Positions 1 through 64,000 of a stretch of DNA of 64,000 bases are shown here, piece by piece. Location: contig NZ_QODK01000004.1 in the NCBI RefSeq assembly GCF_003324485.1, positions 248,001 through 312,000 of the forward strand, in the 5' to 3' direction. The stretch's first letter is position 1. Every line of letters begins with the position of its first letter. The stretch comes from Cohaesibacter intestini. Lineage in GTDB: Bacteria > Pseudomonadota > Alphaproteobacteria > Rhizobiales > Cohaesibacteraceae. Position numbers and translations under genes: made by a program. The notes under the pieces were generated by a model, which made no database searches, was not told the DNA's origin, and saw only the letters and a program-made list of their open reading frames with translations.

Positions 1-565
1 CCGATAAAACACGCTCGGTGGAACAACGCCCATAGCGCGAGATGAATGTGTCCTGAAGGCGCCGGTCAAAGGGGGTCTCAGTGACCAGTGAGCTGTGACC
101 TGCTTCACAACAAACGACCTCTTCCCCACCAGTCAGAAGCGCACAATTAAAGCCCGTTCCCGCTCCCAAAACCAGCTTCGGGCTATGATGGCGTGGTTCT
201 GTAGGCACAACGATGGGGCTTGACTGAAGCCGGTCAGAGAGACGCAAGGCATATCCCAATGCTTCAAAATCATTGATGAAATGGATATGAGGGGCATCGA
301 AACATTCTGCAAGCTCGGTCTTGTCCAGTTTCCAGTCCCGATTGGTCAGCCATATGCAGTCTCCTTCAATGGGGGCAGCCAGAGCAATCACCATTGTGTC
401 TAGGCTGGACAACTTCCACTGGGCCAGATAGGCCGATACCAGATCCACAAAAGAGGCAAATCGGTCATTGGGGACGCTGTCAATTCTCTCCAGTTCCTTG
501 CCATTGGCAGAAACAAGGGCAAGGCGGCAATTGGTGCCACCCAGATCACATAGAAGGCTGGTCAT
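1..565 (-). CDS. Glucokinase-family sugar kinase, 3' end outside window
   Basis: The first 188 codons are present and the C-terminus lies beyond the left edge. The N-terminus carries the ATP-phosphate loop CDLGGTN (about residues 6-12). Further on come the sugar-site stretch INDFEALGYAL and the adenosine-loop motif GAGTGFNCALL, which together mark the glucokinase (Glk, PF02685) family rather than ROK kinases. It should phosphorylate a hexose or amino-hexose at O6 in the cytoplasm. The start ATG overlaps the stop of the upstream SIS gene as ATGA, so it is the last seen gene of the sugar operon and probably translationally coupled. Substrate is not readable from the sequence. The partner deaminase makes an amino sugar such as glucosamine plausible (inference). 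Confidence 0.85.
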   Translation of the reverse strand, partial: MTSLLCDLGGTNCRLALVSANGKELERIDSVPNDRFASFVDLVSAYLAQWKLSSLDTMVIALAAPIEGDCIWLTNRDWKLDKTELAECFDAPHIHFINDFEALGYALRLSDRLQSSPIVVPTEPRHHSPKLVLGAGTGFNCALLTGGEEVVCCEAGHSSLVTETPFDRRLQDTFISRYGRCSTERVLS

Positions 566-1581
566 AGAGTCACCGTGACTTTCGAAAGATGGGCGGGCGC
601 ATCGGGGTTGGTGCCAAGGCGCACGGTCAGTTGTTCAACTGCCTTGTAGAAGCTGGTGATATGGCAGATCGGATCCAGCAGGATATGGGATGCCGAGGCG
701 ACCGGCAAGGTGGCATTGTCGACCTGATCAAAACCGGTCTGCAAGGTCTGAATGCCTGCATCTCGCAAATGTCCGACCGTCTCCTCAATGCCGGGGCCAG
801 CCTTGTCCCGACTGGCGAAACAAAGGGCCGCAAAGTTGCTTTGTGCCAGTGCAATGGGGCCATGGCGCACTTCCGCCGCGCTGAAGGCTTCGGCGTGCAA
901 TCCGCAGGTTTCCTTGAATTTGAGTGCGGCTTCCTGTGCAATGGCGTAACCCGGCCCGCGGGAAATCACGAATAGGCCCTTCACGGCGGTCAGCGCCTCC
1001 AGCTCCGATTGCCAGTCACATGCCAGGGATCGTTCGAGCGCGTCAGGCAGTGCCGTCAACGCATCGATGAATGCCTTGTCTTTGCGCCAGCCCGCATAAA
1101 TTGATGCCAGTGCCACGAGCGAACAAACAAAGCTTTTTGTGGCTGCAACTGCCTGTTCCTTGCCTGCCTGCAAGGGCAGAACGCGCTTTGCTGTGCTGCC
1201 CAGCAATGACTGCTTCTCATTGACCTGCGCGATGGTTGTCAGACCGGATTCGGTGGCTTTGTTGCAAAGCGCAGCAATATCCTTGCTGCCCCCGGACTGG
1301 GAGACAGCCAGAAAGACTGCCTTTTTTGTGGCAAGACCCTGATCATAGATTGAGGCAATCGAGGGCCCCATGGAGCAGACCGGCACGCCCAACTGGCTTT
1401 CAACCAGATATTTGAAGTAAAGCGTGGCATGGTCAGAGCTTCCCCGCGCGCATGTGATCAGGCAGGGGGGATCCAGTCTGCCCAACTGTTCCCCTTGTTC
1501 AAGATAGAGCGGAAGGGTCTGCCTGATTTGCTTCGCCACGACGTCCGGGATGGATGCGATTTCCTGGGCCATGATGGTCAT
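562..1581 (-). CDS. SIS-domain aminosugar-phosphate deaminase/isomerase (NagB-II/AgaS type)
   Basis: A 339-residue protein of two SIS domains without the glutaminase domain of GlmS. The first SIS domain has ARGSSD (45-50) and the phosphate-binding SQSGGSKD (94-101). The second has ISRGPGYAIAQEAALKFKE and the catalytic-region motif EVRHGP (237-242), typical of NagB-II, the alternative glucosamine-6-phosphate deaminase. By family it converts an aminosugar 6-phosphate to a ketose phosphate plus ammonia in the cytoplasm. The start is supported by GGAG nine bases upstream. It lies between a Gfo/Idh dehydrogenase gene and the kinase gene. Exact substrate unknown; AgaS-type deamination of galactosamine-6-phosphate is the main alternative. 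Confidence 0.85.
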   Translation of the reverse strand: MTIMAQEIASIPDVVAKQIRQTLPLYLEQGEQLGRLDPPCLITCARGSSDHATLYFKYLVESQLGVPVCSMGPSIASIYDQGLATKKAVFLAVSQSGGSKDIAALCNKATESGLTTIAQVNEKQSLLGSTAKRVLPLQAGKEQAVAATKSFVCSLVALASIYAGWRKDKAFIDALTALPDALERSLACDWQSELEALTAVKGLFVISRGPGYAIAQEAALKFKETCGLHAEAFSAAEVRHGPIALAQSNFAALCFASRDKAGPGIEETVGHLRDAGIQTLQTGFDQVDNATLPVASASHILLDPICHITSFYKAVEQLTVRLGTNPDAPAHLSKVTVTL

Positions 1582-1640
1582 GGGTGAGTTCTCCTTGATG
1601 GAACGCGGTGCCAGATGGCGCCGCGTTCCTTTGCAACAGG

Positions 1641-2882
1641 TCAGGATGGAATGCGCGCCACGACAGGCACATAGGTCTCCAGATCATCGGCAGGGAAGGA
1701 AACGGTTTGACCGATTTCTGCCGAGCGATAAAGACCGATCAGCATCTGGACAACAGCCAGCCCATCTTCGAATGTCTCAGACGGACGCTCGCCCTTGCGG
1801 AACGCTTCGACCATGTGACGGTTTTCATCGGTATATCCATAGACACCCGCCTCATCTTCAAGCACCGGCATCAGACCCTGCTCTGCCATTTGTTTCTCGA
1901 CCAGATCCTCCCCTTCTTCACCGGAGACTTCCCGCGACATGAAGATTTTCAGACCGGTCGCGAGGGAGTTGAACTCCATGGAATATTCTGGCCCCAGCAG
2001 CTCGAGCTGGATGCGCAAGCCCGCACCGACATATGCCCAAGACGTGGTCGCCTCGATCATCAACTCGTTGCCATCCTCGTCTTCCAGTGTGATCGTACCG
2101 CGGGCAAAATCTTCCGAGGGACGATTGATGTAATCGACTTTGCCTGCATAGCGATCCGAAAGCTGCTTGGCATAGTTGGGGCGCGTCCATTTGAGGTTGG
2201 CCACGGTGCCGTTGACAGACTTCACCTTGAGGGAGTTGCGTGGTTTGCTCGGGTCGGTGAGAAGATGGCGGGCCACTTCGACAGAGTGACACATCATGTC
2301 CGACAAGACACCACCGCCCTGTTTGTCGCCCTGCCAGAACCAGGCATTGTGCGGGCCGGAATGCTCCTCGGCGGCGCGCGCCAGATAGGGCCGTCCTGTG
2401 GTGGAGGCCGCCCGCCGCCAGATGATTTCCTTGCCGCGCAGGACAGGTGTACAGAAGACCTGATTTTCCAGATAGCCGTGGTTCAGTCCGGCATCTTCAA
2501 CCAGACGCAGCATTTCGCGCGCCTCGGCAATGGTCCGGGCCAGCGGCTTCTCGCAAGCGACCGCGAAGACCTTGCTGCGTTTTTCGGTCACTGCAAGATG
2601 GATTTGACGCATAATGTCGAGGCGGGTGTGGTTGGGTGACAGGATCCAGATGGCATCAATCTTGTCGCATTCCAGCATGGCATCCAACGTTTCGAACGGT
2701 GTGCAAGGTCCCAAGGCCAGCTCTTGCGCAAGATCGGCTATGCGTTGCCGGTTTTCCCCGTTGCGGCTATAGACGCCTGCGACCTTGACATTGCGCACGC
2801 CGATCATGGATTTGAGGTGAAATTCCGCGATAAAGCCGGTGCCGACAATCCCGATATTGAGGGTCTCTTTTGGTGTTGCCAT
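1641..2882 (-). CDS. Gfo/Idh/MocA family NAD(P)-dependent oxidoreductase
   Basis: 413 residues beginning MATPKETLNIGIVGTG. The Rossmann glycine motif GIVGTGFIAEFH (about 10-21) is followed by the family signature ACEKPLARTIAEA near residue 115. The central domain contains GGGVLSDMMCHSVEVARHLL, carrying the usual catalytic histidine. An open frame extends 37 codons further upstream, but the ATG at 2882 is preceded by GGGAGAACC and begins exactly at the Rossmann strand, so it is preferred. Members oxidise or reduce sugars, inositols or sugar phosphates, often at C3 or C1. Here the gene sits between the repressor and the deaminase, so it probably modifies the imported sugar before or after deamination (inference). 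Substrate cannot be assigned. Confidence 0.85.
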   Translation of the reverse strand: MATPKETLNIGIVGTGFIAEFHLKSMIGVRNVKVAGVYSRNGENRQRIADLAQELALGPCTPFETLDAMLECDKIDAIWILSPNHTRLDIMRQIHLAVTEKRSKVFAVACEKPLARTIAEAREMLRLVEDAGLNHGYLENQVFCTPVLRGKEIIWRRAASTTGRPYLARAAEEHSGPHNAWFWQGDKQGGGVLSDMMCHSVEVARHLLTDPSKPRNSLKVKSVNGTVANLKWTRPNYAKQLSDRYAGKVDYINRPSEDFARGTITLEDEDGNELMIEATTSWAYVGAGLRIQLELLGPEYSMEFNSLATGLKIFMSREVSGEEGEDLVEKQMAEQGLMPVLEDEAGVYGYTDENRHMVEAFRKGERPSETFEDGLAVVQMLIGLYRSAEIGQTVSFPADDLETYVPVVARIPS

Positions 2883-2974
2883 GATGGTTCTCCCTTGAAT
2901 TTGGACGCACTTGGCCGTCACTCGAAAATCACTGCCGAATGCGCGTCGTTGGATCAGTCTTGGATTGGTGTTTC

Positions 2975-3001
2975 CCCACCCGAAGCTGCGCAACGGGTGG
3001 G
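2975..3001 (-). other. Intercistronic hairpin after the LacI gene
   Basis: CCCACCCG (2975-2982) and CGGGTGGG (2994-3001) form a perfect 8-bp stem with an 11-nt loop in the 124-bp gap between the repressor gene and the dehydrogenase gene. On the transcribed strand it is followed by GGAAACACC, not a U-run, so it is not a canonical intrinsic terminator. A role in mRNA processing or partial polarity is an inference. Confidence 0.5.
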
Positions 3002-3006
3002 TTGAT

Positions 3007-4038
3007 CTAGCTGGCCGTCATGGCGCTGTCCTTTGGCGGCGCTGTGGATTCCCGCACGACCAATCTGGTCGGCACGACAATCGGATCGATTGCCTTGCAT
3101 TGCCCGGACAAATGATCAAGAAGCCGGGTCATTGCAGCACGCCCGACCTCCAGGCAGGGCTGGTTGATGGTGGTGAGGGCCGGGACGAAAGCTTCAGCCA
3201 GATAAATGTCGTCAAAGCCAAAGACGGACAGGTCCTGAGGAACCGTCAGGCCACGGCTGTTTGCCGCGCGGATCACCCCGAAAGCCATCTCGTCGTTGGC
3301 GGCATAGATCGCTGTGGGAGGGACCGGCAGGTCCAGCAATCGGTATGCAGCTTCTTCTCCACTCAGATAGGAGAAGGTGCCACGTTGAATATAGTCATCG
3401 GGGACGGGCAGTTGATGATGCGCCACGGCCTTCTTGAAGCCAGACAAGCGGCGCACGCTCATGCCTTCGGCGGGGATCGGCCCGGTGATATGGGCAATTC
3501 TCCGATGTCCAAGTGCGACGAGATGATCAACCGCGTCCATCGAGGCCTTTTCATTGTCGATGACTACATGGGACAGGTTGGTATCATCGATCATTTCCAA
3601 CGCAATCACGACTTTTTGCGAGATGTCCTCGGAGAGATCGCCATTTTGCGGCATTTTGCCGGTCATCAGGATCATGCCGTCGGCATGGCCATCTGCCAGC
3701 ATCTGGAAATAGTCTTCCTCCCGCTTGAGATCATTCTCGGTATTGCCCATCAGCAACGAGTAACCGGCTGCACGGGCAACGCTCTCTGCACCCTTGAAAA
3801 CATTCAGATAGAAAGGATTGCCGATATCACGAACCACCACAAGGATCGACATGGTCTTTTGTGTGCGCAGATTGCGCGCACTGATATTGGGGCGATATCC
3901 CAAGGCATTCGCGACGGCCTTGATGTGAGACAGGGTTGGCTCTGCCACCAGTCCCGAGCCGGTGAGGGCGCGGGATACCGTTGCAGGAGACACACCAGCC
4001 TCGGTCGCGATATCCTTGATCCTTGTTTTCGAACTCAC
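3007..4038 (-). CDS. LacI family transcriptional repressor of the adjoining sugar operon
   Basis: 343 residues starting at a GTG codon preceded by GAGAGGG. The N-terminal LacI helix-turn-helix RIKDIATEAGVSPATVSRAL (6-25) is followed by the hinge helix region NISARNLRTQKT and a periplasmic-binding-like effector domain (about 63-330) with the usual GHRRIAHITG and FGFDDI elements. It starts one base after the permease stop, so it is co-transcribed with the transporter it presumably controls. The likely operators are the two palindromes in front of the binding-protein gene (8655-8692), which have the central CG typical of the family. The effector should be the transported sugar or its phosphate (inference). 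Confidence 0.9.
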   Translation of the reverse strand: MSSKTRIKDIATEAGVSPATVSRALTGSGLVAEPTLSHIKAVANALGYRPNISARNLRTQKTMSILVVVRDIGNPFYLNVFKGAESVARAAGYSLLMGNTENDLKREEDYFQMLADGHADGMILMTGKMPQNGDLSEDISQKVVIALEMIDDTNLSHVVIDNEKASMDAVDHLVALGHRRIAHITGPIPAEGMSVRRLSGFKKAVAHHQLPVPDDYIQRGTFSYLSGEEAAYRLLDLPVPPTAIYAANDEMAFGVIRAANSRGLTVPQDLSVFGFDDIYLAEAFVPALTTINQPCLEVGRAAMTRLLDHLSGQCKAIDPIVVPTRLVVRESTAPPKDSAMTAS

Positions 4039-4039
4039 G

Positions 4040-5029
4040 TCACCCTCTCAATGCTTTGCTGCGGCCATAGAATAGAAGCAGGATCAGCAAGGTTGCACCG
4101 AAGATGATCTGACGCCCCGCTTCTCCCATATTCAATGTGGTGAGAATGGACTGCATCAAGACCAGAAGAAACGCCCCGGCCATGGTCCCTGTATAGGCAC
4201 CCGTCCCCCCGGCAAGGGCCGTGCCGCCCAATACGACAGCAATGATGGAAGAGAGCATATAACGATCCCCGACATTGGCAAAGGAAGAACCCGAATAGCC
4301 CAGAATGCAAATCCCGGCCACGGCTGCGAACATGCCAGACAGGACAAACAGTGTGATGCGGATCGCCTTGACTGGAACACCCGCCATAAAGGCCGCATTC
4401 TCATTGGAGCCAATGGCATAGATGCGATAGCCAAAGGCTGTGCGCATCAGCATGAAGGCCATCAGGATCCCGACCGCAATCCAAAGCCAGATCAGTCCCG
4501 GTAAGCCAAGAAGGAAGGGCTGCGAGACAAAATTGGCCAAAGCAGGAGCGGCAAGGCCGGAGGGGATGCCATTGCGGATCACGACCAACAGTCCCTGCAA
4601 GACGCCAAGCATGCCAAGGGTCATGACCAGCGGTGGAATGCCGAAAATGGTGACGCCGACGCCGTTGAGCAATCCGATGAAGCCGCCGGCGGCAAGACAG
4701 ACCAGAATCGAGGCCACAATGTTGGCATTGCTGCCATCCATCACATTGCCGGCCAGAACCGCAGCCAGAGACACAACGCCGCCGACCGACAGATCGATGC
4801 CTTCGCGGCCTCCCAGAATAACCAGATTCTGGCCTGCTGCAACGATGCCCAGAAGGGCTGCAACAATTGACAGGCGCAGGATCTGTTCCGGTGAGGCAAA
4901 TCCGGGCGACAGGGTTTCACCGATGGCAAGCAATAGGCCGATCAGGATCAAAGCGACGATCAGCGGGTTTTTGACGAATGTGATCATGCTGTTGCTCGTA
5001 TTTGAGGTGCTGGTTTGAAGGATGCTCAT
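4040..5029 (-). CDS. Sugar ABC transporter permease (RbsC-like), second copy
   Basis: 329 residues with about nine or ten hydrophobic segments. It carries the branched-chain/ribose permease family landmarks GREGIDLSVGGVVSLAA (about 80-96), GIPPLVMTLGMLGVLQGL and AIGSNENAAFMAGV, the cytoplasmic ATPase contact loop. The open frame continues 210 codons upstream, but that part only mirrors the preceding permease gene; the ATG at 5029 overlaps that gene's stop (ATGA) and starts the true protein. With the neighbouring permease it probably forms a heterodimeric inner-membrane channel, unlike the homodimeric RbsC of E. coli. Confidence 0.88.
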   Translation of the reverse strand: MSILQTSTSNTSNSMITFVKNPLIVALILIGLLLAIGETLSPGFASPEQILRLSIVAALLGIVAAGQNLVILGGREGIDLSVGGVVSLAAVLAGNVMDGSNANIVASILVCLAAGGFIGLLNGVGVTIFGIPPLVMTLGMLGVLQGLLVVIRNGIPSGLAAPALANFVSQPFLLGLPGLIWLWIAVGILMAFMLMRTAFGYRIYAIGSNENAAFMAGVPVKAIRITLFVLSGMFAAVAGICILGYSGSSFANVGDRYMLSSIIAVVLGGTALAGGTGAYTGTMAGAFLLVLMQSILTTLNMGEAGRQIIFGATLLILLLFYGRSKALRG

Positions 5030-6003
5030 TTGTTTATCCTCCTTGAGGCCAGAACACCCAACATGAGAACGGCCAGAATGGTGGCCCCTTGTACCAGATT
5101 TTGCCATTCGGACGGGGTGCCTGCATAAAAGACCAGAGAACTGATCAGGCCAATGATCAGGGCACCGATGGCCGAGCCGAACGCCGAGCCTGCCCCGCCG
5201 GACAGGGCTGTGCCACCAAGAACAACGGCAGCCACACTTGAAAGGGTCATGGCGCCGCCGACCAATGGATCCCCGCTCGCAGTATCGCCCGTGATGCACA
5301 TTGCGGCGAAGGCGGAGAAAATTCCGCAGATCACATAGCCGGAGATGCGGATTCTGGTAACTGGCAGACCGGACTGATAGGCCGACAATTGACCATTTCC
5401 AACGGCCAGCAGCTTGGTGACAAGCTTTGTTTTGGCAATCACCACCAGCAGACCAACAAGCAGTGTCAGAAAGAAAAAGACATTTGGAATACCAAAGCTG
5501 CGGCCGCCGTAGATTTTCCAGAAGGCAGATGGTGCGGGCAGTCCGGCCACTGGCAAAACCCAAAGGGCGATGCCGGAAATCAGGATCGATGTCGCAAAGG
5601 TCGCCACGATGGGCTGAAGGCGCAGCCCGGCCACCATCAGGCCGTTGAACAGGCCGCACAGGGCCCCGATGAAGATACCGAGGAAGCAGGCAAGCAGCAC
5701 AGCGAAAGGCCCGCCGCCTAGCTGGTTCATGATGACAATCATGCTGACATTGACCAGCGACAGGATTGCCCCGACCGAGAGATCGATATCGGAGCCATAG
5801 ACCACGAATGTCTGGGCAACTGAGAGGAAAACCAGAGCCAGATAGGTGCTGACCACCCCTTTCATGGCGCGGATTGTCAGGCTGTTCGGCTCGGCAATGC
5901 CATTGAGCACGATCAACAGCAGCAGGATGCCCAGTGCGGGCAGAAAAGGGAAACGGCGCAGCATGGCTGCTGCATCAAACTTACTGGATTGGGTCTGCAT
6001 CAC
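5026..6003 (-). CDS. Sugar ABC transporter permease (RbsC-like), first copy
   Basis: 325 residues, strongly hydrophobic from residue 20 on. Family landmarks are YGSDIDLSVGAILSLVNVS (about 69-87), the GLFNGLMVAGLRLQPIVATFATS stretch and VLGGTALSGGAGSAFGSAIGALI near the C-terminus. It is joined at both ends by 4-nt ATGA overlaps, to the ATPase gene upstream and to the second permease downstream. This points to tight translational coupling and a fixed subunit ratio. Inner membrane. No substrate specificity can be read from it. Confidence 0.88.
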   Translation of the reverse strand: MMQTQSSKFDAAAMLRRFPFLPALGILLLLIVLNGIAEPNSLTIRAMKGVVSTYLALVFLSVAQTFVVYGSDIDLSVGAILSLVNVSMIVIMNQLGGGPFAVLLACFLGIFIGALCGLFNGLMVAGLRLQPIVATFATSILISGIALWVLPVAGLPAPSAFWKIYGGRSFGIPNVFFFLTLLVGLLVVIAKTKLVTKLLAVGNGQLSAYQSGLPVTRIRISGYVICGIFSAFAAMCITGDTASGDPLVGGAMTLSSVAAVVLGGTALSGGAGSAFGSAIGALIIGLISSLVFYAGTPSEWQNLVQGATILAVLMLGVLASRRINK

Positions 6004-7511
6004 TCCGCTCCTGCATAGGCTGCCTGATAGAGATTGAAGCGGGTTCGGTCTTCCCCGGTCAATTCTCTTGTCACAGAACCATTGTTAAAGACCAGAATGC
6101 GGTCTGAGTGGGTGAGGAGCTCTGCATCTTCAGATGAATAGAGAATGATCGCCATACCCTCATCCGCCAACCTGCGCACAAGAGCGAAAAGCTCGTTCTT
6201 GGCTCCAAGGTCGATGCCTTTGGTTGGATCATCGAGCAACAGGATGTCCGGGGGATTGGTTAGCCAGCGCGCAATCACTGCCTTTTGCTGATTGCCGCCC
6301 GACAAGGACCCGATGGAATGGGACAAGCTGGCATATTTGGTGCTCAGTGCAGCCAAGGCCGGTTCGACCACCTCTCCAAGCGAGGAGGGCATGGCCAGCA
6401 GTTTGCGGCTTTTGAGGAAATGGATCGGCGCGACATTTTCCCGGATCGAACGCCCGGTGATCACACCATCGCGCACCCTGTCGCCTGACACATAAGCAAA
6501 GCCATTGCGAATGGCAGATCGGGGGGTGGTGTTTTTGTAGATCGTATCTCCAGACATTAATTGACCGGACATCATTTTTTCAGCGCCGAATATCGTGCGC
6601 AGCAATTGTGATTGCCCTTGGCCATGCAATCCCCCAAGGCCGAGAATTTCCCCTTCGGCCAGATCAAAGGAAATGCCCTTGAGACGGCCGCCCGTCACGT
6701 CGCTGGCGGAAAGACGAACGTGTTTGTCCTTGTTTGTCACGGCTGTTGCAGGCACCGCCGCCGAGGCGGGTTGGGTCGCCTGCTCACCAATCATGTCCCT
6801 GATAACCGCAGCCTGATCTGTCTCATCGACCTTGTGGGACGAGATCGTTGTCCCATCTCGGATGACGGAGATGCGGTCGCCAATCTCGAAAATCTCATCC
6901 ATGCGGTGGGAAATGAAAATGATCGAGCGTCCTTCAGCACGCAAATCCCTCAATATGGAGAAGAAGCACTCGACCTGTGCTCTGTCCAAGGCTGAGGTCG
7001 GCTCATCGAAAATCAGAATCTCGGCTTCACTCGCCAGCGTTTTCATGATCTCGACCAGCTGCTTCTGATCCGGGCGCAGCTTGGCAAGCGGTACATCAAC
7101 AGAGAAATCGTCCCCTGCAACCGTTGCAAACTTCTCGACATAACGCGAGGCTTTCTGCGTCAGCTGGGCGCTATCGACCAAAATGCCAGCTTTGCTGGGC
7201 AGGGCATAAAGGCAAATATTCTCGGCCACCGAGAGATGGCCGGACAGGCTCAGCTCCTGATAGAACAGGCAGACACCTGCAGCGCGCGCATCCTGTGGGC
7301 TGTTCAGCGAAACGGGATGACCATCCAACTCGAACAGGCCGCCGTCCGGCTTGACACTGCCTGCAATCACCTTGCAGAGCGTGGATTTGCCCGAGCCATT
7401 GGCTCCGATCAAGACGTGAATTTCACCGCGTTCCAGCAAAAGATCGCCGCAGGCCAACGCTGTCGTGGCTCCATATCGCTTGACGATCTGCTGGAGTTTC
7501 AATCGACACAT
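6000..7511 (-). CDS. Sugar ABC transporter ATP-binding protein, double cassette (RbsA/MglA type)
   Basis: 503 residues, two fused ABC cassettes as in RbsA, MglA and AraG. Cassette one has Walker A GANGSGKST (36-44), a divergent signature region KLRPDQKQLVEI and Walker B ILIFDEPTSALD. Cassette two has the usual degenerate Walker A (GGLHGQGQSQLLR), a canonical signature LSGGNQQKAVIARWL and Walker B ILLLDDPTKGID. It therefore probably has one full catalytic site, as known for this subfamily. It lies between the binding protein (78-bp gap holding a hairpin) and the first permease (ATGA overlap). Cytoplasmic face of the inner membrane. Confidence 0.92.
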   Translation of the reverse strand: MCRLKLQQIVKRYGATTALACGDLLLERGEIHVLIGANGSGKSTLCKVIAGSVKPDGGLFELDGHPVSLNSPQDARAAGVCLFYQELSLSGHLSVAENICLYALPSKAGILVDSAQLTQKASRYVEKFATVAGDDFSVDVPLAKLRPDQKQLVEIMKTLASEAEILIFDEPTSALDRAQVECFFSILRDLRAEGRSIIFISHRMDEIFEIGDRISVIRDGTTISSHKVDETDQAAVIRDMIGEQATQPASAAVPATAVTNKDKHVRLSASDVTGGRLKGISFDLAEGEILGLGGLHGQGQSQLLRTIFGAEKMMSGQLMSGDTIYKNTTPRSAIRNGFAYVSGDRVRDGVITGRSIRENVAPIHFLKSRKLLAMPSSLGEVVEPALAALSTKYASLSHSIGSLSGGNQQKAVIARWLTNPPDILLLDDPTKGIDLGAKNELFALVRRLADEGMAIILYSSEDAELLTHSDRILVFNNGSVTRELTGEDRTRFNLYQAAYAGAE

Positions 7512-7543
7512 GCTTTGGTGTCCCTCTTTCCATACCTAAGATC

Positions 7544-7576
7544 GGCACCGCAAGCCGTCCCCTGACCTGCGGCGCC
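7544..7576 (-). other. Intercistronic hairpin between binding-protein and ATPase genes
   Basis: GGCACCGCA (7544-7552) pairs with TGCGGCGCC (7568-7576) as a 9-bp stem with one wobble pair and a 15-nt loop, inside the 78-bp gap that follows the binding-protein stop. No U-run follows. Position and strength fit an mRNA-stabilising or RNase-stalling element that keeps the binding-protein mRNA abundant, as known for malE-malF type operons. The function is inferred. Confidence 0.55.
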
Positions 7577-7589
7577 AACGGCTCACTTT

Positions 7590-8609
7590 TTACTTGAAGT
7601 AAGCCTCTGCTTCCTCGATCGTGAGGGAGCTGGTATAGGAATAGAAGCCCGGCTTGTCAGCCAGTTCCTTGGCGATCTCGCCGACATTGTCGCTGCCAAT
7701 GAACGGGATAGGCAGATACATTGCATTCTTATACTGGCCAGCGGTGGCTGGCTCTTTGAGTTCACGTCCCTGCAACATGAAGACGGACACGTTCAACGCA
7801 CTGGCCATCACGCCTGGAGGGTTCACAGAGGCGCCAGACTTGAAGTTGTTGCCAACCCACAAGTCGATGAAGTCCTTGCGGATTTCGCCGGTTGCCGAGA
7901 TTTCGCCAGCTTTCTTGGCATCCATCAGTGACCGCCAGGCGCCAGCCGCCATGCCGTCCTGTACCCATACGCCGTCAATGTCGGGATAGGTTGCCAGCAG
8001 GTTCTGCATGGCCTGTTGGCCTTGCGCCTGGTCCCAGTTGGCATTGACCTCGTTGACGATCTTGATGTCCGGATATTGTTCGAACACGCTGCGATAGCCA
8101 GCAATCCGCATTTCATTGGCCGGATGGCCCGCAAAGCCATTGATGGCCACAACCTGACCTTTGCCACCGAGGCTTTCAGCCAGCCATTTGGCGCTGATTG
8201 CTGCCCAGTTGGTCTGGTCGATCCCCACATAGATCGCATCCTGAGAGGAGACTTCGGCGTCTGTCGAGATCACCAAAATGCCTTCTTCCTTGGCCTGGCT
8301 GAATACCGGATCAAAGGCTGTTGGGCTGTTGGGGTTGATGATGATGGCATCGACGCCCTGATTGATGAAATTGCGCACATGGGCAATCTGACCAGGCACA
8401 TCCACATTGGCGCTCTGGACGACAACCTTGACGTCAACGCCACGTTCTTTCCATTTTTCTGCTGCGGCCTGAGCTTCCTCAATCATTTGAGTGCGCCATT
8501 CAGACCCTACCCATCCATTGGACAGGCCAATCACAAATTCCTCCGCGCTGGCCGCCGGAATGGTCACGACCATCGCAGCAACGGCCAAAAGTGCATTTTT
8601 CAACTTCAT
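7590..8609 (-). CDS. Periplasmic sugar-binding protein (RbsB-like)
   Basis: 339 residues with a Sec signal peptide: a Lys-containing N-terminus, hydrophobic stretch LLAVAAMVVTI and cleavage after PAASA (about residue 22). The mature part begins EEFVIGLSNGWVGSEWR, the first strand of a type I periplasmic binding fold. It continues with VDAIIINPNSPTAFD and VISTDAEVSSQDAIYVGIDQ, typical of the Peripla_BP_4 (ribose/galactose) group. It is the first gene of the minus-strand operon and would deliver the sugar to the two permeases. It is preceded by two LacI-type palindromes and followed by a hairpin. Specificity unknown; an amino sugar or modified hexose fits the enzymes downstream (inference). Confidence 0.9.
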   Translation of the reverse strand: MKLKNALLAVAAMVVTIPAASAEEFVIGLSNGWVGSEWRTQMIEEAQAAAEKWKERGVDVKVVVQSANVDVPGQIAHVRNFINQGVDAIIINPNSPTAFDPVFSQAKEEGILVISTDAEVSSQDAIYVGIDQTNWAAISAKWLAESLGGKGQVVAINGFAGHPANEMRIAGYRSVFEQYPDIKIVNEVNANWDQAQGQQAMQNLLATYPDIDGVWVQDGMAAGAWRSLMDAKKAGEISATGEIRKDFIDLWVGNNFKSGASVNPPGVMASALNVSVFMLQGRELKEPATAGQYKNAMYLPIPFIGSDNVGEIAKELADKPGFYSYTSSLTIEEAEAYFK

Positions 8610-8654
8610 CAGCTTTCTCCCTATGCATCTTTGCTGTTATTAGAATGACACAGA

Positions 8655-8692
8655 TGAAATCGATTTCAATAGAATAATGAATTCGATTTCAT
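8655..8692. promoter_or_regulatory. Two tandem LacI-type operators of the sugar operon
   Basis: TGAAATCGATTTCA (8655-8668) is a perfect 14-bp palindrome with a central CG. TGAATTCGATTTCA (8678-8691) differs from it at one base. Their centres are 23 bp apart, about two helical turns, so two repressor dimers would sit on the same DNA face. They lie 46-83 bp upstream of the binding-protein start codon. The rest of the 357-bp gap (8610-8966) shows no gene. A minus-strand TTGACT near 8735 could be a -35 element, but no convincing -10 was found at the right distance. Confidence 0.7.
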
Positions 8693-8966
8693 TGGCCGTT
8701 TTCAGCCGATTTTTACAAGATGGAACGGAGTCAAGTTTTGGTGATTAAATCCCTGAAATTACTGTTCTCTTTCTAAGCCTCATGATTGACAATGCGCACA
8801 TTGTGCATCTGGATAACTTTGTTCATGGATAGGTACAAATCTGCGAGATGACATTGCCCAAAATGGAAGCTCTCTCTGTCACAGGCAGGTCAATTTCAGG
8901 GCTGACGAGATGGCAGGATAATCCTTATCTGGGATCCCTTTGTACCTTCCCTGACGGTGGAGATTT

Positions 8967-9278
8967 TCAGACACTGCCAGCTTTTTCAATCACCAGCACC
9001 CGAACAGGCCCGTCCGGATGCGCCACATGTTCATCGCCATCCTGGGCATGAAAGATATCTCCGGGCTTCAAGCGCAAAACGGATTCCATCCCCTTCTCGC
9101 GTACATGCATGTCGACCTCTCCATCCAGAACAACAAACACTTCAGGGCCGTCATTCACGTGCCATTTGTAGGGGGAGTCGGTCCAATGAAGCCGTATTGT
9201 GGCGTCTTCAATGCGCTCGATATCCAGCGCCTCCCAAGCCTTCTGACCGGTGAATTCATTCGCCGTGATTTTCTGCAT
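8967..9278 (-). CDS. Small single-domain cupin protein
   Basis: 103 residues forming one cupin barrel. Conserved motif 1 is represented by WHVNDGPEVFVVLDGEVDMHV (about 39-59) and motif 2 by LKPGDIFHAQDGDEHVAHPDG. A histidine in each half, plus a glutamate, could bind a metal, though the classical HxH pair of motif 1 is missing. The start is supported by AGGAGAA just upstream. It stands alone, divergent from the Lrp-type regulator gene, which might control it. Small cupins of this size range from isomerases to sugar sensors, so no function is assigned. Confidence 0.75.
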   Translation of the reverse strand: MQKITANEFTGQKAWEALDIERIEDATIRLHWTDSPYKWHVNDGPEVFVVLDGEVDMHVREKGMESVLRLKPGDIFHAQDGDEHVAHPDGPVRVLVIEKAGSV

Positions 9279-9390
9279 AGGTTCTCCTCGCTCTGGCCGT
9301 TGATCTAAGTCGTGACTGGTGGGATATTACCGCCGACATGGGCGAACGGACACTTGCGTTGCGACGTAATTGGCCTGCTATTGGAGGGAA

Positions 9391-9813
9391 ATGACGTTGG
9401 ATCAGATGGATAAACGGATACTGGCGGTTCTGGAAGGCAACGCACGGACAAGTGCCGCTGAAATCGGACGTCGGATCGGGTTGTCCCGAACAGCGGTGCA
9501 GGATCGCCTGTCAAAGCTCGAAACCTCCGGTATCATCGGTGGCTACCGCGTTGTGATTTCCGATGCTGAAGGGGATCTGATCCGTGCCGCCTTGTTTGTC
9601 AAAATTGCGGTTCGCCCATGTGAGCCGGCTCTGAACTGGATTGCGTCTCTGAATGGGGTGCAGGAGGTGGTGTCCTTGTCAGGTGACATCGACGCTCTGG
9701 TCAGATGCGCAGTTCCTGACGTGGCAGCCTTGACGGCACTCAATGACAAGATCGGTCAAAGTGAGCTGATCACCAGTGCAAACTCGAGTGTTATCCTGCG
9801 CGTCATCCCATAA
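9391..9813 (+). CDS. Lrp/AsnC family transcriptional regulator
   Basis: 140 residues. An N-terminal winged helix-turn-helix (DKRILAVLEGNARTSAAEIGRRIGLSRTAVQDRLSKLE, about 6-41) is followed by a RAM ligand-sensing domain (about 60-140). The ATG at 9391 is preceded by GGAGGG with ideal spacing and is preferred over an in-frame ATG seven codons upstream. Lrp-type proteins form dimers to octamers and sense amino acids. Neighbours are the divergent cupin gene and a convergent ATPase gene, so a local target is most likely the cupin promoter (inference). Confidence 0.88.
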   Translation: MTLDQMDKRILAVLEGNARTSAAEIGRRIGLSRTAVQDRLSKLETSGIIGGYRVVISDAEGDLIRAALFVKIAVRPCEPALNWIASLNGVQEVVSLSGDIDALVRCAVPDVAALTALNDKIGQSELITSANSSVILRVIP

Positions 9814-9839
9814 CAAAGCTGATGCACAGGTCGCGCCCT

Positions 9840-11324
9840 TTAGTCCGGATTGCCCGGCTCGGTCTGTACGCCCAGATCCTTGAGGGTGACAATGCGGTTG
9901 CCGCGCAGGTCGTTGGCGCAGACCAGATAGTCGCGTTCTTCCATGTAGGTAAGCAGGAAGCGGGCACGGGACGGCGACCGGGTGCCGTAGGCGGTGGCAA
10001 GCTCCAGATTGGTCGGGCAGGGCTTCTTGCCCAAGGCTGCCTTGGCCAGCAGCAAATAGACGCCGCGCATGTCTTCGGGCAATTGGTCTGCGATCAGGCT
10101 CGCCTGTTTCCACTGGTCCTCATCCAGGGTGTCTTCCTTGTCATCGACGCCTGCCCGAGCAACGGCCAGAAGCTGTCGGAATTCCTGCAATTCAGGGGTG
10201 CGCTTGAGACGCTTTTCGATACGACAGCGGACCTGAAAATCCTGATAGAGCACCGAGACCGGCTGATAGGCGGCGTCCGGATCTTCCAGCAGATCGGTCA
10301 GGATCTGGTGCAGGATCTCCTCGCGCTCCTCGGCGCTGAGGCCGGGGTCGAGGTCGAGCTGCGGTTCGGTTTCCCCTTCAAATTGCTGATCAAGGCGCAT
10401 ATGGGCCAACTGCTGGAGCACTTGCGCGGTGGTTTGGGTTGGAGGGGCGATCGCGCGGCGCGGCTCATCCTCGCCGCTTGGCTTGAACAATAGGTCGTCC
10501 ATGGCCTCCCGATTCACTTCAGGCAACGGCATCAATTTGGGGCTGGTGGAACGGGCCGAGGTTTCGACCGCGCCGATCTTGACCGTTTCCGAGCGGCGAT
10601 AGAGGGCCGGGCCGAGGGCAACAAACTGGCCGCGATCAAGATTGCGGAAGGTTTCGGCCTGACGGCGCTCAAGGCCGAGTAGGTCGGCAGCACGGGCCAT
10701 GTCGATATCGAGAAAGGTGCGGCCCATCAGGAAGTTCGAGGCTTCGGCGGCAACGTTTTTGGCCAGCTTGGCCAGACGCTGGGTGGCGATGATCCCCGCA
10801 AGACCGCGTTTTCGGCCGCGGCACATCAGGTTGGTCATGGCCGACAGGGAGGTGCGGCGGGCCTCTTCGCTCACCTCACCACCAGCGGCGGGAGCAAAGA
10901 GCTGGGCCTCATCGACCACCACGACGACCGGATACCAGAAGTCACGTTCGATATCGAACAGGCCATTCAGGAACGCGGCTGCGGCCCGCATCTGGCGGTC
11001 GGCATCCAGTCCCTCAAGGTTCAAAACCGCCGATATCCGGTGCTGGCGCACGCGGGCGGCGATCATTGACAAGTCATCCTCGGTGCCGATGGCATCGACA
11101 ACCGCATGGCCATATTTTTCGGCCAGGGTGACAAAGTCCCCTTCCGGATCGATGACGACCTGCTGAACCCACGGGGCGCTTTGTTCGAGAATGCGGCGCA
11201 ACAAGTGGGATTTGCCCGAACCGGAATTGCCCTGAACCAGCAGACGGGTTGCCAGCAACTCTTCCAGATCCATAAGGGCAGGCTGGCCCAGTTTCATGGT
11301 TCCGAGATCAATGCTGACGGTCAT
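9840..11324 (-). CDS. HerA/DUF87-like P-loop ATPase
   Basis: 494 residues. Walker A is QGNSGSGKSHLLRRIL (about 30-45), Walker B is VVVVVDEAQLFAP (about 129-141), and a downstream ATQRLAKLAKNVA stretch matches the sensor region of the HerA/FtsK superfamily. The C-terminal part (about 300-494) is acidic and helical. It ends in a probable winged-helix segment around SPSRARFLLTYMEERDYLV. The chosen ATG at 11324 starts just before the core; the 59 codons upstream of it are proline-rich, overlap the neighbouring gene and look non-coding. HerA-type motors usually work with a NurA nuclease or SIR2 protein, but none is adjacent. Role unknown, probably DNA processing (inference). Confidence 0.8.
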   Translation of the reverse strand: MTVSIDLGTMKLGQPALMDLEELLATRLLVQGNSGSGKSHLLRRILEQSAPWVQQVVIDPEGDFVTLAEKYGHAVVDAIGTEDDLSMIAARVRQHRISAVLNLEGLDADRQMRAAAAFLNGLFDIERDFWYPVVVVVDEAQLFAPAAGGEVSEEARRTSLSAMTNLMCRGRKRGLAGIIATQRLAKLAKNVAAEASNFLMGRTFLDIDMARAADLLGLERRQAETFRNLDRGQFVALGPALYRRSETVKIGAVETSARSTSPKLMPLPEVNREAMDDLLFKPSGEDEPRRAIAPPTQTTAQVLQQLAHMRLDQQFEGETEPQLDLDPGLSAEEREEILHQILTDLLEDPDAAYQPVSVLYQDFQVRCRIEKRLKRTPELQEFRQLLAVARAGVDDKEDTLDEDQWKQASLIADQLPEDMRGVYLLLAKAALGKKPCPTNLELATAYGTRSPSRARFLLTYMEERDYLVCANDLRGNRIVTLKDLGVQTEPGNPD

Positions 11325-11460
11325 ACGGTTTCTGCTCTGATGATAAGGAGGGGTCGGGCGGGGAAAGTCGCCGATTCGTGTGTCTTGCGCAAGAAATGGG
11401 TGGCTGCAAAGAGGATCTGGTTGATATTCAGAGGTCTCTTGTGAGGAACGGGGATATATA

Positions 11461-12411
11461 ATGGCCATCAAAAAGCAAACAATGGGCGCTTCGAGCGACA
11501 TTCAACAGTCGATGGGGCCGAGGGAATGGGCCATGTTGCTGATGTTGTCCCTGGTCTGGGGTGGATCTTTCTTTTTTGTCGAGGTTGCGGTTACCCAGTT
11601 GCCGACACTGACTATCGTTTTCACAAGGGTTCTATTGGCCGCAATCGCCCTGTGGGGTGTGATCCTGCTGACCGGGCGAGCGGTGCCGCGCAGCTTTGCC
11701 GTCTGGCGCGCATTTTTGATGATGGGCCTGCTCAACAATGTCATCCCCTTCGCGCTGATTGTCTGGGGACAGAAGACCATCGCGTCGGGATTGGCGTCGA
11801 TCCTGAATGCCTCAACACCCCTTTTTACCATTCTGGTCGCGGGGCTGTTGCTCACCGATGAACGGATGACCTTGCGCAAAGGGTTTGGTGTGGTGATTGG
11901 CTTTGTCGGGGTGGTGATCATGATTGGCGGCGATGCCCTGTCAGGCATCGGTCAAGGAGTCTGGGCGCAACTGGCCGTTTTGGGGGCGGCCTTGTCCTAT
12001 GCTTTTGCCGGGGTTTTCGGGCGGCGCTTTAAGGCACTGGGTGTTGAGCCGGTGATGACCGCTGCGGGGCAGGTGAGTGCCTCAAGTGTGATCTTGCTGC
12101 CAATGGTGTGGTTGTTCGATACACCGCAAAGCCTGTCGGTGCCCTCCATGGGGGTGATTGGGGCTCTGGTGGCACTGGCACTGGTGTCGACCGCCTTTGC
12201 CTATATTCTCTATTTTGGAATATTGGAACGGGCGGGGGCAACCAATTTGTTGCTGGTTACCTTCCTCATTCCGGTCTCTGCCATTCTGCTGGGCGCTGTG
12301 GTGCTTGGTGAACGGCTGGAGCTGCTGCATTTTGTCGGGATGGGTTTGATCGGTTGCGGGCTGGCCGCGATTGACGGGCGGTTGCTGGCCCTTGTCCGGC
12401 GGGCTCAGTAA
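11461..12411 (+). CDS. DMT superfamily (EamA) transporter
   Basis: 316 residues with about ten hydrophobic helices arranged as two EamA repeats. The first repeat shows LSLVWGGSFFFVEVAV (about 29-44) and the second ends VVLGERLELLHFVGMGLIGCGLA, both standard DMT landmarks. Inner-membrane efflux or uptake of a small metabolite is expected, with no specific substrate visible. It is divergent from the HerA-like gene and converges on the exonuclease gene, with a 7-bp overlap of the two stop regions (12405-12411). Confidence 0.88.
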   Translation: MAIKKQTMGASSDIQQSMGPREWAMLLMLSLVWGGSFFFVEVAVTQLPTLTIVFTRVLLAAIALWGVILLTGRAVPRSFAVWRAFLMMGLLNNVIPFALIVWGQKTIASGLASILNASTPLFTILVAGLLLTDERMTLRKGFGVVIGFVGVVIMIGGDALSGIGQGVWAQLAVLGAALSYAFAGVFGRRFKALGVEPVMTAAGQVSASSVILLPMVWLFDTPQSLSVPSMGVIGALVALALVSTAFAYILYFGILERAGATNLLLVTFLIPVSAILLGAVVLGERLELLHFVGMGLIGCGLAAIDGRLLALVRRAQ

Positions 12412-14552
12412 CGCGCCTGCTGGCGGCGGATTGCGGCGATCTTGTTTTCTGCCTCGACCGCTTGTCGCAAGGTGGTGATGCCGGAGGCTTCCAACAGATC
12501 GACGAGACGCAGAAAGACTTCCGCCGTGGCCATGGTGTCGCCCAAAGCGGTGTGGCGCATGTCGGGCAGGATTTCAATGCCGAACTGTTCTGCCAGAGCA
12601 TCAAGGGTAAGGCTGGCATTTTGTCCCTGTAGATGGGCGGCGAGCAGCACCGTATCGAGCACAGGATTGGTGAATTTGATTCCCGTGCTTTCCTCCTTGA
12701 GACTGAGGAATTTCATGTCGAAGGCTGCATTGTGGGCCACCAGAACGGCATCAGAGACAAAAGACTGGAATTTCGGCAAGACCGCGTCAATGCGCGGGGC
12801 GTTGGCGACCATGGCGTCGGTGATGTGGTGGATCTTGGTGGTGGCGGGTGGAATGGTCCGACCCGGATAGACATACTGGTCGAAAAACTCGCCCGAAAGA
12901 ATGCGACCATTGACGATACGCACCCCGGCAATCGAGATGATCTCGTCGCCACCGGATGGATCAAGGCCCGTCGTTTCGGTGTCAAAGACGACAAAGTCCA
13001 GCTCACGCAAGGGCGTATCCTCGAGTGAGCCAAGGTTGGTGCGCTCCATCAGATCGAAATCATAGAATTCCAGCCGCTCTGGCAGGATTTGCGTTTCCTC
13101 GCGTGCCTCATCGGTGTGGTGATCGCGGGCGGGAGCCAGAGGCAGACGCAGATGGATGGTGCCTTGTGGCACGCGGGTGCACCAGAAGTCGGTTTTGTGG
13201 CGGTCGAGCACATCACGGCCGGTTATCTCACCCAGATCGCGATCCAGTGGTTCATCGAGCCAGGAATTGATCTGGGCAACGCTTGGAACCTCGTCTCCAT
13301 GCCAGTGGAGATCGATATAGACCTTGCGTCCGGTCTCGGTGGCCTGAAGCTGGAAGGCCTTGAGCCCGGTGGTCTCTGCCACCTTGCGCAGGACAAATTC
13401 CACCAGTTCAACGATGGTCACAGAATCACAGTGGAGCCAGATTGGCTCTCCGATGAACTCGCAGGTGATCTTGAGGCTTTCGGCACTGTTGCGGCGCAGG
13501 ACCGAGTTGAACAGGGAGGAGGAATAGACATCACTCATCGGCCATGCATTGGCGAGCATGGCGTGGGCGGTGTCGTCAAGGGCGGTGATGCGTTTGGCCA
13601 AAGCTGCGGCTTCGCGGGCGATCATCTGTTCAAGCGCATGGCGGGTTTGGCTGTCGAGATGAAAGTCGCCAGTCAGCATTTCCGCTGTGGCTTGCAGATT
13701 GGCTGCCGGGTCACGCAAATTCACCAGCGCATTGTGCAAGAGGCGGTCGCGCTCGACATTTTCGGCCAACTGACGGGTGACATTGTCGAAGGTAATCATG
13801 AAGCCGGTGGCGCTGGTTTCCTGTTCGTTGAGCAGCAGCGACATGCGCCCTTGCAAGGTGTGGCGTCCATCAGCCGTGGCGCAGATGACCAGTTGTCCAA
13901 GGCCTTCCTTGTGGCGTTTGTGACGGCCTTCAGAAAAACGGCGGGTGAGGCGCTCGAGGGCATGATGGAACGGGGCGGCGGAGACCACGCTGAAGAGTGA
14001 GCGACCAAGGCCGAGATCGCCGGATACGTGGAGAATTTCCAGCGCCCGGTGGTTATAGAGCAGGATCTTGTGGTCAAGATTGCAGATCAGTACCCCCTGA
14101 CTGAGATCCTTCAGAACGCTTTCAAGGCGGCGTTTCTGTTTGTTGGCATTGTTGACTGCCACGGCAATCTGGCGGTCGGTCTCGTTGCGCGCCTCGACCA
14201 GCGCTTCGGATATTTCCCGGATGGCCGGATTGAGAAAGCCGAGATATTTGCCGGTTTCCTGATCAAGCCCCTGGCCTGCGCCAGCATGGACGAGGGATCG
14301 GACATCCTTGACAATCATCTCAATCGGGTTGGCAACATTCACATCGAATTTCTGCCAGACCCAACCAGTGAGGAACAGAATGCCAAAGCAGGTAAGTCCG
14401 CCGAACAGAACCAAATGTGGCAGGGCGTCAAATCCAATGCGCTGGAGAGCAAGATAAAGATCGATGATGACCAGCGCGCTGGAGCCAAGGGCGATCAGCG
14501 CAAAGAACAGAAAGATGCGTAGGCGCAGGCTGAGCCGCTGGAGTAAAGGCAT
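12405..14552 (-). CDS. Membrane sensor-kinase-like protein fused to a DnaQ-type 3'-5' exonuclease
   Basis: 715 residues. Two transmembrane helices (about 10-32 and 43-60) are followed by a short linker and a PAS domain around ESVLKDLSQGVLICNLDHKILLYN. Next is a degenerate histidine-kinase module: the dimerisation helix reads NALVNLRDPAANLQ with no phosphorylatable His at the usual place, and the ATPase part lacks clear N and G boxes. The C-terminal third is an intact DEDDh exonuclease: FVVFDTETTGLDP (Exo I), VAHNAAFDMKFL (Exo II) and HTALGDTMATAEVF (Exo III). An ATG 32 codons upstream would overlap the response-regulator gene; the chosen start begins right before the first membrane helix. It is downstream of a response regulator, suggesting a signalling-linked nuclease. 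Confidence 0.82.
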   Translation of the reverse strand: MPLLQRLSLRLRIFLFFALIALGSSALVIIDLYLALQRIGFDALPHLVLFGGLTCFGILFLTGWVWQKFDVNVANPIEMIVKDVRSLVHAGAGQGLDQETGKYLGFLNPAIREISEALVEARNETDRQIAVAVNNANKQKRRLESVLKDLSQGVLICNLDHKILLYNHRALEILHVSGDLGLGRSLFSVVSAAPFHHALERLTRRFSEGRHKRHKEGLGQLVICATADGRHTLQGRMSLLLNEQETSATGFMITFDNVTRQLAENVERDRLLHNALVNLRDPAANLQATAEMLTGDFHLDSQTRHALEQMIAREAAALAKRITALDDTAHAMLANAWPMSDVYSSSLFNSVLRRNSAESLKITCEFIGEPIWLHCDSVTIVELVEFVLRKVAETTGLKAFQLQATETGRKVYIDLHWHGDEVPSVAQINSWLDEPLDRDLGEITGRDVLDRHKTDFWCTRVPQGTIHLRLPLAPARDHHTDEAREETQILPERLEFYDFDLMERTNLGSLEDTPLRELDFVVFDTETTGLDPSGGDEIISIAGVRIVNGRILSGEFFDQYVYPGRTIPPATTKIHHITDAMVANAPRIDAVLPKFQSFVSDAVLVAHNAAFDMKFLSLKEESTGIKFTNPVLDTVLLAAHLQGQNASLTLDALAEQFGIEILPDMRHTALGDTMATAEVFLRLVDLLEASGITTLRQAVEAENKIAAIRRQQARY

Positions 14553-14628
14553 GGAAACACTATGGATCTGACAAAATGGTCTTTGAGCTGAATTCAGGTT
14601 GATCGGTCGGGCTTGCGGGTCGGTTGAC

Positions 14629-15066
14629 TTAGCCGAAGGCCATGTCATGCGTATTTTTCGAGCCGGGTTCGGTCAGCAAGGCATCAACCGCCTTGACGAC
14701 AGCCTCAAGTGCGAAAGGCTTGGTGAGATAGGTGTCGGCTCCAAGCGCGAGACCTTTTTCGATTTCGATTTCACGGCTGCGGGCGCTGATCATGATGATC
14801 TTGGTGTCGCTCGTCTGAGCCGTGGCCCGGATTGTCTGGCAGGTCTCATAGGCACTGCGATCATCCTGAGAAAGATCGAGCAACACCAGATCTGGATGAT
14901 GTTCTTGCGTGGAGCTGAGGGCGCTGCTGCCGTCGGGGGCGGTCATGACATGATAGCCTTGCGCTTTCATCAAATGTTCAAGCACGAAGGACATAGATGG
15001 TTCATCATCGACAACCAAAACTGAATGAGCCAAAATGGTATTCCTCCCAGAGACCGAAGATGACAT
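14629..15066 (-). CDS. Single-domain response regulator (receiver only)
   Basis: 145 residues, one receiver domain and no output domain. The acidic pocket is VVDDEPS (about 18-24), the phospho-acceptor Asp lies in LVLLDLS (about 60-66), and the conserved lysine is in LTKPF. The segment after the acceptor (QDDRSAYE) is unusual for a receiver but the key residues are kept. It lies 76 bp upstream of the kinase-exonuclease fusion, whose kinase module looks unable to autophosphorylate, so another kinase may be its donor (inference). Confidence 0.85.
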   Translation of the reverse strand: MSSSVSGRNTILAHSVLVVDDEPSMSFVLEHLMKAQGYHVMTAPDGSSALSSTQEHHPDLVLLDLSQDDRSAYETCQTIRATAQTSDTKIIMISARSREIEIEKGLALGADTYLTKPFALEAVVKAVDALLTEPGSKNTHDMAFG

Positions 15067-15209
15067 GAAGTTTAGAGCGGGGCTATCGTGTATGAAGACT
15101 GACGACTGACCGCTTTCTCTTTTTCATTGAAAGTATGTCTGTTTTTGCCTTTTCGTGCTATTGGCCTTTCTGCTCAGCAAGGTGGTGCCATCGGGCGAGA
15201 GAACCTTTG

Positions 15210-15731
15210 TCAGGGCTGGTTGCAGACCGCGTCAAAAAGCGGATCGGTGCCGTCAATGTCGAACCAGTTGGCCTTGCCAATGGCATCCTCTGTCAAGGGT
15301 TCGTTGGCGGACCAGTCGGCGCGTTTGCCGCCAATGCAATCGATCATTTGCAGAATGGTCGTGGTCGGGCCGTCTTTCTCTGCCTGAAACAAAGTGGCAA
15401 GCCGAATGCCGGGATAGTCGTCATTTTTCTTGATGGTTGCCTTGTCGATGGCAAGGAAGCGGTCGGTGCGGGGCACGATGAAGGACAGGGGCTGGAGCAT
15501 GCTGGTGCCCTCGGCGGTGCGCAGGATGACGACATTGTCATCAAAGTCGGCGGTGGCGCGGGCATACCAGCCATAATCAAGGACAATTTGCAGCAGGATC
15601 ATTGCGGAGCCTGCGGCCAATGGCACGGCTGCCTTCGGGCGCGGGCGCTTGAGGATGATCTTGTAGAACAGGATGATGAAGCCCGCCGCGCCGACCCCGG
15701 CAACAAAGGTTCCAAGCAAGATGAACAACAT
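15210..15731 (-). CDS. Hypothetical membrane-anchored protein
   Basis: 173 residues starting MLFILLGTFVAGVGAAG. One N-terminal membrane helix (about 2-22) and a probable second one (about 36-55, PLAAGSAMILLQIVLDY) are followed by a soluble domain of about 115 residues facing outside or inside. No family motif was recognised. An upstream in-frame ATG would add ten polar residues before the membrane helix; the inner one is preferred. It lies between the response-regulator and DUF294 genes on the same strand, so it is probably part of the same symporter-associated group. Confidence 0.7.
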   Translation of the reverse strand: MLFILLGTFVAGVGAAGFIILFYKIILKRPRPKAAVPLAAGSAMILLQIVLDYGWYARATADFDDNVVILRTAEGTSMLQPLSFIVPRTDRFLAIDKATIKKNDDYPGIRLATLFQAEKDGPTTTILQMIDCIGGKRADWSANEPLTEDAIGKANWFDIDGTDPLFDAVCNQP

Positions 15732-15914
15732 GGCTTCACTCTCTCCCGCGCAACCCGACACAAGGGTGCGATATACTCGAATTTGACTGCTCTTTCAGGC
15801 GCTAAGATCCTGAAACTACTTTGATCGACAGATACAATGGTTGGCGGGCCTTGGTAAGACCGCATTTCGTCGGGGGCGGGCTGCTTGTTTGGCAAGGTCC
15901 GACCCCGATATGGA

Positions 15915-17756
15915 TCAGGAAAAGGCGCTCTGGCTTTGGCCAAGGGCCGATTGCAGGGTCTTGATGATCAGGAAGGCATCCTTGAGATGGTTGCGTTCCA
16001 GATCGGATAGGCTGGCCGGGGCCAGATAATTGTCCGGGGCGCGGCCCTCGCGGATTTGCCGGGCCTGATGCTCAAGGCGCATGTCGGCGATCAGGTCATA
16101 GGCGTCGATCAGGTCTTGCGCACTGGTCTTGTTGATGGTGCCCTGATCGCGGCCAATGATCAGCCGCTCGCGGGTGTTGGCGGCGGTGATGGCACCCTGA
16201 ATGGCGTAGGCACGGGCAAGATCGACAATCGGCACGACGCCATTGTGTTTGAGGTCGACCGTATCCTTATGCTCGCCCTTCTTGATCAGCGCAAAGCCAC
16301 GGAAAAAGCTGAGCGGCGGGGTGTGGGACAGGGAGTTGGAGATCATGTGTGCACGAAAGATGCTGTTCTTCTTGGCTTTTTCCATTGTCTCCTGGAACAT
16401 GCCGGCAAACAGATCCTCTTGGCCAACAATCGGGCGCAAATCGAACATAACGCTGGCCAGCATCTGGGCCGTTGGGTCGGGCTTGTCGATCCATTGATCA
16501 AAGTAACGGCGCCAGACCGAGCTTGGCTGGCACCAGCGCGGGTTGGTGGCCATCATGTCACCGGGGCAATAGTAAAAGCCACAGGCATCAAGGCCGTCCG
16601 AGACATATTGGGCGAGGTGCTTGAAATAGGGTCCGTGCTCGGTCGCGTCATAGCTGTCGTCGAGCATCAGGCAATTGTCCTGATCGGATATGCCGGTTTG
16701 TTCCTGTCGCCCTTGCGAACCGCAGGCCAGCCAGAGATAGGGGATGGGGGCGGGGCCGAATGTGCCTTCGGCCATCTGAATGAGGCGGCGGGTTAGCGTG
16801 TCGGTGACATTGGTGACGATGCGACCGATATGGTGGGCATCCACGCCGCTGCCGACCAACTGAGCCAGCATTTGCGGCACTTTGACGACAATGGAATTGA
16901 GGCCTTCAAAGTCGTCCTGATGCTGGATGTCGCGGATCAGATAGGGGGCGGAGACCGCCTGCTGGCGCACCAGATTGGTGTTGGTCAGGATGCCCACCAA
17001 AGTGCCGCCCGAGACAATCGGCAAATGGGTGTGGGAACGCTCCATCATCGAGGTCATGGCATCAAAACCGAGCGCGTCAGGGCCAAGGGTGAAGGGATCC
17101 GGGGTCATCACGGCGCGAACCGGTGTGTCGAGCGGCCTGCCCGCAGCCACCACCCGGTCGGTGAGGTCGCCCGAGGTGAGAATGCCGATCAATCTGTCCT
17201 CTTCGGTGACCAATATGCAAGAAATCCGGCGTTCCGCCATGGCTTTCGCCGCTTGGGTGACTGTGGCCTCTGGCGTGATGGTGATTGGGTCCGGGGTCAT
17301 CAGTTCCCCAACGGTGATGGAGATCAGGTTGGTGGTCTGATCCATCCCTTGCGGCTTCGCCTGCCGTTTGATGATCGAGCTGTCGAAAAAGCCGTGAAAG
17401 GCTTTGTTGCCTTGCACCAGCCGATTGAATTCGGCCTTGGGAATGACGAACAGGGTGGTGTCTTCGGATGCGACCGCCTTGTTGGGGGCCTCTCCGTTGG
17501 ACAGGAGCGCCCGTTCACCAAAGCAATTGCCGACATTGAGATGCAGCAGCAGATTGTTTTCCGGGGTGATCAGGTCCACCGCACCGGAATGAATGACATA
17601 AAGGCCGGTCATGCGCTGGCCGACATCGACAATGGTCTCGCCAGCCTTGACGCCAATGAACGAGGTCATAGCCCCGATCTCTTCCAATCGGCTCATTTCC
17701 AGAAGGTCGAATGGATGTCGATGTGCTGCAAAGTCTGCAAAGTCACGCGTGGCCAT
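15915..17756 (-). CDS. cNMP-binding/CBS/DUF294 putative nucleotidyltransferase
   Basis: 613 residues with four modules. There is a cyclic-nucleotide-binding-like domain (about 15-130, GNCFGERALLSNGEAPNKAVA), a CBS pair (about 150-275, two VRAVMTPDP-like repeats) and a DUF294 nucleotidyltransferase-like domain with the GSQGRQEQTGISDQDN core (about 345-360). A C-terminal DUF294_C helical domain completes it. The GSxGR-x(9)-DxD pattern matches GlnD-type transferases. The ATG at 17756 has GGGGAGG at ideal spacing. In other proteobacteria this protein is encoded beside VC_2705-type symporters, exactly as here, and may regulate the transporter or signal through nucleotides (inference). Confidence 0.88.
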   Translation of the reverse strand: MATRDFADFAAHRHPFDLLEMSRLEEIGAMTSFIGVKAGETIVDVGQRMTGLYVIHSGAVDLITPENNLLLHLNVGNCFGERALLSNGEAPNKAVASEDTTLFVIPKAEFNRLVQGNKAFHGFFDSSIIKRQAKPQGMDQTTNLISITVGELMTPDPITITPEATVTQAAKAMAERRISCILVTEEDRLIGILTSGDLTDRVVAAGRPLDTPVRAVMTPDPFTLGPDALGFDAMTSMMERSHTHLPIVSGGTLVGILTNTNLVRQQAVSAPYLIRDIQHQDDFEGLNSIVVKVPQMLAQLVGSGVDAHHIGRIVTNVTDTLTRRLIQMAEGTFGPAPIPYLWLACGSQGRQEQTGISDQDNCLMLDDSYDATEHGPYFKHLAQYVSDGLDACGFYYCPGDMMATNPRWCQPSSVWRRYFDQWIDKPDPTAQMLASVMFDLRPIVGQEDLFAGMFQETMEKAKKNSIFRAHMISNSLSHTPPLSFFRGFALIKKGEHKDTVDLKHNGVVPIVDLARAYAIQGAITAANTRERLIIGRDQGTINKTSAQDLIDAYDLIADMRLEHQARQIREGRAPDNYLAPASLSDLERNHLKDAFLIIKTLQSALGQSQSAFS

Positions 17757-17828
17757 GACAAGCCTCCCCACGAACGCGTTGAATCACCGAATTTTGCCCC
17801 TGATCAGAATGGTCTCCACAGGGGACGT

Positions 17829-17867
17829 AAAAAAGATCCCGCCGATAGTAGGGTCGGCGGGATCTTT
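17829..17867 (-). terminator. Rho-independent terminator of the symporter operon
   Basis: A 14-bp perfect stem (17832-17845 with 17854-17867) and an 8-nt loop are followed on the minus strand by a run of six T. It lies between the symporter stop and the DUF294 start, so the DUF294 group probably needs its own promoter or read-through. Confidence 0.85.
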
Positions 17868-17923
17868 CAACATGTCCTTGATCAAGGTCACGAGGATCTG
17901 GAAGGAGCCTCGTGACGATGGTC

Positions 17924-19699
17924 TTAGTGGTCGATTGCCGCGCCAGCACCTTTTGGAACGCGGATGCTTTCCACCAGTTCCTGAATTTCCTGTGGTGGCT
18001 CTTCGGTGGCCGAAGAAACAACATAAGCGACGGCGAAGTTGATGATCGCGCCGATGGCACCAAAGGCTTCCGGAGCAATGCCTAGGAAATGGTTGGCAGT
18101 GGTGTTTGCCAGCATGTTGGTGCCCGGGATGAAGAACCAGCCCTTATACATGAAGATGTAGAGCAGGGTGGAGAGGATACCGGCGACCATGCCAAGGATT
18201 GCACCCTTGGAGTTCACGCGTTTGGAGAAGATACCCATCATCAGAGCCGGGAAGATCGAGGATGCAGCCAGACCGAAGGCCAGTGCCACAACCTGTGCCG
18301 CAAAGCCTGGAGGATTGAGACCAAGATAGGCAGCAATCACGATGGCAACCGCCATGGATATACGTGCATAGAGCAATTCCTTTTTCTCGGAAATATCCGG
18401 AGTAAAGGTGCCTTTGAGCAAGTCGTGAGAGACGGCAGACGAAATAGCCATCAACAGACCGGCTGCAGTTGACAGCGCGGCAGCAAGACCACCGGCAGCA
18501 ACCAGCGCAATCACCCAGTTTGGCAGTTTGGCGATTTCCGGGTTGGCCAGAACCATGATGTCACGGTCCACGCTCAGCTCGTTGCCCTTCCAGCCAAATT
18601 CCTCAGCCTTTGCAGCAAAGGTTTCGGATTTGTCGTTGTAATATTGGATGCGGCCGTCGCCATTTTTGTCTTCGAACTTCAGCAGACCAGTGGTTTCCCA
18701 GTTCTTGAACCAGTCAGGACGGTTCTCATACTGAAGGTTGCCATCTTCCGCACCAATGGTGCCGGTCTGGATGGTGTCCATCAGATTGAGGCGAGCCATG
18801 GCGCCAACGCCGGGAGCGGTGGTGTAGAGGATCGCAATGAAGACCAGTGACCAGCCCGCAGTCCAGCGTGCGTCAGAGACTTTCGGCACGGTGAAGAAGC
18901 GGATGATGACGTGTGGCAGGCCAGCGGTGCCGATCATCAGGGACATGGTATACATGAACATGTTGAGCGGGTTGCTGGTATAGGCCGTATATTCCTTGAA
19001 ACCAAGGTCGGTGACCACCTGATCAAGCTTGGTCAGCAACGGTGTGCCGGAGGCGGCGTGATCGCCGAACAGGCCGAGCTGTGGCAGGAAGTTGCCGGTC
19101 AGTTCCATCGAGATGAAGATGGCGGGAATGGTGTAGGCAAGGATCAGAACGCAATATTGAGCGATCTGGGTGTAGGTGATGCCTTTCATGCCGCCCTGCA
19201 CTGCATACAGGAATACGATGGCCGTGCCGATGATCAGGCCGGTGGAGGCTTCCACTTCCAGGAAGCGCGAGAAGGCAACACCAACGCCCTTCATCTGGCC
19301 GATAACATAGGTGATCGAGCAGATGATCAGGCAGATAACAGCCACGATGCGTGCGGTGGATGAATAGAAGCGGTCACCGATGAATTCTGGCACGGTGAAT
19401 TTGCCGAATTTGCGCAGATATGGGGCCAGCAGCATGGCGAGCAGCACATAGCCACCGGTCCAGCCCATCAGGAAGACCGATGCGCCATAGCCGTTAAAGG
19501 CGATCAGGCCTGCCATGGAAATAAAGGAGGCTGCCGACATCCAGTCAGCGGCGGTTGCCATGCCGTTGGCAACAGGGTGAATGCCGCGACCGGCTGCATA
19601 GAATTCGCCGGTTGAACTGGCGCGGGCCCAGAAGGCAATGCCGATGTAAAGCGCAAAGGACGCGCCCACAACGATGTAGGTAAGAGTTTTAAGATCCAT
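17924..19699 (-). CDS. Sodium:solute symporter, VC_2705/ActP-like large subunit
   Basis: 591 residues with about thirteen membrane segments of the SSS family. Landmarks include GRGIHPVANGMATAADWMSAASFISMAGLIAFNGY (about 38-72) and GGLAAALSTAAGLLMAISSAVSHDLLKG near residue 420. Pairing with a DUF4212 subunit places it in the VC_2705 subfamily rather than classical ActP; acetate or another short monocarboxylate is the usual proposal. A roughly 100-residue hydrophilic insert (about 310-390) contains an EF-hand-like loop, DKNGDGRIQYYN. The gene follows the small-subunit gene with 23 bp between and is closed by a strong terminator. Confidence 0.9.
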   Translation of the reverse strand: MDLKTLTYIVVGASFALYIGIAFWARASSTGEFYAAGRGIHPVANGMATAADWMSAASFISMAGLIAFNGYGASVFLMGWTGGYVLLAMLLAPYLRKFGKFTVPEFIGDRFYSSTARIVAVICLIICSITYVIGQMKGVGVAFSRFLEVEASTGLIIGTAIVFLYAVQGGMKGITYTQIAQYCVLILAYTIPAIFISMELTGNFLPQLGLFGDHAASGTPLLTKLDQVVTDLGFKEYTAYTSNPLNMFMYTMSLMIGTAGLPHVIIRFFTVPKVSDARWTAGWSLVFIAILYTTAPGVGAMARLNLMDTIQTGTIGAEDGNLQYENRPDWFKNWETTGLLKFEDKNGDGRIQYYNDKSETFAAKAEEFGWKGNELSVDRDIMVLANPEIAKLPNWVIALVAAGGLAAALSTAAGLLMAISSAVSHDLLKGTFTPDISEKKELLYARISMAVAIVIAAYLGLNPPGFAAQVVALAFGLAASSIFPALMMGIFSKRVNSKGAILGMVAGILSTLLYIFMYKGWFFIPGTNMLANTTANHFLGIAPEAFGAIGAIINFAVAYVVSSATEEPPQEIQELVESIRVPKGAGAAIDH

Positions 19700-19722
19700 A
19701 ATCTAGCTCCAACGTCCTGTTC

Positions 19723-19980
19723 TTATTCTTCAACGCCAAACTTCTTGTCGATGGCATTCATGCGCACCGCATAGAAGAAGATGAGTCCAAGGAACACATA
19801 GATAGATCCCTGCTGAGCGAACCAGAATCCCAGATCGGTTCCACCGACAGAGATGCCAGACAATGCAGGACGCAGAAGAAGACCAAAGCCGAACGAAACC
19901 ACGAACCAGATGATCAGGCAGACCGTGATCAGGTTTAGGTTGGCTTTCCAATAGGCACCGGAGTCATTATTCTCGGCCAT
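19723..19980 (-). CDS. DUF4212 symporter small subunit
   Basis: 85 residues with two membrane helices (about 16-36 and 50-70). The stretch YWKANLNLITVCLIIWFVVSF and the arginine-bearing RPALSGISVGGTDLGFWFAQQGSI are characteristic of DUF4212, the small partner of VC_2705-type sodium:solute symporters. The ATG is preceded by GGGGGGAA. It sits directly before the large subunit, so the two probably form one inner-membrane transporter. Confidence 0.9.
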   Translation of the reverse strand: MAENNDSGAYWKANLNLITVCLIIWFVVSFGFGLLLRPALSGISVGGTDLGFWFAQQGSIYVFLGLIFFYAVRMNAIDKKFGVEE

Positions 19981-20221
19981 TTATTCCCCCCATGGTGATG
20001 AACCGGGCTTGCGGTCCATTTTCCTGGAAACTCGGTTTGTTTGAAGGCGGATGTTTTGTTGTCGGGGGCCATTCCTCTTTTGCTCCCACATCCTTTGCCA
20101 TCGCGCGCACCTGAGCAATGTTTGCGAAAGAAACCAGACAGGTGAAGGCACCTTCTGGCGTGTCACGATGTAAAATGAGTGGCGAGATGGTTTCAATTAA
20201 TGTTTCGTATAATTCCATCAT
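19967..20221 (-). CDS. Possible small protein before the symporter genes
   Basis: An 84-codon frame starting MMELYETLIETISPL, with AAAGGA a few bases upstream of its double ATG. It overlaps the start of the DUF4212 gene by 14 bp. The first half looks like a soluble domain, the second is proline- and asparagine-rich. No family was recognised. It could be a genuine leader gene of the symporter operon or simply open sequence; the overlap and ribosome site are the only support. Confidence 0.3.
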   Translation of the reverse strand: MMELYETLIETISPLILHRDTPEGAFTCLVSFANIAQVRAMAKDVGAKEEWPPTTKHPPSNKPSFQENGPQARFITMGGINGRE

Positions 20222-22062
<1,841 letters not shown>

Positions 22063-22065
22063 GCC

Positions 22066-23082
22066 ATGGCTGAAATGAATATGGTGGAAGCCATCCGCGA
22101 TGCGCTGGACATCAAAATGGCGCAGGACCGGGATGTGGTGGTCTTTGGCGAGGATGTCGGCTATTTCGGTGGCGTGTTCCGCTGCACCGCCGGTTTGCAG
22201 GAAAAATATGGCAAGGATCGGGTGTTTGATGCGCCGATCAATGAAAGCGGCATTGTCGGGGTGGGGATCGGCATGGCGACTTATGGCCTCAGACCCTGTG
22301 TCGAGGTGCAATTTGCCGATTATATCTATCCGGCCTATGACCAGATTGTCTCGGAAGCCGCACGGCTGCGCTATCGCTCGGCGGGGGATTTCACCGCGCC
22401 AATCACCATTCGTACGCCCTGCGGTGGCGGTATTTTTGGTGGCCAGACCCACAGCCAGAGCCCGGAAGCTTTGTTCACCCATGTCTCGGGGCTGAAAACC
22501 ATCATTCCGTCCAATCCCTATGACGCCAAAGGGCTGTTGATTGCGGCGATCGAGGATGATGATCCGGTGGTCTTTTTCGAACCCAAGCGGCTTTATAATG
22601 GCCCGTTTGATGGCCATCATGATCGCCCGTCGAAAAGCTGGGCGGGGCACCCTTGGGGGGATGTGCCGCAGGGCCATTATATTGTGCCGATTGGCAAGGC
22701 GGCGATCCGCCGCGAAGGGGCGGCGGTGACCATTCTCGCCTATGGCACGATGGTTTATGTGGCCGAAGCCGCTGTTGCCGCAACAGGGATTGATGCGGAG
22801 ATCATCGATCTACGCAGTTTGGTGCCACTCGACATTGAAACCATCGTCACGTCCGTTCAGAAAACCGGTCGCTGTATGATCGTGCATGAAGCGACGCTGA
22901 CCAGCGGCTTTGGGGCCGAACTGGCCGCTCAGGTGCAGGAACGCTGTTTCTATCATCTCGAAGCGCCGATTGCCCGGGTGACCGGCTGGGATACGCCTTA
23001 TCCGCATGCGCAGGAATGGGATTATTTCCCCGGACCGAAGCGGGTCGGCAAGGTGCTTGTTGCCATGATGGAGGAAATCTGA
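22066..23082 (+). CDS. bkdA2: Branched-chain 2-oxoacid dehydrogenase E1 beta subunit
   Basis: 338 residues, full length for the family. It starts MAEMNMVEAIRDALDIKM and shows the transketolase pyrimidine-domain core FGEDVGYFGGVFR (about 28-40) and FDAPINESGIVGVGIGMA, with the glutamate that activates thiamine diphosphate. It forms an alpha2beta2 E1 with the product of the previous gene. Its TGA overlaps the E2 start codon (TGATG), so the two are translationally coupled. Confidence 0.95.
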   Translation: MAEMNMVEAIRDALDIKMAQDRDVVVFGEDVGYFGGVFRCTAGLQEKYGKDRVFDAPINESGIVGVGIGMATYGLRPCVEVQFADYIYPAYDQIVSEAARLRYRSAGDFTAPITIRTPCGGGIFGGQTHSQSPEALFTHVSGLKTIIPSNPYDAKGLLIAAIEDDDPVVFFEPKRLYNGPFDGHHDRPSKSWAGHPWGDVPQGHYIVPIGKAAIRREGAAVTILAYGTMVYVAEAAVAATGIDAEIIDLRSLVPLDIETIVTSVQKTGRCMIVHEATLTSGFGAELAAQVQERCFYHLEAPIARVTGWDTPYPHAQEWDYFPGPKRVGKVLVAMMEEI

Positions 23083-24380
23083 TGGGCCGGTATAGCATCA
23101 AGATGCCCGATGTCGGCGAAGGCATCACGGAAGCGGAAATCGTGGAATGGAATGTGTCGGTCGGCGATTTTGTGCAGGAAGATGACATTCTTGCCGCCGT
23201 CATGACCGACAAGGCGACGGTGGAGATCCCGTCTCCGGTGACCGGGACGATTTTGGCGCTGCATGGGGAGTTGGGTGAGACCACTGCCGTTGGGGCTGAA
23301 ATCATCGCGCTGGAAGTGGATGGTGACGGGGAAGAACACGCAGACGACAAAGCCGAAGATCTGTCAGACGCTGCCCCAGATGTCGCTCAGGACGTCTCTC
23401 AAGACGCCAGCAAGGACGAAACACCGGACGTCCAGCCAGAGGTTGCTGCCGTGGCACCGACCTTTCAGGCTTTGGCTCCGACTGGTCTGCCGCGGCCTGT
23501 GGGTGAGAAGCCGCTGGCCTCCCCAAGTGTGCGGCGGCGGGCAATGGATGCGGGGGTCCGTCTGGCCTTTGTGCAAGGGACAGGTCCGGCCGGGCGCATA
23601 TTGCATGAGGATCTCGACGCTTATATTGCGGGTGGGGTGCGCTTGCCAGTGCAAGTGAGCGAGGCCGTTGTGCCGCTCAAGAATGGCGTGGAAGAATGGC
23701 GGGTGATTGGTCTTCGTCGCAAGATTGCCGAGCGGATGCAGGATTCCAAAAGCCGCATTCCGCACATCACTTATGTCGAGGAAATTGACGTCACGGATTT
23801 GGAAAAGCTGCGTCGTCACATGAATGAGACCCGCAAGAGCGATCAGCCTAAGCTGACCATTCTGCCCTTCCTGATGCGGGCCATGGTCGTGGCGGCGCGC
23901 GAGGTGCCGAAAATCTCGTCCCATTATGACGATGAGCAAAATCTGGTGCGCCAATATGAGGCGGTGCATATCGGCATGGCGACCCAGACCGATGCTGGCC
24001 TGATGGTCCCTGTGGTGCGCCATGCTGAGGCGCGCGGGGTGCGGGACATGGCCGATGAAATCCGCCGTCTGGCGGATGCGGCCCGCGATGGTTCGATCAC
24101 AAGGGACGAGTTGACCGGCTCGACCATCACCATTTCGAGCCTTGGGGCGATGGGCGGGATTGTCTCGACCCCGGTCATTAATAGCCCGGAAGTGGCGATC
24201 ATCGGCGTCAACAAGGTGGTGATCCGTCCGATCTATATCGACAGGGAATTCCAGCCGCGACAGATCATGAATCTCTCTTCCAGCTTCGATCACCGGATCA
24301 TCGATGGTTGGGATGCGGCGGTCTTCATCCAGAAAATCAAGAGCCTGCTGGAACATCCGGCATTGCTGTTTGTCGAATAG
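23082..24380 (+). CDS. bkdB: Branched-chain 2-oxoacid dehydrogenase E2 (dihydrolipoyl acyltransferase)
   Basis: 432 residues. It has one N-terminal lipoyl domain with the lipoylated lysine in MTDKATVEIPS (about 40-50), an acidic Asp/Ala-rich linker, and an E1/E3-binding domain around ASPSVRRRAMDAGVRL. The C-terminal catalytic domain ends in SSSFDHRIIDGWDAA, which holds the active-site histidine and aspartate. It transfers the branched acyl group to CoA and forms the core of the complex. The start overlaps the E1 beta stop; GGAGGAAA lies just upstream. Confidence 0.95.
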   Translation: MGRYSIKMPDVGEGITEAEIVEWNVSVGDFVQEDDILAAVMTDKATVEIPSPVTGTILALHGELGETTAVGAEIIALEVDGDGEEHADDKAEDLSDAAPDVAQDVSQDASKDETPDVQPEVAAVAPTFQALAPTGLPRPVGEKPLASPSVRRRAMDAGVRLAFVQGTGPAGRILHEDLDAYIAGGVRLPVQVSEAVVPLKNGVEEWRVIGLRRKIAERMQDSKSRIPHITYVEEIDVTDLEKLRRHMNETRKSDQPKLTILPFLMRAMVVAAREVPKISSHYDDEQNLVRQYEAVHIGMATQTDAGLMVPVVRHAEARGVRDMADEIRRLADAARDGSITRDELTGSTITISSLGAMGGIVSTPVINSPEVAIIGVNKVVIRPIYIDREFQPRQIMNLSSSFDHRIIDGWDAAVFIQKIKSLLEHPALLFVE

Positions 24381-24392
24381 GAGGGCCAGAGG

Positions 24393-25805
24393 ATGAATCG
24401 GAAAAAAGGATCGAAATCCTGCGATGTCCTGGTGCTAGGGGCCGGGCCGGGGGGCTATACAGCCGCCATTCGGGCCGGGCAGGCGGGCTTGAAGGTGGTG
24501 ATTGTCGAGGGCGAAAAGGCCGGCGGCACTTGCCTCAATGTCGGCTGCATTCCATCCAAGGCGCTGATCCATGCGGCGGCGCAGTTCCAGAAGGTCAAAG
24601 GGTGCGAGCAGGACAATGTCTTTGGCATCAGCCTTGGGGGTGGCTCTGTCGAGATCGACCTCTCCAAGACGATTGGCTGGAAAGATGGCATTGTGGAACG
24701 CCTCAACAAGGGCGTGGAAGGCTTGCTGAAAAAGGCCGGGGTTGAGCAAATCATTGGCTGGGGTCGGATGCTGGATGGCAAGACCTGCGAGGTGAGCGGC
24801 AAGGATGGGCCGGTGCTGATCCATGCGGAGCATGTCATTCTGGCGACCGGATCGGTGGCGAGTGCTTTGCCGTCTTTGCCCTTTGGCGGCAAGGTGATCT
24901 CCTCGACTGAAGCTTTGGCCCTGACCCATGTGCCGGACAAGCTGGTGGTGGTCGGTGGCGGTTATATCGGGCTTGAGCTGGGCACCGCCTTTGCCAAATT
25001 TGGCTCAGAGGTGCATGTGGTGGAATTTGCCGACCATATCCTGCCCCATTATGACCGGGAAATCGGCAAGGTGGTGCTGCAATCGCTCAAGAGTCTCGGT
25101 GTCACCGTGACAATAGGGGCTGCGGCCAAGCAGCTGAGCGAGGATGGCTCCGGTCTGGTGGTGGGCCTCAAAGATGGAAGTGAGGTGACTCTGCCTGCGG
25201 ACAAGATTTTGGTGACAGTGGGGCGCAAGCCCCGGCTTGAGGGCTGGGGGGCGGATAACCTTTATCTGACCATGCGGGACGGCTTTATCGCGATCAATGA
25301 TAAATGCCAAACCTCGATGACCGACATTTATGCGATTGGTGATGTCACCGGCGAGCCGATGCTGGCCCATCGGGCGATCGCTCAAGGGGAGCTGGTGGCG
25401 GACATTCTGGCGGGCAAGCCAAGGCGGTTTGATCCGGCTGCGATCCCTGCCATTTGCTTCACGGACCCGGAAGTGGTCTCGGCTGGTCTGTCGCCGGACG
25501 AGGCTGAGGCCGCAGGATATGAGATCGTGATCGGGCAATTCCCCTTCGCCGCCAATGGCAAGGCGATGGCGAGCGTTGCGGAAAGCGGCTTTGTCCGGGT
25601 GGTGGCTCGCAAGGACAATCATCTGGTGCTTGGCATTCAGGCGGTTGGCAAGGGCGTGGCTGAGCTGGCCGCAAGCTTCGGGTTGGCGCTGGAAATGGGG
25701 GCGCGGCTTGAAGATATTGCTGGCACCATCCATGCCCATCCGACCCAAGGGGAAGGCTTGCTGGAAGCTGCCTTCGGGGCGCTGGGGCATCCGCTGCATA
25801 TGTGA
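24393..25805 (+). CDS. lpdV: Dihydrolipoamide dehydrogenase (E3) of the branched-chain complex
   Basis: 470 residues. The FAD-binding motif is GAGPGGYTAAIRA (about 17-29), the redox disulfide is GGTCLNVGCIPSK (about 43-55), and the NAD-binding motif is VVGGGYIGLELG. The C-terminal catalytic pair is in HAHPTQGE. It reoxidises the lipoyl arm of E2 and passes electrons to NAD. It is the last bkd gene, 12 bp after E2, and is followed by an intrinsic terminator, so this copy is dedicated to the branched-chain complex. Confidence 0.95.
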   Translation: MNRKKGSKSCDVLVLGAGPGGYTAAIRAGQAGLKVVIVEGEKAGGTCLNVGCIPSKALIHAAAQFQKVKGCEQDNVFGISLGGGSVEIDLSKTIGWKDGIVERLNKGVEGLLKKAGVEQIIGWGRMLDGKTCEVSGKDGPVLIHAEHVILATGSVASALPSLPFGGKVISSTEALALTHVPDKLVVVGGGYIGLELGTAFAKFGSEVHVVEFADHILPHYDREIGKVVLQSLKSLGVTVTIGAAAKQLSEDGSGLVVGLKDGSEVTLPADKILVTVGRKPRLEGWGADNLYLTMRDGFIAINDKCQTSMTDIYAIGDVTGEPMLAHRAIAQGELVADILAGKPRRFDPAAIPAICFTDPEVVSAGLSPDEAEAAGYEIVIGQFPFAANGKAMASVAESGFVRVVARKDNHLVLGIQAVGKGVAELAASFGLALEMGARLEDIAGTIHAHPTQGEGLLEAAFGALGHPLHM

Positions 25806-25826
25806 GGGATGCGTATGATCAAAGAG

Positions 25827-25849
25827 GGCGGCCCCGTGGGTCGCCTTTT
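25827..25849 (+). terminator. Rho-independent terminator of the bkd operon
   Basis: GGCGGCCC (25827-25834) and GGGTCGCC (25838-25845) form an 8-bp stem with one wobble pair and a tight 3-nt loop, followed by TTTT, 21 bp after the lpdV stop. Confidence 0.85.
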
Positions 25850-25917
25850 CTATTGTTGTTTCTATTTGGCTTTTGTTCTGGCTTGCCCTGCCGCGGGCTT
25901 TGGGGCATAGAACAGCC

Positions 25918-26610
25918 ATGAGTGAAACAGCCCATCCGCCCAGTCTGACCCCGCCGCTGGTCAATTATCTGCCACCACAGGAGCCTTATCTGTCGGTGCT
26001 CTATGCGGACGAGCATATTGCGCTGGTCGACAAGCCGACCGGGCTGTTGAGCGTGCCGGGCAAGGATCCGGATCATTGGGATTGTCTGGAATATCGCGCC
26101 CAGCAGCAGTTGGGCGACGCGCGGATTGTCCATCGGCTTGATATGGATACATCGGGCATCATGGTTTTGGCGATGAATGCCGACAGCCACCGCAATCTGG
26201 GCCGGCAATTCGAGAAACGCAAAACTCAGAAAAGCTATGTTGCGCGGGTCTGGGGGCATCTGGCCGAAGAGGCGGGCAACGTAGATTTGCCGCTCATTTG
26301 CGATTGGCCGAACCGACCCAAACAGATGGTCTGTTTTGAGCGAGGCAAGCCTGCCAAAACCGATTGGCAATTGCTCAGTCGTGATGCGACGAGCAGTCTG
26401 GTGCGCCTCATACCCCATACGGGACGGTCACATCAATTGCGGGTCCATATGCTCAGCTTGGGGCATGTGATTTTGGGGGATCGCTTTTATGCGACAGGCG
26501 AGGCGCTCGCTTCTGCGGATCGGCTGATGCTGCATGCGGAGCGACTGGGGCTCATCCATCCTGCAAGAGGCGAGTGGATGGATTTTGAGAGCCCCTGTCC
26601 CTTTGCATAA
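25918..26610 (+). CDS. rluA: Pseudouridine synthase RluA (23S rRNA/tRNA)
   Basis: 230 residues, similar in length to E. coli RluA. The catalytic aspartate is in VHRLDMDTSGIMVLA (about 68-82). The stretches DKPTGLLSVPGK, YVARVWGHL and VDLPLICDWPNRPKQ match RluA closely and distinguish it from RluC/RluD, and no S4 domain is present. RluA isomerises U746 of 23S rRNA and U32 of some tRNAs. The ATG at 25918 fits the family N-terminus (YLPPQEPYLSVLYADEHI); upstream codons overlap the region after the bkd terminator. Confidence 0.92.
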   Translation: MSETAHPPSLTPPLVNYLPPQEPYLSVLYADEHIALVDKPTGLLSVPGKDPDHWDCLEYRAQQQLGDARIVHRLDMDTSGIMVLAMNADSHRNLGRQFEKRKTQKSYVARVWGHLAEEAGNVDLPLICDWPNRPKQMVCFERGKPAKTDWQLLSRDATSSLVRLIPHTGRSHQLRVHMLSLGHVILGDRFYATGEALASADRLMLHAERLGLIHPARGEWMDFESPCPFA

Positions 26611-26633
26611 TCAAAGTTTAGCGGCGAAGCGGC

Positions 26634-27146
26634 TTATTGCTTTTTCCAGTTGATGACGATCTCGTTGACTTCTTTGGGCCCTTTGTTGCGCCCCGAGATG
26701 GTTTGAAACTTGCCGTCTCCGGTGAGGAAAAAGCTGATGAAAACCTCGTTGGTGCCATCAGTGCCTTTCAGGCGCAACCGGTTGGGTTCGGCGTTGCCTT
26801 CCAGACCGATCTTGGCCATGCTGCCGGTTTGCAGGATCGGTGTGCCAGACACATAGCCGTTTGCATCTTCGGTCAGGGTGGAGCTGAAGCTTGAGGTCAA
26901 AGAGACCGATCCGCATCGGCCACTGAGCGACAGGGTGTCACTGTTGGCACGGAACTTGGCCTTGATACGGCAGGCGATCGGATCATCATGGGGGTTGCTG
27001 CCCTTGTGGTGGATGGTGCCAAGGCCGCGCCAGCTGCCATGGAGCTCTTCCAGAAAGGTCTTGGCAGAGGCCGGGCTGGCGGTGACAAAGGCGGACGCGC
27101 CAAGAAGCATGAGGGGCAATAACCGGATGGTGCGGTTGAGGCTCAT
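26634..27146 (-). CDS. Secreted hypothetical protein
   Basis: 170 residues with a clear Sec signal peptide (MSLNRTIRLLPLMLLGASAF, cleavage after PASA about residue 28). The mature part begins KTFLEELHGSWRGLGTIHH and is rich in Ser, Thr and Gly with alternating polar and hydrophobic residues. This suggests a beta-barrel, lipocalin-like or similar fold; a disulfide between two cysteines (about 59 and 78) is possible. No family was assigned. It is 21 bp downstream of the RND transporter gene, so it probably belongs to that envelope operon. Confidence 0.8.
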   Translation of the reverse strand: MSLNRTIRLLPLMLLGASAFVTASPASAKTFLEELHGSWRGLGTIHHKGSNPHDDPIACRIKAKFRANSDTLSLSGRCGSVSLTSSFSSTLTEDANGYVSGTPILQTGSMAKIGLEGNAEPNRLRLKGTDGTNEVFISFFLTGDGKFQTISGRNKGPKEVNEIVINWKKQ

Positions 27147-27167
27147 TCTATCTTCCTTTCAGTCTTC

Positions 27168-29474
27168 CTAATCTTTGCTTTTGCCCGCTTCAGTCGGGCC
27201 GTTTTCGGCCCGCTTTTCGAGGGCAAGCAGGAAACTCGGGAGAATATAGAGATCAGCCAAAAGCGCCACAAATAAGGCGGTGATGACCAGCTGGCCGAAC
27301 AGGGCAACCGACGGCAGGGTGCTCAATTGTGTCATGCCCAGACCGGCAACCAGAAGCATGGTGGTGGCCAGAACCGCGGGTGTGATGGCGCCAATCGCGC
27401 GGGCCATGGCCTGACTGTGGCTGTCGTCTGGATTGGTATGGCGGCAGAGGCGATATTGATTGAGCAGGTGGATCGAATTGTCGACCGCGATGCCAAAGGC
27501 AATGGTCAGGGCGATGACGGCCGTCATGTTCAGCGGCTTGTCAACGATCCAGAAATAGGCTTCGACCGTGAGGATGGGAATAAGGTTTGGCAACAGAAAT
27601 GCAATGCCGAAGCGGATTGAGCGAACCAGCAGCATGATGGCCAGAATGACAATGATGATCGCGCCGATCAGACCGGTTCTAAGGTCGGAAATCAGGTTCG
27701 GCGTTTCCTTGGCGGTCAACAGGGATAGCCCGGCCAACGTGACATGACCTTCCAAACCATCGGCTTCCAGCCCGTTGATCAAGCCATCGGCATAGGCGCT
27801 GATCTGTTCTGCCGCCAGCATGGTGCCAAGGGGAATCGGTACCAGATAGGCCAGCCCGTCCTTGCTGATGAAGCGGGAGAGGAGCACATTGTCCTCTGGC
27901 AGGTCAGCCCCTTCGAACCGTTGCAGCATCGCCACAATCGGTTCCGGGTCGATGGGCTTGGTGATGCGTTTGTTGAGAGAGGTCAGAATGGCCTCAAAGG
28001 TCTCCCGGTCCGACGCATTCAGGCCTTTCTGGCCATCCGGGTCTTTGAGAATTGCATAGAGCTGGCCGGAGCCCCCGAGCTTTTTTTCGATCAGCACTTC
28101 ATCCTTGCGGATTTGCAGGTCTTCAGACAGATAGTCTGTCACGCGGAAACTGGCTGGCAGGATGATGTGGATGGCAATCAAGCCGACCGACAGGGCACAA
28201 GCGACGCTGAGGATGGTCTTGCGATGGAAGGTGGCAAGCCAGATGGCCGGGCGTCCGGGGCTTTGCAGAAAGGGAGGCGTCGCGACCGTGTCCGTGTTGC
28301 CCTTCTTGAGCAGGAAATGAGACAAGGTCGGCACGATCAGAATGACGGACAGGAAGGCCAGCATGATGCCGACCGCACCGGTGAAGGACAAGCGCTCCAT
28401 GGTGGTTGCGCCGCCAAGGCCAATGCCGATAAAGGCGAGCGAGGTGGTCAGGCTGGCAAGGAAACAGGCCGGGCCCGTGGTGGAGATGGCATAGGCGATG
28501 GCGTCCTTGCGCGGCAGGCCGTCAGACCTTTTGCGCTGGATCGACATATAGAGATGCACCCCATCGGCAAAGGCGACGACAATGACCATGGTCGGCACGA
28601 TGGTGGTGAGGAAATCAACCGGAATGGAGAAAAGCGCCAGAAAGCCGAAATACCAGATCACCCCGGTGACCGGAGGCACCGAGCAGATCAGCGCGCCACG
28701 CCAAGACCGGAAAATGGCACCGGCCACCACGACGCAGAGCAGGATCGAGGCGATGGTCAGTTTGGTCTGGTCCCCATGCAGGGTGTCGCGGATGGTGCGC
28801 TGGATTTCCGGGATGCCGACAAAGGACAGGGTGAAGGCTTGCTGATAGGGGGCGGCGAGTGCCTTGATTTCGGCAAGACTTTCCGGGGTCAGTTTGGCGG
28901 ATTTGCCCTCTTCGGCAGAGCCGGTCATCAGGGAAATGAGCGTTACGGTCAGGTCTTCGCTGAGCATTTTGTCTGCGAGTGGTACCTGTTGTCGGAGAGC
29001 GTCAAGCCGCTCGGTAATCGGTTTGGTGCGGATTTGCGGGCTGGTGAGGAAAAAGGATGGCTCTGCCAGCTCGTCGCTGTCCTGTGAAGCGGTTTGCGTT
29101 GCCCGTGAGACATCCGGCAGGGAAAAGATGGAGAAGGCCGCTTCAACCTGACTGGCAAATTGCAGATCGAGCAGGAAAGTCTGAAATGCCTGATAGGTCT
29201 CGGGGTTGGAGAGATCCGCGCTCTTGATCAGCAGCAGTTCGTCCTGCGAGAAGGCGCGAAAGCGGTTTTCCAGTGCCACAAAGCTGCGATAGCTCTCGCT
29301 ATCATTGGCCAGATTGTCGGTGATGTCACCGGTGAAGCGCGTCTGTGTGACCATCAAATAGGTGGTCAGCAGGGTGACAGCCAGTGCGATAATGGCAATC
29401 AACGGGGCATTGGAGGCAATTTTGGGAGCCGCCTTGTTCAGACCAAGACTTTGCATGTCGGTCGATACTCTCAC
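27168..29474 (-). CDS. RND/MMPL superfamily transporter
   Basis: 768 residues with about twelve membrane segments in two halves. Each half has one helix, a large periplasmic domain of roughly 200 residues, then five helices. Motifs include VVAFADGVHLYMSIQRKRSDG in the first half and TIAFGIAVDNSIHLLNQYR in the second, typical of the MMPL/Patched-like branch. It is shorter than AcrB-type pumps and resembles hopanoid or lipid transporters. A GTG at 29474 overlaps the upstream stop (GTGA); the ATG six codons inside is the alternative. Probable role is lipid or hydrophobic-molecule movement across the envelope (inference). Confidence 0.87.
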   Translation of the reverse strand: MRVSTDMQSLGLNKAAPKIASNAPLIAIIALAVTLLTTYLMVTQTRFTGDITDNLANDSESYRSFVALENRFRAFSQDELLLIKSADLSNPETYQAFQTFLLDLQFASQVEAAFSIFSLPDVSRATQTASQDSDELAEPSFFLTSPQIRTKPITERLDALRQQVPLADKMLSEDLTVTLISLMTGSAEEGKSAKLTPESLAEIKALAAPYQQAFTLSFVGIPEIQRTIRDTLHGDQTKLTIASILLCVVVAGAIFRSWRGALICSVPPVTGVIWYFGFLALFSIPVDFLTTIVPTMVIVVAFADGVHLYMSIQRKRSDGLPRKDAIAYAISTTGPACFLASLTTSLAFIGIGLGGATTMERLSFTGAVGIMLAFLSVILIVPTLSHFLLKKGNTDTVATPPFLQSPGRPAIWLATFHRKTILSVACALSVGLIAIHIILPASFRVTDYLSEDLQIRKDEVLIEKKLGGSGQLYAILKDPDGQKGLNASDRETFEAILTSLNKRITKPIDPEPIVAMLQRFEGADLPEDNVLLSRFISKDGLAYLVPIPLGTMLAAEQISAYADGLINGLEADGLEGHVTLAGLSLLTAKETPNLISDLRTGLIGAIIIVILAIMLLVRSIRFGIAFLLPNLIPILTVEAYFWIVDKPLNMTAVIALTIAFGIAVDNSIHLLNQYRLCRHTNPDDSHSQAMARAIGAITPAVLATTMLLVAGLGMTQLSTLPSVALFGQLVITALFVALLADLYILPSFLLALEKRAENGPTEAGKSKD

Positions 29475-30277
29475 TCGTCGAGGCGGGCGCTCTCCTCGGT
29501 CTGGGCATCGGCATAGAACCAGCTGTGCCAGTTGCTTGCCTGCTCAAGACCCTGCTTGATCTGATCAGGAACAATGAAACTGCGTCCCAGCCATCTGGTC
29601 ATATCGACCGGAAGATCAGGGAAGATGCTGGAGACCAGTTCAGTGCAGATCAATTGTTGCTGGTTGAGCCCGTCCAAATTGTAGTCATAGGCTTTTCCCA
29701 TATTTTCCACGATGCGGTCAAAGTAAAAATCGGTCTTCTGCAAATTGTCCGACCTGAAAATAATGATTTCATCAGCATTGAGTAGCTCATCAAGACTGCC
29801 CATGCGAACACCAAAACGGTCCGACTGGACAACGGATCGTCCATCCCGAACAGCGTTGAGAAGCTTTTTGTAACGCGGATTTTCGTCCCATTGACGTTGG
29901 TGCCAATCGGTCCCGTCGCCAAGCCAGATCGCCACATGGGTATAATGGCCCGGTGTGGTCATGGCTGTCGCCTTGAAGGGGGCGGCGATCAGCAAAATAT
30001 CAAAGGGTTTTAGGCCGTCAGTGACCGTTTGAACCAGCTCGGGATGATTGGACAGATGGCCTTTGCGTGTTTCGATCAGCCCGATACTGTTGGCATAGGA
30101 ACGGGTAACAAGGGTAAAAAAGCTGCTGAATAGGGGTTTGGCTCGATAAAGGCTGTTGCCCATGTCTGCCCCAAGAAGACCCAATAGCAGGATTAGCAAC
30201 CCCAGTCTGACCGTGGGGAGCCTGACGGGCTTGAGTCTTTGCACGTCGGGATAGCAGGTCTGGTCTGTTGTGCTCAT
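29471..30277 (-). CDS. YiiX-like permuted papain-fold (C92) enzyme, membrane anchored
   Basis: 268 residues. A single N-terminal membrane anchor (about 25-40) precedes a soluble domain. That domain has the circularly permuted NlpC/P60 pattern of the YiiX group: a histidine in GHYTHVAIWLGD (about 109-120) before the catalytic cysteine in QQLICTELVSSIF (about 206-218). Relatives act on amide or ester bonds in peptides or lipids. Its stop overlaps the transporter start, so the two are coupled. A substrate in the envelope and cooperation with the RND protein are inferences. Confidence 0.82.
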   Translation of the reverse strand: MSTTDQTCYPDVQRLKPVRLPTVRLGLLILLLGLLGADMGNSLYRAKPLFSSFFTLVTRSYANSIGLIETRKGHLSNHPELVQTVTDGLKPFDILLIAAPFKATAMTTPGHYTHVAIWLGDGTDWHQRQWDENPRYKKLLNAVRDGRSVVQSDRFGVRMGSLDELLNADEIIIFRSDNLQKTDFYFDRIVENMGKAYDYNLDGLNQQQLICTELVSSIFPDLPVDMTRWLGRSFIVPDQIKQGLEQASNWHSWFYADAQTEESARLDE

Positions 30278-30582
30278 GATCGGTTCGGGGTCACTTCTTA
30301 GGTGGCTTCTGGATGGTCGTTTGTTCTGTTAGGGCAGCTTTGTGGTCGCTTTTTGACAAAAGGATGCGCCTCTTTTCATAAAACTGCAACTTATGCCCCA
30401 AGCAAGGGCTACATCTGTACGATTTGGGCGCAAAGGTCGATCGGGAGTTTCTCGGAAACGTCCTGAAAATGGCGATTTTTTGTTGCTAGTTGCGAATGCT
30501 TCTTAAAAGCAGTTGTAATTATTGGAAGGGCCTGTTAGGCTCGTCCCTGTTGCAGTTCTTTGCCTTATGGAAAGATGGTTTG
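30278..30582. promoter_or_regulatory. Divergent intergenic region upstream of sitA
   Basis: 305 bp between the divergent C92 and sitA genes, with no gene seen. An inverted repeat TGCTT-CTTAA-AAGCA (30497-30511) lies about 70 bp before the sitA start and is a candidate operator for a metal-sensing Fur-family regulator (Mur or Fur). It is not close enough to a remembered consensus to name the regulator. No clear -35/-10 pair was identified. Confidence 0.35.
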
Positions 30583-31482
30583 ATGAAGCTTTTGAAGAGA
30601 TTGGCCGTGGTGGCGGTGATGATCACCCTGTTGCCAATGCAGGCGGCCTTCGCTGCTGAGAAGACATTCAAGGTGGTGACGACCTTTACGGTCTTTGCCG
30701 ATATGGCGCGCAACATTGCAGGGGATGTTGCCGAGGTGGAATCGATCACCAAGCCGGGTGCCGAAATCCACAATTATCAGCCCACCCCGCGTGACTTGAT
30801 CCGCGGTCAGGGGGCGGACCTCATTTTGTGGAATGGTCTCAATCTGGAGCTTTGGTTCGAGCGCTTTTTCCAGAATTTGCGCGATGTGCCGAGTGTCGTG
30901 CTGACAGAGGGTATCGAGCCGATGTCAATCAATGCGGGGCCGTATGAGGGCAAACCGAACCCACATGCCTGGATGTCGCTCAGTGACGCGTTGATCTATG
31001 TGGAGAATATCCGCAAGGCGCTGGTTAAGTATGATCCTGATCATGGCGACATCTACAATCGCAATGCTGAGGTCTACAAGGACAAGATACGGGCGATTTC
31101 TGATCCGATCCGGGACAGTCTGGCGGCGATTCCGGACGATAAGAAATGGCTGGTGACCAGTGAAGGCGCCTTCAGTTATCTGGCAAGGGATTTTGGGCTC
31201 AAGGAGCTTTTCCTCTGGCCGATCAATGCGGATCAGCAGGGTACACCCAAGCAGGTGAAACGGGTGATCGACACAATCCGGGCCGAGGGCATACCGGTGA
31301 TCTTTTCCGAAAGCACGGTATCTGACAAGACCGCCAAACAGGTGGCCGAGGAAACCGGGATCAAGTATGGTGGCGTTCTCTATGTGGATTCCCTGTCCGA
31401 AGCCGACGGGCCGGTTCCGACCTATCTTGATCTGTTGAAAGTGACCGCGCAGACCATCGCGGATGGGCTGGCAAAGCAATAG
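30583..31482 (+). CDS. sitA: Periplasmic Mn/Fe-binding protein SitA
   Basis: 299 residues with a Sec signal peptide (MKLLKRLAVVAVMITL, cleavage after AAFA). It belongs to the cluster 9 metal-binding fold. Putative ligands are His in AEIHNYQPTP, His in KPNPHAWMS, Glu in FSESTVSD and Asp in YVDSLSEADGP. The stretch YEGKPNPHAWMSLSDALIYVENI is characteristic of SitA/YfeA rather than ZnuA, which has a His-rich loop absent here. The ATG at 30583 has GGAAAGA upstream; a further in-frame extension lacks signal-peptide character. First gene of sitABCD, followed by a strong hairpin. Confidence 0.9.
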   Translation: MKLLKRLAVVAVMITLLPMQAAFAAEKTFKVVTTFTVFADMARNIAGDVAEVESITKPGAEIHNYQPTPRDLIRGQGADLILWNGLNLELWFERFFQNLRDVPSVVLTEGIEPMSINAGPYEGKPNPHAWMSLSDALIYVENIRKALVKYDPDHGDIYNRNAEVYKDKIRAISDPIRDSLAAIPDDKKWLVTSEGAFSYLARDFGLKELFLWPINADQQGTPKQVKRVIDTIRAEGIPVIFSESTVSDKTAKQVAEETGIKYGGVLYVDSLSEADGPVPTYLDLLKVTAQTIADGLAKQ

Positions 31483-31533
31483 GACCTGTCCCGGCATGCT
31501 CCCAAGTGCCGCGGTGAATGTAACCCCGAAAAG

Positions 31534-31578
31534 ACACTCTCCTGTCACGCATGTCAGGTGATCTTGGTAAGAGAGTGT
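31534..31578 (+). other. Intercistronic hairpin between sitA and sitB
   Basis: ACACTCTC (31534-31541) and GAGAGTGT (31571-31578) form an 8-bp perfect outer stem, extendable by a wobble pair. An inner hairpin, CCTG/CAGG plus CA/TG around a CGCA loop, spans 31541-31558. It lies in the 114-bp gap after sitA and has no U-run. Its placement suits differential mRNA stability that keeps binding protein in excess of membrane subunits (inference). Confidence 0.55.
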
Positions 31579-31596
31579 TCTGGTTGATTATCGAAC

Positions 31597-32511
31597 ATGA
31601 CCATGAAAAATGCGCCTGTCCGACAGGGTGAGATGTCGGAAATCGGACTGGAAGCCTGCGATATCACTGTGACCTATCGCAATGGCCATACGGCCCTGCA
31701 TGACGCCAATTTCACCGTCCCGCGTGGCTCGATTGCAGCGCTGGTCGGGGTCAATGGGTCGGGCAAGTCCACCCTGTTCAAGGGGCTGATGGGCTTTGTG
31801 CCACTGGCCAAAGGCTCTGTGACCATTCTGGGTATGCCGGGGGCGGAGGCTCTCAAGCATAATCTTGTGGCCTATGTACCGCAGGCCGAAGACGTGGACT
31901 GGAACTTTCCCGTGCTGGTCGAGGATGTGGTGATGATGGGGCGCTATGGCCATATGAATTGGCTGCGCATTCCGTCCAAACATGATCATGCGATGGTCCA
32001 GCAGGCGCTGGAACGGGTCAGTATGCAGGATTTCCGCAAGCGCCAGATCGGTGAACTGTCCGGCGGTCAGAAGAAGCGGGTTTTTCTCGCCCGAGCGCTG
32101 GCACAGGAAGGCAAAGTCATTCTGCTTGACGAGCCGTTCACCGGGGTCGACGTGAAGACAGAAGAGCAGATTATCACTCTTCTGCGAACCTTGCGCGATG
32201 AAGGCCATGTGATGCTGGTCTCCACCCACAATCTGGGGTCGGTGCCGGAATTTTGCGACCGTACCATCATGGTCAATCGCACGGTGCTGGCCTCTGGTCT
32301 GACGAGCGATGTTTTCACTCAGGCCAATCTCGAAAAGGCCTTTGGCGGGGTTCTGCGCCATTTCATTCTGGGTGGCGAAGAGCTGCATGATGATGATGAT
32401 ACGCGTCAAGTCACCGTGCTGACCGATGATGAGCGGCCGCTGGTGCTCTATGGCGAGGCCGAAGAGACCGATGGCGATGCTGCTGGCCATGTGTCCGGCA
32501 GCAAGGGGTGA
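31597..32511 (+). CDS. sitB: Mn/Fe ABC transporter ATP-binding protein SitB
   Basis: 304 residues, one ABC cassette. Walker A is GVNGSGKST (about 51-59), the signature is [15 protein letters not shown], Walker B is [12 protein letters not shown], and the switch histidine is in VSTHNLGS. The tail beyond residue 265 is acidic with a run of Asp (DDDD). The true start may be the ATG at 31597 or the in-frame ATG at 31633 (MSEIGLEAC); neither has an ideal ribosome site. It powers the SitCD permease from the cytoplasmic side. Confidence 0.9.
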
Positions 32512-32514
32512 GAC

Positions 32515-33381
32515 ATGGAGACACTGCTTGAACCCTTTGCCTATGACTATATGCGCAATGCAATGTTGATCAGCACGCTGGTCGGAGCCATTTGTGCCTT
32601 TCTGTCTTCCTATCTGATGCTCAAGGGCTGGTCGCTGATTGGCGATGCCTTGTCCCACTCCATCGTGCCCGGTGTCGCCGGGGCCTATATGCTTGGACTG
32701 CCTTTCTCGATTGGCGCATTCATTGCCGGCGGGTTGGCCGCGACCACCATGCTGTTTCTCAATCAGCGTACCAAGCTGAAGGAAGACACGATCATCGGGC
32801 TGATCTTTACCTCCTTTTTCGGGCTCGGCTTGTTCATGGTGTCCCTGTCACCAACCTCGGTGAACATTCAAACCATCGTACTGGGCAATATTCTGGCGAT
32901 CACCAAAAGCGACAGTTTGCAGTTGCTGATCATTGGCGGGGTGACCCTGACGATCCTGTTGCTCAAATGGAAAGATTTGATGGTCGCCTTCTTTGATGAA
33001 AGCCATGCCCGGTCCATCGGGCTCAATCCCGATTGGCTGAAGGTTTTGTTTTTCACCTTGCTCAGTGCTTCGACGGTGGCGGCCTTGCAGACGGTGGGGG
33101 CTTTTCTGGTGATTGCTATGGTGGTGACACCGGGGGCGACAGCCTATTTGCTGTGTGATCGCTTTCCACGGCTGATTTTGGTGTCGGTGCTGATTGGTTC
33201 TCTTACCTGTTTTGTTGGTGCCTATATCAGTTACTTTCTGGATGGGGCGACGGGCGGCGTGATTGTGGTTCTGCAGACGCTGATCTTTCTGGTGGTTTTT
33301 CTGCTGGCCCCCAAGCATGGCATGCTGGCCGCCCGCCGCAAGGCGCGCGAGGCACTGAAGCCCAAGGAGACGGTGGTATGA
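32515..33381 (+). CDS. sitC: Mn/Fe ABC transporter permease SitC
   Basis: 288 residues with about eight or nine membrane helices of the ABC-3 metal permease family. Family landmarks are LKGWSLIGDALSHSIVPGVAGAYM (about 38-61), the site of metal passage, and QTVGAFLVIAMVVTPGATAYLL. It begins 3 bp after the sitB stop and overlaps sitD by ATGA. It pairs with SitD as a heterodimeric inner-membrane channel. Confidence 0.92.
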   Translation: METLLEPFAYDYMRNAMLISTLVGAICAFLSSYLMLKGWSLIGDALSHSIVPGVAGAYMLGLPFSIGAFIAGGLAATTMLFLNQRTKLKEDTIIGLIFTSFFGLGLFMVSLSPTSVNIQTIVLGNILAITKSDSLQLLIIGGVTLTILLLKWKDLMVAFFDESHARSIGLNPDWLKVLFFTLLSASTVAALQTVGAFLVIAMVVTPGATAYLLCDRFPRLILVSVLIGSLTCFVGAYISYFLDGATGGVIVVLQTLIFLVVFLLAPKHGMLAARRKAREALKPKETVV

Positions 33382-34256
33382 GCGACTTTCTCGATATGGC
33401 CTTGATGCCTTTTCTGTTTCCTTTCATGCAGTCGGCCTTTTGGGTGGCGGTGATTGTCGCCGTACCAATGGCGCTTTTGTCCTGTTATGTGGTGCTGAAG
33501 GGCTGGTCCCTGATGGGGGATGCCATTTCCCACGCCGTCTTCCCCGGCGTAGTGATCGCCTATCTGTTGAATATCCCGCTGGTCATCGGGGCCTTTTGTG
33601 CCGGGATGTTTTGTGCGGTTTTTACCGGTTGGCTGAAAGAGAATAGCCGGGTGAAGGAAGACACGATCCTCGGGATCGTCTTTTCAGGCATGTTTGCCTT
33701 TGGCATTGTGCTCTATCTGAAAATTGAGACAGAGGTGCATCTCGATCACATTCTCTACGGCAACATGTTGGGAGTGCAGTGGCATGAGCTGATGACTGCG
33801 TTGCTTGTCGGACTGGTGACCTGTGCGTTCATTTTGCTCAAGCGGCTTGACCTGTTGGCCTATGCCTTTGATCCGCAACATGCGATGGCCATAGGTCTTC
33901 CGACGCGGTTTTTGCATTATGGATTGCTGGCGGTGATTTCTCTCACCGTGGTGGGCGCTTTGACGTCGGTGGGGCTGATTTTGGCGATTGCCTATTTGAT
34001 TGCACCCGGTGCGATTGCCTTCTTGCTGACCCGCACCTTCAATGCCATGCTGATCGTTGCGGTGGTGGTGGCTGTGGGCTGTTCGATTGTTGGGGTCTAT
34101 CTCAGCTTCTTTCTCGATAGTGCCTCGGCGCCCACCATCGTGCTGGTCATGTCCACCCTGTTCGTGATCAGCTTTGTGATGAGCTTGTCACGCAATCGGG
34201 CGATCTCACGGCAAATGGTGGTTTCGCGCGGTGGTGATCATCACTATCACCCGTAA
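33378..34256 (+). CDS. sitD: Mn/Fe ABC transporter permease SitD
   Basis: 292 residues, paralogous to SitC. It shows LKGWSLMGDAISHAVFPGVVIAYLL (about 40-64) and TSVGLILAIAYLIAPGAIAFLL. Its start overlaps the sitC stop (ATGA). The C-terminal tail HHYHP is histidine-rich and could contact metal, though this is speculative. Last gene of sitABCD; no clear terminator follows in the 143-bp gap, which holds only a short CTTGCGCAAG palindrome (34275-34284). Confidence 0.92.
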   Translation: MSDFLDMALMPFLFPFMQSAFWVAVIVAVPMALLSCYVVLKGWSLMGDAISHAVFPGVVIAYLLNIPLVIGAFCAGMFCAVFTGWLKENSRVKEDTILGIVFSGMFAFGIVLYLKIETEVHLDHILYGNMLGVQWHELMTALLVGLVTCAFILLKRLDLLAYAFDPQHAMAIGLPTRFLHYGLLAVISLTVVGALTSVGLILAIAYLIAPGAIAFLLTRTFNAMLIVAVVVAVGCSIVGVYLSFFLDSASAPTIVLVMSTLFVISFVMSLSRNRAISRQMVVSRGGDHHYHP

Positions 34257-34399
34257 GGGGCGTGGTGGGCCTGCCTTGCGCAAGTTGTGAACAGCAAAGC
34301 GCGTTTATGGATCTGCTGTTTCGGCTTAGTGATTATCCGGGGCTTGTTTGTGACGGGAGAGTGGGAGTATCCCTGTCGCAGATTTGAGTTGGAGGAATC

Positions 34400-35557
34400 A
34401 TGTCTGCTTTTACCTTTCGAACCACGCCCTGCATCCGTGCGGAGGCTGGGGTGTCAGCAAAGCTTGGCCCGGAGATTGCCGCCCAGTTTGGCCGTTCGAT
34501 CCTGATCGTGACGGACAAGGGGCTGGTGGCAGCCGGGCTGCTTGCCCCCTTTATCGCGTCTTTGGAAAAGGCAGGCGTCAAGGTTGCTGTGTTCGATGAA
34601 GTGGTGGCGGATCCGCCCGCCTGCATCGTGGAAGCGGCAAAAGCCCATGCGCTGGACCATCAGGTGGAGGCGATCATCGGCTTTGGTGGTGGCTCATCTC
34701 TTGATGTGGCCAAGCTTGTCGCTCTGTTGGTTGGCGGCGGCGAGGCTCTGGAGGATCTGTATGGCGTCGATCAGGCCAAGGGTAACCGCCTGCCGTTGAT
34801 CCTCATTCCCACCACTGCCGGAACAGGGTCGGAAGTCACGCCGATTTCCATCATCACCGTTGGTGAAGGGGAGAAGAAAGGGGTGGTGACGCAGCAACTG
34901 ATCCCTGATTGGGCGGTGCTGGATGCGGAGCTGACCCTTGGGTTGCCTGCTGAAGTGACGGCAGCGACCGGGGTGGATGCGATGGTGCATGCCATTGAGG
35001 CCTATAGCTCCAAGTCTCTCAACAACAATCCGATTTCAAAGGGCCTCGCCAAGGGGGCGCTTGAGTTGCTCGGGGCCAATATCGTGGCAGCAGTACGCGA
35101 TGGCAGCAATCTCCAGGTTCGCAGCAACATGCTGTTGGGGTCGCTGATTGCAGGTCAGGCCTTTGCCAACAGTCCTGTGGCGGCGGTGCATGCGCTGGCC
35201 TACCCAATCGGCGGGCTTTATCATGTGCCGCACGGGCTATCGAATGCGCTGGTTCTGCCCCATGTGATGGCCTTCAATGCAGCCGTTTGTGATGAAGCCT
35301 ATGGGAAGTTGGCCCCGCTGGTCTTCCCGGATCTGCGGCTGGTTGCGCCGGATCGCCGGACGGCCCAGTTCGTTGCCCGGATGGCCGATCTCTGCTCGGA
35401 ATTGGGGCTGAAAACCCAATTGCGTCAGGTGGGGATCGAGCGCAGTGATCTACCACATCTGGCGTCAGAAGCCATGAAGCAGACCCGCCTGTTGGTCAAC
35501 AATCCGCGCCCAGTGGATGAGGTCGCAGCCTTGGCGATCTATAAGGCCGCTTGGTAG
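34400..35557 (+). CDS. Iron-containing (group III) alcohol dehydrogenase
   Basis: 385 residues. The nucleotide-binding core has GFGGGSSLDVAKLVA (about 94-108) and IPTTAGTGSEVTPISII (about 136-152). Metal ligands are an Asp and His in GVDAMVHAIEAYSS and two His in HALAYPIGGLYHVPHG, matching the Fe-ADH family. TTGGAGGAATC precedes the ATG. Substrates in this family range from ethanol and lactaldehyde to succinic semialdehyde and maleylacetate, so none is assigned. It stands alone between sitD and a convergent DUF188 gene. Confidence 0.9.
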   Translation: MSAFTFRTTPCIRAEAGVSAKLGPEIAAQFGRSILIVTDKGLVAAGLLAPFIASLEKAGVKVAVFDEVVADPPACIVEAAKAHALDHQVEAIIGFGGGSSLDVAKLVALLVGGGEALEDLYGVDQAKGNRLPLILIPTTAGTGSEVTPISIITVGEGEKKGVVTQQLIPDWAVLDAELTLGLPAEVTAATGVDAMVHAIEAYSSKSLNNNPISKGLAKGALELLGANIVAAVRDGSNLQVRSNMLLGSLIAGQAFANSPVAAVHALAYPIGGLYHVPHGLSNALVLPHVMAFNAAVCDEAYGKLAPLVFPDLRLVAPDRRTAQFVARMADLCSELGLKTQLRQVGIERSDLPHLASEAMKQTRLLVNNPRPVDEVAALAIYKAAW

Positions 35558-35580
35558 AGCGCGGGGCTCCATTCATCATC

Positions 35581-36051
35581 TCAGCTGCGCTTGAGGCGCT
35601 CCAGCGTCTCATGCAGGCTTGAAAGAAAGCGCGAGCGGTCGGCTTTGGAAAAAGGCGGCGGGCCGCCACCCACTTCTCCCTGCTCGCGCAAATCGGCCAT
35701 CAAATTGCGCATGGCGACAGCCGAGCCGATGCTGCTGTCGGTGAAGGGTTTGCCGTTGGTGCCAATCACTGGCGCACCCTTGTCTATGCAGCGCTGGGCC
35801 AGCAAGATATCGGCGGTGATCACCACGCTGTTGCCGTGCGCCGCGTCGGCAATGCGATCATCGGCGACATCCGGGCCATCCTCAACCTTGATGAAGGTGA
35901 CCGGCTGGTCACGGGGGATGCGCATGAAGCTGTTGGCGACCAGCGTGACCGGCACCTGATGCCGCTCGGCAACCTTGTAAATCTCTTCCTTCACCGGGCA
36001 GGCATCCGCATCAACGAGAATCTCGAGCGGCTTGGTGTCTTTGCTCGTCAT
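35581..36051 (-). CDS. UPF0178 (DUF188) family protein, YaiI/YqxD-like
   Basis: 156 residues beginning with the family signature EILVDADACPVKEEIYKVA (about 10-28). It continues with VANSFMRIPRDQP, then GNSVVITADILLAQRCIDKGA, all typical of DUF188, a PIN-like fold of uncertain biochemical role, possibly a ribonuclease. The C-terminus GGGPPPFSKADRSRFLSSL is the conserved family tail. It converges with the alcohol dehydrogenase gene and is 20 bp downstream of the glycerate kinase gene on the same strand. Confidence 0.92.
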   Translation of the reverse strand: MTSKDTKPLEILVDADACPVKEEIYKVAERHQVPVTLVANSFMRIPRDQPVTFIKVEDGPDVADDRIADAAHGNSVVITADILLAQRCIDKGAPVIGTNGKPFTDSSIGSAVAMRNLMADLREQGEVGGGPPPFSKADRSRFLSSLHETLERLKRS

Positions 36052-36071
36052 TGTCTTGCCTCTTGATTCCG

Positions 36072-37376
36072 TTAGCTGCGATCGATGAGACAGATCTGGA
36101 TGTCAGCGACGTTGGTACCGGTCGCGCCGATCTCGATATGATCGCTTGAGGCTTGCAATGCCTTGTAGCTGTCATTGTTGGCCAGCAGGGCCGCAGGGTC
36201 TGTATCTGCATCTCGCATTCTTGCAAGGCTATCCGGATCAACCAGCCCTCCGGCACTGTCGGTCGGGCCATCGCGGCCATCGGTGCCACCGGACAGGAAC
36301 ACCCAACACCCGGTGATTGGTTCGGCCTCTGCGGCCAGAGCAAAGCGGGCTGCCAGTTCCTGATTGCGGCCCCCCTTGCCATCACCTTTCAGGGTGACTG
36401 TGGTCTCTCCGCCCCAGATATAGGCTGTCTTGTGACCATTTGGGGCTTCGGCCACTGCGTCACGCAGCATGGGCGCGACCTCTTCGACATCGCCCTCGAG
36501 CAAATCATCGAGGATCAGTCCACGCCAGCCCATTGGCAGGGCTTCGAGAATGGCTTCAAGGCTGATGGCGTTCGAACCGATCAGGCTGTTGCTGCTGTTG
36601 GACAGATCGGCGGGGGGGCTGTCTTGCTCGCTGCTGGCTTTGGTTTCAAGGGCCGTTCGTACCGCGCCGGGCAAGGCATCAAGCAAGCCCTTGTCTGCGA
36701 ACAGGGCCATGGCGTCCTTGGCAGTTCCCAGCGGCGGGCTGGTCGGGCCGGAGGCGATGGTGCTCAGATCATCGCCGACTACGTCTGAGAGAATATAGCT
36801 TTGCACCTTGGCCGGGTGGGCCAATTGGCTGAGACCGCCACCTTTGAGCTGCGACAAGGTCTGGCGGACGAGGTTCATTTCATGGATGGCGTAGCCATTG
36901 GCCAGCAGCAGCTTGTTGACGGCGATCTTGTCCTCAAGGCTGATCCCGTCAATCGGAGCAGGGACAAGGGCGGAGCCGCCGCCGCTGATCAGCACGATCA
37001 CCTGATCTTTAGCCGTTGCGCCTTCTAGCAGAGCGATGATGGCCTGACCGGCGGCAAGGCCATTGGCATCTGGGACCGGGTGTCCGGTGGCAAAGCAGGA
37101 GGCCCCATCAATCGCCTTGGCATTTTCATAATTGGTGACCACCAAGGCCTCAAAGGGCGTGCCGTCGGGCAGGGCCTTGAGGCAGGTCTCCGCCATGGCG
37201 TTGGCGGCCTTGCCCAGCGCAATGATCAGGTAACGGCCGGTTTCAAGCGGTAGCAGAGGGTGCTTTTCAAAGGCGCGTGCCAGCCCATGGGCCGGATTGG
37301 CCGCATCCACACCCACCTGAAATAACGCCAGAGCCAGATCTCTCAAGGATTGGTTGTCCTTCTGCTGCTCTGCCAT
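36072..37376 (-). CDS. Glycerate 2-kinase (MOFRL/GckA-TtuD family)
   Basis: 434 residues. The N-terminal DUF4147 part has IALGKAANAMAE (about 52-63) and VLISGGGSALVPAP (about 127-140). The C-terminal MOFRL domain has GGETTVTLKGDGKGGRNQELAARFAL and FLSGGTDGRDGPTDSAGGLVD. Members phosphorylate glycerate to 2-phosphoglycerate, and some were annotated as hydroxypyruvate reductase. The start is preceded by GGGAGAGAAGCAG. A strong terminator-tipped structured RNA ends 108 bp upstream, so this gene may either have its own promoter (a TATAGT lies near 37427) or be controlled by read-through. Confidence 0.92.
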   Translation of the reverse strand: MAEQQKDNQSLRDLALALFQVGVDAANPAHGLARAFEKHPLLPLETGRYLIIALGKAANAMAETCLKALPDGTPFEALVVTNYENAKAIDGASCFATGHPVPDANGLAAGQAIIALLEGATAKDQVIVLISGGGSALVPAPIDGISLEDKIAVNKLLLANGYAIHEMNLVRQTLSQLKGGGLSQLAHPAKVQSYILSDVVGDDLSTIASGPTSPPLGTAKDAMALFADKGLLDALPGAVRTALETKASSEQDSPPADLSNSSNSLIGSNAISLEAILEALPMGWRGLILDDLLEGDVEEVAPMLRDAVAEAPNGHKTAYIWGGETTVTLKGDGKGGRNQELAARFALAAEAEPITGCWVFLSGGTDGRDGPTDSAGGLVDPDSLARMRDADTDPAALLANNDSYKALQASSDHIEIGATGTNVADIQICLIDRS

Positions 37377-37483
37377 CTGCTTCTCTCCCTTTGGCGTGAT
37401 TTTCTGTCATCGAATTTGGGCAGACTATAGAAGTGGCCACAGCAAAGGGCCAGAGTTTATGGGTGGATTGTTGGGTGAGGCAC

Positions 37484-37526
37484 AAAAAAATAATGCCCTG
37501 CTCCCAAGTGATCGGGTGCAGGGCAT
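37484..37526 (-). terminator. Rho-independent terminator of the candidate small RNA
   Basis: ATGCCCTGC (37493-37501) and GCAGGGCAT (37518-37526) form a perfect 9-bp stem with a 16-nt loop. On the minus strand the stem is followed by TATTTTTTT. On the plus strand no T-run follows, which fixes the direction. It lies 108 bp before the glycerate kinase start. Confidence 0.85.
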
Positions 37527-37674
37527 GAGGGTCATCCGGGCGGGTCCGATTGCATACGTTATCGGGGAGAGGCAGTATGCGTTTCGGCGGCCCCCCGTCG
37601 CAGATGACGGTGCCTCTGGGGAGAGGCTTCGTTGGCTCACTTACGAAAGCAACTTTAATACTTTCGTCTTAGCC
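37484..37674 (-). ncRNA. Candidate structured small RNA, about 190 nt, unknown family
   Basis: Read on the minus strand, this segment contains five consecutive stems and ends in an intrinsic terminator. Stem 1 spans 37634-37674 (GGCT and ACGAAAG pairing with CTTTCGT and AGCC). Stem 2 is 37612-37627 (GCCTCT, loop CCCC, AGAGGC). Stem 3 is 37595-37610 (CCGTC/GACGG). Stem 4 is 37552-37580 (GCATAC/GTATGC). Stem 5 is the terminator. A -10-like TATAAC (37686-37681) would place the transcription start at about 37674, exactly at the 5' edge of stem 1. It does not show the hallmarks of 6S, tmRNA, SRP or RNase P RNA that I could check. It may be an independent sRNA or a 5' leader of the glycerate kinase gene. 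Confidence 0.55.
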
Positions 37675-37680
37675 GGGGAA

Positions 37681-37738
37681 GTTATACCTTTGAACAGGCC
37701 TGTCCAATCCCCAGATTTTCCACTCGATCCCCAGATTT
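37681..37738 (-). promoter_or_regulatory. Candidate promoter with two 12-bp direct repeats
   Basis: A -10-like TATAAC occupies 37681-37686 (minus strand). Upstream lie two perfect copies of AAATCTGGGGAT at 37707-37718 and 37727-37738, exactly 20 bp apart. Relative to a start at about 37674 the repeats fall near -33 to -44 and -53 to -64. This is the usual place for a response-regulator or other activator binding as tandem dimers on one DNA face. The -35 match (TTGGAC) has a short spacer of 15 bp, consistent with activator dependence. Confidence 0.5.
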
Positions 37739-37761
37739 CCGCCATTCTTGCGGTCAGATGG

Positions 37762-37896
37762 TCATTCTTCGCCACGGCGATAGAATGTCATGGATTCCCA
37801 GTCGCGGCGGTCCGGATGGATGCGTGGCTCGGATTTGCCTACATTTTTGAAGATGTTGAGGGCGAAAGAAAAGGGCGTGCTGTTTTTGTCGAACAT
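37762..37896 (-). CDS. Small conserved-looking 44-residue protein
   Basis: A 44-codon gene starting MFDKNSTPFSFALNIFKNVG and ending DWESMTFYRRGEE. GAGG lies six bases before the ATG. The sequence has a short hydrophobic N-terminal helix and a basic, proline-containing C-terminal half (EPRIHPDRRDWESM). Amino-acid usage looks protein-like, with no rare-residue noise. I do not recognise a family. It lies upstream of, and on the same strand as, the candidate structured RNA, so the two may be functionally linked or the RNA may be its regulated 3' neighbour. Too short for routine gene finders, so it may be missed in annotations. Confidence 0.55.
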   Translation of the reverse strand: MFDKNSTPFSFALNIFKNVGKSEPRIHPDRRDWESMTFYRRGEE

Positions 37897-38168
37897 GGCT
37901 TACCTCATCATGCTGTTTCGAGCCTGCCTTGGCCCGAATTTGCGCTGCATTCTGTATGATCTTTTCAGCTGGTTTGATGTCTAAATTCCGGGGCTGATTG
38001 GATCGGATGCTGTGGTTGCTGTGTGTGTTTTCTGTCTGTTGTTGGCTCTATTCTGCCATTTTTCGAATTTTTCGGAAGAGATGATTGTGCGACACACCTA
38101 TGCATAAAATGCATGGATATATTTTTCGGAATGCAAAATAATTATGACGATGCAAAAGGCTGACGGGA
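37897..38168. other. Intergenic region between the small-protein gene and the imu promoter
   Basis: About 270 bp, AT-rich toward the right end, without a supportable gene. It must carry the promoter of the 44-residue gene (minus). A short palindromic stretch ATGCATAAAATGCAT (38099-38113) is present, of unknown meaning. Confidence 0.4.
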
Positions 38169-38200
38169 TTGACTTTTTGTGATACGTTCTCTTTATGTTC
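38169..38200 (+). promoter_or_regulatory. SOS promoter with alphaproteobacterial LexA box
   Basis: TTGACT (38169-38174) is followed after 17 bp by TTTATG (38192-38197) as a -35/-10 pair. GTTC-TCTTTAT-GTTC (38186-38200) is the direct-repeat LexA box GTTC-N7-GTTC known from alphaproteobacteria, and it covers the -10. LexA should therefore block RNA polymerase until DNA damage. The imuA start lies 80 bp downstream. Confidence 0.85.
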
Positions 38201-38279
38201 CTTTTTGCCCGGTTTTGGCGTTGCTTTTGTTGATGCATCCTCCGGGCTTTCACTGGTGCTTATCAAGGAGGGGTTTCTC

Positions 38280-38978
38280 ATGTCTCAGTCTCTTTCCCAG
38301 TCTTTGGCGGATGCTTTTCCGCTGAAACAGGGGCGGGTGCATGAAGTGGTCGGCCATGGGGGGGTGGTTTTTGCGGCGATCGCTGCCGGTATGGCCCGTT
38401 GCCCCGATCGCAAGACCGGGTATCAGGCACGGGCTGTTTTGTGGCTGGTTGAGGGATGGCGCAGCGATCAGCTCAATCCGCACGGGCTGGCTGCCTTTTG
38501 TGACCCGGAGCATCTGCTTTTGGTACGGGTGCCCGACCACAAATCGATGCAGGCCTGTGCCGAAGAGGCCTTGCGCTCCGGTGCGGTGGCGGCTGTGGTG
38601 GCGGAAATGGCGCAACCGGTTTCCTTCACCGCCGGGCGACGGCTGCAGCTGGCTGCTGAAGAGGGGCGGGCGACGGGTATCCTGTTGATTGGCGAGGGGA
38701 TGGGGACCAATGCAGCGGAAAGCCGCTGGCATTGTGCACCGCTTTTTCGGCAGACTCCTGCGGACTCCTCCCTGTCATCCTCTGCAGGGCGGTCTGGTGA
38801 CTCGACTCTGCAACGCTGGCAGATTATAAAGAACAAATCAGGAACATTGGGAAGTTGGGATATCATCTGGGATGCAGAGACGCGTCGTGTCATTGTGGTT
38901 TCCGAGGCTGGCGAGCGACCGCATTATGCGGCACCAACCGGCGATGATGCCTTTTGCGCTCACGTGGCAGCAGAATAA
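38280..38978 (+). CDS. imuA: SOS mutagenesis protein ImuA
   Basis: 232 residues, a RecA-like fold remnant of the ImuA family. It starts MSQSLSQSLADAFPLKQGRVHEVVG. Typical features are the LVRVPDHKSMQACAEEALRSGAVAAVVAEM stretch (about 81-110) and a C-terminal TLGSWDIIWDAETRRVIVVSEAGERP, while a Walker A motif is absent. It works with ImuB and DnaE2 in error-prone translesion synthesis after DNA damage. The ATG at 38280 follows AAGGAGGGG at ideal spacing. Its 3' end overlaps imuB by 107 bp in another frame. Confidence 0.88.
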   Translation: MSQSLSQSLADAFPLKQGRVHEVVGHGGVVFAAIAAGMARCPDRKTGYQARAVLWLVEGWRSDQLNPHGLAAFCDPEHLLLVRVPDHKSMQACAEEALRSGAVAAVVAEMAQPVSFTAGRRLQLAAEEGRATGILLIGEGMGTNAAESRWHCAPLFRQTPADSSLSSSAGRSGDSTLQRWQIIKNKSGTLGSWDIIWDAETRRVIVVSEAGERPHYAAPTGDDAFCAHVAAE

Positions 38979-40479
38979 CACCGAGCGCCTTTATTGCCTC
39001 AATGGGCTGGCCGAGCAGGAGGGGTTGGAGCGGGGCATGGGACTGGCCGATGCCCGCGCCCTGTGTCCAAACTTGCAGACCATGCCGGCGGATCAGGACG
39101 CCGATCATCAGTTTCTTCTGTTGCTGGCCTGTTGGGCGGGGCGCTATTGCCCTTGGGTCGGGCTGGAAGGGGAGGATGGCCTGGTGATGGATGTCACCGG
39201 ATCGACCCATTTGTTTGGTGGCGAGTTGGCTTTGCTTGAGCGGCTTGAGGAGCGGCTGGGCCATGCGGGCCTGTCGGTGCAAATGGGGCTGGCGGAGACA
39301 CGCGGCGGGGCGTGGGCGCTGGCTCATTATGCGCAAGACCGGCCGTTGTCCGAGCGGCTGGTGGCGCCGGGTCAAAGCTTGTCGGCGCTCGGGGCCTTGC
39401 CAGTGGCGGCCTTGCGGCTTGAGGACAAGCTGGTGACCGGGCTGTTGCGGCTGGGGGTGCGCAGCATCGAAGAGCTTTATGCCTTGCCGCGCGCGACACT
39501 GACCCGGCGCTTTGGCCTTGAGCCTTTGATGCGGCTCGATCAGGCCTTGGGGCATCGGGAGGAAGCGATCTCGCCCCTGTCGGAACCGGCCCATTATGGG
39601 GTGCGGATGAGTTTACCCGAGCCGATTGGCCTGACCGAGGATGTGATGGCGGTGGCGGGGAAATTGCTGGACCGGCTTTGCGACAAGCTGGACCAGCGCG
39701 GCGCTGGCGCGCGGGTGTTGCAATTGACCATGCGGCGGCTCGATATGGCGGCCAGTCAGGTGGAATTGCGCCTCGCGCGCCCGATGCGGGAGGCCGAGCG
39801 GATCCTGCCTTTGTTCGAACGCGGGGTTGGCGAGGTGGATGCAGGCTTTGGCATCGACATGGTGCGGCTGGAAGCGCTGGCCGTCGAGCCGATGGCGGCC
39901 GAGCAGACGGTGCCTGCTGCACTCGTTTCTCAGATGGACGCAGGAGCGAAGAACAAGGCAGTCTCCCAGCCGCTTGATGATCTGATCACCCGGCTTGGCA
40001 GTCGGATCGGGCTGGACAATGTGTTGCGCTTTTTGCCCGCCGACAGCCATGTGCCCGAGCGCAGCTTTTCGCTGCAGCCTGCCGCGTGGAGCATGGCGGT
40101 GGATGAATGGCCCAAAGCTGGATCCAAAGCAGCTCCTGTTTCTGGCCCAGTCTCTGGCCCTGTTTCTGGCTTACCGCGCCCTGTGCGGCTGTTTCCGCCC
40201 GAGCCGATTGTCTTGCCCCTTTCATCAGACGAGCACATCGCCCGGCGAGAGCCTCCGGCCCATTTCCGTTGGCGGCGGATGCAGCTGGCAGTCAGTCGAG
40301 CCCGTGGGCCGGAACGGATTGCACCGGAATGGTGGTGGGATGATCCACTTTGGCGGTCGGGTTTGAGGGACTATTGGTGGGTGGAAACCCGGCAGGGCTG
40401 GCGCTTGTGGCTGTTTCATACGCCGCAAAATCGGCTGACCCATTTGTCGAGCTGGTTCGTGCAGGGGGAATTTGCATGA
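38872..40479 (+). CDS. imuB: Inactive Y-family polymerase ImuB
   Basis: 535 residues with the Y-family polymerase fold. The first catalytic motif is replaced by SLWFPRLASDR, so the metal-binding acids are missing, as in known ImuB proteins that act as scaffolds bridging the beta clamp, ImuA and DnaE2. Other features are DVTGSTHLFGGE (about 105-116), a helix-hairpin-helix region (LRLGVRSIEELYALPRATLTRRFG) and the C-terminal ImuB tail ending DYWWVETRQGWRLWLFH. A repeated SGPVSGPVSG linker lies near residue 425. It begins inside imuA and ends overlapping dnaE2 (ATGA). Confidence 0.93.
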   Translation: MQRRVVSLWFPRLASDRIMRHQPAMMPFALTWQQNNTERLYCLNGLAEQEGLERGMGLADARALCPNLQTMPADQDADHQFLLLLACWAGRYCPWVGLEGEDGLVMDVTGSTHLFGGELALLERLEERLGHAGLSVQMGLAETRGGAWALAHYAQDRPLSERLVAPGQSLSALGALPVAALRLEDKLVTGLLRLGVRSIEELYALPRATLTRRFGLEPLMRLDQALGHREEAISPLSEPAHYGVRMSLPEPIGLTEDVMAVAGKLLDRLCDKLDQRGAGARVLQLTMRRLDMAASQVELRLARPMREAERILPLFERGVGEVDAGFGIDMVRLEALAVEPMAAEQTVPAALVSQMDAGAKNKAVSQPLDDLITRLGSRIGLDNVLRFLPADSHVPERSFSLQPAAWSMAVDEWPKAGSKAAPVSGPVSGPVSGLPRPVRLFPPEPIVLPLSSDEHIARREPPAHFRWRRMQLAVSRARGPERIAPEWWWDDPLWRSGLRDYWWVETRQGWRLWLFHTPQNRLTHLSSWFVQGEFA

Positions 40480-43400
40480 GCGCCCCAGATGATCAGGTGC
40501 AGAGCAAGAACGCTGGCACAGCGGCGCAAGGAAAGTCAGCCCAAGGAACACCGGCCAGCGGCCCGCATCCCGGACCTCAGCCCGGTGCGGTTTCTGCGCA
40601 GCAATTCGAGCAATTGCGACCGCAGCTCTATTCCGAGCTTTGCGTGATGTCCAATTTCACCTTCCTCAAGGGCGCTTCGCATCCGGAGGAATTGGTGACA
40701 CGGACCGCTGAACTGGGATTAGAGGCGATCGCCATCACCGACCGCAATTCACTGGCCGGGGTGGTGCGGGCTTATTCTGCGCTGAAAGAATTGCAGCGCG
40801 AAAGCAACGAGGCGATCAAGGTGCGCTCGAGCCAGCGGATCAATCCCTCGAGCCGCGCGGTGCTAGACACTCCCCATCAGCAGCCTTTGACCCGGCCCGA
40901 AGGCGTGAAACTGCCCCGGCTGATTGTTGGGGCACGGTTGGTGCTGGAAGATAGCAGTCTTGACTGGGTGGCGCTGCCGACGGATCGGGCCGCTTACGAG
41001 CGGCTGACCCGCTTGCTGACCCTTGGCAAAAGGCGGGCGGGCAAGGGCGCGTGCCATTTGCTGCATGGGGACATGCTGGGCGGCTGTTCGGGGATGATGT
41101 TGATTGCCCTGCCGCAGCAAGGGCTTGGCCATGGGGATGTGGTGGCGCACATCAAGGCGGCGGTGCAGCGCTTTCCCGGCTCGGTCTTTTTAGGCGCGGC
41201 GCCTGCCTATAATGGCTCGGATCAGCTCTATTTTGATGCTTGCTCAAGCCTTGCCTATCGGCTGGCCGCGCCGATGGTGGCGGTGGGGGATGTGTTGATG
41301 CATCACGGCAAAAGGCGGCAACTGGCTGATGTGCTGACCTGCATGCGCGAGCATATCACCATCGATGAAATCGGCGCGCGCGCCCTGCCCAATGCGGAGC
41401 GACGGTTAAAGGGGGCGGCGGATATGGTGCGGCTTTATCGGCGGCATCCGGCGGCGCTCAGGCGGGCCAATGAAATTGCCCGGCGTTGCAATTTTTGTCT
41501 CAGCGAATTGAGCTATCAATATCCCGATGAGGTGGCGGGGGACGAGGGGCCGCAGGCGCGGCTTGAACGCCTGACCCGGCAAGGTCTCAAGCGGCGCTAT
41601 CCGCAAGGGGTGCCAGAGCAATCGCAAAAGCTGGCCGACAAGGAGCTGGCGCTGGTCGAAAAGCTCGGCTTTGCTGCCTATTTTCTGACGGTGCATGACA
41701 TTGTTGCCTTTGCCAAGGGACAGGACATTCTGTGTCAGGGGCGTGGGTCGGCGGCCAATTCCATTTTGTGCTATGCGCTGGGCATCACCGATGTGGCGCC
41801 GGAAACCATCACCATGGTGTTTGAGCGCTTTGTCTCGGAGCATCGCGGCGAGCCGCCGGATATTGACGTCGATTTCGAGCATGAGCGGCGCGAAGAGGTG
41901 ATCCAGCATATTTATCAGAAATATGGTCGCCACCGGGCGGGGCTTTGCGCCACGGTCATTCATTTCCGCTCGCGCTCGGCGATCCGCGAGGTCGGCAAGG
42001 TGATGGGGCTGTCGCAGGATGTGACAGCGGCTCTGTCCGGCCAGATCTGGGGCTGGTCAAATGAGGGCGTCGATATGGGGCGGATGCGGGAGCTGGGGCT
42101 GGAACCCGGCGATCGGCGGCTGATGCAGACCTTGCGGTTGATTGCCGAGATTGTCGGCTTTCCGCGCCATCTGTCCCAGCATGTGGGCGGCTTTATCATC
42201 ACCAAGGGGCGGCTGGATGACCTTTGCCCGATCGAGAATGCGGCGATGGAAGACCGCACCATCATCGAATGGGACAAGGATGACATTGATGCGCTGGGTA
42301 TTTTGAAGGTCGATATTCTGAGCCTTGGCATGCTGACCTGCATCCGCAAGAGCTTTGATCTGTTGCGCAGCCATGAGGGGCTGGATTTTGTCATCGGCAC
42401 GGTGCCGCAGGAGGATAAGGCAACCTATGACATGCTGTGCGTTGCCGATGCGGTGGGGGTGTTTCAGGTGGAAAGCCGGGCGCAGATGAATTTCCTGCCG
42501 CGGATGCGTCCGCGGCGCTTTTATGATTTGGTGATCGAGGTGGCGATTGTCCGGCCCGGTCCCATTCAGGGCGGCATGGTGCACCCTTACATCAATCGGC
42601 GGCAGGGGCGTGAGCCGGTGCATTATCCGTCGGCGGAGCTGGAAGCGGTGCTCGGCAAGACCCTCGGGGTGCCATTGTTTCAGGAACAGGCGATGCAGAT
42701 CGCCATTGTGGCGGCAGGCTTTTCGGCCGAAGAGGCCGACCGGCTGCGGCGCTCGCTGGCGACTTTCCGGCGGATGGGGACGATCCATTCCTTCCGTGAG
42801 CGCTTCATGGGCGGGATGATGGCGCGGGGCTATGACCGGGACTTTGCCGAGCGCTGTTTTTCCCAGATTGAGGGTTTTGGCGAATATGGCTTTCCCGAAA
42901 GCCATGCGGCGGCCTTTGCCATGCTGGCCTATGTCTCGGCCTGGCTGAAATGCCATCATCCGGCGATCTTTGCCTGCGCCTTGCTCAATTCCCAGCCGAT
43001 GGGTTTTTATGCTCCGGCGCAGATTGTGCGCGATGCGCGCGAGCATGGGATCGAGGTGCGACCCATTTGCGTCAATCACAGCGGCTGGGACAATGGGTTG
43101 GAGCGGCGCGGCGACGGGGCATGGGCCTTGCGGCTCGGTTTTCGCCAGATCAAGGGGTTTTCGCAGGAGGATGCGGTCTGGATCGAGGCTGCGCGAGGCA
43201 ATGGCTATCCCGATCCGCAGAGCTTGTGGCAGCGGGCGGGTCTGTCCTCGGCGGCCTTGGAGCGGCTGGCAGAGGCCGATGCCTTTGTTAGTATGGAAAT
43301 GGATCGGCGCGAGGCGCTCTGGCAGGTCAAGGCCTTGTCGGGCCTCAAGCCCTTGCCTTTGTTCAATGATCCGATTGATGGGGAATGCATCACCGAGCCG

Positions 43401-43967
43401 AAAGTGGTGCTGCCCTCAATGCATCTGGGAGAGGAAGTGGTGGAGGATTATGTCGCCACCCGCCTGTCGCTGAGGGCCCACCCGATGGAATTGCTGCGTC
43501 CTTCAATGCCGGATCTGACCTGCCATGGGGAGTTGCTGACTTGCACGCAAAAGAAGGTCAGCGTCTGTGGGCTGGTGGTGACGCGGCAAAGGCCGGGGAC
43601 GGCGTCAGGAGTGATTTTTGTCACTCTGGAGGATGAAACCGGAGTGTCGAATGTGGTGGTCTGGCCGAAAGTCTACAAAGCCTTCCGCCGGGCGGTGATT
43701 GCCGGGCGGTTGCTGCGGGTGCATGGCTATTTGCAGAAAGAGGGCATTGTCGTTCATTTGATTGCTGAGCGGGTGGAGGATTTGTCTCACCGCCTGTCAG
43801 AGCTTGGTCACCCGCTGGATGATGCGGTGGGCATCACCAATCCTCAGGCCGATGAGGCGCCACGGGTCAAGCCCTCCAAAGCCTTGGCGCGGTCGCGCAG
43901 TGTGGCGCGGGCGCGGCATCCGCGTGAGCAGGCCAAGAAGCTGTTTCCAAGCCGGGATTTCCATTAA
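40476..43967 (+). CDS. dnaE2: Error-prone DNA polymerase DnaE2 (ImuC)
   Basis: 1163 residues. An N-terminal extension rich in Ala, Gln and Pro (about 1-45) precedes a PHP domain beginning YSELCVMSNFTFLKGASHPEELV. The polymerase core shows the catalytic aspartates in PPDIDVDFEHERREEVIQHIY (about 455-475) and FQEQAMQIAI further on; a C-terminal OB-fold (VSVCGLVVTRQRPGTASGVIFV) follows. It synthesises across lesions with ImuA and ImuB. The start is fixed by the ATGA overlap with imuB and a GGGGGAA ribosome site; longer frames upstream only mirror imuB. Confidence 0.95.
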   Translation: MSAPDDQVQSKNAGTAAQGKSAQGTPASGPHPGPQPGAVSAQQFEQLRPQLYSELCVMSNFTFLKGASHPEELVTRTAELGLEAIAITDRNSLAGVVRAYSALKELQRESNEAIKVRSSQRINPSSRAVLDTPHQQPLTRPEGVKLPRLIVGARLVLEDSSLDWVALPTDRAAYERLTRLLTLGKRRAGKGACHLLHGDMLGGCSGMMLIALPQQGLGHGDVVAHIKAAVQRFPGSVFLGAAPAYNGSDQLYFDACSSLAYRLAAPMVAVGDVLMHHGKRRQLADVLTCMREHITIDEIGARALPNAERRLKGAADMVRLYRRHPAALRRANEIARRCNFCLSELSYQYPDEVAGDEGPQARLERLTRQGLKRRYPQGVPEQSQKLADKELALVEKLGFAAYFLTVHDIVAFAKGQDILCQGRGSAANSILCYALGITDVAPETITMVFERFVSEHRGEPPDIDVDFEHERREEVIQHIYQKYGRHRAGLCATVIHFRSRSAIREVGKVMGLSQDVTAALSGQIWGWSNEGVDMGRMRELGLEPGDRRLMQTLRLIAEIVGFPRHLSQHVGGFIITKGRLDDLCPIENAAMEDRTIIEWDKDDIDALGILKVDILSLGMLTCIRKSFDLLRSHEGLDFVIGTVPQEDKATYDMLCVADAVGVFQVESRAQMNFLPRMRPRRFYDLVIEVAIVRPGPIQGGMVHPYINRRQGREPVHYPSAELEAVLGKTLGVPLFQEQAMQIAIVAAGFSAEEADRLRRSLATFRRMGTIHSFRERFMGGMMARGYDRDFAERCFSQIEGFGEYGFPESHAAAFAMLAYVSAWLKCHHPAIFACALLNSQPMGFYAPAQIVRDAREHGIEVRPICVNHSGWDNGLERRGDGAWALRLGFRQIKGFSQEDAVWIEAARGNGYPDPQSLWQRAGLSSAALERLAEADAFVSMEMDRREALWQVKALSGLKPLPLFNDPIDGECITEPKVVLPSMHLGEEVVEDYVATRLSLRAHPMELLRPSMPDLTCHGELLTCTQKKVSVCGLVVTRQRPGTASGVIFVTLEDETGVSNVVVWPKVYKAFRRAVIAGRLLRVHGYLQKEGIVVHLIAERVEDLSHRLSELGHPLDDAVGITNPQADEAPRVKPSKALARSRSVARARHPREQAKKLFPSRDFH

Positions 43968-43995
43968 ACAGGGGGTCTTGTTGGTGCGGCAAAGC

Positions 43996-44688
43996 TTAGA
44001 CCGGGAGAATAACCGTCTTCTGCGTCCGGGATGCCTGATTGGAGGCAGGGTGCGCGTCTGCATTTGACGGATCGGACAGGATATCGCTTGTGGTGAGATT
44101 TTCTGCAAAGCAGCTTTCGAGATAGTGGATCAGAGCGGCGATCACCTCTTCGGCTCGTTCTGGCGTTGCACGCTCGGGGGCACGAGCAATTTCATAGGGA
44201 ACGCGAAAGGCCGATGTGGCATCCAGTACCATATGGGCCATGGTGTTGAGCTGGGACGGTGGGACGATCTCGGTCAGTATTTGCCGCACCAAACTGTGCA
44301 GGTGGGCGACATGGCGTTCGATAATGTCACGATGGGGCGACGCCAATTCCAGACAGGCAACAAACAAAGCCGGGTCTCTTTCATATTCTGCCTTCTTGAT
44401 GGTCAGGAAGGTCTGGATCAGATCGCGCAGTTTGCATTGCCATGCACGCTCGGTGGCACAGATGGCTTGGCCCGCTTCTTCCAGCTCGGTGAACCAGCGC
44501 TCGGCCAAAACGGCGAACAAGGCCTGTTTGTTCTTGAAGTGGGTATAGATATAGGGTTGGGAGACCCCCATTCGGTCGGCGATGTCGGACAGGACGAGAC
44601 GCTTGCCACCGGATTCGATGACCAGTTCACGGGCAATCTCGATGATCTGTTCCTTGACGCGGTCGGCGTCGATGCGTGGGCGTGCCAT
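43996..44688 (-). CDS. TetR family transcriptional regulator
   Basis: 230 residues. The N-terminal helix-turn-helix runs through VLSDIADRMGVSQPYIYTHFKNKQALFAVL (about 32-61). The C-terminal ligand-binding part is all helical, and the last 30 residues are polar and possibly disordered. The ATG at 44688 is preceded by AGGAGGT and overlaps the stop of the upstream methyltransferase gene (TGATG). The pair is therefore an operon and probably autoregulated through the palindromes near 45200 (inference). Confidence 0.88.
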   Translation of the reverse strand: MARPRIDADRVKEQIIEIARELVIESGGKRLVLSDIADRMGVSQPYIYTHFKNKQALFAVLAERWFTELEEAGQAICATERAWQCKLRDLIQTFLTIKKAEYERDPALFVACLELASPHRDIIERHVAHLHSLVRQILTEIVPPSQLNTMAHMVLDATSAFRVPYEIARAPERATPERAEEVIAALIHYLESCFAENLTTSDILSDPSNADAHPASNQASRTQKTVILPV

Positions 44689-45140
44689 CAGAGCCACCTC
44701 CTGACATTGTTGCAATAGGTTATGTAGGCCTCGCCGAAACTGTCTATCGCGGCTTGTTCTTCGTGTGGGATGTACCAGAGATTGGCTGCCGCGAAAAAGG
44801 CAAGAGGTGCCAACAGGGCGGGCCAGAGATTGACGAGCAAGGCGATGCCCGTGAGATGCAGCAGAAAGCCCAGATACATCGGGTTGCGACTGATGCGAAA
44901 CAAACCGCCGGTGACCAGATTGCGCGGTGTACGGAAAGGGTGGATTTCGCTGTCATTGCGATGGAACTGTATCTTGCCGACAAGGGCGATGAGAAGTCCG
45001 GCCGGTATGCACAAGGCTGCGCCTGTCCAGACAAGCCAAAAGGGGGCTATCTGCAGGCCAGATGGGGCGGGAAGGCCCAGCAGGGACAGGGGTGCGATGG
45101 TCAGCAGCGCCGTCAGAGCAGGGGGAAGCAACGGGATCAT
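44688..45140 (-). CDS. Isoprenylcysteine/phospholipid methyltransferase-like membrane protein
   Basis: 150 residues with about four membrane helices. The C-terminal half has the ICMT/PEMT family SAM-binding pattern: NLVTGGLFRISRNPMYLGFLLHLTGIAL (about 74-101) and a terminal HEEQAAIDSFGEAYITYCNNVRRW, where the E-x-x-F-G-x-x-Y stretch is diagnostic. Bacterial members methylate lipids or unknown small molecules. It is the first gene of a two-gene unit with the TetR regulator. Substrate unknown. Confidence 0.85.
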   Translation of the reverse strand: MIPLLPPALTALLTIAPLSLLGLPAPSGLQIAPFWLVWTGAALCIPAGLLIALVGKIQFHRNDSEIHPFRTPRNLVTGGLFRISRNPMYLGFLLHLTGIALLVNLWPALLAPLAFFAAANLWYIPHEEQAAIDSFGEAYITYCNNVRRWL

Positions 45141-45193
45141 CGGATGCTCTTGTGAGGAATGGTAAAGCGGGGTGATGCTTGATAGATTGTAGT

Positions 45194-45220
45194 TTGATAA
45201 ATATGATCAAGTATAAACTT
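45194..45220. promoter_or_regulatory. Candidate TetR operator upstream of the methyltransferase gene
   Basis: An imperfect palindrome TTGATAAATATGATCAA (45194-45210) abuts AAGTATAAACTT (45209-45220), about 54-80 bp upstream of the methyltransferase start. Such AT-rich palindromes are typical TetR sites. The remaining gap to 45515 (about 300 bp) holds nothing I can support as a gene. Confidence 0.35.
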
Positions 45221-45515
45221 ATTCAAGAGGTGGTGTTGGACCCAATGACACATAATGCCAAATGCGGTTGTCATTTCAGGGACCTGAGTTGTTGCGATGA
45301 GAGCATGGCTACAACGCCAGATATTCATTTTTGAGACACCACTGACCCCTCAAAACGATAAAGTCCACAGGTAGGTATGGGCGTGTGACGTCAATAAAAA
45401 CACGCAATCCGATTGTTCTGCATGGGCAACCGGTGAGGTGGCAGATCTGTGTTAAAAAGCTGATTCTTCGTAACATTTTGCAAACCAGCGATGCAGGCCT
45501 TCTCAACCAGTCTCA

Positions 45516-45607
45516 GAAACCGATTTCGCCAATTGGGAAATAAATCTTCTTTGACTGGACAAAAATGACGGTTTCTTGGACTCTGGCTGTTGCCGAAACC
45601 GGTTTCG
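45516..45607. promoter_or_regulatory. Two LacI-type operators before the second LacI gene
   Basis: GAAACCGATTTC (45516-45527) and the perfect 14-bp palindrome CGAAACCGGTTTCG (45594-45607) share the same half-sites around a central CG. Centres are 79 bp apart. The second lies 30 bp before the GTG start of the regulator gene, so autorepression, possibly by looping, is likely. A related but weaker site CAAACCGCTTTT (46763-46774) lies before the binding-protein gene. Confidence 0.65.
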
Positions 45608-45636
45608 TAAATCAGCATTTTCTCGTGGAGGACATC

Positions 45637-46722
45637 GTGAGTAAAGTTGAAGATATCCAAGAGGCTATTCGGCGGAACGGCTACAGGCGCTCGGGCAAGC
45701 CGCGCGTGACGATCAATGACGTCGCCGACCATTTGGGTATGTCCAAGAGCACGGTGTCGCGGGCCTTGAATGGCTATAATGATATTGCCGAGCTCACCCG
45801 TCTGAGAGTGGCCAAGGCAGCCGCCCAGCTGGGTTACAAGCCCTTGGCGCAGGCGCAGGCGATCCGTACAGGGCTCATCCAGTCATTGGGGATGGTGCTC
45901 AATGTGGGGGGGCATGGCAGCCACCGTCCCTTCCTCGCCAATTTCATTGACGGTATTTCGCGGCGGGCCAGTGAGGAAAACTGGACACTGACAGTGGCGA
46001 CGGCGGAAAATTCCGAAGCCGTTCTGGAGACCATCGAACGTTTGAGTGGCGAGCGCAAGGTGGATGGCTTCATCCTGCCGCGAACCCGTGAGCATGATCC
46101 GCGCGTTGATTATCTGCGGTCCCACGATATCCCCTTCATTATGTTTGGCCGCACTGGCGACGACAAAGACTGTGGCTGGTTTGATATTCGCGGCGAACTG
46201 GCAATGGAGCAGGCCGTCGAGCGCCTTTACGGGCTTGGTCATCGACGCATCGGTTTTATCAATGGGCTCGACTATTACATGTATGCCCGGCTGCGGCTTC
46301 AGGGCTATCTGGCCGGTCTGGAAAAGGTTGGGCTGCCGGTGGATCGGGCATTGATGCGGTCCAATGCCGTCACCAAGGAAGACGGGTTGCGCGAGGGAGT
46401 TGCCTTGCTGTCGCAACCCATCCGCCCGACGGCGATCATCTGTGCGGTCGATCTTGCCGCCCTTGGGCTTTATCAGGCGGCCAAGGCGGCCAATCTCGAC
46501 ATTGGACGGGACCTGTCGGTCATGGCCTATGACGGTATTTCGGAAGGCGAGTTTGCCTCGCCGCCGCTGACCAGTTTTTCCGTTGACAATCGCGAGGCAG
46601 GAAGACGCCTTGCCGATTTGCTGATCAAGCGCATCCGTGGGGCTGCGCCTGAAACTCTCCGCCAGCTGGGCGAAGCAAAATTGATCGAGCGAGCCTCTGA
46701 CGGCCCGCCGGTCTCACCTTAA
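45637..46722 (+). CDS. LacI family repressor of the glycoside operon (AglR-like)
   Basis: 361 residues from a GTG start preceded by GGAGG at 5-nt spacing. An in-frame ATG 24 codons upstream lies before the operator palindrome and is less likely. The helix-turn-helix is VTINDVADHLGMSKSTVSRALNG (about 24-46), followed by the hinge and a PBP-like effector domain with GHRRIGFINGLDYYMYARLR. Divergence of its N-terminus (an extra 20 residues before the HTH) is noted. It precedes a CUT1-type transporter operon on the same strand and should sense the imported glycoside (inference). Confidence 0.88.
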   Translation: MSKVEDIQEAIRRNGYRRSGKPRVTINDVADHLGMSKSTVSRALNGYNDIAELTRLRVAKAAAQLGYKPLAQAQAIRTGLIQSLGMVLNVGGHGSHRPFLANFIDGISRRASEENWTLTVATAENSEAVLETIERLSGERKVDGFILPRTREHDPRVDYLRSHDIPFIMFGRTGDDKDCGWFDIRGELAMEQAVERLYGLGHRRIGFINGLDYYMYARLRLQGYLAGLEKVGLPVDRALMRSNAVTKEDGLREGVALLSQPIRPTAIICAVDLAALGLYQAAKAANLDIGRDLSVMAYDGISEGEFASPPLTSFSVDNREAGRRLADLLIKRIRGAAPETLRQLGEAKLIERASDGPPVSP

Positions 46723-46868
46723 CTGGCTGTTTGGCGGTCGTCTGGCTGGTCCGGGCGATTGGCAAACCGCTTTTCGTCAAGGTCTGATGCAGTCGGCTAA
46801 TCCAGTCATCAGCTTGCATCGGACCAAAGTTCCGATATTTCAAAACCGTTGAATTGGGAGGTTCGACA

Positions 46869-48233
46869 ATGCAATTTTCTAGCACCAGCAAAAAACTGAC
46901 AGGCCTGCTGCTCGGGTCCGCTCTGGCGCTCGGCTTCTCCATGGTCACTGCGTCGGCCGATGGCATCCGGCTCTGGACCACGGAAGAACAGACCCCTCGT
47001 CTGGCCAAACAGCAGGAAATGGCCAAAGACTTTGAAGCCAAAACGGGCATCAAGGTCGAAGTCATTCCGGTAACGGAAAAAGACCTTGGCACCCGCGCCA
47101 CCGCTGCTTTTGCGGCCGGTGATCTGCCTGACGTTATCTATCATCCGCTGCAATATGCGCTGCCGTGGGTGGAAGCGGGCATTCTGGATTCGGATGCTGC
47201 GACCGAGGTGGTTGATCAGTTGGGCAAAGATACCTTTGCACCCGGTGCCTTGAGCATGGCAGCGACCGACAATGGGTACGCCTCTGTGCCGGTCGATGGC
47301 TGGACGCAGATGATTGTCTATCGCAAGGATCTGTTCGATGCCAAGGGCCTCAAGGCCCCGTCCACCTTTGCAGACGTGGAAGCTGCACTGAAGGCCCTTC
47401 ATAATCCGCCGGAAATGTACGGCTTCGTTGCCGCGACCAAGGTTGACGAGAATTTCATGAGCCAGGTGCTCGAGCATGTCTTCCTTGCCAATGGTGTGTC
47501 GCCAGTGGATGACAATGGCTTCAAGGCACTTGATCCGGCGAAAACCAAGGAAGTGCTCGAATTCTACAAGGCCATCGTCAAGGCCTCTCCTCCGGGTGAG
47601 CTTTACTGGAAACAGTCCCGCGAACTTTATTTCGCTGGCAAGGCTGCGATGATCATCTGGTCGCCATTCATTCTTGACGAGCTGGCGGGTCTGCGCGATT
47701 CCGCTCCTCCAACCATCAATGATGATCCAACCAGCCCGGAACTGGCTTCAAAAACCGGTATCGTCACCAACTTTGCCGGACCATCCAACAAAGGCGGGGC
47801 TGCCTGGGGTGACTCTCGCTATTTCGGCATCACGTCTGATGCGGATATCGAAGCGGCTCAGAAATTCGTCTCCTATTCGATGAATGAAGGCTATACCAAA
47901 ACCCTTAGCATCGCGCCGGAAGGCAAATTCCCGACCCGCCGTGGTGACAAGGGCAATCCAACCAAATTCACCGAAGCATGGGCCAAGTTGCCTGTCGGTG
48001 TGGATCGCAAAAAACCGCTGGGTGATCTGTATCCTTCCGAGATGATTGGCGAAATCGTTGGTGGTCTGGATGTGGCCCAGCGTTGGGGCGTCAAGGAAGG
48101 CCAGTTGGCGCTTGCCTCCAAGATGATCAACGCTCAGGTGTTTAACCAGATCGTGCGCAAGTTCACCGATGATGCCATCTCGGCTGACGAAGCGGTGGCA
48201 GCTCTGAATGAAGAACTGGCCAAAATCAAGTAA
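46869..48233 (+). CDS. Extracellular sugar-binding protein (family 1, CUT1 type)
   Basis: 454 residues with a Sec signal peptide (MQFSSTSKKLTGLLLGSALA, cleavage after TASA). The mature protein starts DGIRLWTTEEQTPRLAKQQ and has the SBP_bac_1 pattern DLPDVIYHPLQYALPWVEAG and AAMIIWSPFILDEL. ATG 46869 follows GGGAGG. It would bind an oligosaccharide or glycoside for the MalFG-like permeases. The gene is followed by a perfect 10-bp hairpin before the permease gene, like the other binding-protein genes in this window. Confidence 0.9.
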   Translation: MQFSSTSKKLTGLLLGSALALGFSMVTASADGIRLWTTEEQTPRLAKQQEMAKDFEAKTGIKVEVIPVTEKDLGTRATAAFAAGDLPDVIYHPLQYALPWVEAGILDSDAATEVVDQLGKDTFAPGALSMAATDNGYASVPVDGWTQMIVYRKDLFDAKGLKAPSTFADVEAALKALHNPPEMYGFVAATKVDENFMSQVLEHVFLANGVSPVDDNGFKALDPAKTKEVLEFYKAIVKASPPGELYWKQSRELYFAGKAAMIIWSPFILDELAGLRDSAPPTINDDPTSPELASKTGIVTNFAGPSNKGGAAWGDSRYFGITSDADIEAAQKFVSYSMNEGYTKTLSIAPEGKFPTRRGDKGNPTKFTEAWAKLPVGVDRKKPLGDLYPSEMIGEIVGGLDVAQRWGVKEGQLALASKMINAQVFNQIVRKFTDDAISADEAVAALNEELAKIK

Positions 48234-48255
48234 GCCAGCCTCATCCTGATCCTTC

Positions 48256-48285
48256 CATGCCGGGCGGCGCGGTCTGCCCGGCATG
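48256..48285 (+). other. Intercistronic hairpin between binding-protein and permease genes
   Basis: CATGCCGGGC (48256-48265) and GCCCGGCATG (48276-48285) form a perfect 10-bp GC-rich stem with a 10-nt loop, 22 bp after the binding-protein stop. No U-run follows. It contains an ATG (48283), which argues that the permease starts further down at 48304. Confidence 0.65.
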
Positions 48286-48303
48286 ACAATGGAGCGCATT
48301 CTC

Positions 48304-49593
48304 ATGTCGATGTCCGAACCTCAAGCCGGTCCCAGCGGACGCCGGACGCGGGATCCTGTATCCACGCCACCCAGCGCCGGGCCACTGGCCAAGCGCGAAG
48401 CGCGCCTTGCCTGGGGATTGTTGCTGCCCACGCTGATCAGCGTGGCTCTGGTGATTATCCTGCCTTTGCTGGCGATTTTCTGGATCAGCGCCAAGCCGAT
48501 CAATTTGGGCGATTTGCGTCCCACGACACCCGATGTCTATGAGCGTCTCAAAGGCAAGCCAAAGGCCACCGGGGATGCATCGATCGTTGAGTTCCGTCTG
48601 AAAAACTCTTCGCGCGAAAAGCCGATTGCCAATGTCACGATGGTGGATGACTGGCCGGACGGACTTGTGCCGGTAGAGCTTGATGAGCGATGCGCCATCG
48701 CTGCAGGGCGCTTGTCCTGTAATTTCGGCGACTGGAAGCCGGGCTATCGCGAGAAGCTGCAAATCGAGGTGATTGCCGAACAGGCCTTCCTGGATAGTGG
48801 CATCAACATCCGCGACAGTGTGCCTGTGATGGAAGGGGATGCCTCGTCTGATCTGTTCAGTCTTGAATTCACCTTCGAGAATTTCCGTGCGGTCTTTGAC
48901 AGCTCCGAATTTGTTGAAGTGCTGTGGGTGACCACCTTCTACACGGTGGTCGGCACGGTGGGGGCCTTGATCGTTGGCATGATGGCAGCGCTTATTCTCA
49001 ACAAAAGCTTCCAGGGGCAGGGGATTCTGCGCGGTCTGTTTCTGTTCCCCTATGTGGCTCCGGTGATTGCGGTGGCCTTCACCTGGGTGACCCTGCTTGA
49101 TCCTTTCTCCGGGTCCTTCAATGCGCTTCTGGTGCAGATGGAGCTGATCTCTGCGCCGATCAACTTCTTTGGCGACCGTCCTTTGGCGCTGATTTCGGTG
49201 ACGATTTTCGAGATCTGGCGCTATTTCCCGCTGTCGTTCCTGTTCATTCTTGCGCGCATGCAATCGATCGATACGGATATGTATGAGGCCGCGGATATGG
49301 ATGGGGCCTCACCTTTCCAGAAATTCTACTATCTCTCCCTGCCGCAATTGATGGGCATTCTGTCGGTCCTGTTCCTGCTGCGTTTCATCTGGACGTTCAA
49401 CAAGTTCGACGACATTTTTCTGCTCACCGGCGGCAATGCGGGGACGCGAACCCTGACGGTGAATGTCTATGAGCAGGCCTTTGCGATTTCCAACATTGGC
49501 GCGGGTGCAGCCGTCGCCGTGGTGATCTTTGCCTGTCTGTTGGCCTTCTCCTTCTTCTTCTTCCGTTTCATGAGCCGGGAGGAAGGACTATGA
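48304..49593 (+). CDS. CUT1 ABC permease (MalF-like) with DUF11-like periplasmic insert
   Basis: 429 residues. After the first membrane helix (about 36-62) comes a periplasmic insert of roughly 130 residues. Part of it (48574-48783) resembles a DUF11/CARDB-type immunoglobulin-like domain: VEFRLKNSSREKPIANVTMVD, then PDGLVPVELDE, and a Cys pair in ERCAIAAGRLSCNFG. The permease core follows with five helices and the EAA loop YEAADMDGASPFQKFYYLSLP. The start at 48304 has GGAG nine bases upstream. It ends overlapping the second permease (ATGA). Inner membrane. Confidence 0.87.
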   Translation: MSMSEPQAGPSGRRTRDPVSTPPSAGPLAKREARLAWGLLLPTLISVALVIILPLLAIFWISAKPINLGDLRPTTPDVYERLKGKPKATGDASIVEFRLKNSSREKPIANVTMVDDWPDGLVPVELDERCAIAAGRLSCNFGDWKPGYREKLQIEVIAEQAFLDSGINIRDSVPVMEGDASSDLFSLEFTFENFRAVFDSSEFVEVLWVTTFYTVVGTVGALIVGMMAALILNKSFQGQGILRGLFLFPYVAPVIAVAFTWVTLLDPFSGSFNALLVQMELISAPINFFGDRPLALISVTIFEIWRYFPLSFLFILARMQSIDTDMYEAADMDGASPFQKFYYLSLPQLMGILSVLFLLRFIWTFNKFDDIFLLTGGNAGTRTLTVNVYEQAFAISNIGAGAAVAVVIFACLLAFSFFFFRFMSREEGL

Positions 49594-50789
49594 AACACGG
49601 ATTGTTTGTTGCTCCGGTGCTGGGCGCCTTGTGGAGCCTCACCATCATTGTCTGCCTGACCATTCTGCTGGCCTTCTCCACTGGCCTGCCGGTGCGGCCT
49701 ATCTGGCTGGTGTCCTTGCTGCAAGGGGTGGCGATCGGTGGCATTGCGCTTTATGTCGGGCATCGCCTGCTGGGTGTCGGGCTTGCTCTGATCGTCATTC
49801 TGGCAACGAGCCTGATGCAGCCCTTTGCCATACCGCTTGATCAGAGCCCGGTGGCACAAGGGTTGGGCCTGTTGGTGCTGGCAGCCGGTTTGTATTTGCC
49901 GCTTCGGGTCATGCTGGGGCATCTGCCAGCCGCCGCGCTCAATCGGCACCAATTCGAGGATGCCATCGTTCGCTTCCTTACCGGTTTTGGCTATGTCTTC
50001 TTCACTGCGGTCGTGATTGTGCCCTTCTATGTGATGGTGATGACGTCCCTCAAGGGCCAGCAGGCTTTGCTGCTCAATCCGCTCGATTTCTCTATTGAGT
50101 GGGACAAGGGCTGGGATCTGTTCCGCTCCTATTCCGAGTTGTTCACCGACTATAATTTCGCCAGCTATCTGTTCACCTCGATACTGATCTCCATCATGAC
50201 GGTGCTGGTGACGCTGCTCTTCAGTGTGCCGGGGGCCTATGCGGTGGCGCGGCTGCGCTTTCGTGGGCAGGCCATGATGTCCCGTTCGATCCTGCTGATC
50301 TATATGGTGCCGATGATCGTGCTGGCGCTGCCGATCTATGTCGGCTTCTCGATGTTCGGTCTGCGTAATTCGTTGTTTGGTCTGCTTTTAATCTATCCGG
50401 TGACGACCATTCCGGTGGCGCTTTACATGCTGCAAGGCTATTTCCGCGGTCTTCCGGCCGAGGTGGAGGAGGCAGGCCTGATGGACGGTCTCAGCCGTCT
50501 TGGGGTGATCCTCAAAATCACTCTGCCTCTGTCTCTGCCAGCCCTTGCCTCGGTGTCGCTTTATGTCTTCATGATTGCGTGGAACGAGTTTCTGCTCGCC
50601 TTCATGCTGCTTGATGACCCTTCCAAATTCACTCTGACGCGGGGCGTCTCCATGCTCAACTCGTCAGAAGTGCCGCGCCAGCATTTGATGGCAGGTGCGG
50701 TGATCGCCACGCTCCCCATCATGGTGCTGTTTCTCGGCCTTGAACGCTTCATGACCAAAGGCCTGACCGCAGGCTCTGTTAAAGGATAA
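49590..50789 (+). CDS. CUT1 ABC permease (MalG-like) with extra N-terminal helices
   Basis: 399 residues. The N-terminal 120 residues add three or four hydrophobic helices not found in ordinary MalG (about 280 residues). The core starts near residue 127 (FLTGFGYVFFTAVVIVPFYVMVMTSLKG) and has the EAA loop VEEAGLMDGLSRLGVILKITLPLSLPALA. The ATG has GGGAGGAAGGAC upstream and overlaps the previous stop. It pairs with the MalF-like subunit. Whether the extra helices form a separate module is unknown. Confidence 0.87.
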   Translation: MKHGLFVAPVLGALWSLTIIVCLTILLAFSTGLPVRPIWLVSLLQGVAIGGIALYVGHRLLGVGLALIVILATSLMQPFAIPLDQSPVAQGLGLLVLAAGLYLPLRVMLGHLPAAALNRHQFEDAIVRFLTGFGYVFFTAVVIVPFYVMVMTSLKGQQALLLNPLDFSIEWDKGWDLFRSYSELFTDYNFASYLFTSILISIMTVLVTLLFSVPGAYAVARLRFRGQAMMSRSILLIYMVPMIVLALPIYVGFSMFGLRNSLFGLLLIYPVTTIPVALYMLQGYFRGLPAEVEEAGLMDGLSRLGVILKITLPLSLPALASVSLYVFMIAWNEFLLAFMLLDDPSKFTLTRGVSMLNSSEVPRQHLMAGAVIATLPIMVLFLGLERFMTKGLTAGSVKG

Positions 50790-50790
50790 G

Positions 50791-52059
50791 ATGATGACGA
50801 CACTTTCCCTCTCCGATCAGGCCATTGCCATTCTGCGTGGCAATGATCGCGGCGGCTATACGGTTCCAACCGAAGGGCTCTACCCTTATCAATGGAACTG
50901 GGACAGTGCCTTTGCGGCCTATGGCTTTGCCGAATTCGATCTGCCGCGTGCATGGCAGGAAATCGAAACGCTTTTCTCTGGCCAGTGGCAGAATGGTATG
51001 GTGCCTCATATCCTGTTTCACCAGAAAGACGATGGCTATTTTCCCGGTCCCGACGTCTGGGGCACGGACAAGTGTTCGGGCAATGCTGTGTCCTCGTCGG
51101 GCATCAGCCAGCCACCGGTGGCAGCGACCTTCACGCGGGCCTTGTTTGAAAAGGACATCGCGTTTGGCAAGGAGAAGCTTGAGGCTCTGTTTGACAAATT
51201 TGTTGCATGGCATGGCTGGTTCATGCGTCATCGCGGCGAAAGCGGGGCAATCTGTGTAACCCATCCGTGGGAATCGGGGCGCGACAATGCCGCCGACTGG
51301 GATGCGGCAATGGCCAATGTCGATGCCAGCAATGTCGGTGACTATACAAGGCGCGACACGTCTCACGTCAATCCGGAGATGCGCCCAACCAAGCGGGATT
51401 ATGACGTCTATCTGTCGATCCTCTATTTCGCTCGTGACAATGGTTGGGACGAACAGCGGATTCTGGATGATGGCCTGTTCCGTGTGGCAGACCCGACCCT
51501 CACCTTCACCCTGTTGCGGGCCAACCGCGATTTGAAATGGATGGGTGAGCAACTGGGCCGCGACGTGTCCGAGATTGATGGCTGGATCGTGGCGCTCGAA
51601 GAGGGCGTGAAGAGCCTCTGGAACGAGGATATTGGCTGCTATGATGCCAAGGATCTGCGTACCGGACTGTTTGCGGGCAATGTCACGTCGGCGGCGTTTC
51701 TGTGCTGGTATGCGGGGATTGATGACAAGCGCATGCTGCCACATCTGGAGCGCTTCCTGATCGCTTCCCCCCATGCAGTGGCGAGCCTTGATCCGACCAG
51801 CCCACATTATAATCCCAAGCGCTATTGGCGCGGTCCGGTCTGGGTGATTGTCAATACACTGATTGGCATCGGGCTTGAGGATGCTGGCTATCGGTCAGAG
51901 GCCGAGCGGATTCGCTCCGATTGTGCGCGGCTGATTGAAGGCGGCGGCTTTGCTGAATATTTTGACCCGGAAGATGGCACGCCTGCGGGCGGGGGTGTCT
52001 TCACTTGGACGGCAGCCAGCTGGCTTGCCTGGGTGTCCAAAGATCCAAAGGAGGCGTGA
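50791..52059 (+). CDS. GH63/MGH1-like glycoside hydrolase
   Basis: 422 residues of (alpha/alpha)6 barrel type. Motifs are [16 protein letters not shown] (about 32-47), [14 protein letters not shown] (about 161-174, with a probable catalytic Asp), [21 protein letters not shown] (about 346-366) and a C-terminal [21 protein letters not shown]. These match the GH63/GH37-related mannosylglycerate/glucosylglycerate hydrolase group. No signal peptide is seen, so it acts in the cytoplasm on an imported glycoside. It begins 1 bp after the permease stop and sits inside the transporter operon. A compatible-solute glycoside is the likely substrate (inference). Confidence 0.82.
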
Positions 52060-52060
52060 T

Positions 52061-53116
52061 ATGTCATCCATTAAACTCAATGGCGTCGAGAAGTGGTTTG
52101 GCGATCTGCAGGTGATTAAGGGGGTGGATCTCGATATTGAAGAAGGGGAGTTCATCATCTTTGTCGGCCCGTCGGGCTGTGGTAAATCCACCTTGCTCAG
52201 GACCATTGCCGGTCTTGAGGAATGCTCACGTGGCGAAATCCTGATTGAAGGCCAAGACGTCACGGCCAAACCTCCCGCTGAGCGGGGATTGGCGATGGTG
52301 TTCCAGTCTTATGCGCTCTATCCACATATGAATGTGCGTGACAATATGGGCTTTGGTCTGAAAACCGCCGGTGCACCCACATCGGAAATCCAGTCCAAGG
52401 TCGATGACGCCGCAAAGGCCCTGAAGCTTGAGGCCTATCTGGATCGACGTCCGAAAGAATTGTCCGGTGGTCAGCGACAGAGGGTTGCCATTGGGCGGTC
52501 GATCGTGCGCAACCCAACCGCGTTCCTGTTTGATGAGCCACTGTCAAATCTAGATGCGGCTTTGCGGGTCGAGATGCGTTATGAGATCGCCAAGCTGCAT
52601 CGCGAGCTGGATACCACAATGATCTATGTGACCCATGATCAGGTGGAAGCCATGACATTGGCGGATCGGATTGTCGTTTTGCGTGATGGCATCATCGAGC
52701 AGGTCGGCACGCCCCGCACCCTTTATGAGCGGCCAGACAATCTGTTTGTGGCGCAGTTTATCGGCTCTCCGAAGATGAATATCATGCCATGCCAGACCGA
52801 TGGTGACCGCTACCAGCTGGAAGGGGGCAGAGGCGGTGCCCAGACCCAAAAGGGGATTGCGGTCTATCTCGGTGTGCGACCTGAAGCCATTACTTTGGGT
52901 GATGTCGGTCAAGGGCAGTGCGATGGGGTGGTCGATATTGTCGAATATCTCGGGGCCGACACCCACTTGCTGGTTGACTGCGGCTCACTCGGGGCTATTG
53001 GCTTGCGGGTTGATGGCAATACGGCGGTCAGATCTGGCGATAAGGTCGGGTTGGTCTTTGATCCGGAAAAACTGCATTTCTTCGATGCTGAGGGGCAGGC
53101 GTTGCCCCGCTCGTGA
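52061..53116 (+). CDS. CUT1 ABC transporter ATP-binding protein (UgpC/MalK/MsmK type)
   Basis: 351 residues. The ABC cassette has Walker [10 protein letters not shown] (about 36-44), signature [15 protein letters not shown], Walker [12 protein letters not shown] and switch [14 protein letters not shown]. The C-terminal 110 residues are the TOBE/OB regulatory domain. It starts 1 bp after the glycosidase stop with GGAGGCG as ribosome site; longer frames upstream lie inside the glycosidase gene. Last gene of the operon, followed by a terminator. Confidence 0.93.
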
Positions 53117-53167
53117 GGATGGGTAGCCCTTCCAGAAAATCTCCCAAGAGCATTCTGCTCGACAATG

Positions 53168-53192
53168 GGGAGCGGTTCTCCGCTCCCTATTT
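53168..53192 (+). terminator. Rho-independent terminator of the glycoside operon
   Basis: GGGAGCGG (53168-53175), loop TTCT, CCGCTCCC (53180-53187), then TATTT. It lies 52 bp after the ATPase stop. Confidence 0.75.
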
Positions 53193-53254
53193 GTGTCTCA
53201 GGGGGTGGGTCTAAGGGCCGATGGGCCATGTGGTGCTGCAGTTCGAACGTCGCT

Positions 53255-53521
53255 TCAGGCGCCTGTCGTCATGGCCAGAGCAACCAGCCACAGGCTGTAG
53301 GCGATGATTGCGACCGAGGTGACAATGCAAAGTGGCATGAAGATTTGGCGTGACAAACTGGCCGCTTTTTTTTCACCGAACCGATATACCCATTTCTGGG
53401 CTTTCGGGTCGGTCCGCAGATAGTAGAGCAAAGCTCGCTCGTCCAGTTGCAACGGGATAATTGTTTTCAGCAGGCTTGCCGCCGCCATGCTGACGCACCC
53501 CCACATGATAATATCCAGCAT
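53255..53521 (-). CDS. Hypothetical small membrane protein
   Basis: 88 residues starting MLDIIMWGCVSMAAASLLKTI, with a first hydrophobic segment (about 3-20) and a second near the C-terminus (about 62-85). The centre is basic and polar (RTDPKAQKWVYRFGEKKAA). The ATG at 53521 has AGAGGG upstream. It lies between two convergent terminated operons and seems monocistronic. No family recognised. Confidence 0.65.
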   Translation of the reverse strand: MLDIIMWGCVSMAAASLLKTIIPLQLDERALLYYLRTDPKAQKWVYRFGEKKAASLSRQIFMPLCIVTSVAIIAYSLWLVALAMTTGA

Positions 53522-53740
53522 TTTGCCCTCTTTTGATTGGTTCGGGCTGCGGATGAAAGTATCCGTTCTATCAATGGCTGCATATATGGGTGAAAAATGC
53601 AATCAGATTCGTGTAATTGACTTGTAACTTTGTTCGTAAATTAGATGAATATTCTAAAGGCTGCCAACAAAGGTCGCATATGTCGCACCTTTACTTAGAA
53701 CGATCCAAAAGCCGGTCGAAGCTGTTTCTTGCCTTTGAAC

Positions 53741-53767
53741 AAAAAAAGAGCGGCCGGAGCCGCTCTT
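53741..53767 (-). terminator. Rho-independent terminator of xylBA
   Basis: On the minus strand AGAGCGGC, loop TCCG, GCCGCTCT is followed by a run of T (plus coordinates 53747-53766 for the stem, 53741-53747 for the T-run). It lies 29 bp after the xylA stop. Confidence 0.9.
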
Positions 53768-53795
53768 GGGGAAGTTGGGGAGGGGGAGAGCAAAG

Positions 53796-55100
53796 TCAAA
53801 CGAAGCGGTTGACCCAGTTTTCCAGTTTTTCCTGCTGACCAGAGCGTGGCTCTGGGTTGATGTTGTCCTTGAGGACGCGCTCGGAAATGCTTTCCAACGT
53901 ACCATTGGCCAGCATGTCCTTGTTCGCATCCTGCTCCCAACCGGCGTAGCGGGCTTTGAGGGCATTTTCCAGACCACCATCTTCGATCATGGCAGCCGCC
54001 GCCTTCAGGCCACGGGCACAGATGTCCATGCCACCAATGTGACCGGCCACCAGATCTTCGGCGTCAAGGGACTGGCGACGCAGTTTGGCGTCAAAGTTGG
54101 TGCCGCCGGTGGTGAAGCCACCCGATTTCAGGATGTGATAATAGGCCAAGGCCACTTCCGGCACATTGTTCGGGAACTGGTCAGTATCCCAGCCAGACTG
54201 ATAGTCGTTGCGGTTCATGTCGATGGAGCCAAGCATGCCATCGGCGCAGGCCACGGCGATTTCATGCTCGAAGCTGTGGCCGGCAAGGATGGCATGACCC
54301 TGTTCGAGGTTCAGCTTGACCTCATTTTCAAGGCCATATTTGCGCAGGAAGCCGATGCAGGTCGCGGCATCATAATCATATTGATGCTTGGAAGGTTCCT
54401 GCGGCTTTGGTTCAACCAGAATGGTGCCCTTGAAGCCGATCTTGTGCTTATAGTCGACCACCATCGAGAGGAAGCGGCCCATATGGTCGAGTTCCTGACC
54501 GATGTCGGTGTTGAGCAGGGTTTCATAGCCTTCGCGGCCGCCCCAGAGCACATAATTCTCGCCGCCAAGACGCATGGTGGCATCCATGCAGCTTTTGACC
54601 GTGGCCGCGCTGTAGGCAAAGACATCCGGGTCCGGATTGGTGGAGGCGCCGGACATGAACCGGCGATGGGAGAACATGTTGGCAGTGCCCCAGAGCAGCT
54701 TGGTGCTGGAGGTTGCCATTTTCTCTTCGAAATAGTCGACAATTTCATTCAGGTTCGACAGGCTTTCGGCAAAGTTGTTGCCTTCGGGGCGAACGTCTGC
54801 GTCATGGAAGCAGAAGAAAGGCGCGTCGAGAATGTCGAACAATTCGAAAGCGACGTCGGCTTTCAGTTTGGCGCGGTCCATGCCGTCGCCATACCATGGG
54901 CGATCGAAAGTGCGGCCGCCAAAGGGATCGCCACCTTCCCATGCAAAGCTGTGCCAATAGGCCACGGCAAAGCGCAAATGGTCGCGCATGCTTTTGCCCA
55001 TGACGATCTCGTCTGGATTATAGTGATGGAAGGCGAGCGGATCGTCGCTGTCTGGGCCTTCATATTTGATTTTGGAGAGCGAACCAAAAAAGTCAGTCAT
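53796..55100 (-). CDS. xylA: Xylose isomerase
   Basis: 434 residues, the class II length. Metal- and substrate-site motifs include [13 protein letters not shown] (with the catalytic histidine, about 96-108), [16 protein letters not shown] (metal ligands), [17 protein letters not shown] and SIDMNRND. It converts D-xylose to D-xylulose in the cytoplasm. The ATG at 55100 lies two bases after the xylB stop, so the genes are one unit with xylB first, and a strong terminator follows. Confidence 0.97.
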
Positions 55101-55102
55101 GA

Positions 55103-56551
55103 TCAAAGATCCTTCAGGGATGGATAGGCAGCGGCATAGCGGGCATAAGCGTCTGCAAATGCAGGCTGCAGGTCAGTGTTTGGATGGAAGCTCTGGTCGA
55201 TGGTCGGCATCGTGCAGACCTCTGCGGGATCGCATTTCAGATCGGCAACCAGCCCTGTGCGGGCCGCACCGAAGGCACCGCCGAAATCACCGGCGGCGGG
55301 GCGGTCAATTTGTTTGCCCAGAATGGTGGCGAGCAGAGAAAGCCAATAATCGGACGAAGAGCCACCGCCGACGGCAATCAGTCGGTCAAGATGGGTGCCT
55401 GCGGCTTCCAGTGCCTTGATGCCATCCATGAAGGCATAGGAAATGCCTTCGAGCACGGTGCGGGTCAGGCTGTCGCGATCGTCCGGATGGGCAAGGCCGA
55501 TGAAGCCGCCGCGGATGCTGGCGTCATTGTGCGGGGTGCGCTCACCGCCCAGATAAGGGAAGAAGAGCGTTGACCCCGGTGCATGGACCTCTTGCCCCAA
55601 AGCCTTGGTCAGGGTGGCCGCGTCCGAGCCGACCAGCTTGGCATACCAGTTGAGCGCATCAGTGGCGGCCAAAATCACCGCCATATGGCACCAGTGATTG
55701 GCGGTCGAATGGCAGAAGGTATGCACGGCGCTGTCTGGCAGCGGACGGTAGCTGTTGGTGGCGGCATAGATCACGCCACTGGTGCCCAGAGACAGGAAGG
55801 CGTCGCCTTCAGCGACGATGCCGGTCGCCAGAGCGGATGCTGCATTGTCGCCGGCGCCGCCAGCCACGATGGTGTCGGGGGAAAAGCCCCAGCGTTCGAC
55901 GAGCGCTTGACGAATCTTGCCGGTGCTTTCGATGCTTTCGGCAAGGGCTGGCATGTGGGACTGATCAAGGCCGGTTGCGGCAAGCAGCTGGTCCGACCAG
56001 GTGCGGCTGCCGACATCAAGCCAGGCGGTGCCAGCGCTGTCGGAATAATCAGAGACATAATCGCCGGTCAACCAGAGGCGGAGATAATCCTTTGGCAGCA
56101 GAACTTTCTTGATCCGGTCGAACAGGTCTGGCTTGTTGTTGTGCATCCAGACCAGTTTCGGGGCGGTGAAGCCGGGAAAGACAATGTTGCCCGTCAGGCT
56201 GCGGAAGCCTTCGGTGGCGTCCAGTTTGGCTGCTTCCTTGTAGGAGCGGGTGTCGTTCCACAGGATGCAGGGGGCGACGGGCTTGTCGTCTGCATCGAGC
56301 ATGGTGGCGCCATGCATCTGGCCTGAAAGGCCAATGGCGCGAATGTCCTTGACGGCCTGCGGGGCATTGGCAGCCAGTTCGTCGAAGGCCTTTGCGGTGG
56401 CGTTGATCCAGCTTTCCGGATCCTGCTCGCTCCAGCCCGTGTCTGGGCGTTCGACGCTAAGGGGTTGGTTGACGGTGGCCACAATCTGCTGGCGTTCGTC
56501 CATAACCAGCAGTTTGATCCCGGACGTGCCCAGGTCAATTCCTAAATACAT
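55103..56551 (-). CDS. xylB: Xylulokinase
   Basis: 482 residues of the FGGY kinase family. It starts [19 protein letters not shown] with the phosphate-1 loop, has [12 protein letters not shown] (typical of xylulokinase) and the second nucleotide motif [17 protein letters not shown] (about 254-270), then [20 protein letters not shown]. It phosphorylates D-xylulose to xylulose 5-phosphate. GGGAGGAA precedes the ATG. The first gene of xylBA, preceded at 56622-56644 by the probable ROK repressor operator. Confidence 0.97.
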
Positions 56552-56621
56552 GATTTCCTCCCAACCGGTCCGTGGCATCCAAGATCGGAGTGAACGGGCC
56601 GGAGATATTTCGCCAGAAAAG

Positions 56622-56644
56622 TTTATTTTAGTTCGTAAAATAAA
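56622..56644. promoter_or_regulatory. Probable xylose-repressor operator before xylBA
   Basis: TTTATTTTA (56622-56630) and TAAAATAAA (56636-56644) are perfect inverted 9-bp arms around GTTCG, 71 bp upstream of xylB. A matching site lies before xylF. The remainder of the 345-bp gap (56552-56896) has no gene but holds a short tandem repeat. Confidence 0.7.
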
Positions 56645-56860
56645 TCAAGCGAAAGGAGTGTTCGCACTGCGGAACCGATTGTGCTTATGCGGCAGATGAT
56701 TGAGATTGACCGATATTTCGGTCGTGGTCACCGGTTGCGATCTTGTGGACAGTTGCCGTGGTGCGCGGCCCTTGGCATTGCGAGAGGAGGGGCCTCGGGT
56801 TTGGGCCAACTGTCCCGTGACAAGGTCTGGAGACGTGGGCGCGGCTCGGGGCTATTTGGC

Positions 56861-56892
56861 GGGTCAGGAAGGGTCAGGAAGGGTCAGGAAGG
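56861..56892. repeat. Three perfect tandem copies of a 10-bp repeat
   Basis: GGGTCAGGAA occurs three times without interruption (56861-56870, 56871-56880, 56881-56890), followed by GG, just after the stop of the xylose repressor gene. Such short tandem arrays can vary in number by slippage. Confidence 0.9.
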
Positions 56893-56896
56893 CATG

Positions 56897-58129
56897 TTAC
56901 GGGTCTGGGGCATTGAGCTGGTCGATCGTGATGCGGACAATCTCTTCCAGAGCGTAGGCAGCAGCGCCCTTTGCCCACATCAGGTCTCCCCATTTGTGGA
57001 TGCGGATTTCAGGGGCATGGTGCCCTTTCTGAATGGTCGAGGATTTGACTGCATCCAGAACGGTCTGGGCATAAAGATAGTCGAACTGCATCTGTTCACC
57101 AGCCAAAATTACCAGAGACGGGTCGAACAGATTGACCAGATTGGCCAACCCCATGGCGAACATGCGGCTGGCGCGATCGAAGATCGATTTGGCCATCATG
57201 TCGCCATTGCGGGCCATTTCAAACAGTTCGGCCAGACGGTTGTTCTCGTCCCCGCTGCCGGGTTTCTGAATGAAGAGTTCCGCTTCGCGCAGCAAGGCAT
57301 AGTCGGAGACATAGGCTTCAAGGCAGCCGCGCTGGCCACAGCGGCACAAGGCCCCTTCCAGTTGGACCTTGGTGTGGCCAAATTCCGCGCCGAAGCCCTG
57401 TGTGCCACGATAGATCCTGCCGTCAATCACGATGCCAAGGCCGACGCCTTGTTCGATGGTGACAACCAGAAAATCCGGGGCATCGCGGCCAAACCCGAAC
57501 CACAGCTCCGCCATGGCAACCGCATTGGCGTCATTCTCTATGAAGGCGGGCATGGGCAGTACTTCCTGCAAGACCTCTTGCAGGTTGCATTGTTCTTCCT
57601 CGATCAGCGGACACCAGTCGACGAAGCCGTTTTCGGCCTGAACCGTGCCGGGGATGCCGACGCCGATACAGGACAGGTCCTTGATCTCGATCTTGGCGGA
57701 TTGGGTGACCAGATCCACCATGGCGACTATCAGATCCTGAAATTCCTTGTTGCTCAGGCGCGGTCTTGGCATGGGTAGCTGGGCGTTGCCCAGCTGGTTG
57801 CCTTCCAGATCCAGAATCACCGCCGTGGCATATTTGTTGGTGAGTTTCATCCCGGCCACGAAATGGGCTTCGCCGCGTAGCTTGAGGTCGACACGCGGAC
57901 GGCCTCTGCGGGACTGACCCGGCTCGATCGTACGCTGTACTTCCTCGATCAGCCCAGCGCCGAGCAACTCTGCGGTTATGGCCGTAACGGTGGCCGGACT
58001 CATGCCGGTCTCGCGGGCAATATCGATGCGGGCAACTTGATGATTGTTGCGAATGTGAGAGAAGACCAGATGCCGCCCCTGATTGCGTTGTTCGGGAATT
58101 TGTGACGGCTTTCTTGTGCGGTTGTTCAT
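56897..58129 (-). CDS. xylR: ROK family xylose repressor (XylR type)
   Basis: 410 residues. An N-terminal winged helix (ARIDIARETGMSPATVTAITAELLGAGL, about 33-58) is followed by a ROK domain with the ATPase-like GVGIPGTVQAENGFVDWC, ENDANAVAMAELWFG and the zinc motif GALCRCGQRGCLEAY (about 249-263). It lies between xylBA and xylFHG, and the same palindrome occurs before both. It should release DNA on binding xylose. It has no obvious own operator in the 206-bp gap apart from the shared site. Confidence 0.9.
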   Translation of the reverse strand: MNNRTRKPSQIPEQRNQGRHLVFSHIRNNHQVARIDIARETGMSPATVTAITAELLGAGLIEEVQRTIEPGQSRRGRPRVDLKLRGEAHFVAGMKLTNKYATAVILDLEGNQLGNAQLPMPRPRLSNKEFQDLIVAMVDLVTQSAKIEIKDLSCIGVGIPGTVQAENGFVDWCPLIEEEQCNLQEVLQEVLPMPAFIENDANAVAMAELWFGFGRDAPDFLVVTIEQGVGLGIVIDGRIYRGTQGFGAEFGHTKVQLEGALCRCGQRGCLEAYVSDYALLREAELFIQKPGSGDENNRLAELFEMARNGDMMAKSIFDRASRMFAMGLANLVNLFDPSLVILAGEQMQFDYLYAQTVLDAVKSSTIQKGHHAPEIRIHKWGDLMWAKGAAAYALEEIVRITIDQLNAPDP

Positions 58130-58247
58130 CTGGCTGGCTTTGTTTGTGGATCTTTTTGCAAATCTTGATGTGTTTCAAACGACATACTAACGCCCCTCGA
58201 TCGGAAAATCTTGCAGAATTTCTAACTCAACAGAAAAGAGTTGCATT

Positions 58248-58270
58248 TTTAATTTGAGCATTAAAATAAA
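58248..58270. promoter_or_regulatory. Probable xylose-repressor operator before xylF
   Basis: TTTAATTTG (58248-58256), five bases, TAAAATAAA (58262-58270). The right arm is identical to that of the site before xylBA and the left arm matches at 7 of 9 positions with the same spacing. It lies 66 bp before the xylF start and in the divergent region shared with xylR. Confidence 0.65.
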
Positions 58271-58335
58271 TGATGGTATTGATAGTTGCAGCAGCCCATG
58301 CTGAACTGGCTGTTATGTTCTTGGGAGGAACAGAT

Positions 58336-59361
58336 ATGAAAAAATCACTGCTTATGGCGGCTCTTTTGAGCGCGTCTGTATTCACGCCTGCGCTCGCCGC
58401 AGATCTCGTCGTTGGTGTCAGCTGGTCGAATTTCCAGGAAGAACGTTGGAAAACTGACGAAGCAGCAATCGTCAAGGCTCTTGAAGCTGCCGGCGCCAAG
58501 TATGTTTCCGCCGATGCCCAGTCTTCTTCGTCCAAACAGCTCAGCGATATTGAAGCGCTGATGGCTCAGGGCGTGAATGCGCTGATCGTTTTGGCTCAGG
58601 ACACCGAGGCAATCATTCCGGCTGTTCAGAATGCTGCCGATGAAGGCATTCCTGTGATTGCCTATGACCGTCTCATCGAAGATGATCGCGCCTTCTATCT
58701 GACCTTTGACAATGTGGAAGTTGGTCGTATGCAGGCTCGGGCTGTTTTTGCAAAACAGCCAAAGGGCAACTATGTCATGATCAAGGGCTCTCCAACTGAT
58801 CCAAACGCAGACTTCCTGCGTGGTGGTCAGCAGGAAATCATTGATGCTGCGGTGAAGTCCGGCGACATCAAGATTGTTGGCGAAGCCTACACCGATGGCT
58901 GGCTGCCAGCCAACGCCCAGCGCAACATGGAACAGATCCTGACGGCCAACGACAACATGGTTGACGCTGTTGTGGCTTCCAACGACGGCACCGCCGGTGG
59001 TGTTGTTGCGGCTCTGACTGCTCAGGGCATGGAAGGTATCCCGGTTTCCGGTCAGGATGGCGATCATGCCGCCTTGAACCGTGTGGCCAAGGGCACTCAG
59101 ACTGTGTCCGTCTGGAAAGACGCGCGTGACCTCGGCAAATCAGCTGCAGAAATCGCTGTTGCTCTGGCTGGTGGTACTGAAATGGCGGATGTCGAAGGCG
59201 CTGGCGCATGGACTTCCCCATCAGGCACCAAAATGACCGCTCGTTTCCTGGCTCCGATCCCGATCACCCAAGACAACCTCACCGTTGTCACCGATGGTGG
59301 CTGGATCTCTGTTGAAGCACTTTGCCAGGGCGTTACCAACGGTCCGGCTCCTTGTAACTAA
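58336..59361 (+). CDS. xylF: D-xylose-binding periplasmic protein
   Basis: 341 residues with a signal peptide ([20 protein letters not shown], cleavage after ALA). The mature part begins [21 protein letters not shown] and contains [18 protein letters not shown] and [22 protein letters not shown], all characteristic of XylF. ATG 58336 follows GGGAGGAA. It is the first gene of xylFHG and is followed by a 26-bp perfect palindrome. Confidence 0.95.
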
Positions 59362-59425
59362 GCGACTAGCGGTCACCCCAACACTCAGGTGGCCGTTCAA
59401 TGCTTTGCTTCAAATACCCGCAATG

Positions 59426-59451
59426 ACCCGGTGGCCTGCAGGCCACCGGGT
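59426..59451. other. Perfect 26-bp palindrome between xylF and xylH
   Basis: Positions 59426-59451 read identically on both strands (left half ACCCGGTGGCCTG). As RNA it would give a GC-rich stem of up to 11 bp with a minimal loop. It lies in the 190-bp gap after xylF with no U-run directly after, and is the strongest of the four hairpins that follow binding-protein genes here. Confidence 0.8.
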
Positions 59452-59551
59452 TGGAAGCGGGAGCAAACAAGCTACAACAATCAAGCATTGACCATCAGCT
59501 TCTGCCTTGCGCGGCAGAGGTAATGATAACTTGCATGCTGGAGAGCAGCAC

Positions 59552-60853
59552 ATGGGCGATAGCGTGACTACCAATCGCGGCCTGCCAAAACAAGCGCGGA
59601 AAACCCTGATCGATACAATGGAAATTGACACCCGACTGCTCGGCATGATCGGTGCGTTTGTCATTATCTGTATCGTTTTTGATTTCTGGACTGGCGGTCG
59701 TTTTCTAACTCCTCGCAACATTTTCAATCTCACGATCCAGACAGTGTCCGTTGCCATCATGGCGACCGGCATGGTGTTTGTTATCGTCACAAGGCATATC
59801 GATCTGTCAGTGGGCGCGTTGCTCGCGACCTGTTCGGCGGTGATGGCCATGATCCAGACTGCCGTCCTGCCCGGTTGGTTCGGGTTGGAGCTCGGCTCTG
59901 GCATGATCGCGCCGATCGCCATTGTTGTCGGCCTTGTGGTTGGGGCTCTGGTTGGCTCCTTCCATGGTTGGCTGATTGGTTATCTGACCATCCCGGCCTT
60001 TATCGTGACGCTGGGTGGGCTGTTTGTATGGCGCAACGTCGCCTGGCACTTGACCGATGGCCAGACCATCGGGCCGCTCGACACAGCATTCGTGTCTCTT
60101 GGCGGTATTGAGGGCACGCTCGGGGAAAGTGGCAGCTGGGTACTTGGCGTGCTGGTTGCCGTGTTTGTTGTCTATCTGCTGTTCGGGGCGCGCCGCAACA
60201 AGATTGCCCACGATTTCCCGGTCAAGCCGGTCTGGGCAGAGTTGATCATCGGCGGTATTGCGGTCGGAGCGATCCTCGGATTTGTCTGGATGCTCAATGC
60301 TTATGATGTGCCGATTGGTCGTTTGAAGCGTCTGTTCGAAGCGCGCGGAGAAGTGATGCCTGAGGGCTATAGCGAAGGCTATGGTGTGCCATATTCGGTG
60401 CTGGTGCTGATCCTGGTGGCGACTGTGATGACGGTGATTGCGCAGCGAACCCGTCTGGGTCGCTATATCTTTGCCACAGGCGGCAACCCGGAAGCAGCAG
60501 CCCTGTCGGGCATCAATACCCGGCTGCTGACAGTCAAGATCTTCGCCATGGTTGGCGTGCTCTGCGCCATTTCTGCGGTGGTTGCCTCGGCGCGCCTCAA
60601 CTTCCACTCCAACGATATCGGGACGCTTGACGAATTGCGGGTCATTGCCGCCGCGGTCATTGGCGGTACGGCTCTGGCTGGTGGTGTCGGAACCATTTAT
60701 GGTGCCATTCTGGGTGCGTTGATCATGCAGTCGCTGCAATCGGGCATGGCCATGGTGGGCGTTGAAGCGCCTTATCAGAATATTGTCGTCGGTATCGTGC
60801 TGGTTCTGGCTGTCTATGTCGACATTGTCTATCGCAAGAGAACGGGAGACTGA
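59552..60853 (+). CDS. xylH: D-xylose ABC transporter permease
   Basis: 433 residues with about ten membrane helices. It shows VIVTRHIDLSVGALLATCSAVM (about 85-106), LTIPAFIVTLGGLFVWRNVAWHLTDGQTI (a XylH hallmark), a longer cytoplasmic or periplasmic insert around residues 215-285, and FATGGNPEAAALSGIN. ATG 59552 has GGAGAG upstream. It lies 190 bp after xylF and 3 bp before xylG. Confidence 0.94.
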   Translation: MGDSVTTNRGLPKQARKTLIDTMEIDTRLLGMIGAFVIICIVFDFWTGGRFLTPRNIFNLTIQTVSVAIMATGMVFVIVTRHIDLSVGALLATCSAVMAMIQTAVLPGWFGLELGSGMIAPIAIVVGLVVGALVGSFHGWLIGYLTIPAFIVTLGGLFVWRNVAWHLTDGQTIGPLDTAFVSLGGIEGTLGESGSWVLGVLVAVFVVYLLFGARRNKIAHDFPVKPVWAELIIGGIAVGAILGFVWMLNAYDVPIGRLKRLFEARGEVMPEGYSEGYGVPYSVLVLILVATVMTVIAQRTRLGRYIFATGGNPEAAALSGINTRLLTVKIFAMVGVLCAISAVVASARLNFHSNDIGTLDELRVIAAAVIGGTALAGGVGTIYGAILGALIMQSLQSGMAMVGVEAPYQNIVVGIVLVLAVYVDIVYRKRTGD

Positions 60854-60856
60854 TCG

Positions 60857-61636
60857 ATGCCAACTTCTGCACAAGCTGATCGCGGCACGCCGCTCGTTGA
60901 AATGCGCAATATGAACCTGTCTTTCGGCGGCATCAATGCGGTCGATGACGTGACGGTTGACCTTTATCCCGGCGAAGTGGTCGGGGTGTTGGGACATAAT
61001 GGGGCGGGCAAGTCCTGTCTCATGAAGATGCTCTCGGGTGCCTACAAGAAAAATAGTGGCGACATTTTCGTCAATGGCGAGATGGTCGAGATCAACAATC
61101 CGCGCGACGCACGCGAATATAATATCGAGACGATCTATCAGACCTTGGCGCTGGCAGACAATCTCGATGCCGCCTCCAACATGTTCCTTGGCCGTGAGCT
61201 GGTGAATGGTGTGGGGCTCGTGGATGATGCGCAGATGGAAGCGGAAACCCGGAAGATCATGGGACGACTCAATCCCCGCTTCCAGCGATTCTCTTCCCCG
61301 GTGTCTGCCTTGTCCGGTGGTCAGCGTCAAAGTGTCGCGATTAGTCGCGCCGTTTACTTTAATGCCAAGATCCTGATCATGGATGAGCCGACCGCTGCCC
61401 TCGGTGTCGAAGAAACCAAGATGGTGGCCGATCTCATTCAGGAACTGAAGATGCAAGGATTGGGAATTTTCCTTATCGATCATGATATTCACGCGGTTAA
61501 GGCGCTGTGTGATCGGGCGTCGGTGATGAAGAATGGCAAGCTTGTCGGAACCGTCAAGGTCGATGAGGTGACCGAGGATGACATTCTGGGGATGATTATT
61601 CTTGGCAAACATCCGCATACGGGCGAAACCATATAG
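60857..61636 (+). CDS. xylG: D-xylose ABC transporter ATP-binding protein, single cassette
   Basis: 259 residues with one ABC cassette: Walker A GHNGAGKSC (about 48-56), signature ALSGGQRQSVAISRAV, Walker B ILIMDEPTAALGVEE and switch LIDHDIHAV. E. coli XylG has two fused cassettes; this short form is known in alphaproteobacteria and would act as a homodimer. Walker A ends in Cys instead of the usual Thr/Ser, which is an oddity at a magnesium-ligand position. The operon ends with a strong terminator. Confidence 0.92.
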   Translation: MPTSAQADRGTPLVEMRNMNLSFGGINAVDDVTVDLYPGEVVGVLGHNGAGKSCLMKMLSGAYKKNSGDIFVNGEMVEINNPRDAREYNIETIYQTLALADNLDAASNMFLGRELVNGVGLVDDAQMEAETRKIMGRLNPRFQRFSSPVSALSGGQRQSVAISRAVYFNAKILIMDEPTAALGVEETKMVADLIQELKMQGLGIFLIDHDIHAVKALCDRASVMKNGKLVGTVKVDEVTEDDILGMIILGKHPHTGETI

Positions 61637-61658
61637 ATCCAAGATTATAAGTACAATC

Positions 61659-61703
61659 AAGGACCCGATGTGCTATGCTGAGTAGTCACATCGGGTCCTT
61701 TTT
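61659..61703 (+). terminator. Rho-independent terminator of xylFHG
   Basis: GGACCCGATGTG (61661-61672) and CACATCGGGTCC (61687-61698) form a perfect 12-bp stem, extended by AA/TT, followed by TTTTT. It is 22 bp after the xylG stop. Confidence 0.93.
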
Positions 61704-61751
61704 CAATGGTGGGGAACCCATCTCTAAGTCGAGCTTCCGTTTGTGGCAGCT

Positions 61752-61790
61752 TACGTTAACATACACTCTGGTCGGCCAGTTTACGTCAAT
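61752..61790 (+). promoter_or_regulatory. Direct repeats upstream of the di-haem protein gene
   Basis: TTACGTTAA (61752-61760) and TTACGTCAA (61782-61790) are 30 bp apart, about three helical turns, and lie 78-116 bp before the chosen start. They are candidate activator sites. Nothing else is seen in the 61704-61867 gap. Confidence 0.4.
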
Positions 61791-61867
61791 GATAACAATC
61801 AGGCGCTGGCTTTGTCGAAAAACCCTGAGGAGGGGGGATGATCAAGGTGTATTTCGGGAGGAAATCC

Positions 61868-63325
61868 ATGCGAGCAGGTTGGAAGCAACCCTTGCATTGC
61901 GCTGCCCTGTGCTTTGCGTCTTATGTCGTTTTCGGGGTGGCTGCGGTCGGTTCCGCCGCTGCGGAGACAGGTGCGTCTCCGGTGATCGGTGATGAACGCG
62001 CAGTGCGCCAGCATCTTGATCTGTCTGACCTTGCAACCATGTCCGTCGAGGCAATCAACGCCCATGGCCGGATGTTGTTCGACGCCAAATTCACCACACT
62101 CGATGGAGCTGGGCGCCCTGCTGCAACACAGGCGGAAGTGCCAGTCAAGCGCCGCCCCGGTCGTGTGCCGGCCCTGTTCCGCACTTCGGGTCCGGATTCC
62201 AATGCTTGCAATGGCTGTCACAATCAGCCAGCGTCTGGCGGTGCAGGTGAGTTTGTCGCCAATGTTTTCACCTCTGTGGGCGTGTCTGATGCCGAGTTTG
62301 ATACGCTTGAAGCACAATTCTCCAATGAGCGTGGCACGCCGCACTTGCATGGCTCCGGCCTTGTGGAGCTGCTGGCGCGCGAAATGACTGCCGAGCTTCG
62401 TGCTCTGCGCCGTGATGCGGTCGATCAGGCGCGTGCAAGCGGTCAGTCGGTGACCGTGCCTCTGGTTGCCAAGGGGGTCGATTTCGGCTCCTTGACCGTG
62501 CAGCCGGACGGGTTCGTCAATGTCGAACAGATCGAAGGCATTGATCACGATCTGATCGTTCGCCCGTTCAGCCAGAAAGGGGTCTTCACTTCTCTGCGCC
62601 AGTTCAGCATCAACGCGATGAACACCCACCATGGGATGCAGAGCGATGAGCGCTGGGGTATGCAATGGACCCATTCCGCCGATTTTGATGAAGATGGTCA
62701 CAAACAGGAATTGCTGTCCGGTGACCTGACTGCCGTTGTTCTGTTTCAGGCGGCTTTGCCGACGCCTGTCCAAACCATGCCCGAGCATCCCGTTCTGCAG
62801 GATGCGGTGAAAGAGGGGGCTGATCTGTTCGATCAGGCGCTTTGTTCGCAATGCCATGTGAAGGCCTTGCCGCTCAAATCGCTGACATTTGTCGAACCCG
62901 GCCCCTATAACGCAGCGGGCAATCTCAGGGCGTCTGATCGCTCTGATGCCGTCTTCTCGTTCCAATTGTCCTCGGCAGGATTGGAGCAAAATGAGAAGGG
63001 TGAATGGATGGTGCCAGTCTTTTCAGACTTCAAGCGCCATGTGATCGCCGATGCCGAGAAAAGTCATTTTGGCAATGAGCGTCTGTCTCAGCGGTTCATT
63101 CCGAATGACCAATTCCTGACACCCCGTCTTTGGGGTGTCGGCAGCACGGCCCCTTATGGTCATCGTGGTGACGTCTCTACCCTCAGGGAAGTGATCGGAC
63201 ATCACGGTGGGCAAGCCAAAGAGGCACGGTTGGCCTTCGAAAAGCTGTCAGATCTCGAACAGCGAAAAATAATACAATATCTACAATCCCTTACCCTTAC
63301 TCTAGCCACGGAGATACAGCAATGA
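61868..63325 (+). CDS. Di-haem oxidoreductase / putative peroxidase (DHOR, DUF1111-like)
   Basis: 485 residues with a signal peptide (hydrophobic stretch about 12-30, cleavage near GSAAA). Two c-type haem sites are present: CNGCH (about 114-118) and CSQCH (about 326-330). The C-terminal APYGHRGDVSTLREVIGHHGGQA and LSDLEQRKIIQYLQSL match the DHOR family, periplasmic relatives of di-haem peroxidases. ATG 61868 has GGGAGG five bases upstream; an in-frame ATG at 61838 with AGGAGG is an alternative. Its stop overlaps the next start (ATGA), implying a functional pair. Confidence 0.85.
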   Translation: MRAGWKQPLHCAALCFASYVVFGVAAVGSAAAETGASPVIGDERAVRQHLDLSDLATMSVEAINAHGRMLFDAKFTTLDGAGRPAATQAEVPVKRRPGRVPALFRTSGPDSNACNGCHNQPASGGAGEFVANVFTSVGVSDAEFDTLEAQFSNERGTPHLHGSGLVELLAREMTAELRALRRDAVDQARASGQSVTVPLVAKGVDFGSLTVQPDGFVNVEQIEGIDHDLIVRPFSQKGVFTSLRQFSINAMNTHHGMQSDERWGMQWTHSADFDEDGHKQELLSGDLTAVVLFQAALPTPVQTMPEHPVLQDAVKEGADLFDQALCSQCHVKALPLKSLTFVEPGPYNAAGNLRASDRSDAVFSFQLSSAGLEQNEKGEWMVPVFSDFKRHVIADAEKSHFGNERLSQRFIPNDQFLTPRLWGVGSTAPYGHRGDVSTLREVIGHHGGQAKEARLAFEKLSDLEQRKIIQYLQSLTLTLATEIQQ

Positions 63326-64000
63326 GAGCGATTATCTATGCTATATCTGCCGGTGTCATCGGCGTGTTTGCGTCCCATGCACTGGCGGTAGAAGCGCCTC
63401 ATATGGTTGAAGTGACGGAGACATCCGGAGTTGAGCACCGCTACAATGGCGGCTGGGAATATTTTGTTGGCGGCGGTGTTGCAGCCTTTGACTGCAATGG
63501 CGACCGTTATCCGGAGCTCTATCTGGCGGGGGGCTCTGATCCAGCAGCGCTCTATGTCAATCGCAGCACACTTGGCGGAGCTCTGTCATTTGAAAAAAAG
63601 TCGGATAGCCCCCTGGCCATAGAAGCGGTCAGTGGGGCCTATCCCCTTGATATCGATAGCGACGGCATTCAGGACCTTCTGGTCCTGCGTGTCGGCGAGA
63701 ATAAGCTGTTTCGCGGTCTTGGTAATTGCCAGTTCGAGGAAGCCAACAAACGCTGGTCGTTTGATGGCGGTCAGGCCTGGTCGACGGCCTTTGCGGCCAT
63801 GTGGGAAGAAGGCCAAAGCCTGCCAACGCTGGCAATTGGCAATTATGTGGATCGCGACCAACCGGGTGCCCCTTTTGGCACCTGTCATGACACCGATTTC
63901 TTTCGTCCCAGCGGTTCCGATGGATCGGGCGGCTATCGGCATGAAAGTCTGAAGCCGGGCTATTGTGCCCTGTCGATGATGTTTACCGACTGGGATCGCT
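63322..64000 (+). CDS. CRTAC1/VCBS-type secreted protein, 3' end outside window
   Basis: 226 codons are present, open at the right edge. A signal peptide (MRAIIYAISAGVIGVFASHA, cleavage after ALA) is followed by EVTETSGVEHRYNGGWEYFVGGG, then the acidic FG-GAP/VCBS-like loops VAAFDCNGDRYPELYLAGG and YPLDIDSDGIQDLLVLRVG. These belong to CRTAC1/ASPIC-UnbV proteins with calcium-binding beta-propellers. It is translationally coupled to the di-haem gene, with GGAG eight bases before its ATG, suggesting a shared periplasmic or surface role. The C-terminal ASPIC domain, if present, lies outside the window. Confidence 0.8.
   Translation, partial: MRAIIYAISAGVIGVFASHALAVEAPHMVEVTETSGVEHRYNGGWEYFVGGGVAAFDCNGDRYPELYLAGGSDPAALYVNRSTLGGALSFEKKSDSPLAIEAVSGAYPLDIDSDGIQDLLVLRVGENKLFRGLGNCQFEEANKRWSFDGGQAWSTAFAAMWEEGQSLPTLAIGNYVDRDQPGAPFGTCHDTDFFRPSGSDGSGGYRHESLKPGYCALSMMFTDWDR

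Follow-up and report, generated by a model that had tools for sequence, protein, structure and literature searches.

The closest described systems are alphaproteobacterial loci that encode RNAs with anti-Shine-Dalgarno (aSD) motifs. In the CcaF1-CcsR1-4/CIN1 system of Rhodobacter sphaeroides, as described in the accessible parts of two reports, the 3' UTR of a small protein gene contains aSD RNAs, and the unit has a Rho-independent terminator (PMC10253847, PMC8625941); processing of the ccaF1 3' UTR yields the CcsR RNAs and involves both RNase E and CcaF1 (PMC8625941, in part). At the promoter of NfeR1, the accessible part of PMC10746234 reports an LsrB-type motif, TGCA-N6-GCAT, 60-72 nt before the transcription start; nothing on an LsrB-type motif was found in the accessible part of PMC11975290. 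A search of the open-licence literature yielded no description of a small RNA (sRNA), non-coding RNA or riboswitch from Cohaesibacter.

We analyzed a 64-kb stretch of DNA (the window), which is part of the 4.79-Mb genome (G000) of a marine bacterium of the genus Cohaesibacter, and compared it with related genomes. A small protein gene on the minus strand of the window is followed by a conserved structured RNA with an aSD loop, and the layout of this locus, its conservation and its upstream motifs are established at the level of genome comparison. On balance, we favor the interpretation that the two parts form an operon of CIN1-like architecture, encoding a small protein and a 3' UTR-derived aSD sRNA, probably stress-regulated, in which both parts come from unrelated families.

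The genus also contains loci of the described type. A search for DUF1127 genes in four Cohaesibacter genomes returned 12 places, and at seven of these (L094, L095, L096, L097, L099, L103, and L105) the aSD motif occurs two or three times within ~300 nt. All seven are ar14 loci by Rfam, scoring 73-92 bits with the RF02344 model (cut-off 58.8), and each of the four genomes has at least one CIN1-type arrangement in which a DUF1127 gene precedes ar14 aSD RNAs.

Structure and occurrence of the RNA

The conserved RNA occupies positions 37484-37674 of the minus strand. Its 5' boundary is approximate: in the 14-genome alignment, the invariant core begins at 37644 and conserved sequence reaches to near 37674. 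Of 101 genomes searched with BLASTN, 14 gave a match to the RNA: 14 of the 18 from Cohaesibacter and none of the 83 from other relatives. Within the genus, it was missing from G005 (64% complete), G008, G010, and G017. Homologues outside the genus were sought with a covariance model that scored 8-10 first-look candidates per genome, so that distant relatives may be missed, and the search gave single weak matches among 289 genomes of the class (G184, 22.1 bits) and among 249 genomes of the order (G433, 23.2 bits, terminator positions only). Within the genus, the match in G010 (26.8 bits) is a terminator-like hairpin that has neither the box nor the loop described below.

The minus strand of region 37484-37690 folds at -82.1 kcal/mol, compared to -58.4 ± 4.2 kcal/mol for shuffled sequences (z -5.66), and none of 200 shuffles was equally stable. 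The consensus of the 14-sequence alignment contains four helices. Pair statistics were calculated on 13 sequences, leaving out G009, which is close to G002 and G003, and 97.1% of the cells at consensus pairs are paired. Covariation was assessed by five measures, two of them weak. Two-sided changes were found in 27 cells versus 10.0 ± 2.3 in column shuffles, and none of 500 shuffles reached 27. Controls with slid partners gave 1-6 two-sided cells versus 27 for the fold, an advantage that is partly favored because the structure was derived from the same sequence set. The number of pairs with a two-sided change (8), a weak measure, was reached by 21 of 500 shuffles, and the further pair types showed no excess (22 versus 22.5 in shuffles; reached by 391 of 500). 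The two-sided changes across genomes, one of the checks named in the first-pass annotation of this DNA, support the fold.

Hairpin 1 (GCCYCU/AGRGGC; 37612-37627) is paired in 100% of cells and has one two-sided pair. Helix 2 (37531-37608) is a long-range helix of GTCATCTG (37608-37601) with CGGATGAC (37538-37531) that is extended by G-C pairs and encloses hairpin 3; 99.4% of its cells are paired, and one pair changes on both sides (UA in 8 sequences and CG in 5). This helix, with its two-sided pair, explains the sequence better than the local hairpin at 37595-37610 that had been drawn initially. Hairpin 3 (GCATAC/GTATGC; 37552-37580) presents the aSD motif in its apical loop, has four pairs with two-sided changes, and is paired in 90.6% of cells. 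The RNA ends in an intrinsic terminator (37484-37526) formed by the stem 37526-37493 and a T-run, which is supported by the fold, the alignment and the pair statistics, and a T-rich terminator tail is present in all 14 genomes. The stems previously marked at 37612-37627, 37552-37580, and 37493-37526 (the latter with its T-run) recur in the 14-genome alignment, whereas the stem marked at 37634-37674 forms in the window sequence but corresponds to no helix in the 14-genome consensus.

No Rfam family matched the window at gathering scores. At E<=10, the one match was ES205 in the terminator region (17.4 bits versus a cut-off of 86), and the loci of six relatives gave at E<=1 only mir-191, away from the RNA (23.3 bits versus 54). 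Searching 37350-37850 with the ar14 model RF02344 produced nothing at E<=10, and the loci of the six relatives produced nothing at E<=1; the covariance model of CcsR1 (RF02791) likewise found no match in that region or in the relatives. The missing match is informative because Rfam recognizes 7/7 of the ar14 loci in the genus. Conversely, a profile of the RNA reached at best 3.1 bits on the 12 DUF1127 loci, and sequence homology to ar14 is not supported. 6S RNA (RF00013) was considered and rejected; the single above-cut-off match of the genome lies elsewhere (G000:C4:93888-94048, 58.2 bits). The initial failure to recognize a known RNA family is borne out by these searches. Judged from the genome sequences, the structured RNA is real, and its original description as structured and unassigned holds, given its presence in 14/18 genomes of the genus, its two-sided base-pair changes and its lack of an Rfam family.

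Anti-Shine-Dalgarno loop and invariant box

The apical loop of hairpin 3 (37562-37573, minus strand) carries GCCTCCTCCCCGA in 12 of the 14 genomes and GCCTCTCCCCGA in the window genome and G012, so that one or the other form is present in 14/14; the loop of the window genome is one C short. This loop resembles the anti-Shine-Dalgarno end of 16S rRNA. The original proposal that a C-rich loop could base-pair with ribosome-binding sites has good support. Both copies of CTCCCC that had been pointed out are present in the window, as part of a 10-nt repeat (D2), but the motif is kept across genomes only at 37573-37562; the second copy makes up the loop of the GCCYCT hairpin, and that loop varies. 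The RNA probably turns other messages off via this exposed aSD loop.

The most conserved part of the RNA is a 20-nt box, GTAAGTGAGCCAACGAAGCC (37625-37644, minus strand), which is identical in 14/14 genomes. Apart from the last three bases, with which hairpin 1 begins, the box is unpaired in the consensus. A search for antisense targets of the box with <=3 mismatches in G000, G003, G006, G015, and G011 returned 7, 10, 9, 9, and 8 sites, respectively, own locus included, and the reversed box returned 8, 5, 17, 18, and 12 sites in these genomes; thus, antisense sites are not enriched overall. An 18-mer of the box matched three contigs of Cohaesibacter and one of Gemmatimonadales, the latter sharing little with the RNA outside the 18-mer, and was absent from the viral contigs searched. 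The box could act as a second functional surface, being a processing site, a protein site, or a second seed. As a separate observation, the 9-mer AACGAAGCC of the box (37625-37633) recurs at four of the seven ar14 loci (L094-L097), where it makes up the 5' arm of the final hairpin; this may be due to chance or may be a trace of common origin.

Small protein gene and its control region

The gene upstream of the RNA (37762-37896, minus strand), on which the first-pass annotation was silent, encodes a protein of 44 aa (MFDKNSTPFSF...MTFYRRGEE), and its relatives have 43-47 aa from the shared start. The gene was found in 14 of 61 genomes searched, which are exactly the genomes with the RNA; neither occurs alone in any of them. 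Pairwise differences at codon positions 1, 2, and 3 are 0.21, 0.19, and 0.40, in a comparison where five rows included upstream in-frame extensions, and the stop codons vary. Neither Pfam nor NCBIfam yields a match to the protein at E<=1. Among 297 genomes of the order, 31 contain a match to it at E<=0.1, nine of them in the same genus (E<=7e-27); the remaining 22 genomes give weak matches, the strongest of which (E 0.0014) falls within a 321-aa frame, and a second match in G000 is also weak. The AlphaFold model shows two short helices at low confidence (mean pLDDT 63.3). The distance from the stop codon to the box is 109-120 nt in 12 genomes and 196 and 200 nt in the other two, and the spacer between gene and RNA is poorly conserved.

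Upstream of the small gene, the mean pair identity of five representatives is 0.60-0.66 at 38124-38045 versus 0.00-0.32 in the length-variable stretch 38044-37905. Three elements were recognized on the minus strand of this control region. An upstream element, TGCA-N17-ATGCA (38110-38135), is present in 14/14 genomes and is common to the DUF1127-ar14 loci; this shared feature emerged from the present comparison rather than from published descriptions. The motif TGCA-N6-GCAT (38100-38113) is present in 13/14, with one mismatch in G014, and in this motif the locus resembles LsrB-regulated sRNAs. A candidate promoter core with putative hexamers, CTTCCG-N17-CAGAAT (38050-38078), was picked by eye in the conserved block 38124-38045. 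On the plus strand of the window, TGCA-N6-GCAT has two sites, one of them overlapping the small-gene site, and the looser TGCA-N6-GCA[TA] has five sites per strand. Further upstream, GAAC-N7-GAAC at 38186-38200 is conserved in the 14-genome alignment, and the divergent genes read by eye as an imuB and dnaE2 cluster; the motif resembles an alphaproteobacterial LexA box, which would serve these divergent genes.

When the 14 upstream regions were shuffled, 34 of 4,200 versions contained the element TGCA-N17-ATGCA, and it occurred 3 times on one strand of 128,733 bases of other loci. Its extended form, TTGCAT-N16-ATGCA, is found at three distinct places in the 4.79-Mb genome: the RNA locus, a DUF1127-ar14 locus, and a locus without an aSD motif; the backwards pattern has no site in six genomes. 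Among the 26 distinct sites examined, which come from the 30 of 54 matches with locus sequence, nine belong to aSD loci, of which six have two or three CTCCTCCC copies and three represent the small-gene RNA locus; the other 17 lack an aSD motif nearby. The third site of the window genome, G000:C3:21509-21535 (L149), has no aSD motif in the examined locus and is possibly another regulon member, or a chance occurrence.

At all seven DUF1127 loci with aSD hairpins, TGCA-N17-ATGCA precedes the DUF1127 match by 154-187 nt, and it is present at none of the five loci without such hairpins. TGCA-N6-GCAT was found before none of the seven ar14 loci, five of which have TGCA-N6-GCAA, and one of the five loci without an aSD RNA (L098) does have TGCA-N6-GCAT. 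Since the LsrB form is not shared, the feature common to the RNA locus and the ar14 loci is TGCA-N17-ATGCA. With a profile of the control region, the ten highest-scoring matches all fall in DUF1127-aSD loci and outrank 25 background loci, but the scores on ar14 loci are weak (best 11.3 bits), and several matches are on the strand opposite to the gene.

Alternative explanations of the RNA

In the main rival explanation, the RNA would be an aSD sRNA that acts in trans and is transcribed independently from a promoter at its own 5' end, and the small gene would be a mere neighbor. It holds this rank because the blocks ACnAAAGT and GTAAGT keep a fixed, ungapped spacing in 14/14 genomes, and a precedent is NfeR1, a Sinorhizobium ar14 sRNA that has its own promoter according to the accessible part of PMC10746234. 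However, no -35/-10 pair common to all clades was found. The TATAAC in which the first-pass annotation saw the -10 box of a regulated promoter is not conserved (2/14 genomes), and of the accompanying 12-bp repeats, two perfect copies with a spacing of 20 do exist in the window (37707-37718 and 37727-37738), but the exact repeats occur in 1/14 genomes. The conserved operator-like region before the small gene and the strict co-occurrence of gene and RNA also argue against a separate transcription unit, and we regard it as a credible minority explanation.

A role of the RNA mainly as a structured 3' UTR that stabilizes the mRNA of the small gene, without trans targets, would account for its position directly behind the gene, its strong terminator and its co-inheritance with the gene. 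The invariant loop motif and the invariant 20-nt box exceed the needs of stability, and this explanation appears unlikely.

The glycerate kinase gene is next downstream in 12/14 genomes by coordinates, an assignment that left out G016, and the distance of 108 bp from the terminator end to its ATG in the window was confirmed. G006 and G016 have in this position a gene that reads as DUF188/YaiI, as judged by eye against the window's own copy. Past the terminator, a promoter-like site for the downstream gene, CTGG-N20-TATAGT in the window (37424-37453, minus strand), recurs as CTGG-N(20-21)-TATA[GC]T in 14/14. Hence, the initial suggestion of a riboswitch-like, cis-acting glycerate kinase leader, attractive for a structured RNA with a terminator just upstream of that gene, is contradicted by the T-rich terminator tail, by the separate promoter-like site, and by a position before one regulated gene that is not constant, and it is highly improbable. 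We tie the RNA to the small gene rather than to glycerate kinase because the small gene is present in the same 14 genomes, the downstream gene varies, and the latter has a separate promoter-like site.

Proposed function of the operon

In the favored operon of small protein and aSD sRNA, an LsrB-type regulator would most likely control transcription, its binding being predicted from the motif. Our confidence in the operon is slightly lowered because L098 has TGCA-N6-GCAT and ar14 loci read GCAA in 5 of 7 cases. Transcription would start near 38043, run through the small gene, and end at the terminator of the RNA. Cleavage, probably by RNase E, would free the 3' part as a stable sRNA of ~160-190 nt, whose GCCUCCUCCCCGA loop would pair with Shine-Dalgarno sequences of target mRNAs, blocking translation. 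By analogy with CcaF1 and the CcsR RNAs, the small protein could help in processing.

More tentatively, CIN1-type operons may be modular, the upstream element and the layout being kept while protein and RNA are exchanged for unrelated families, and the box may be recognized by the small protein or another partner as a second control surface. If true, the combination of a tiny protein with an anti-Shine-Dalgarno RNA would be a more general alphaproteobacterial design that extends beyond DUF1127 proteins and cuckoo-type RNAs. The locus would then add one new RNA family and one new small-protein family, and would offer an independent case for asking why a small protein and an aSD RNA are linked.

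Comparison with known systems

As in CIN1, the aSD RNA of Cohaesibacter lies directly behind a small protein gene on the same strand and ends in a terminator. It differs from CIN1 in that the small protein, having no Pfam match at E<=1, is not recognized as DUF1127, and in that the RNA does not match CcsR1 (RF02791). The RNA shares with ar14/NfeR1 (RF02344; SmelA075, SmelA099) an alphaproteobacterial setting and an aSD motif in a hairpin loop, and this loop resembles the CCUCCUCCC loops of rhizobial aSD sRNAs described in the accessible part of PMC3927594. In the accessible description, ar14 has three hairpins, each with CCUCCUCCC, whereas the Cohaesibacter RNA has one conserved aSD loop; unlike in ar14, this loop lies inside a long-range helix and is accompanied by a separate terminator and the invariant 20-nt box. 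Upstream, the locus resembles NfeR1 in its TGCA-N6-GCAT motif (NfeR1 promoter according to the accessible part of PMC10746234), and it has TGCA-N17-ATGCA in common with the seven ar14 copies examined in its own genus, which likewise stand behind small genes, those of the DUF1127 family.
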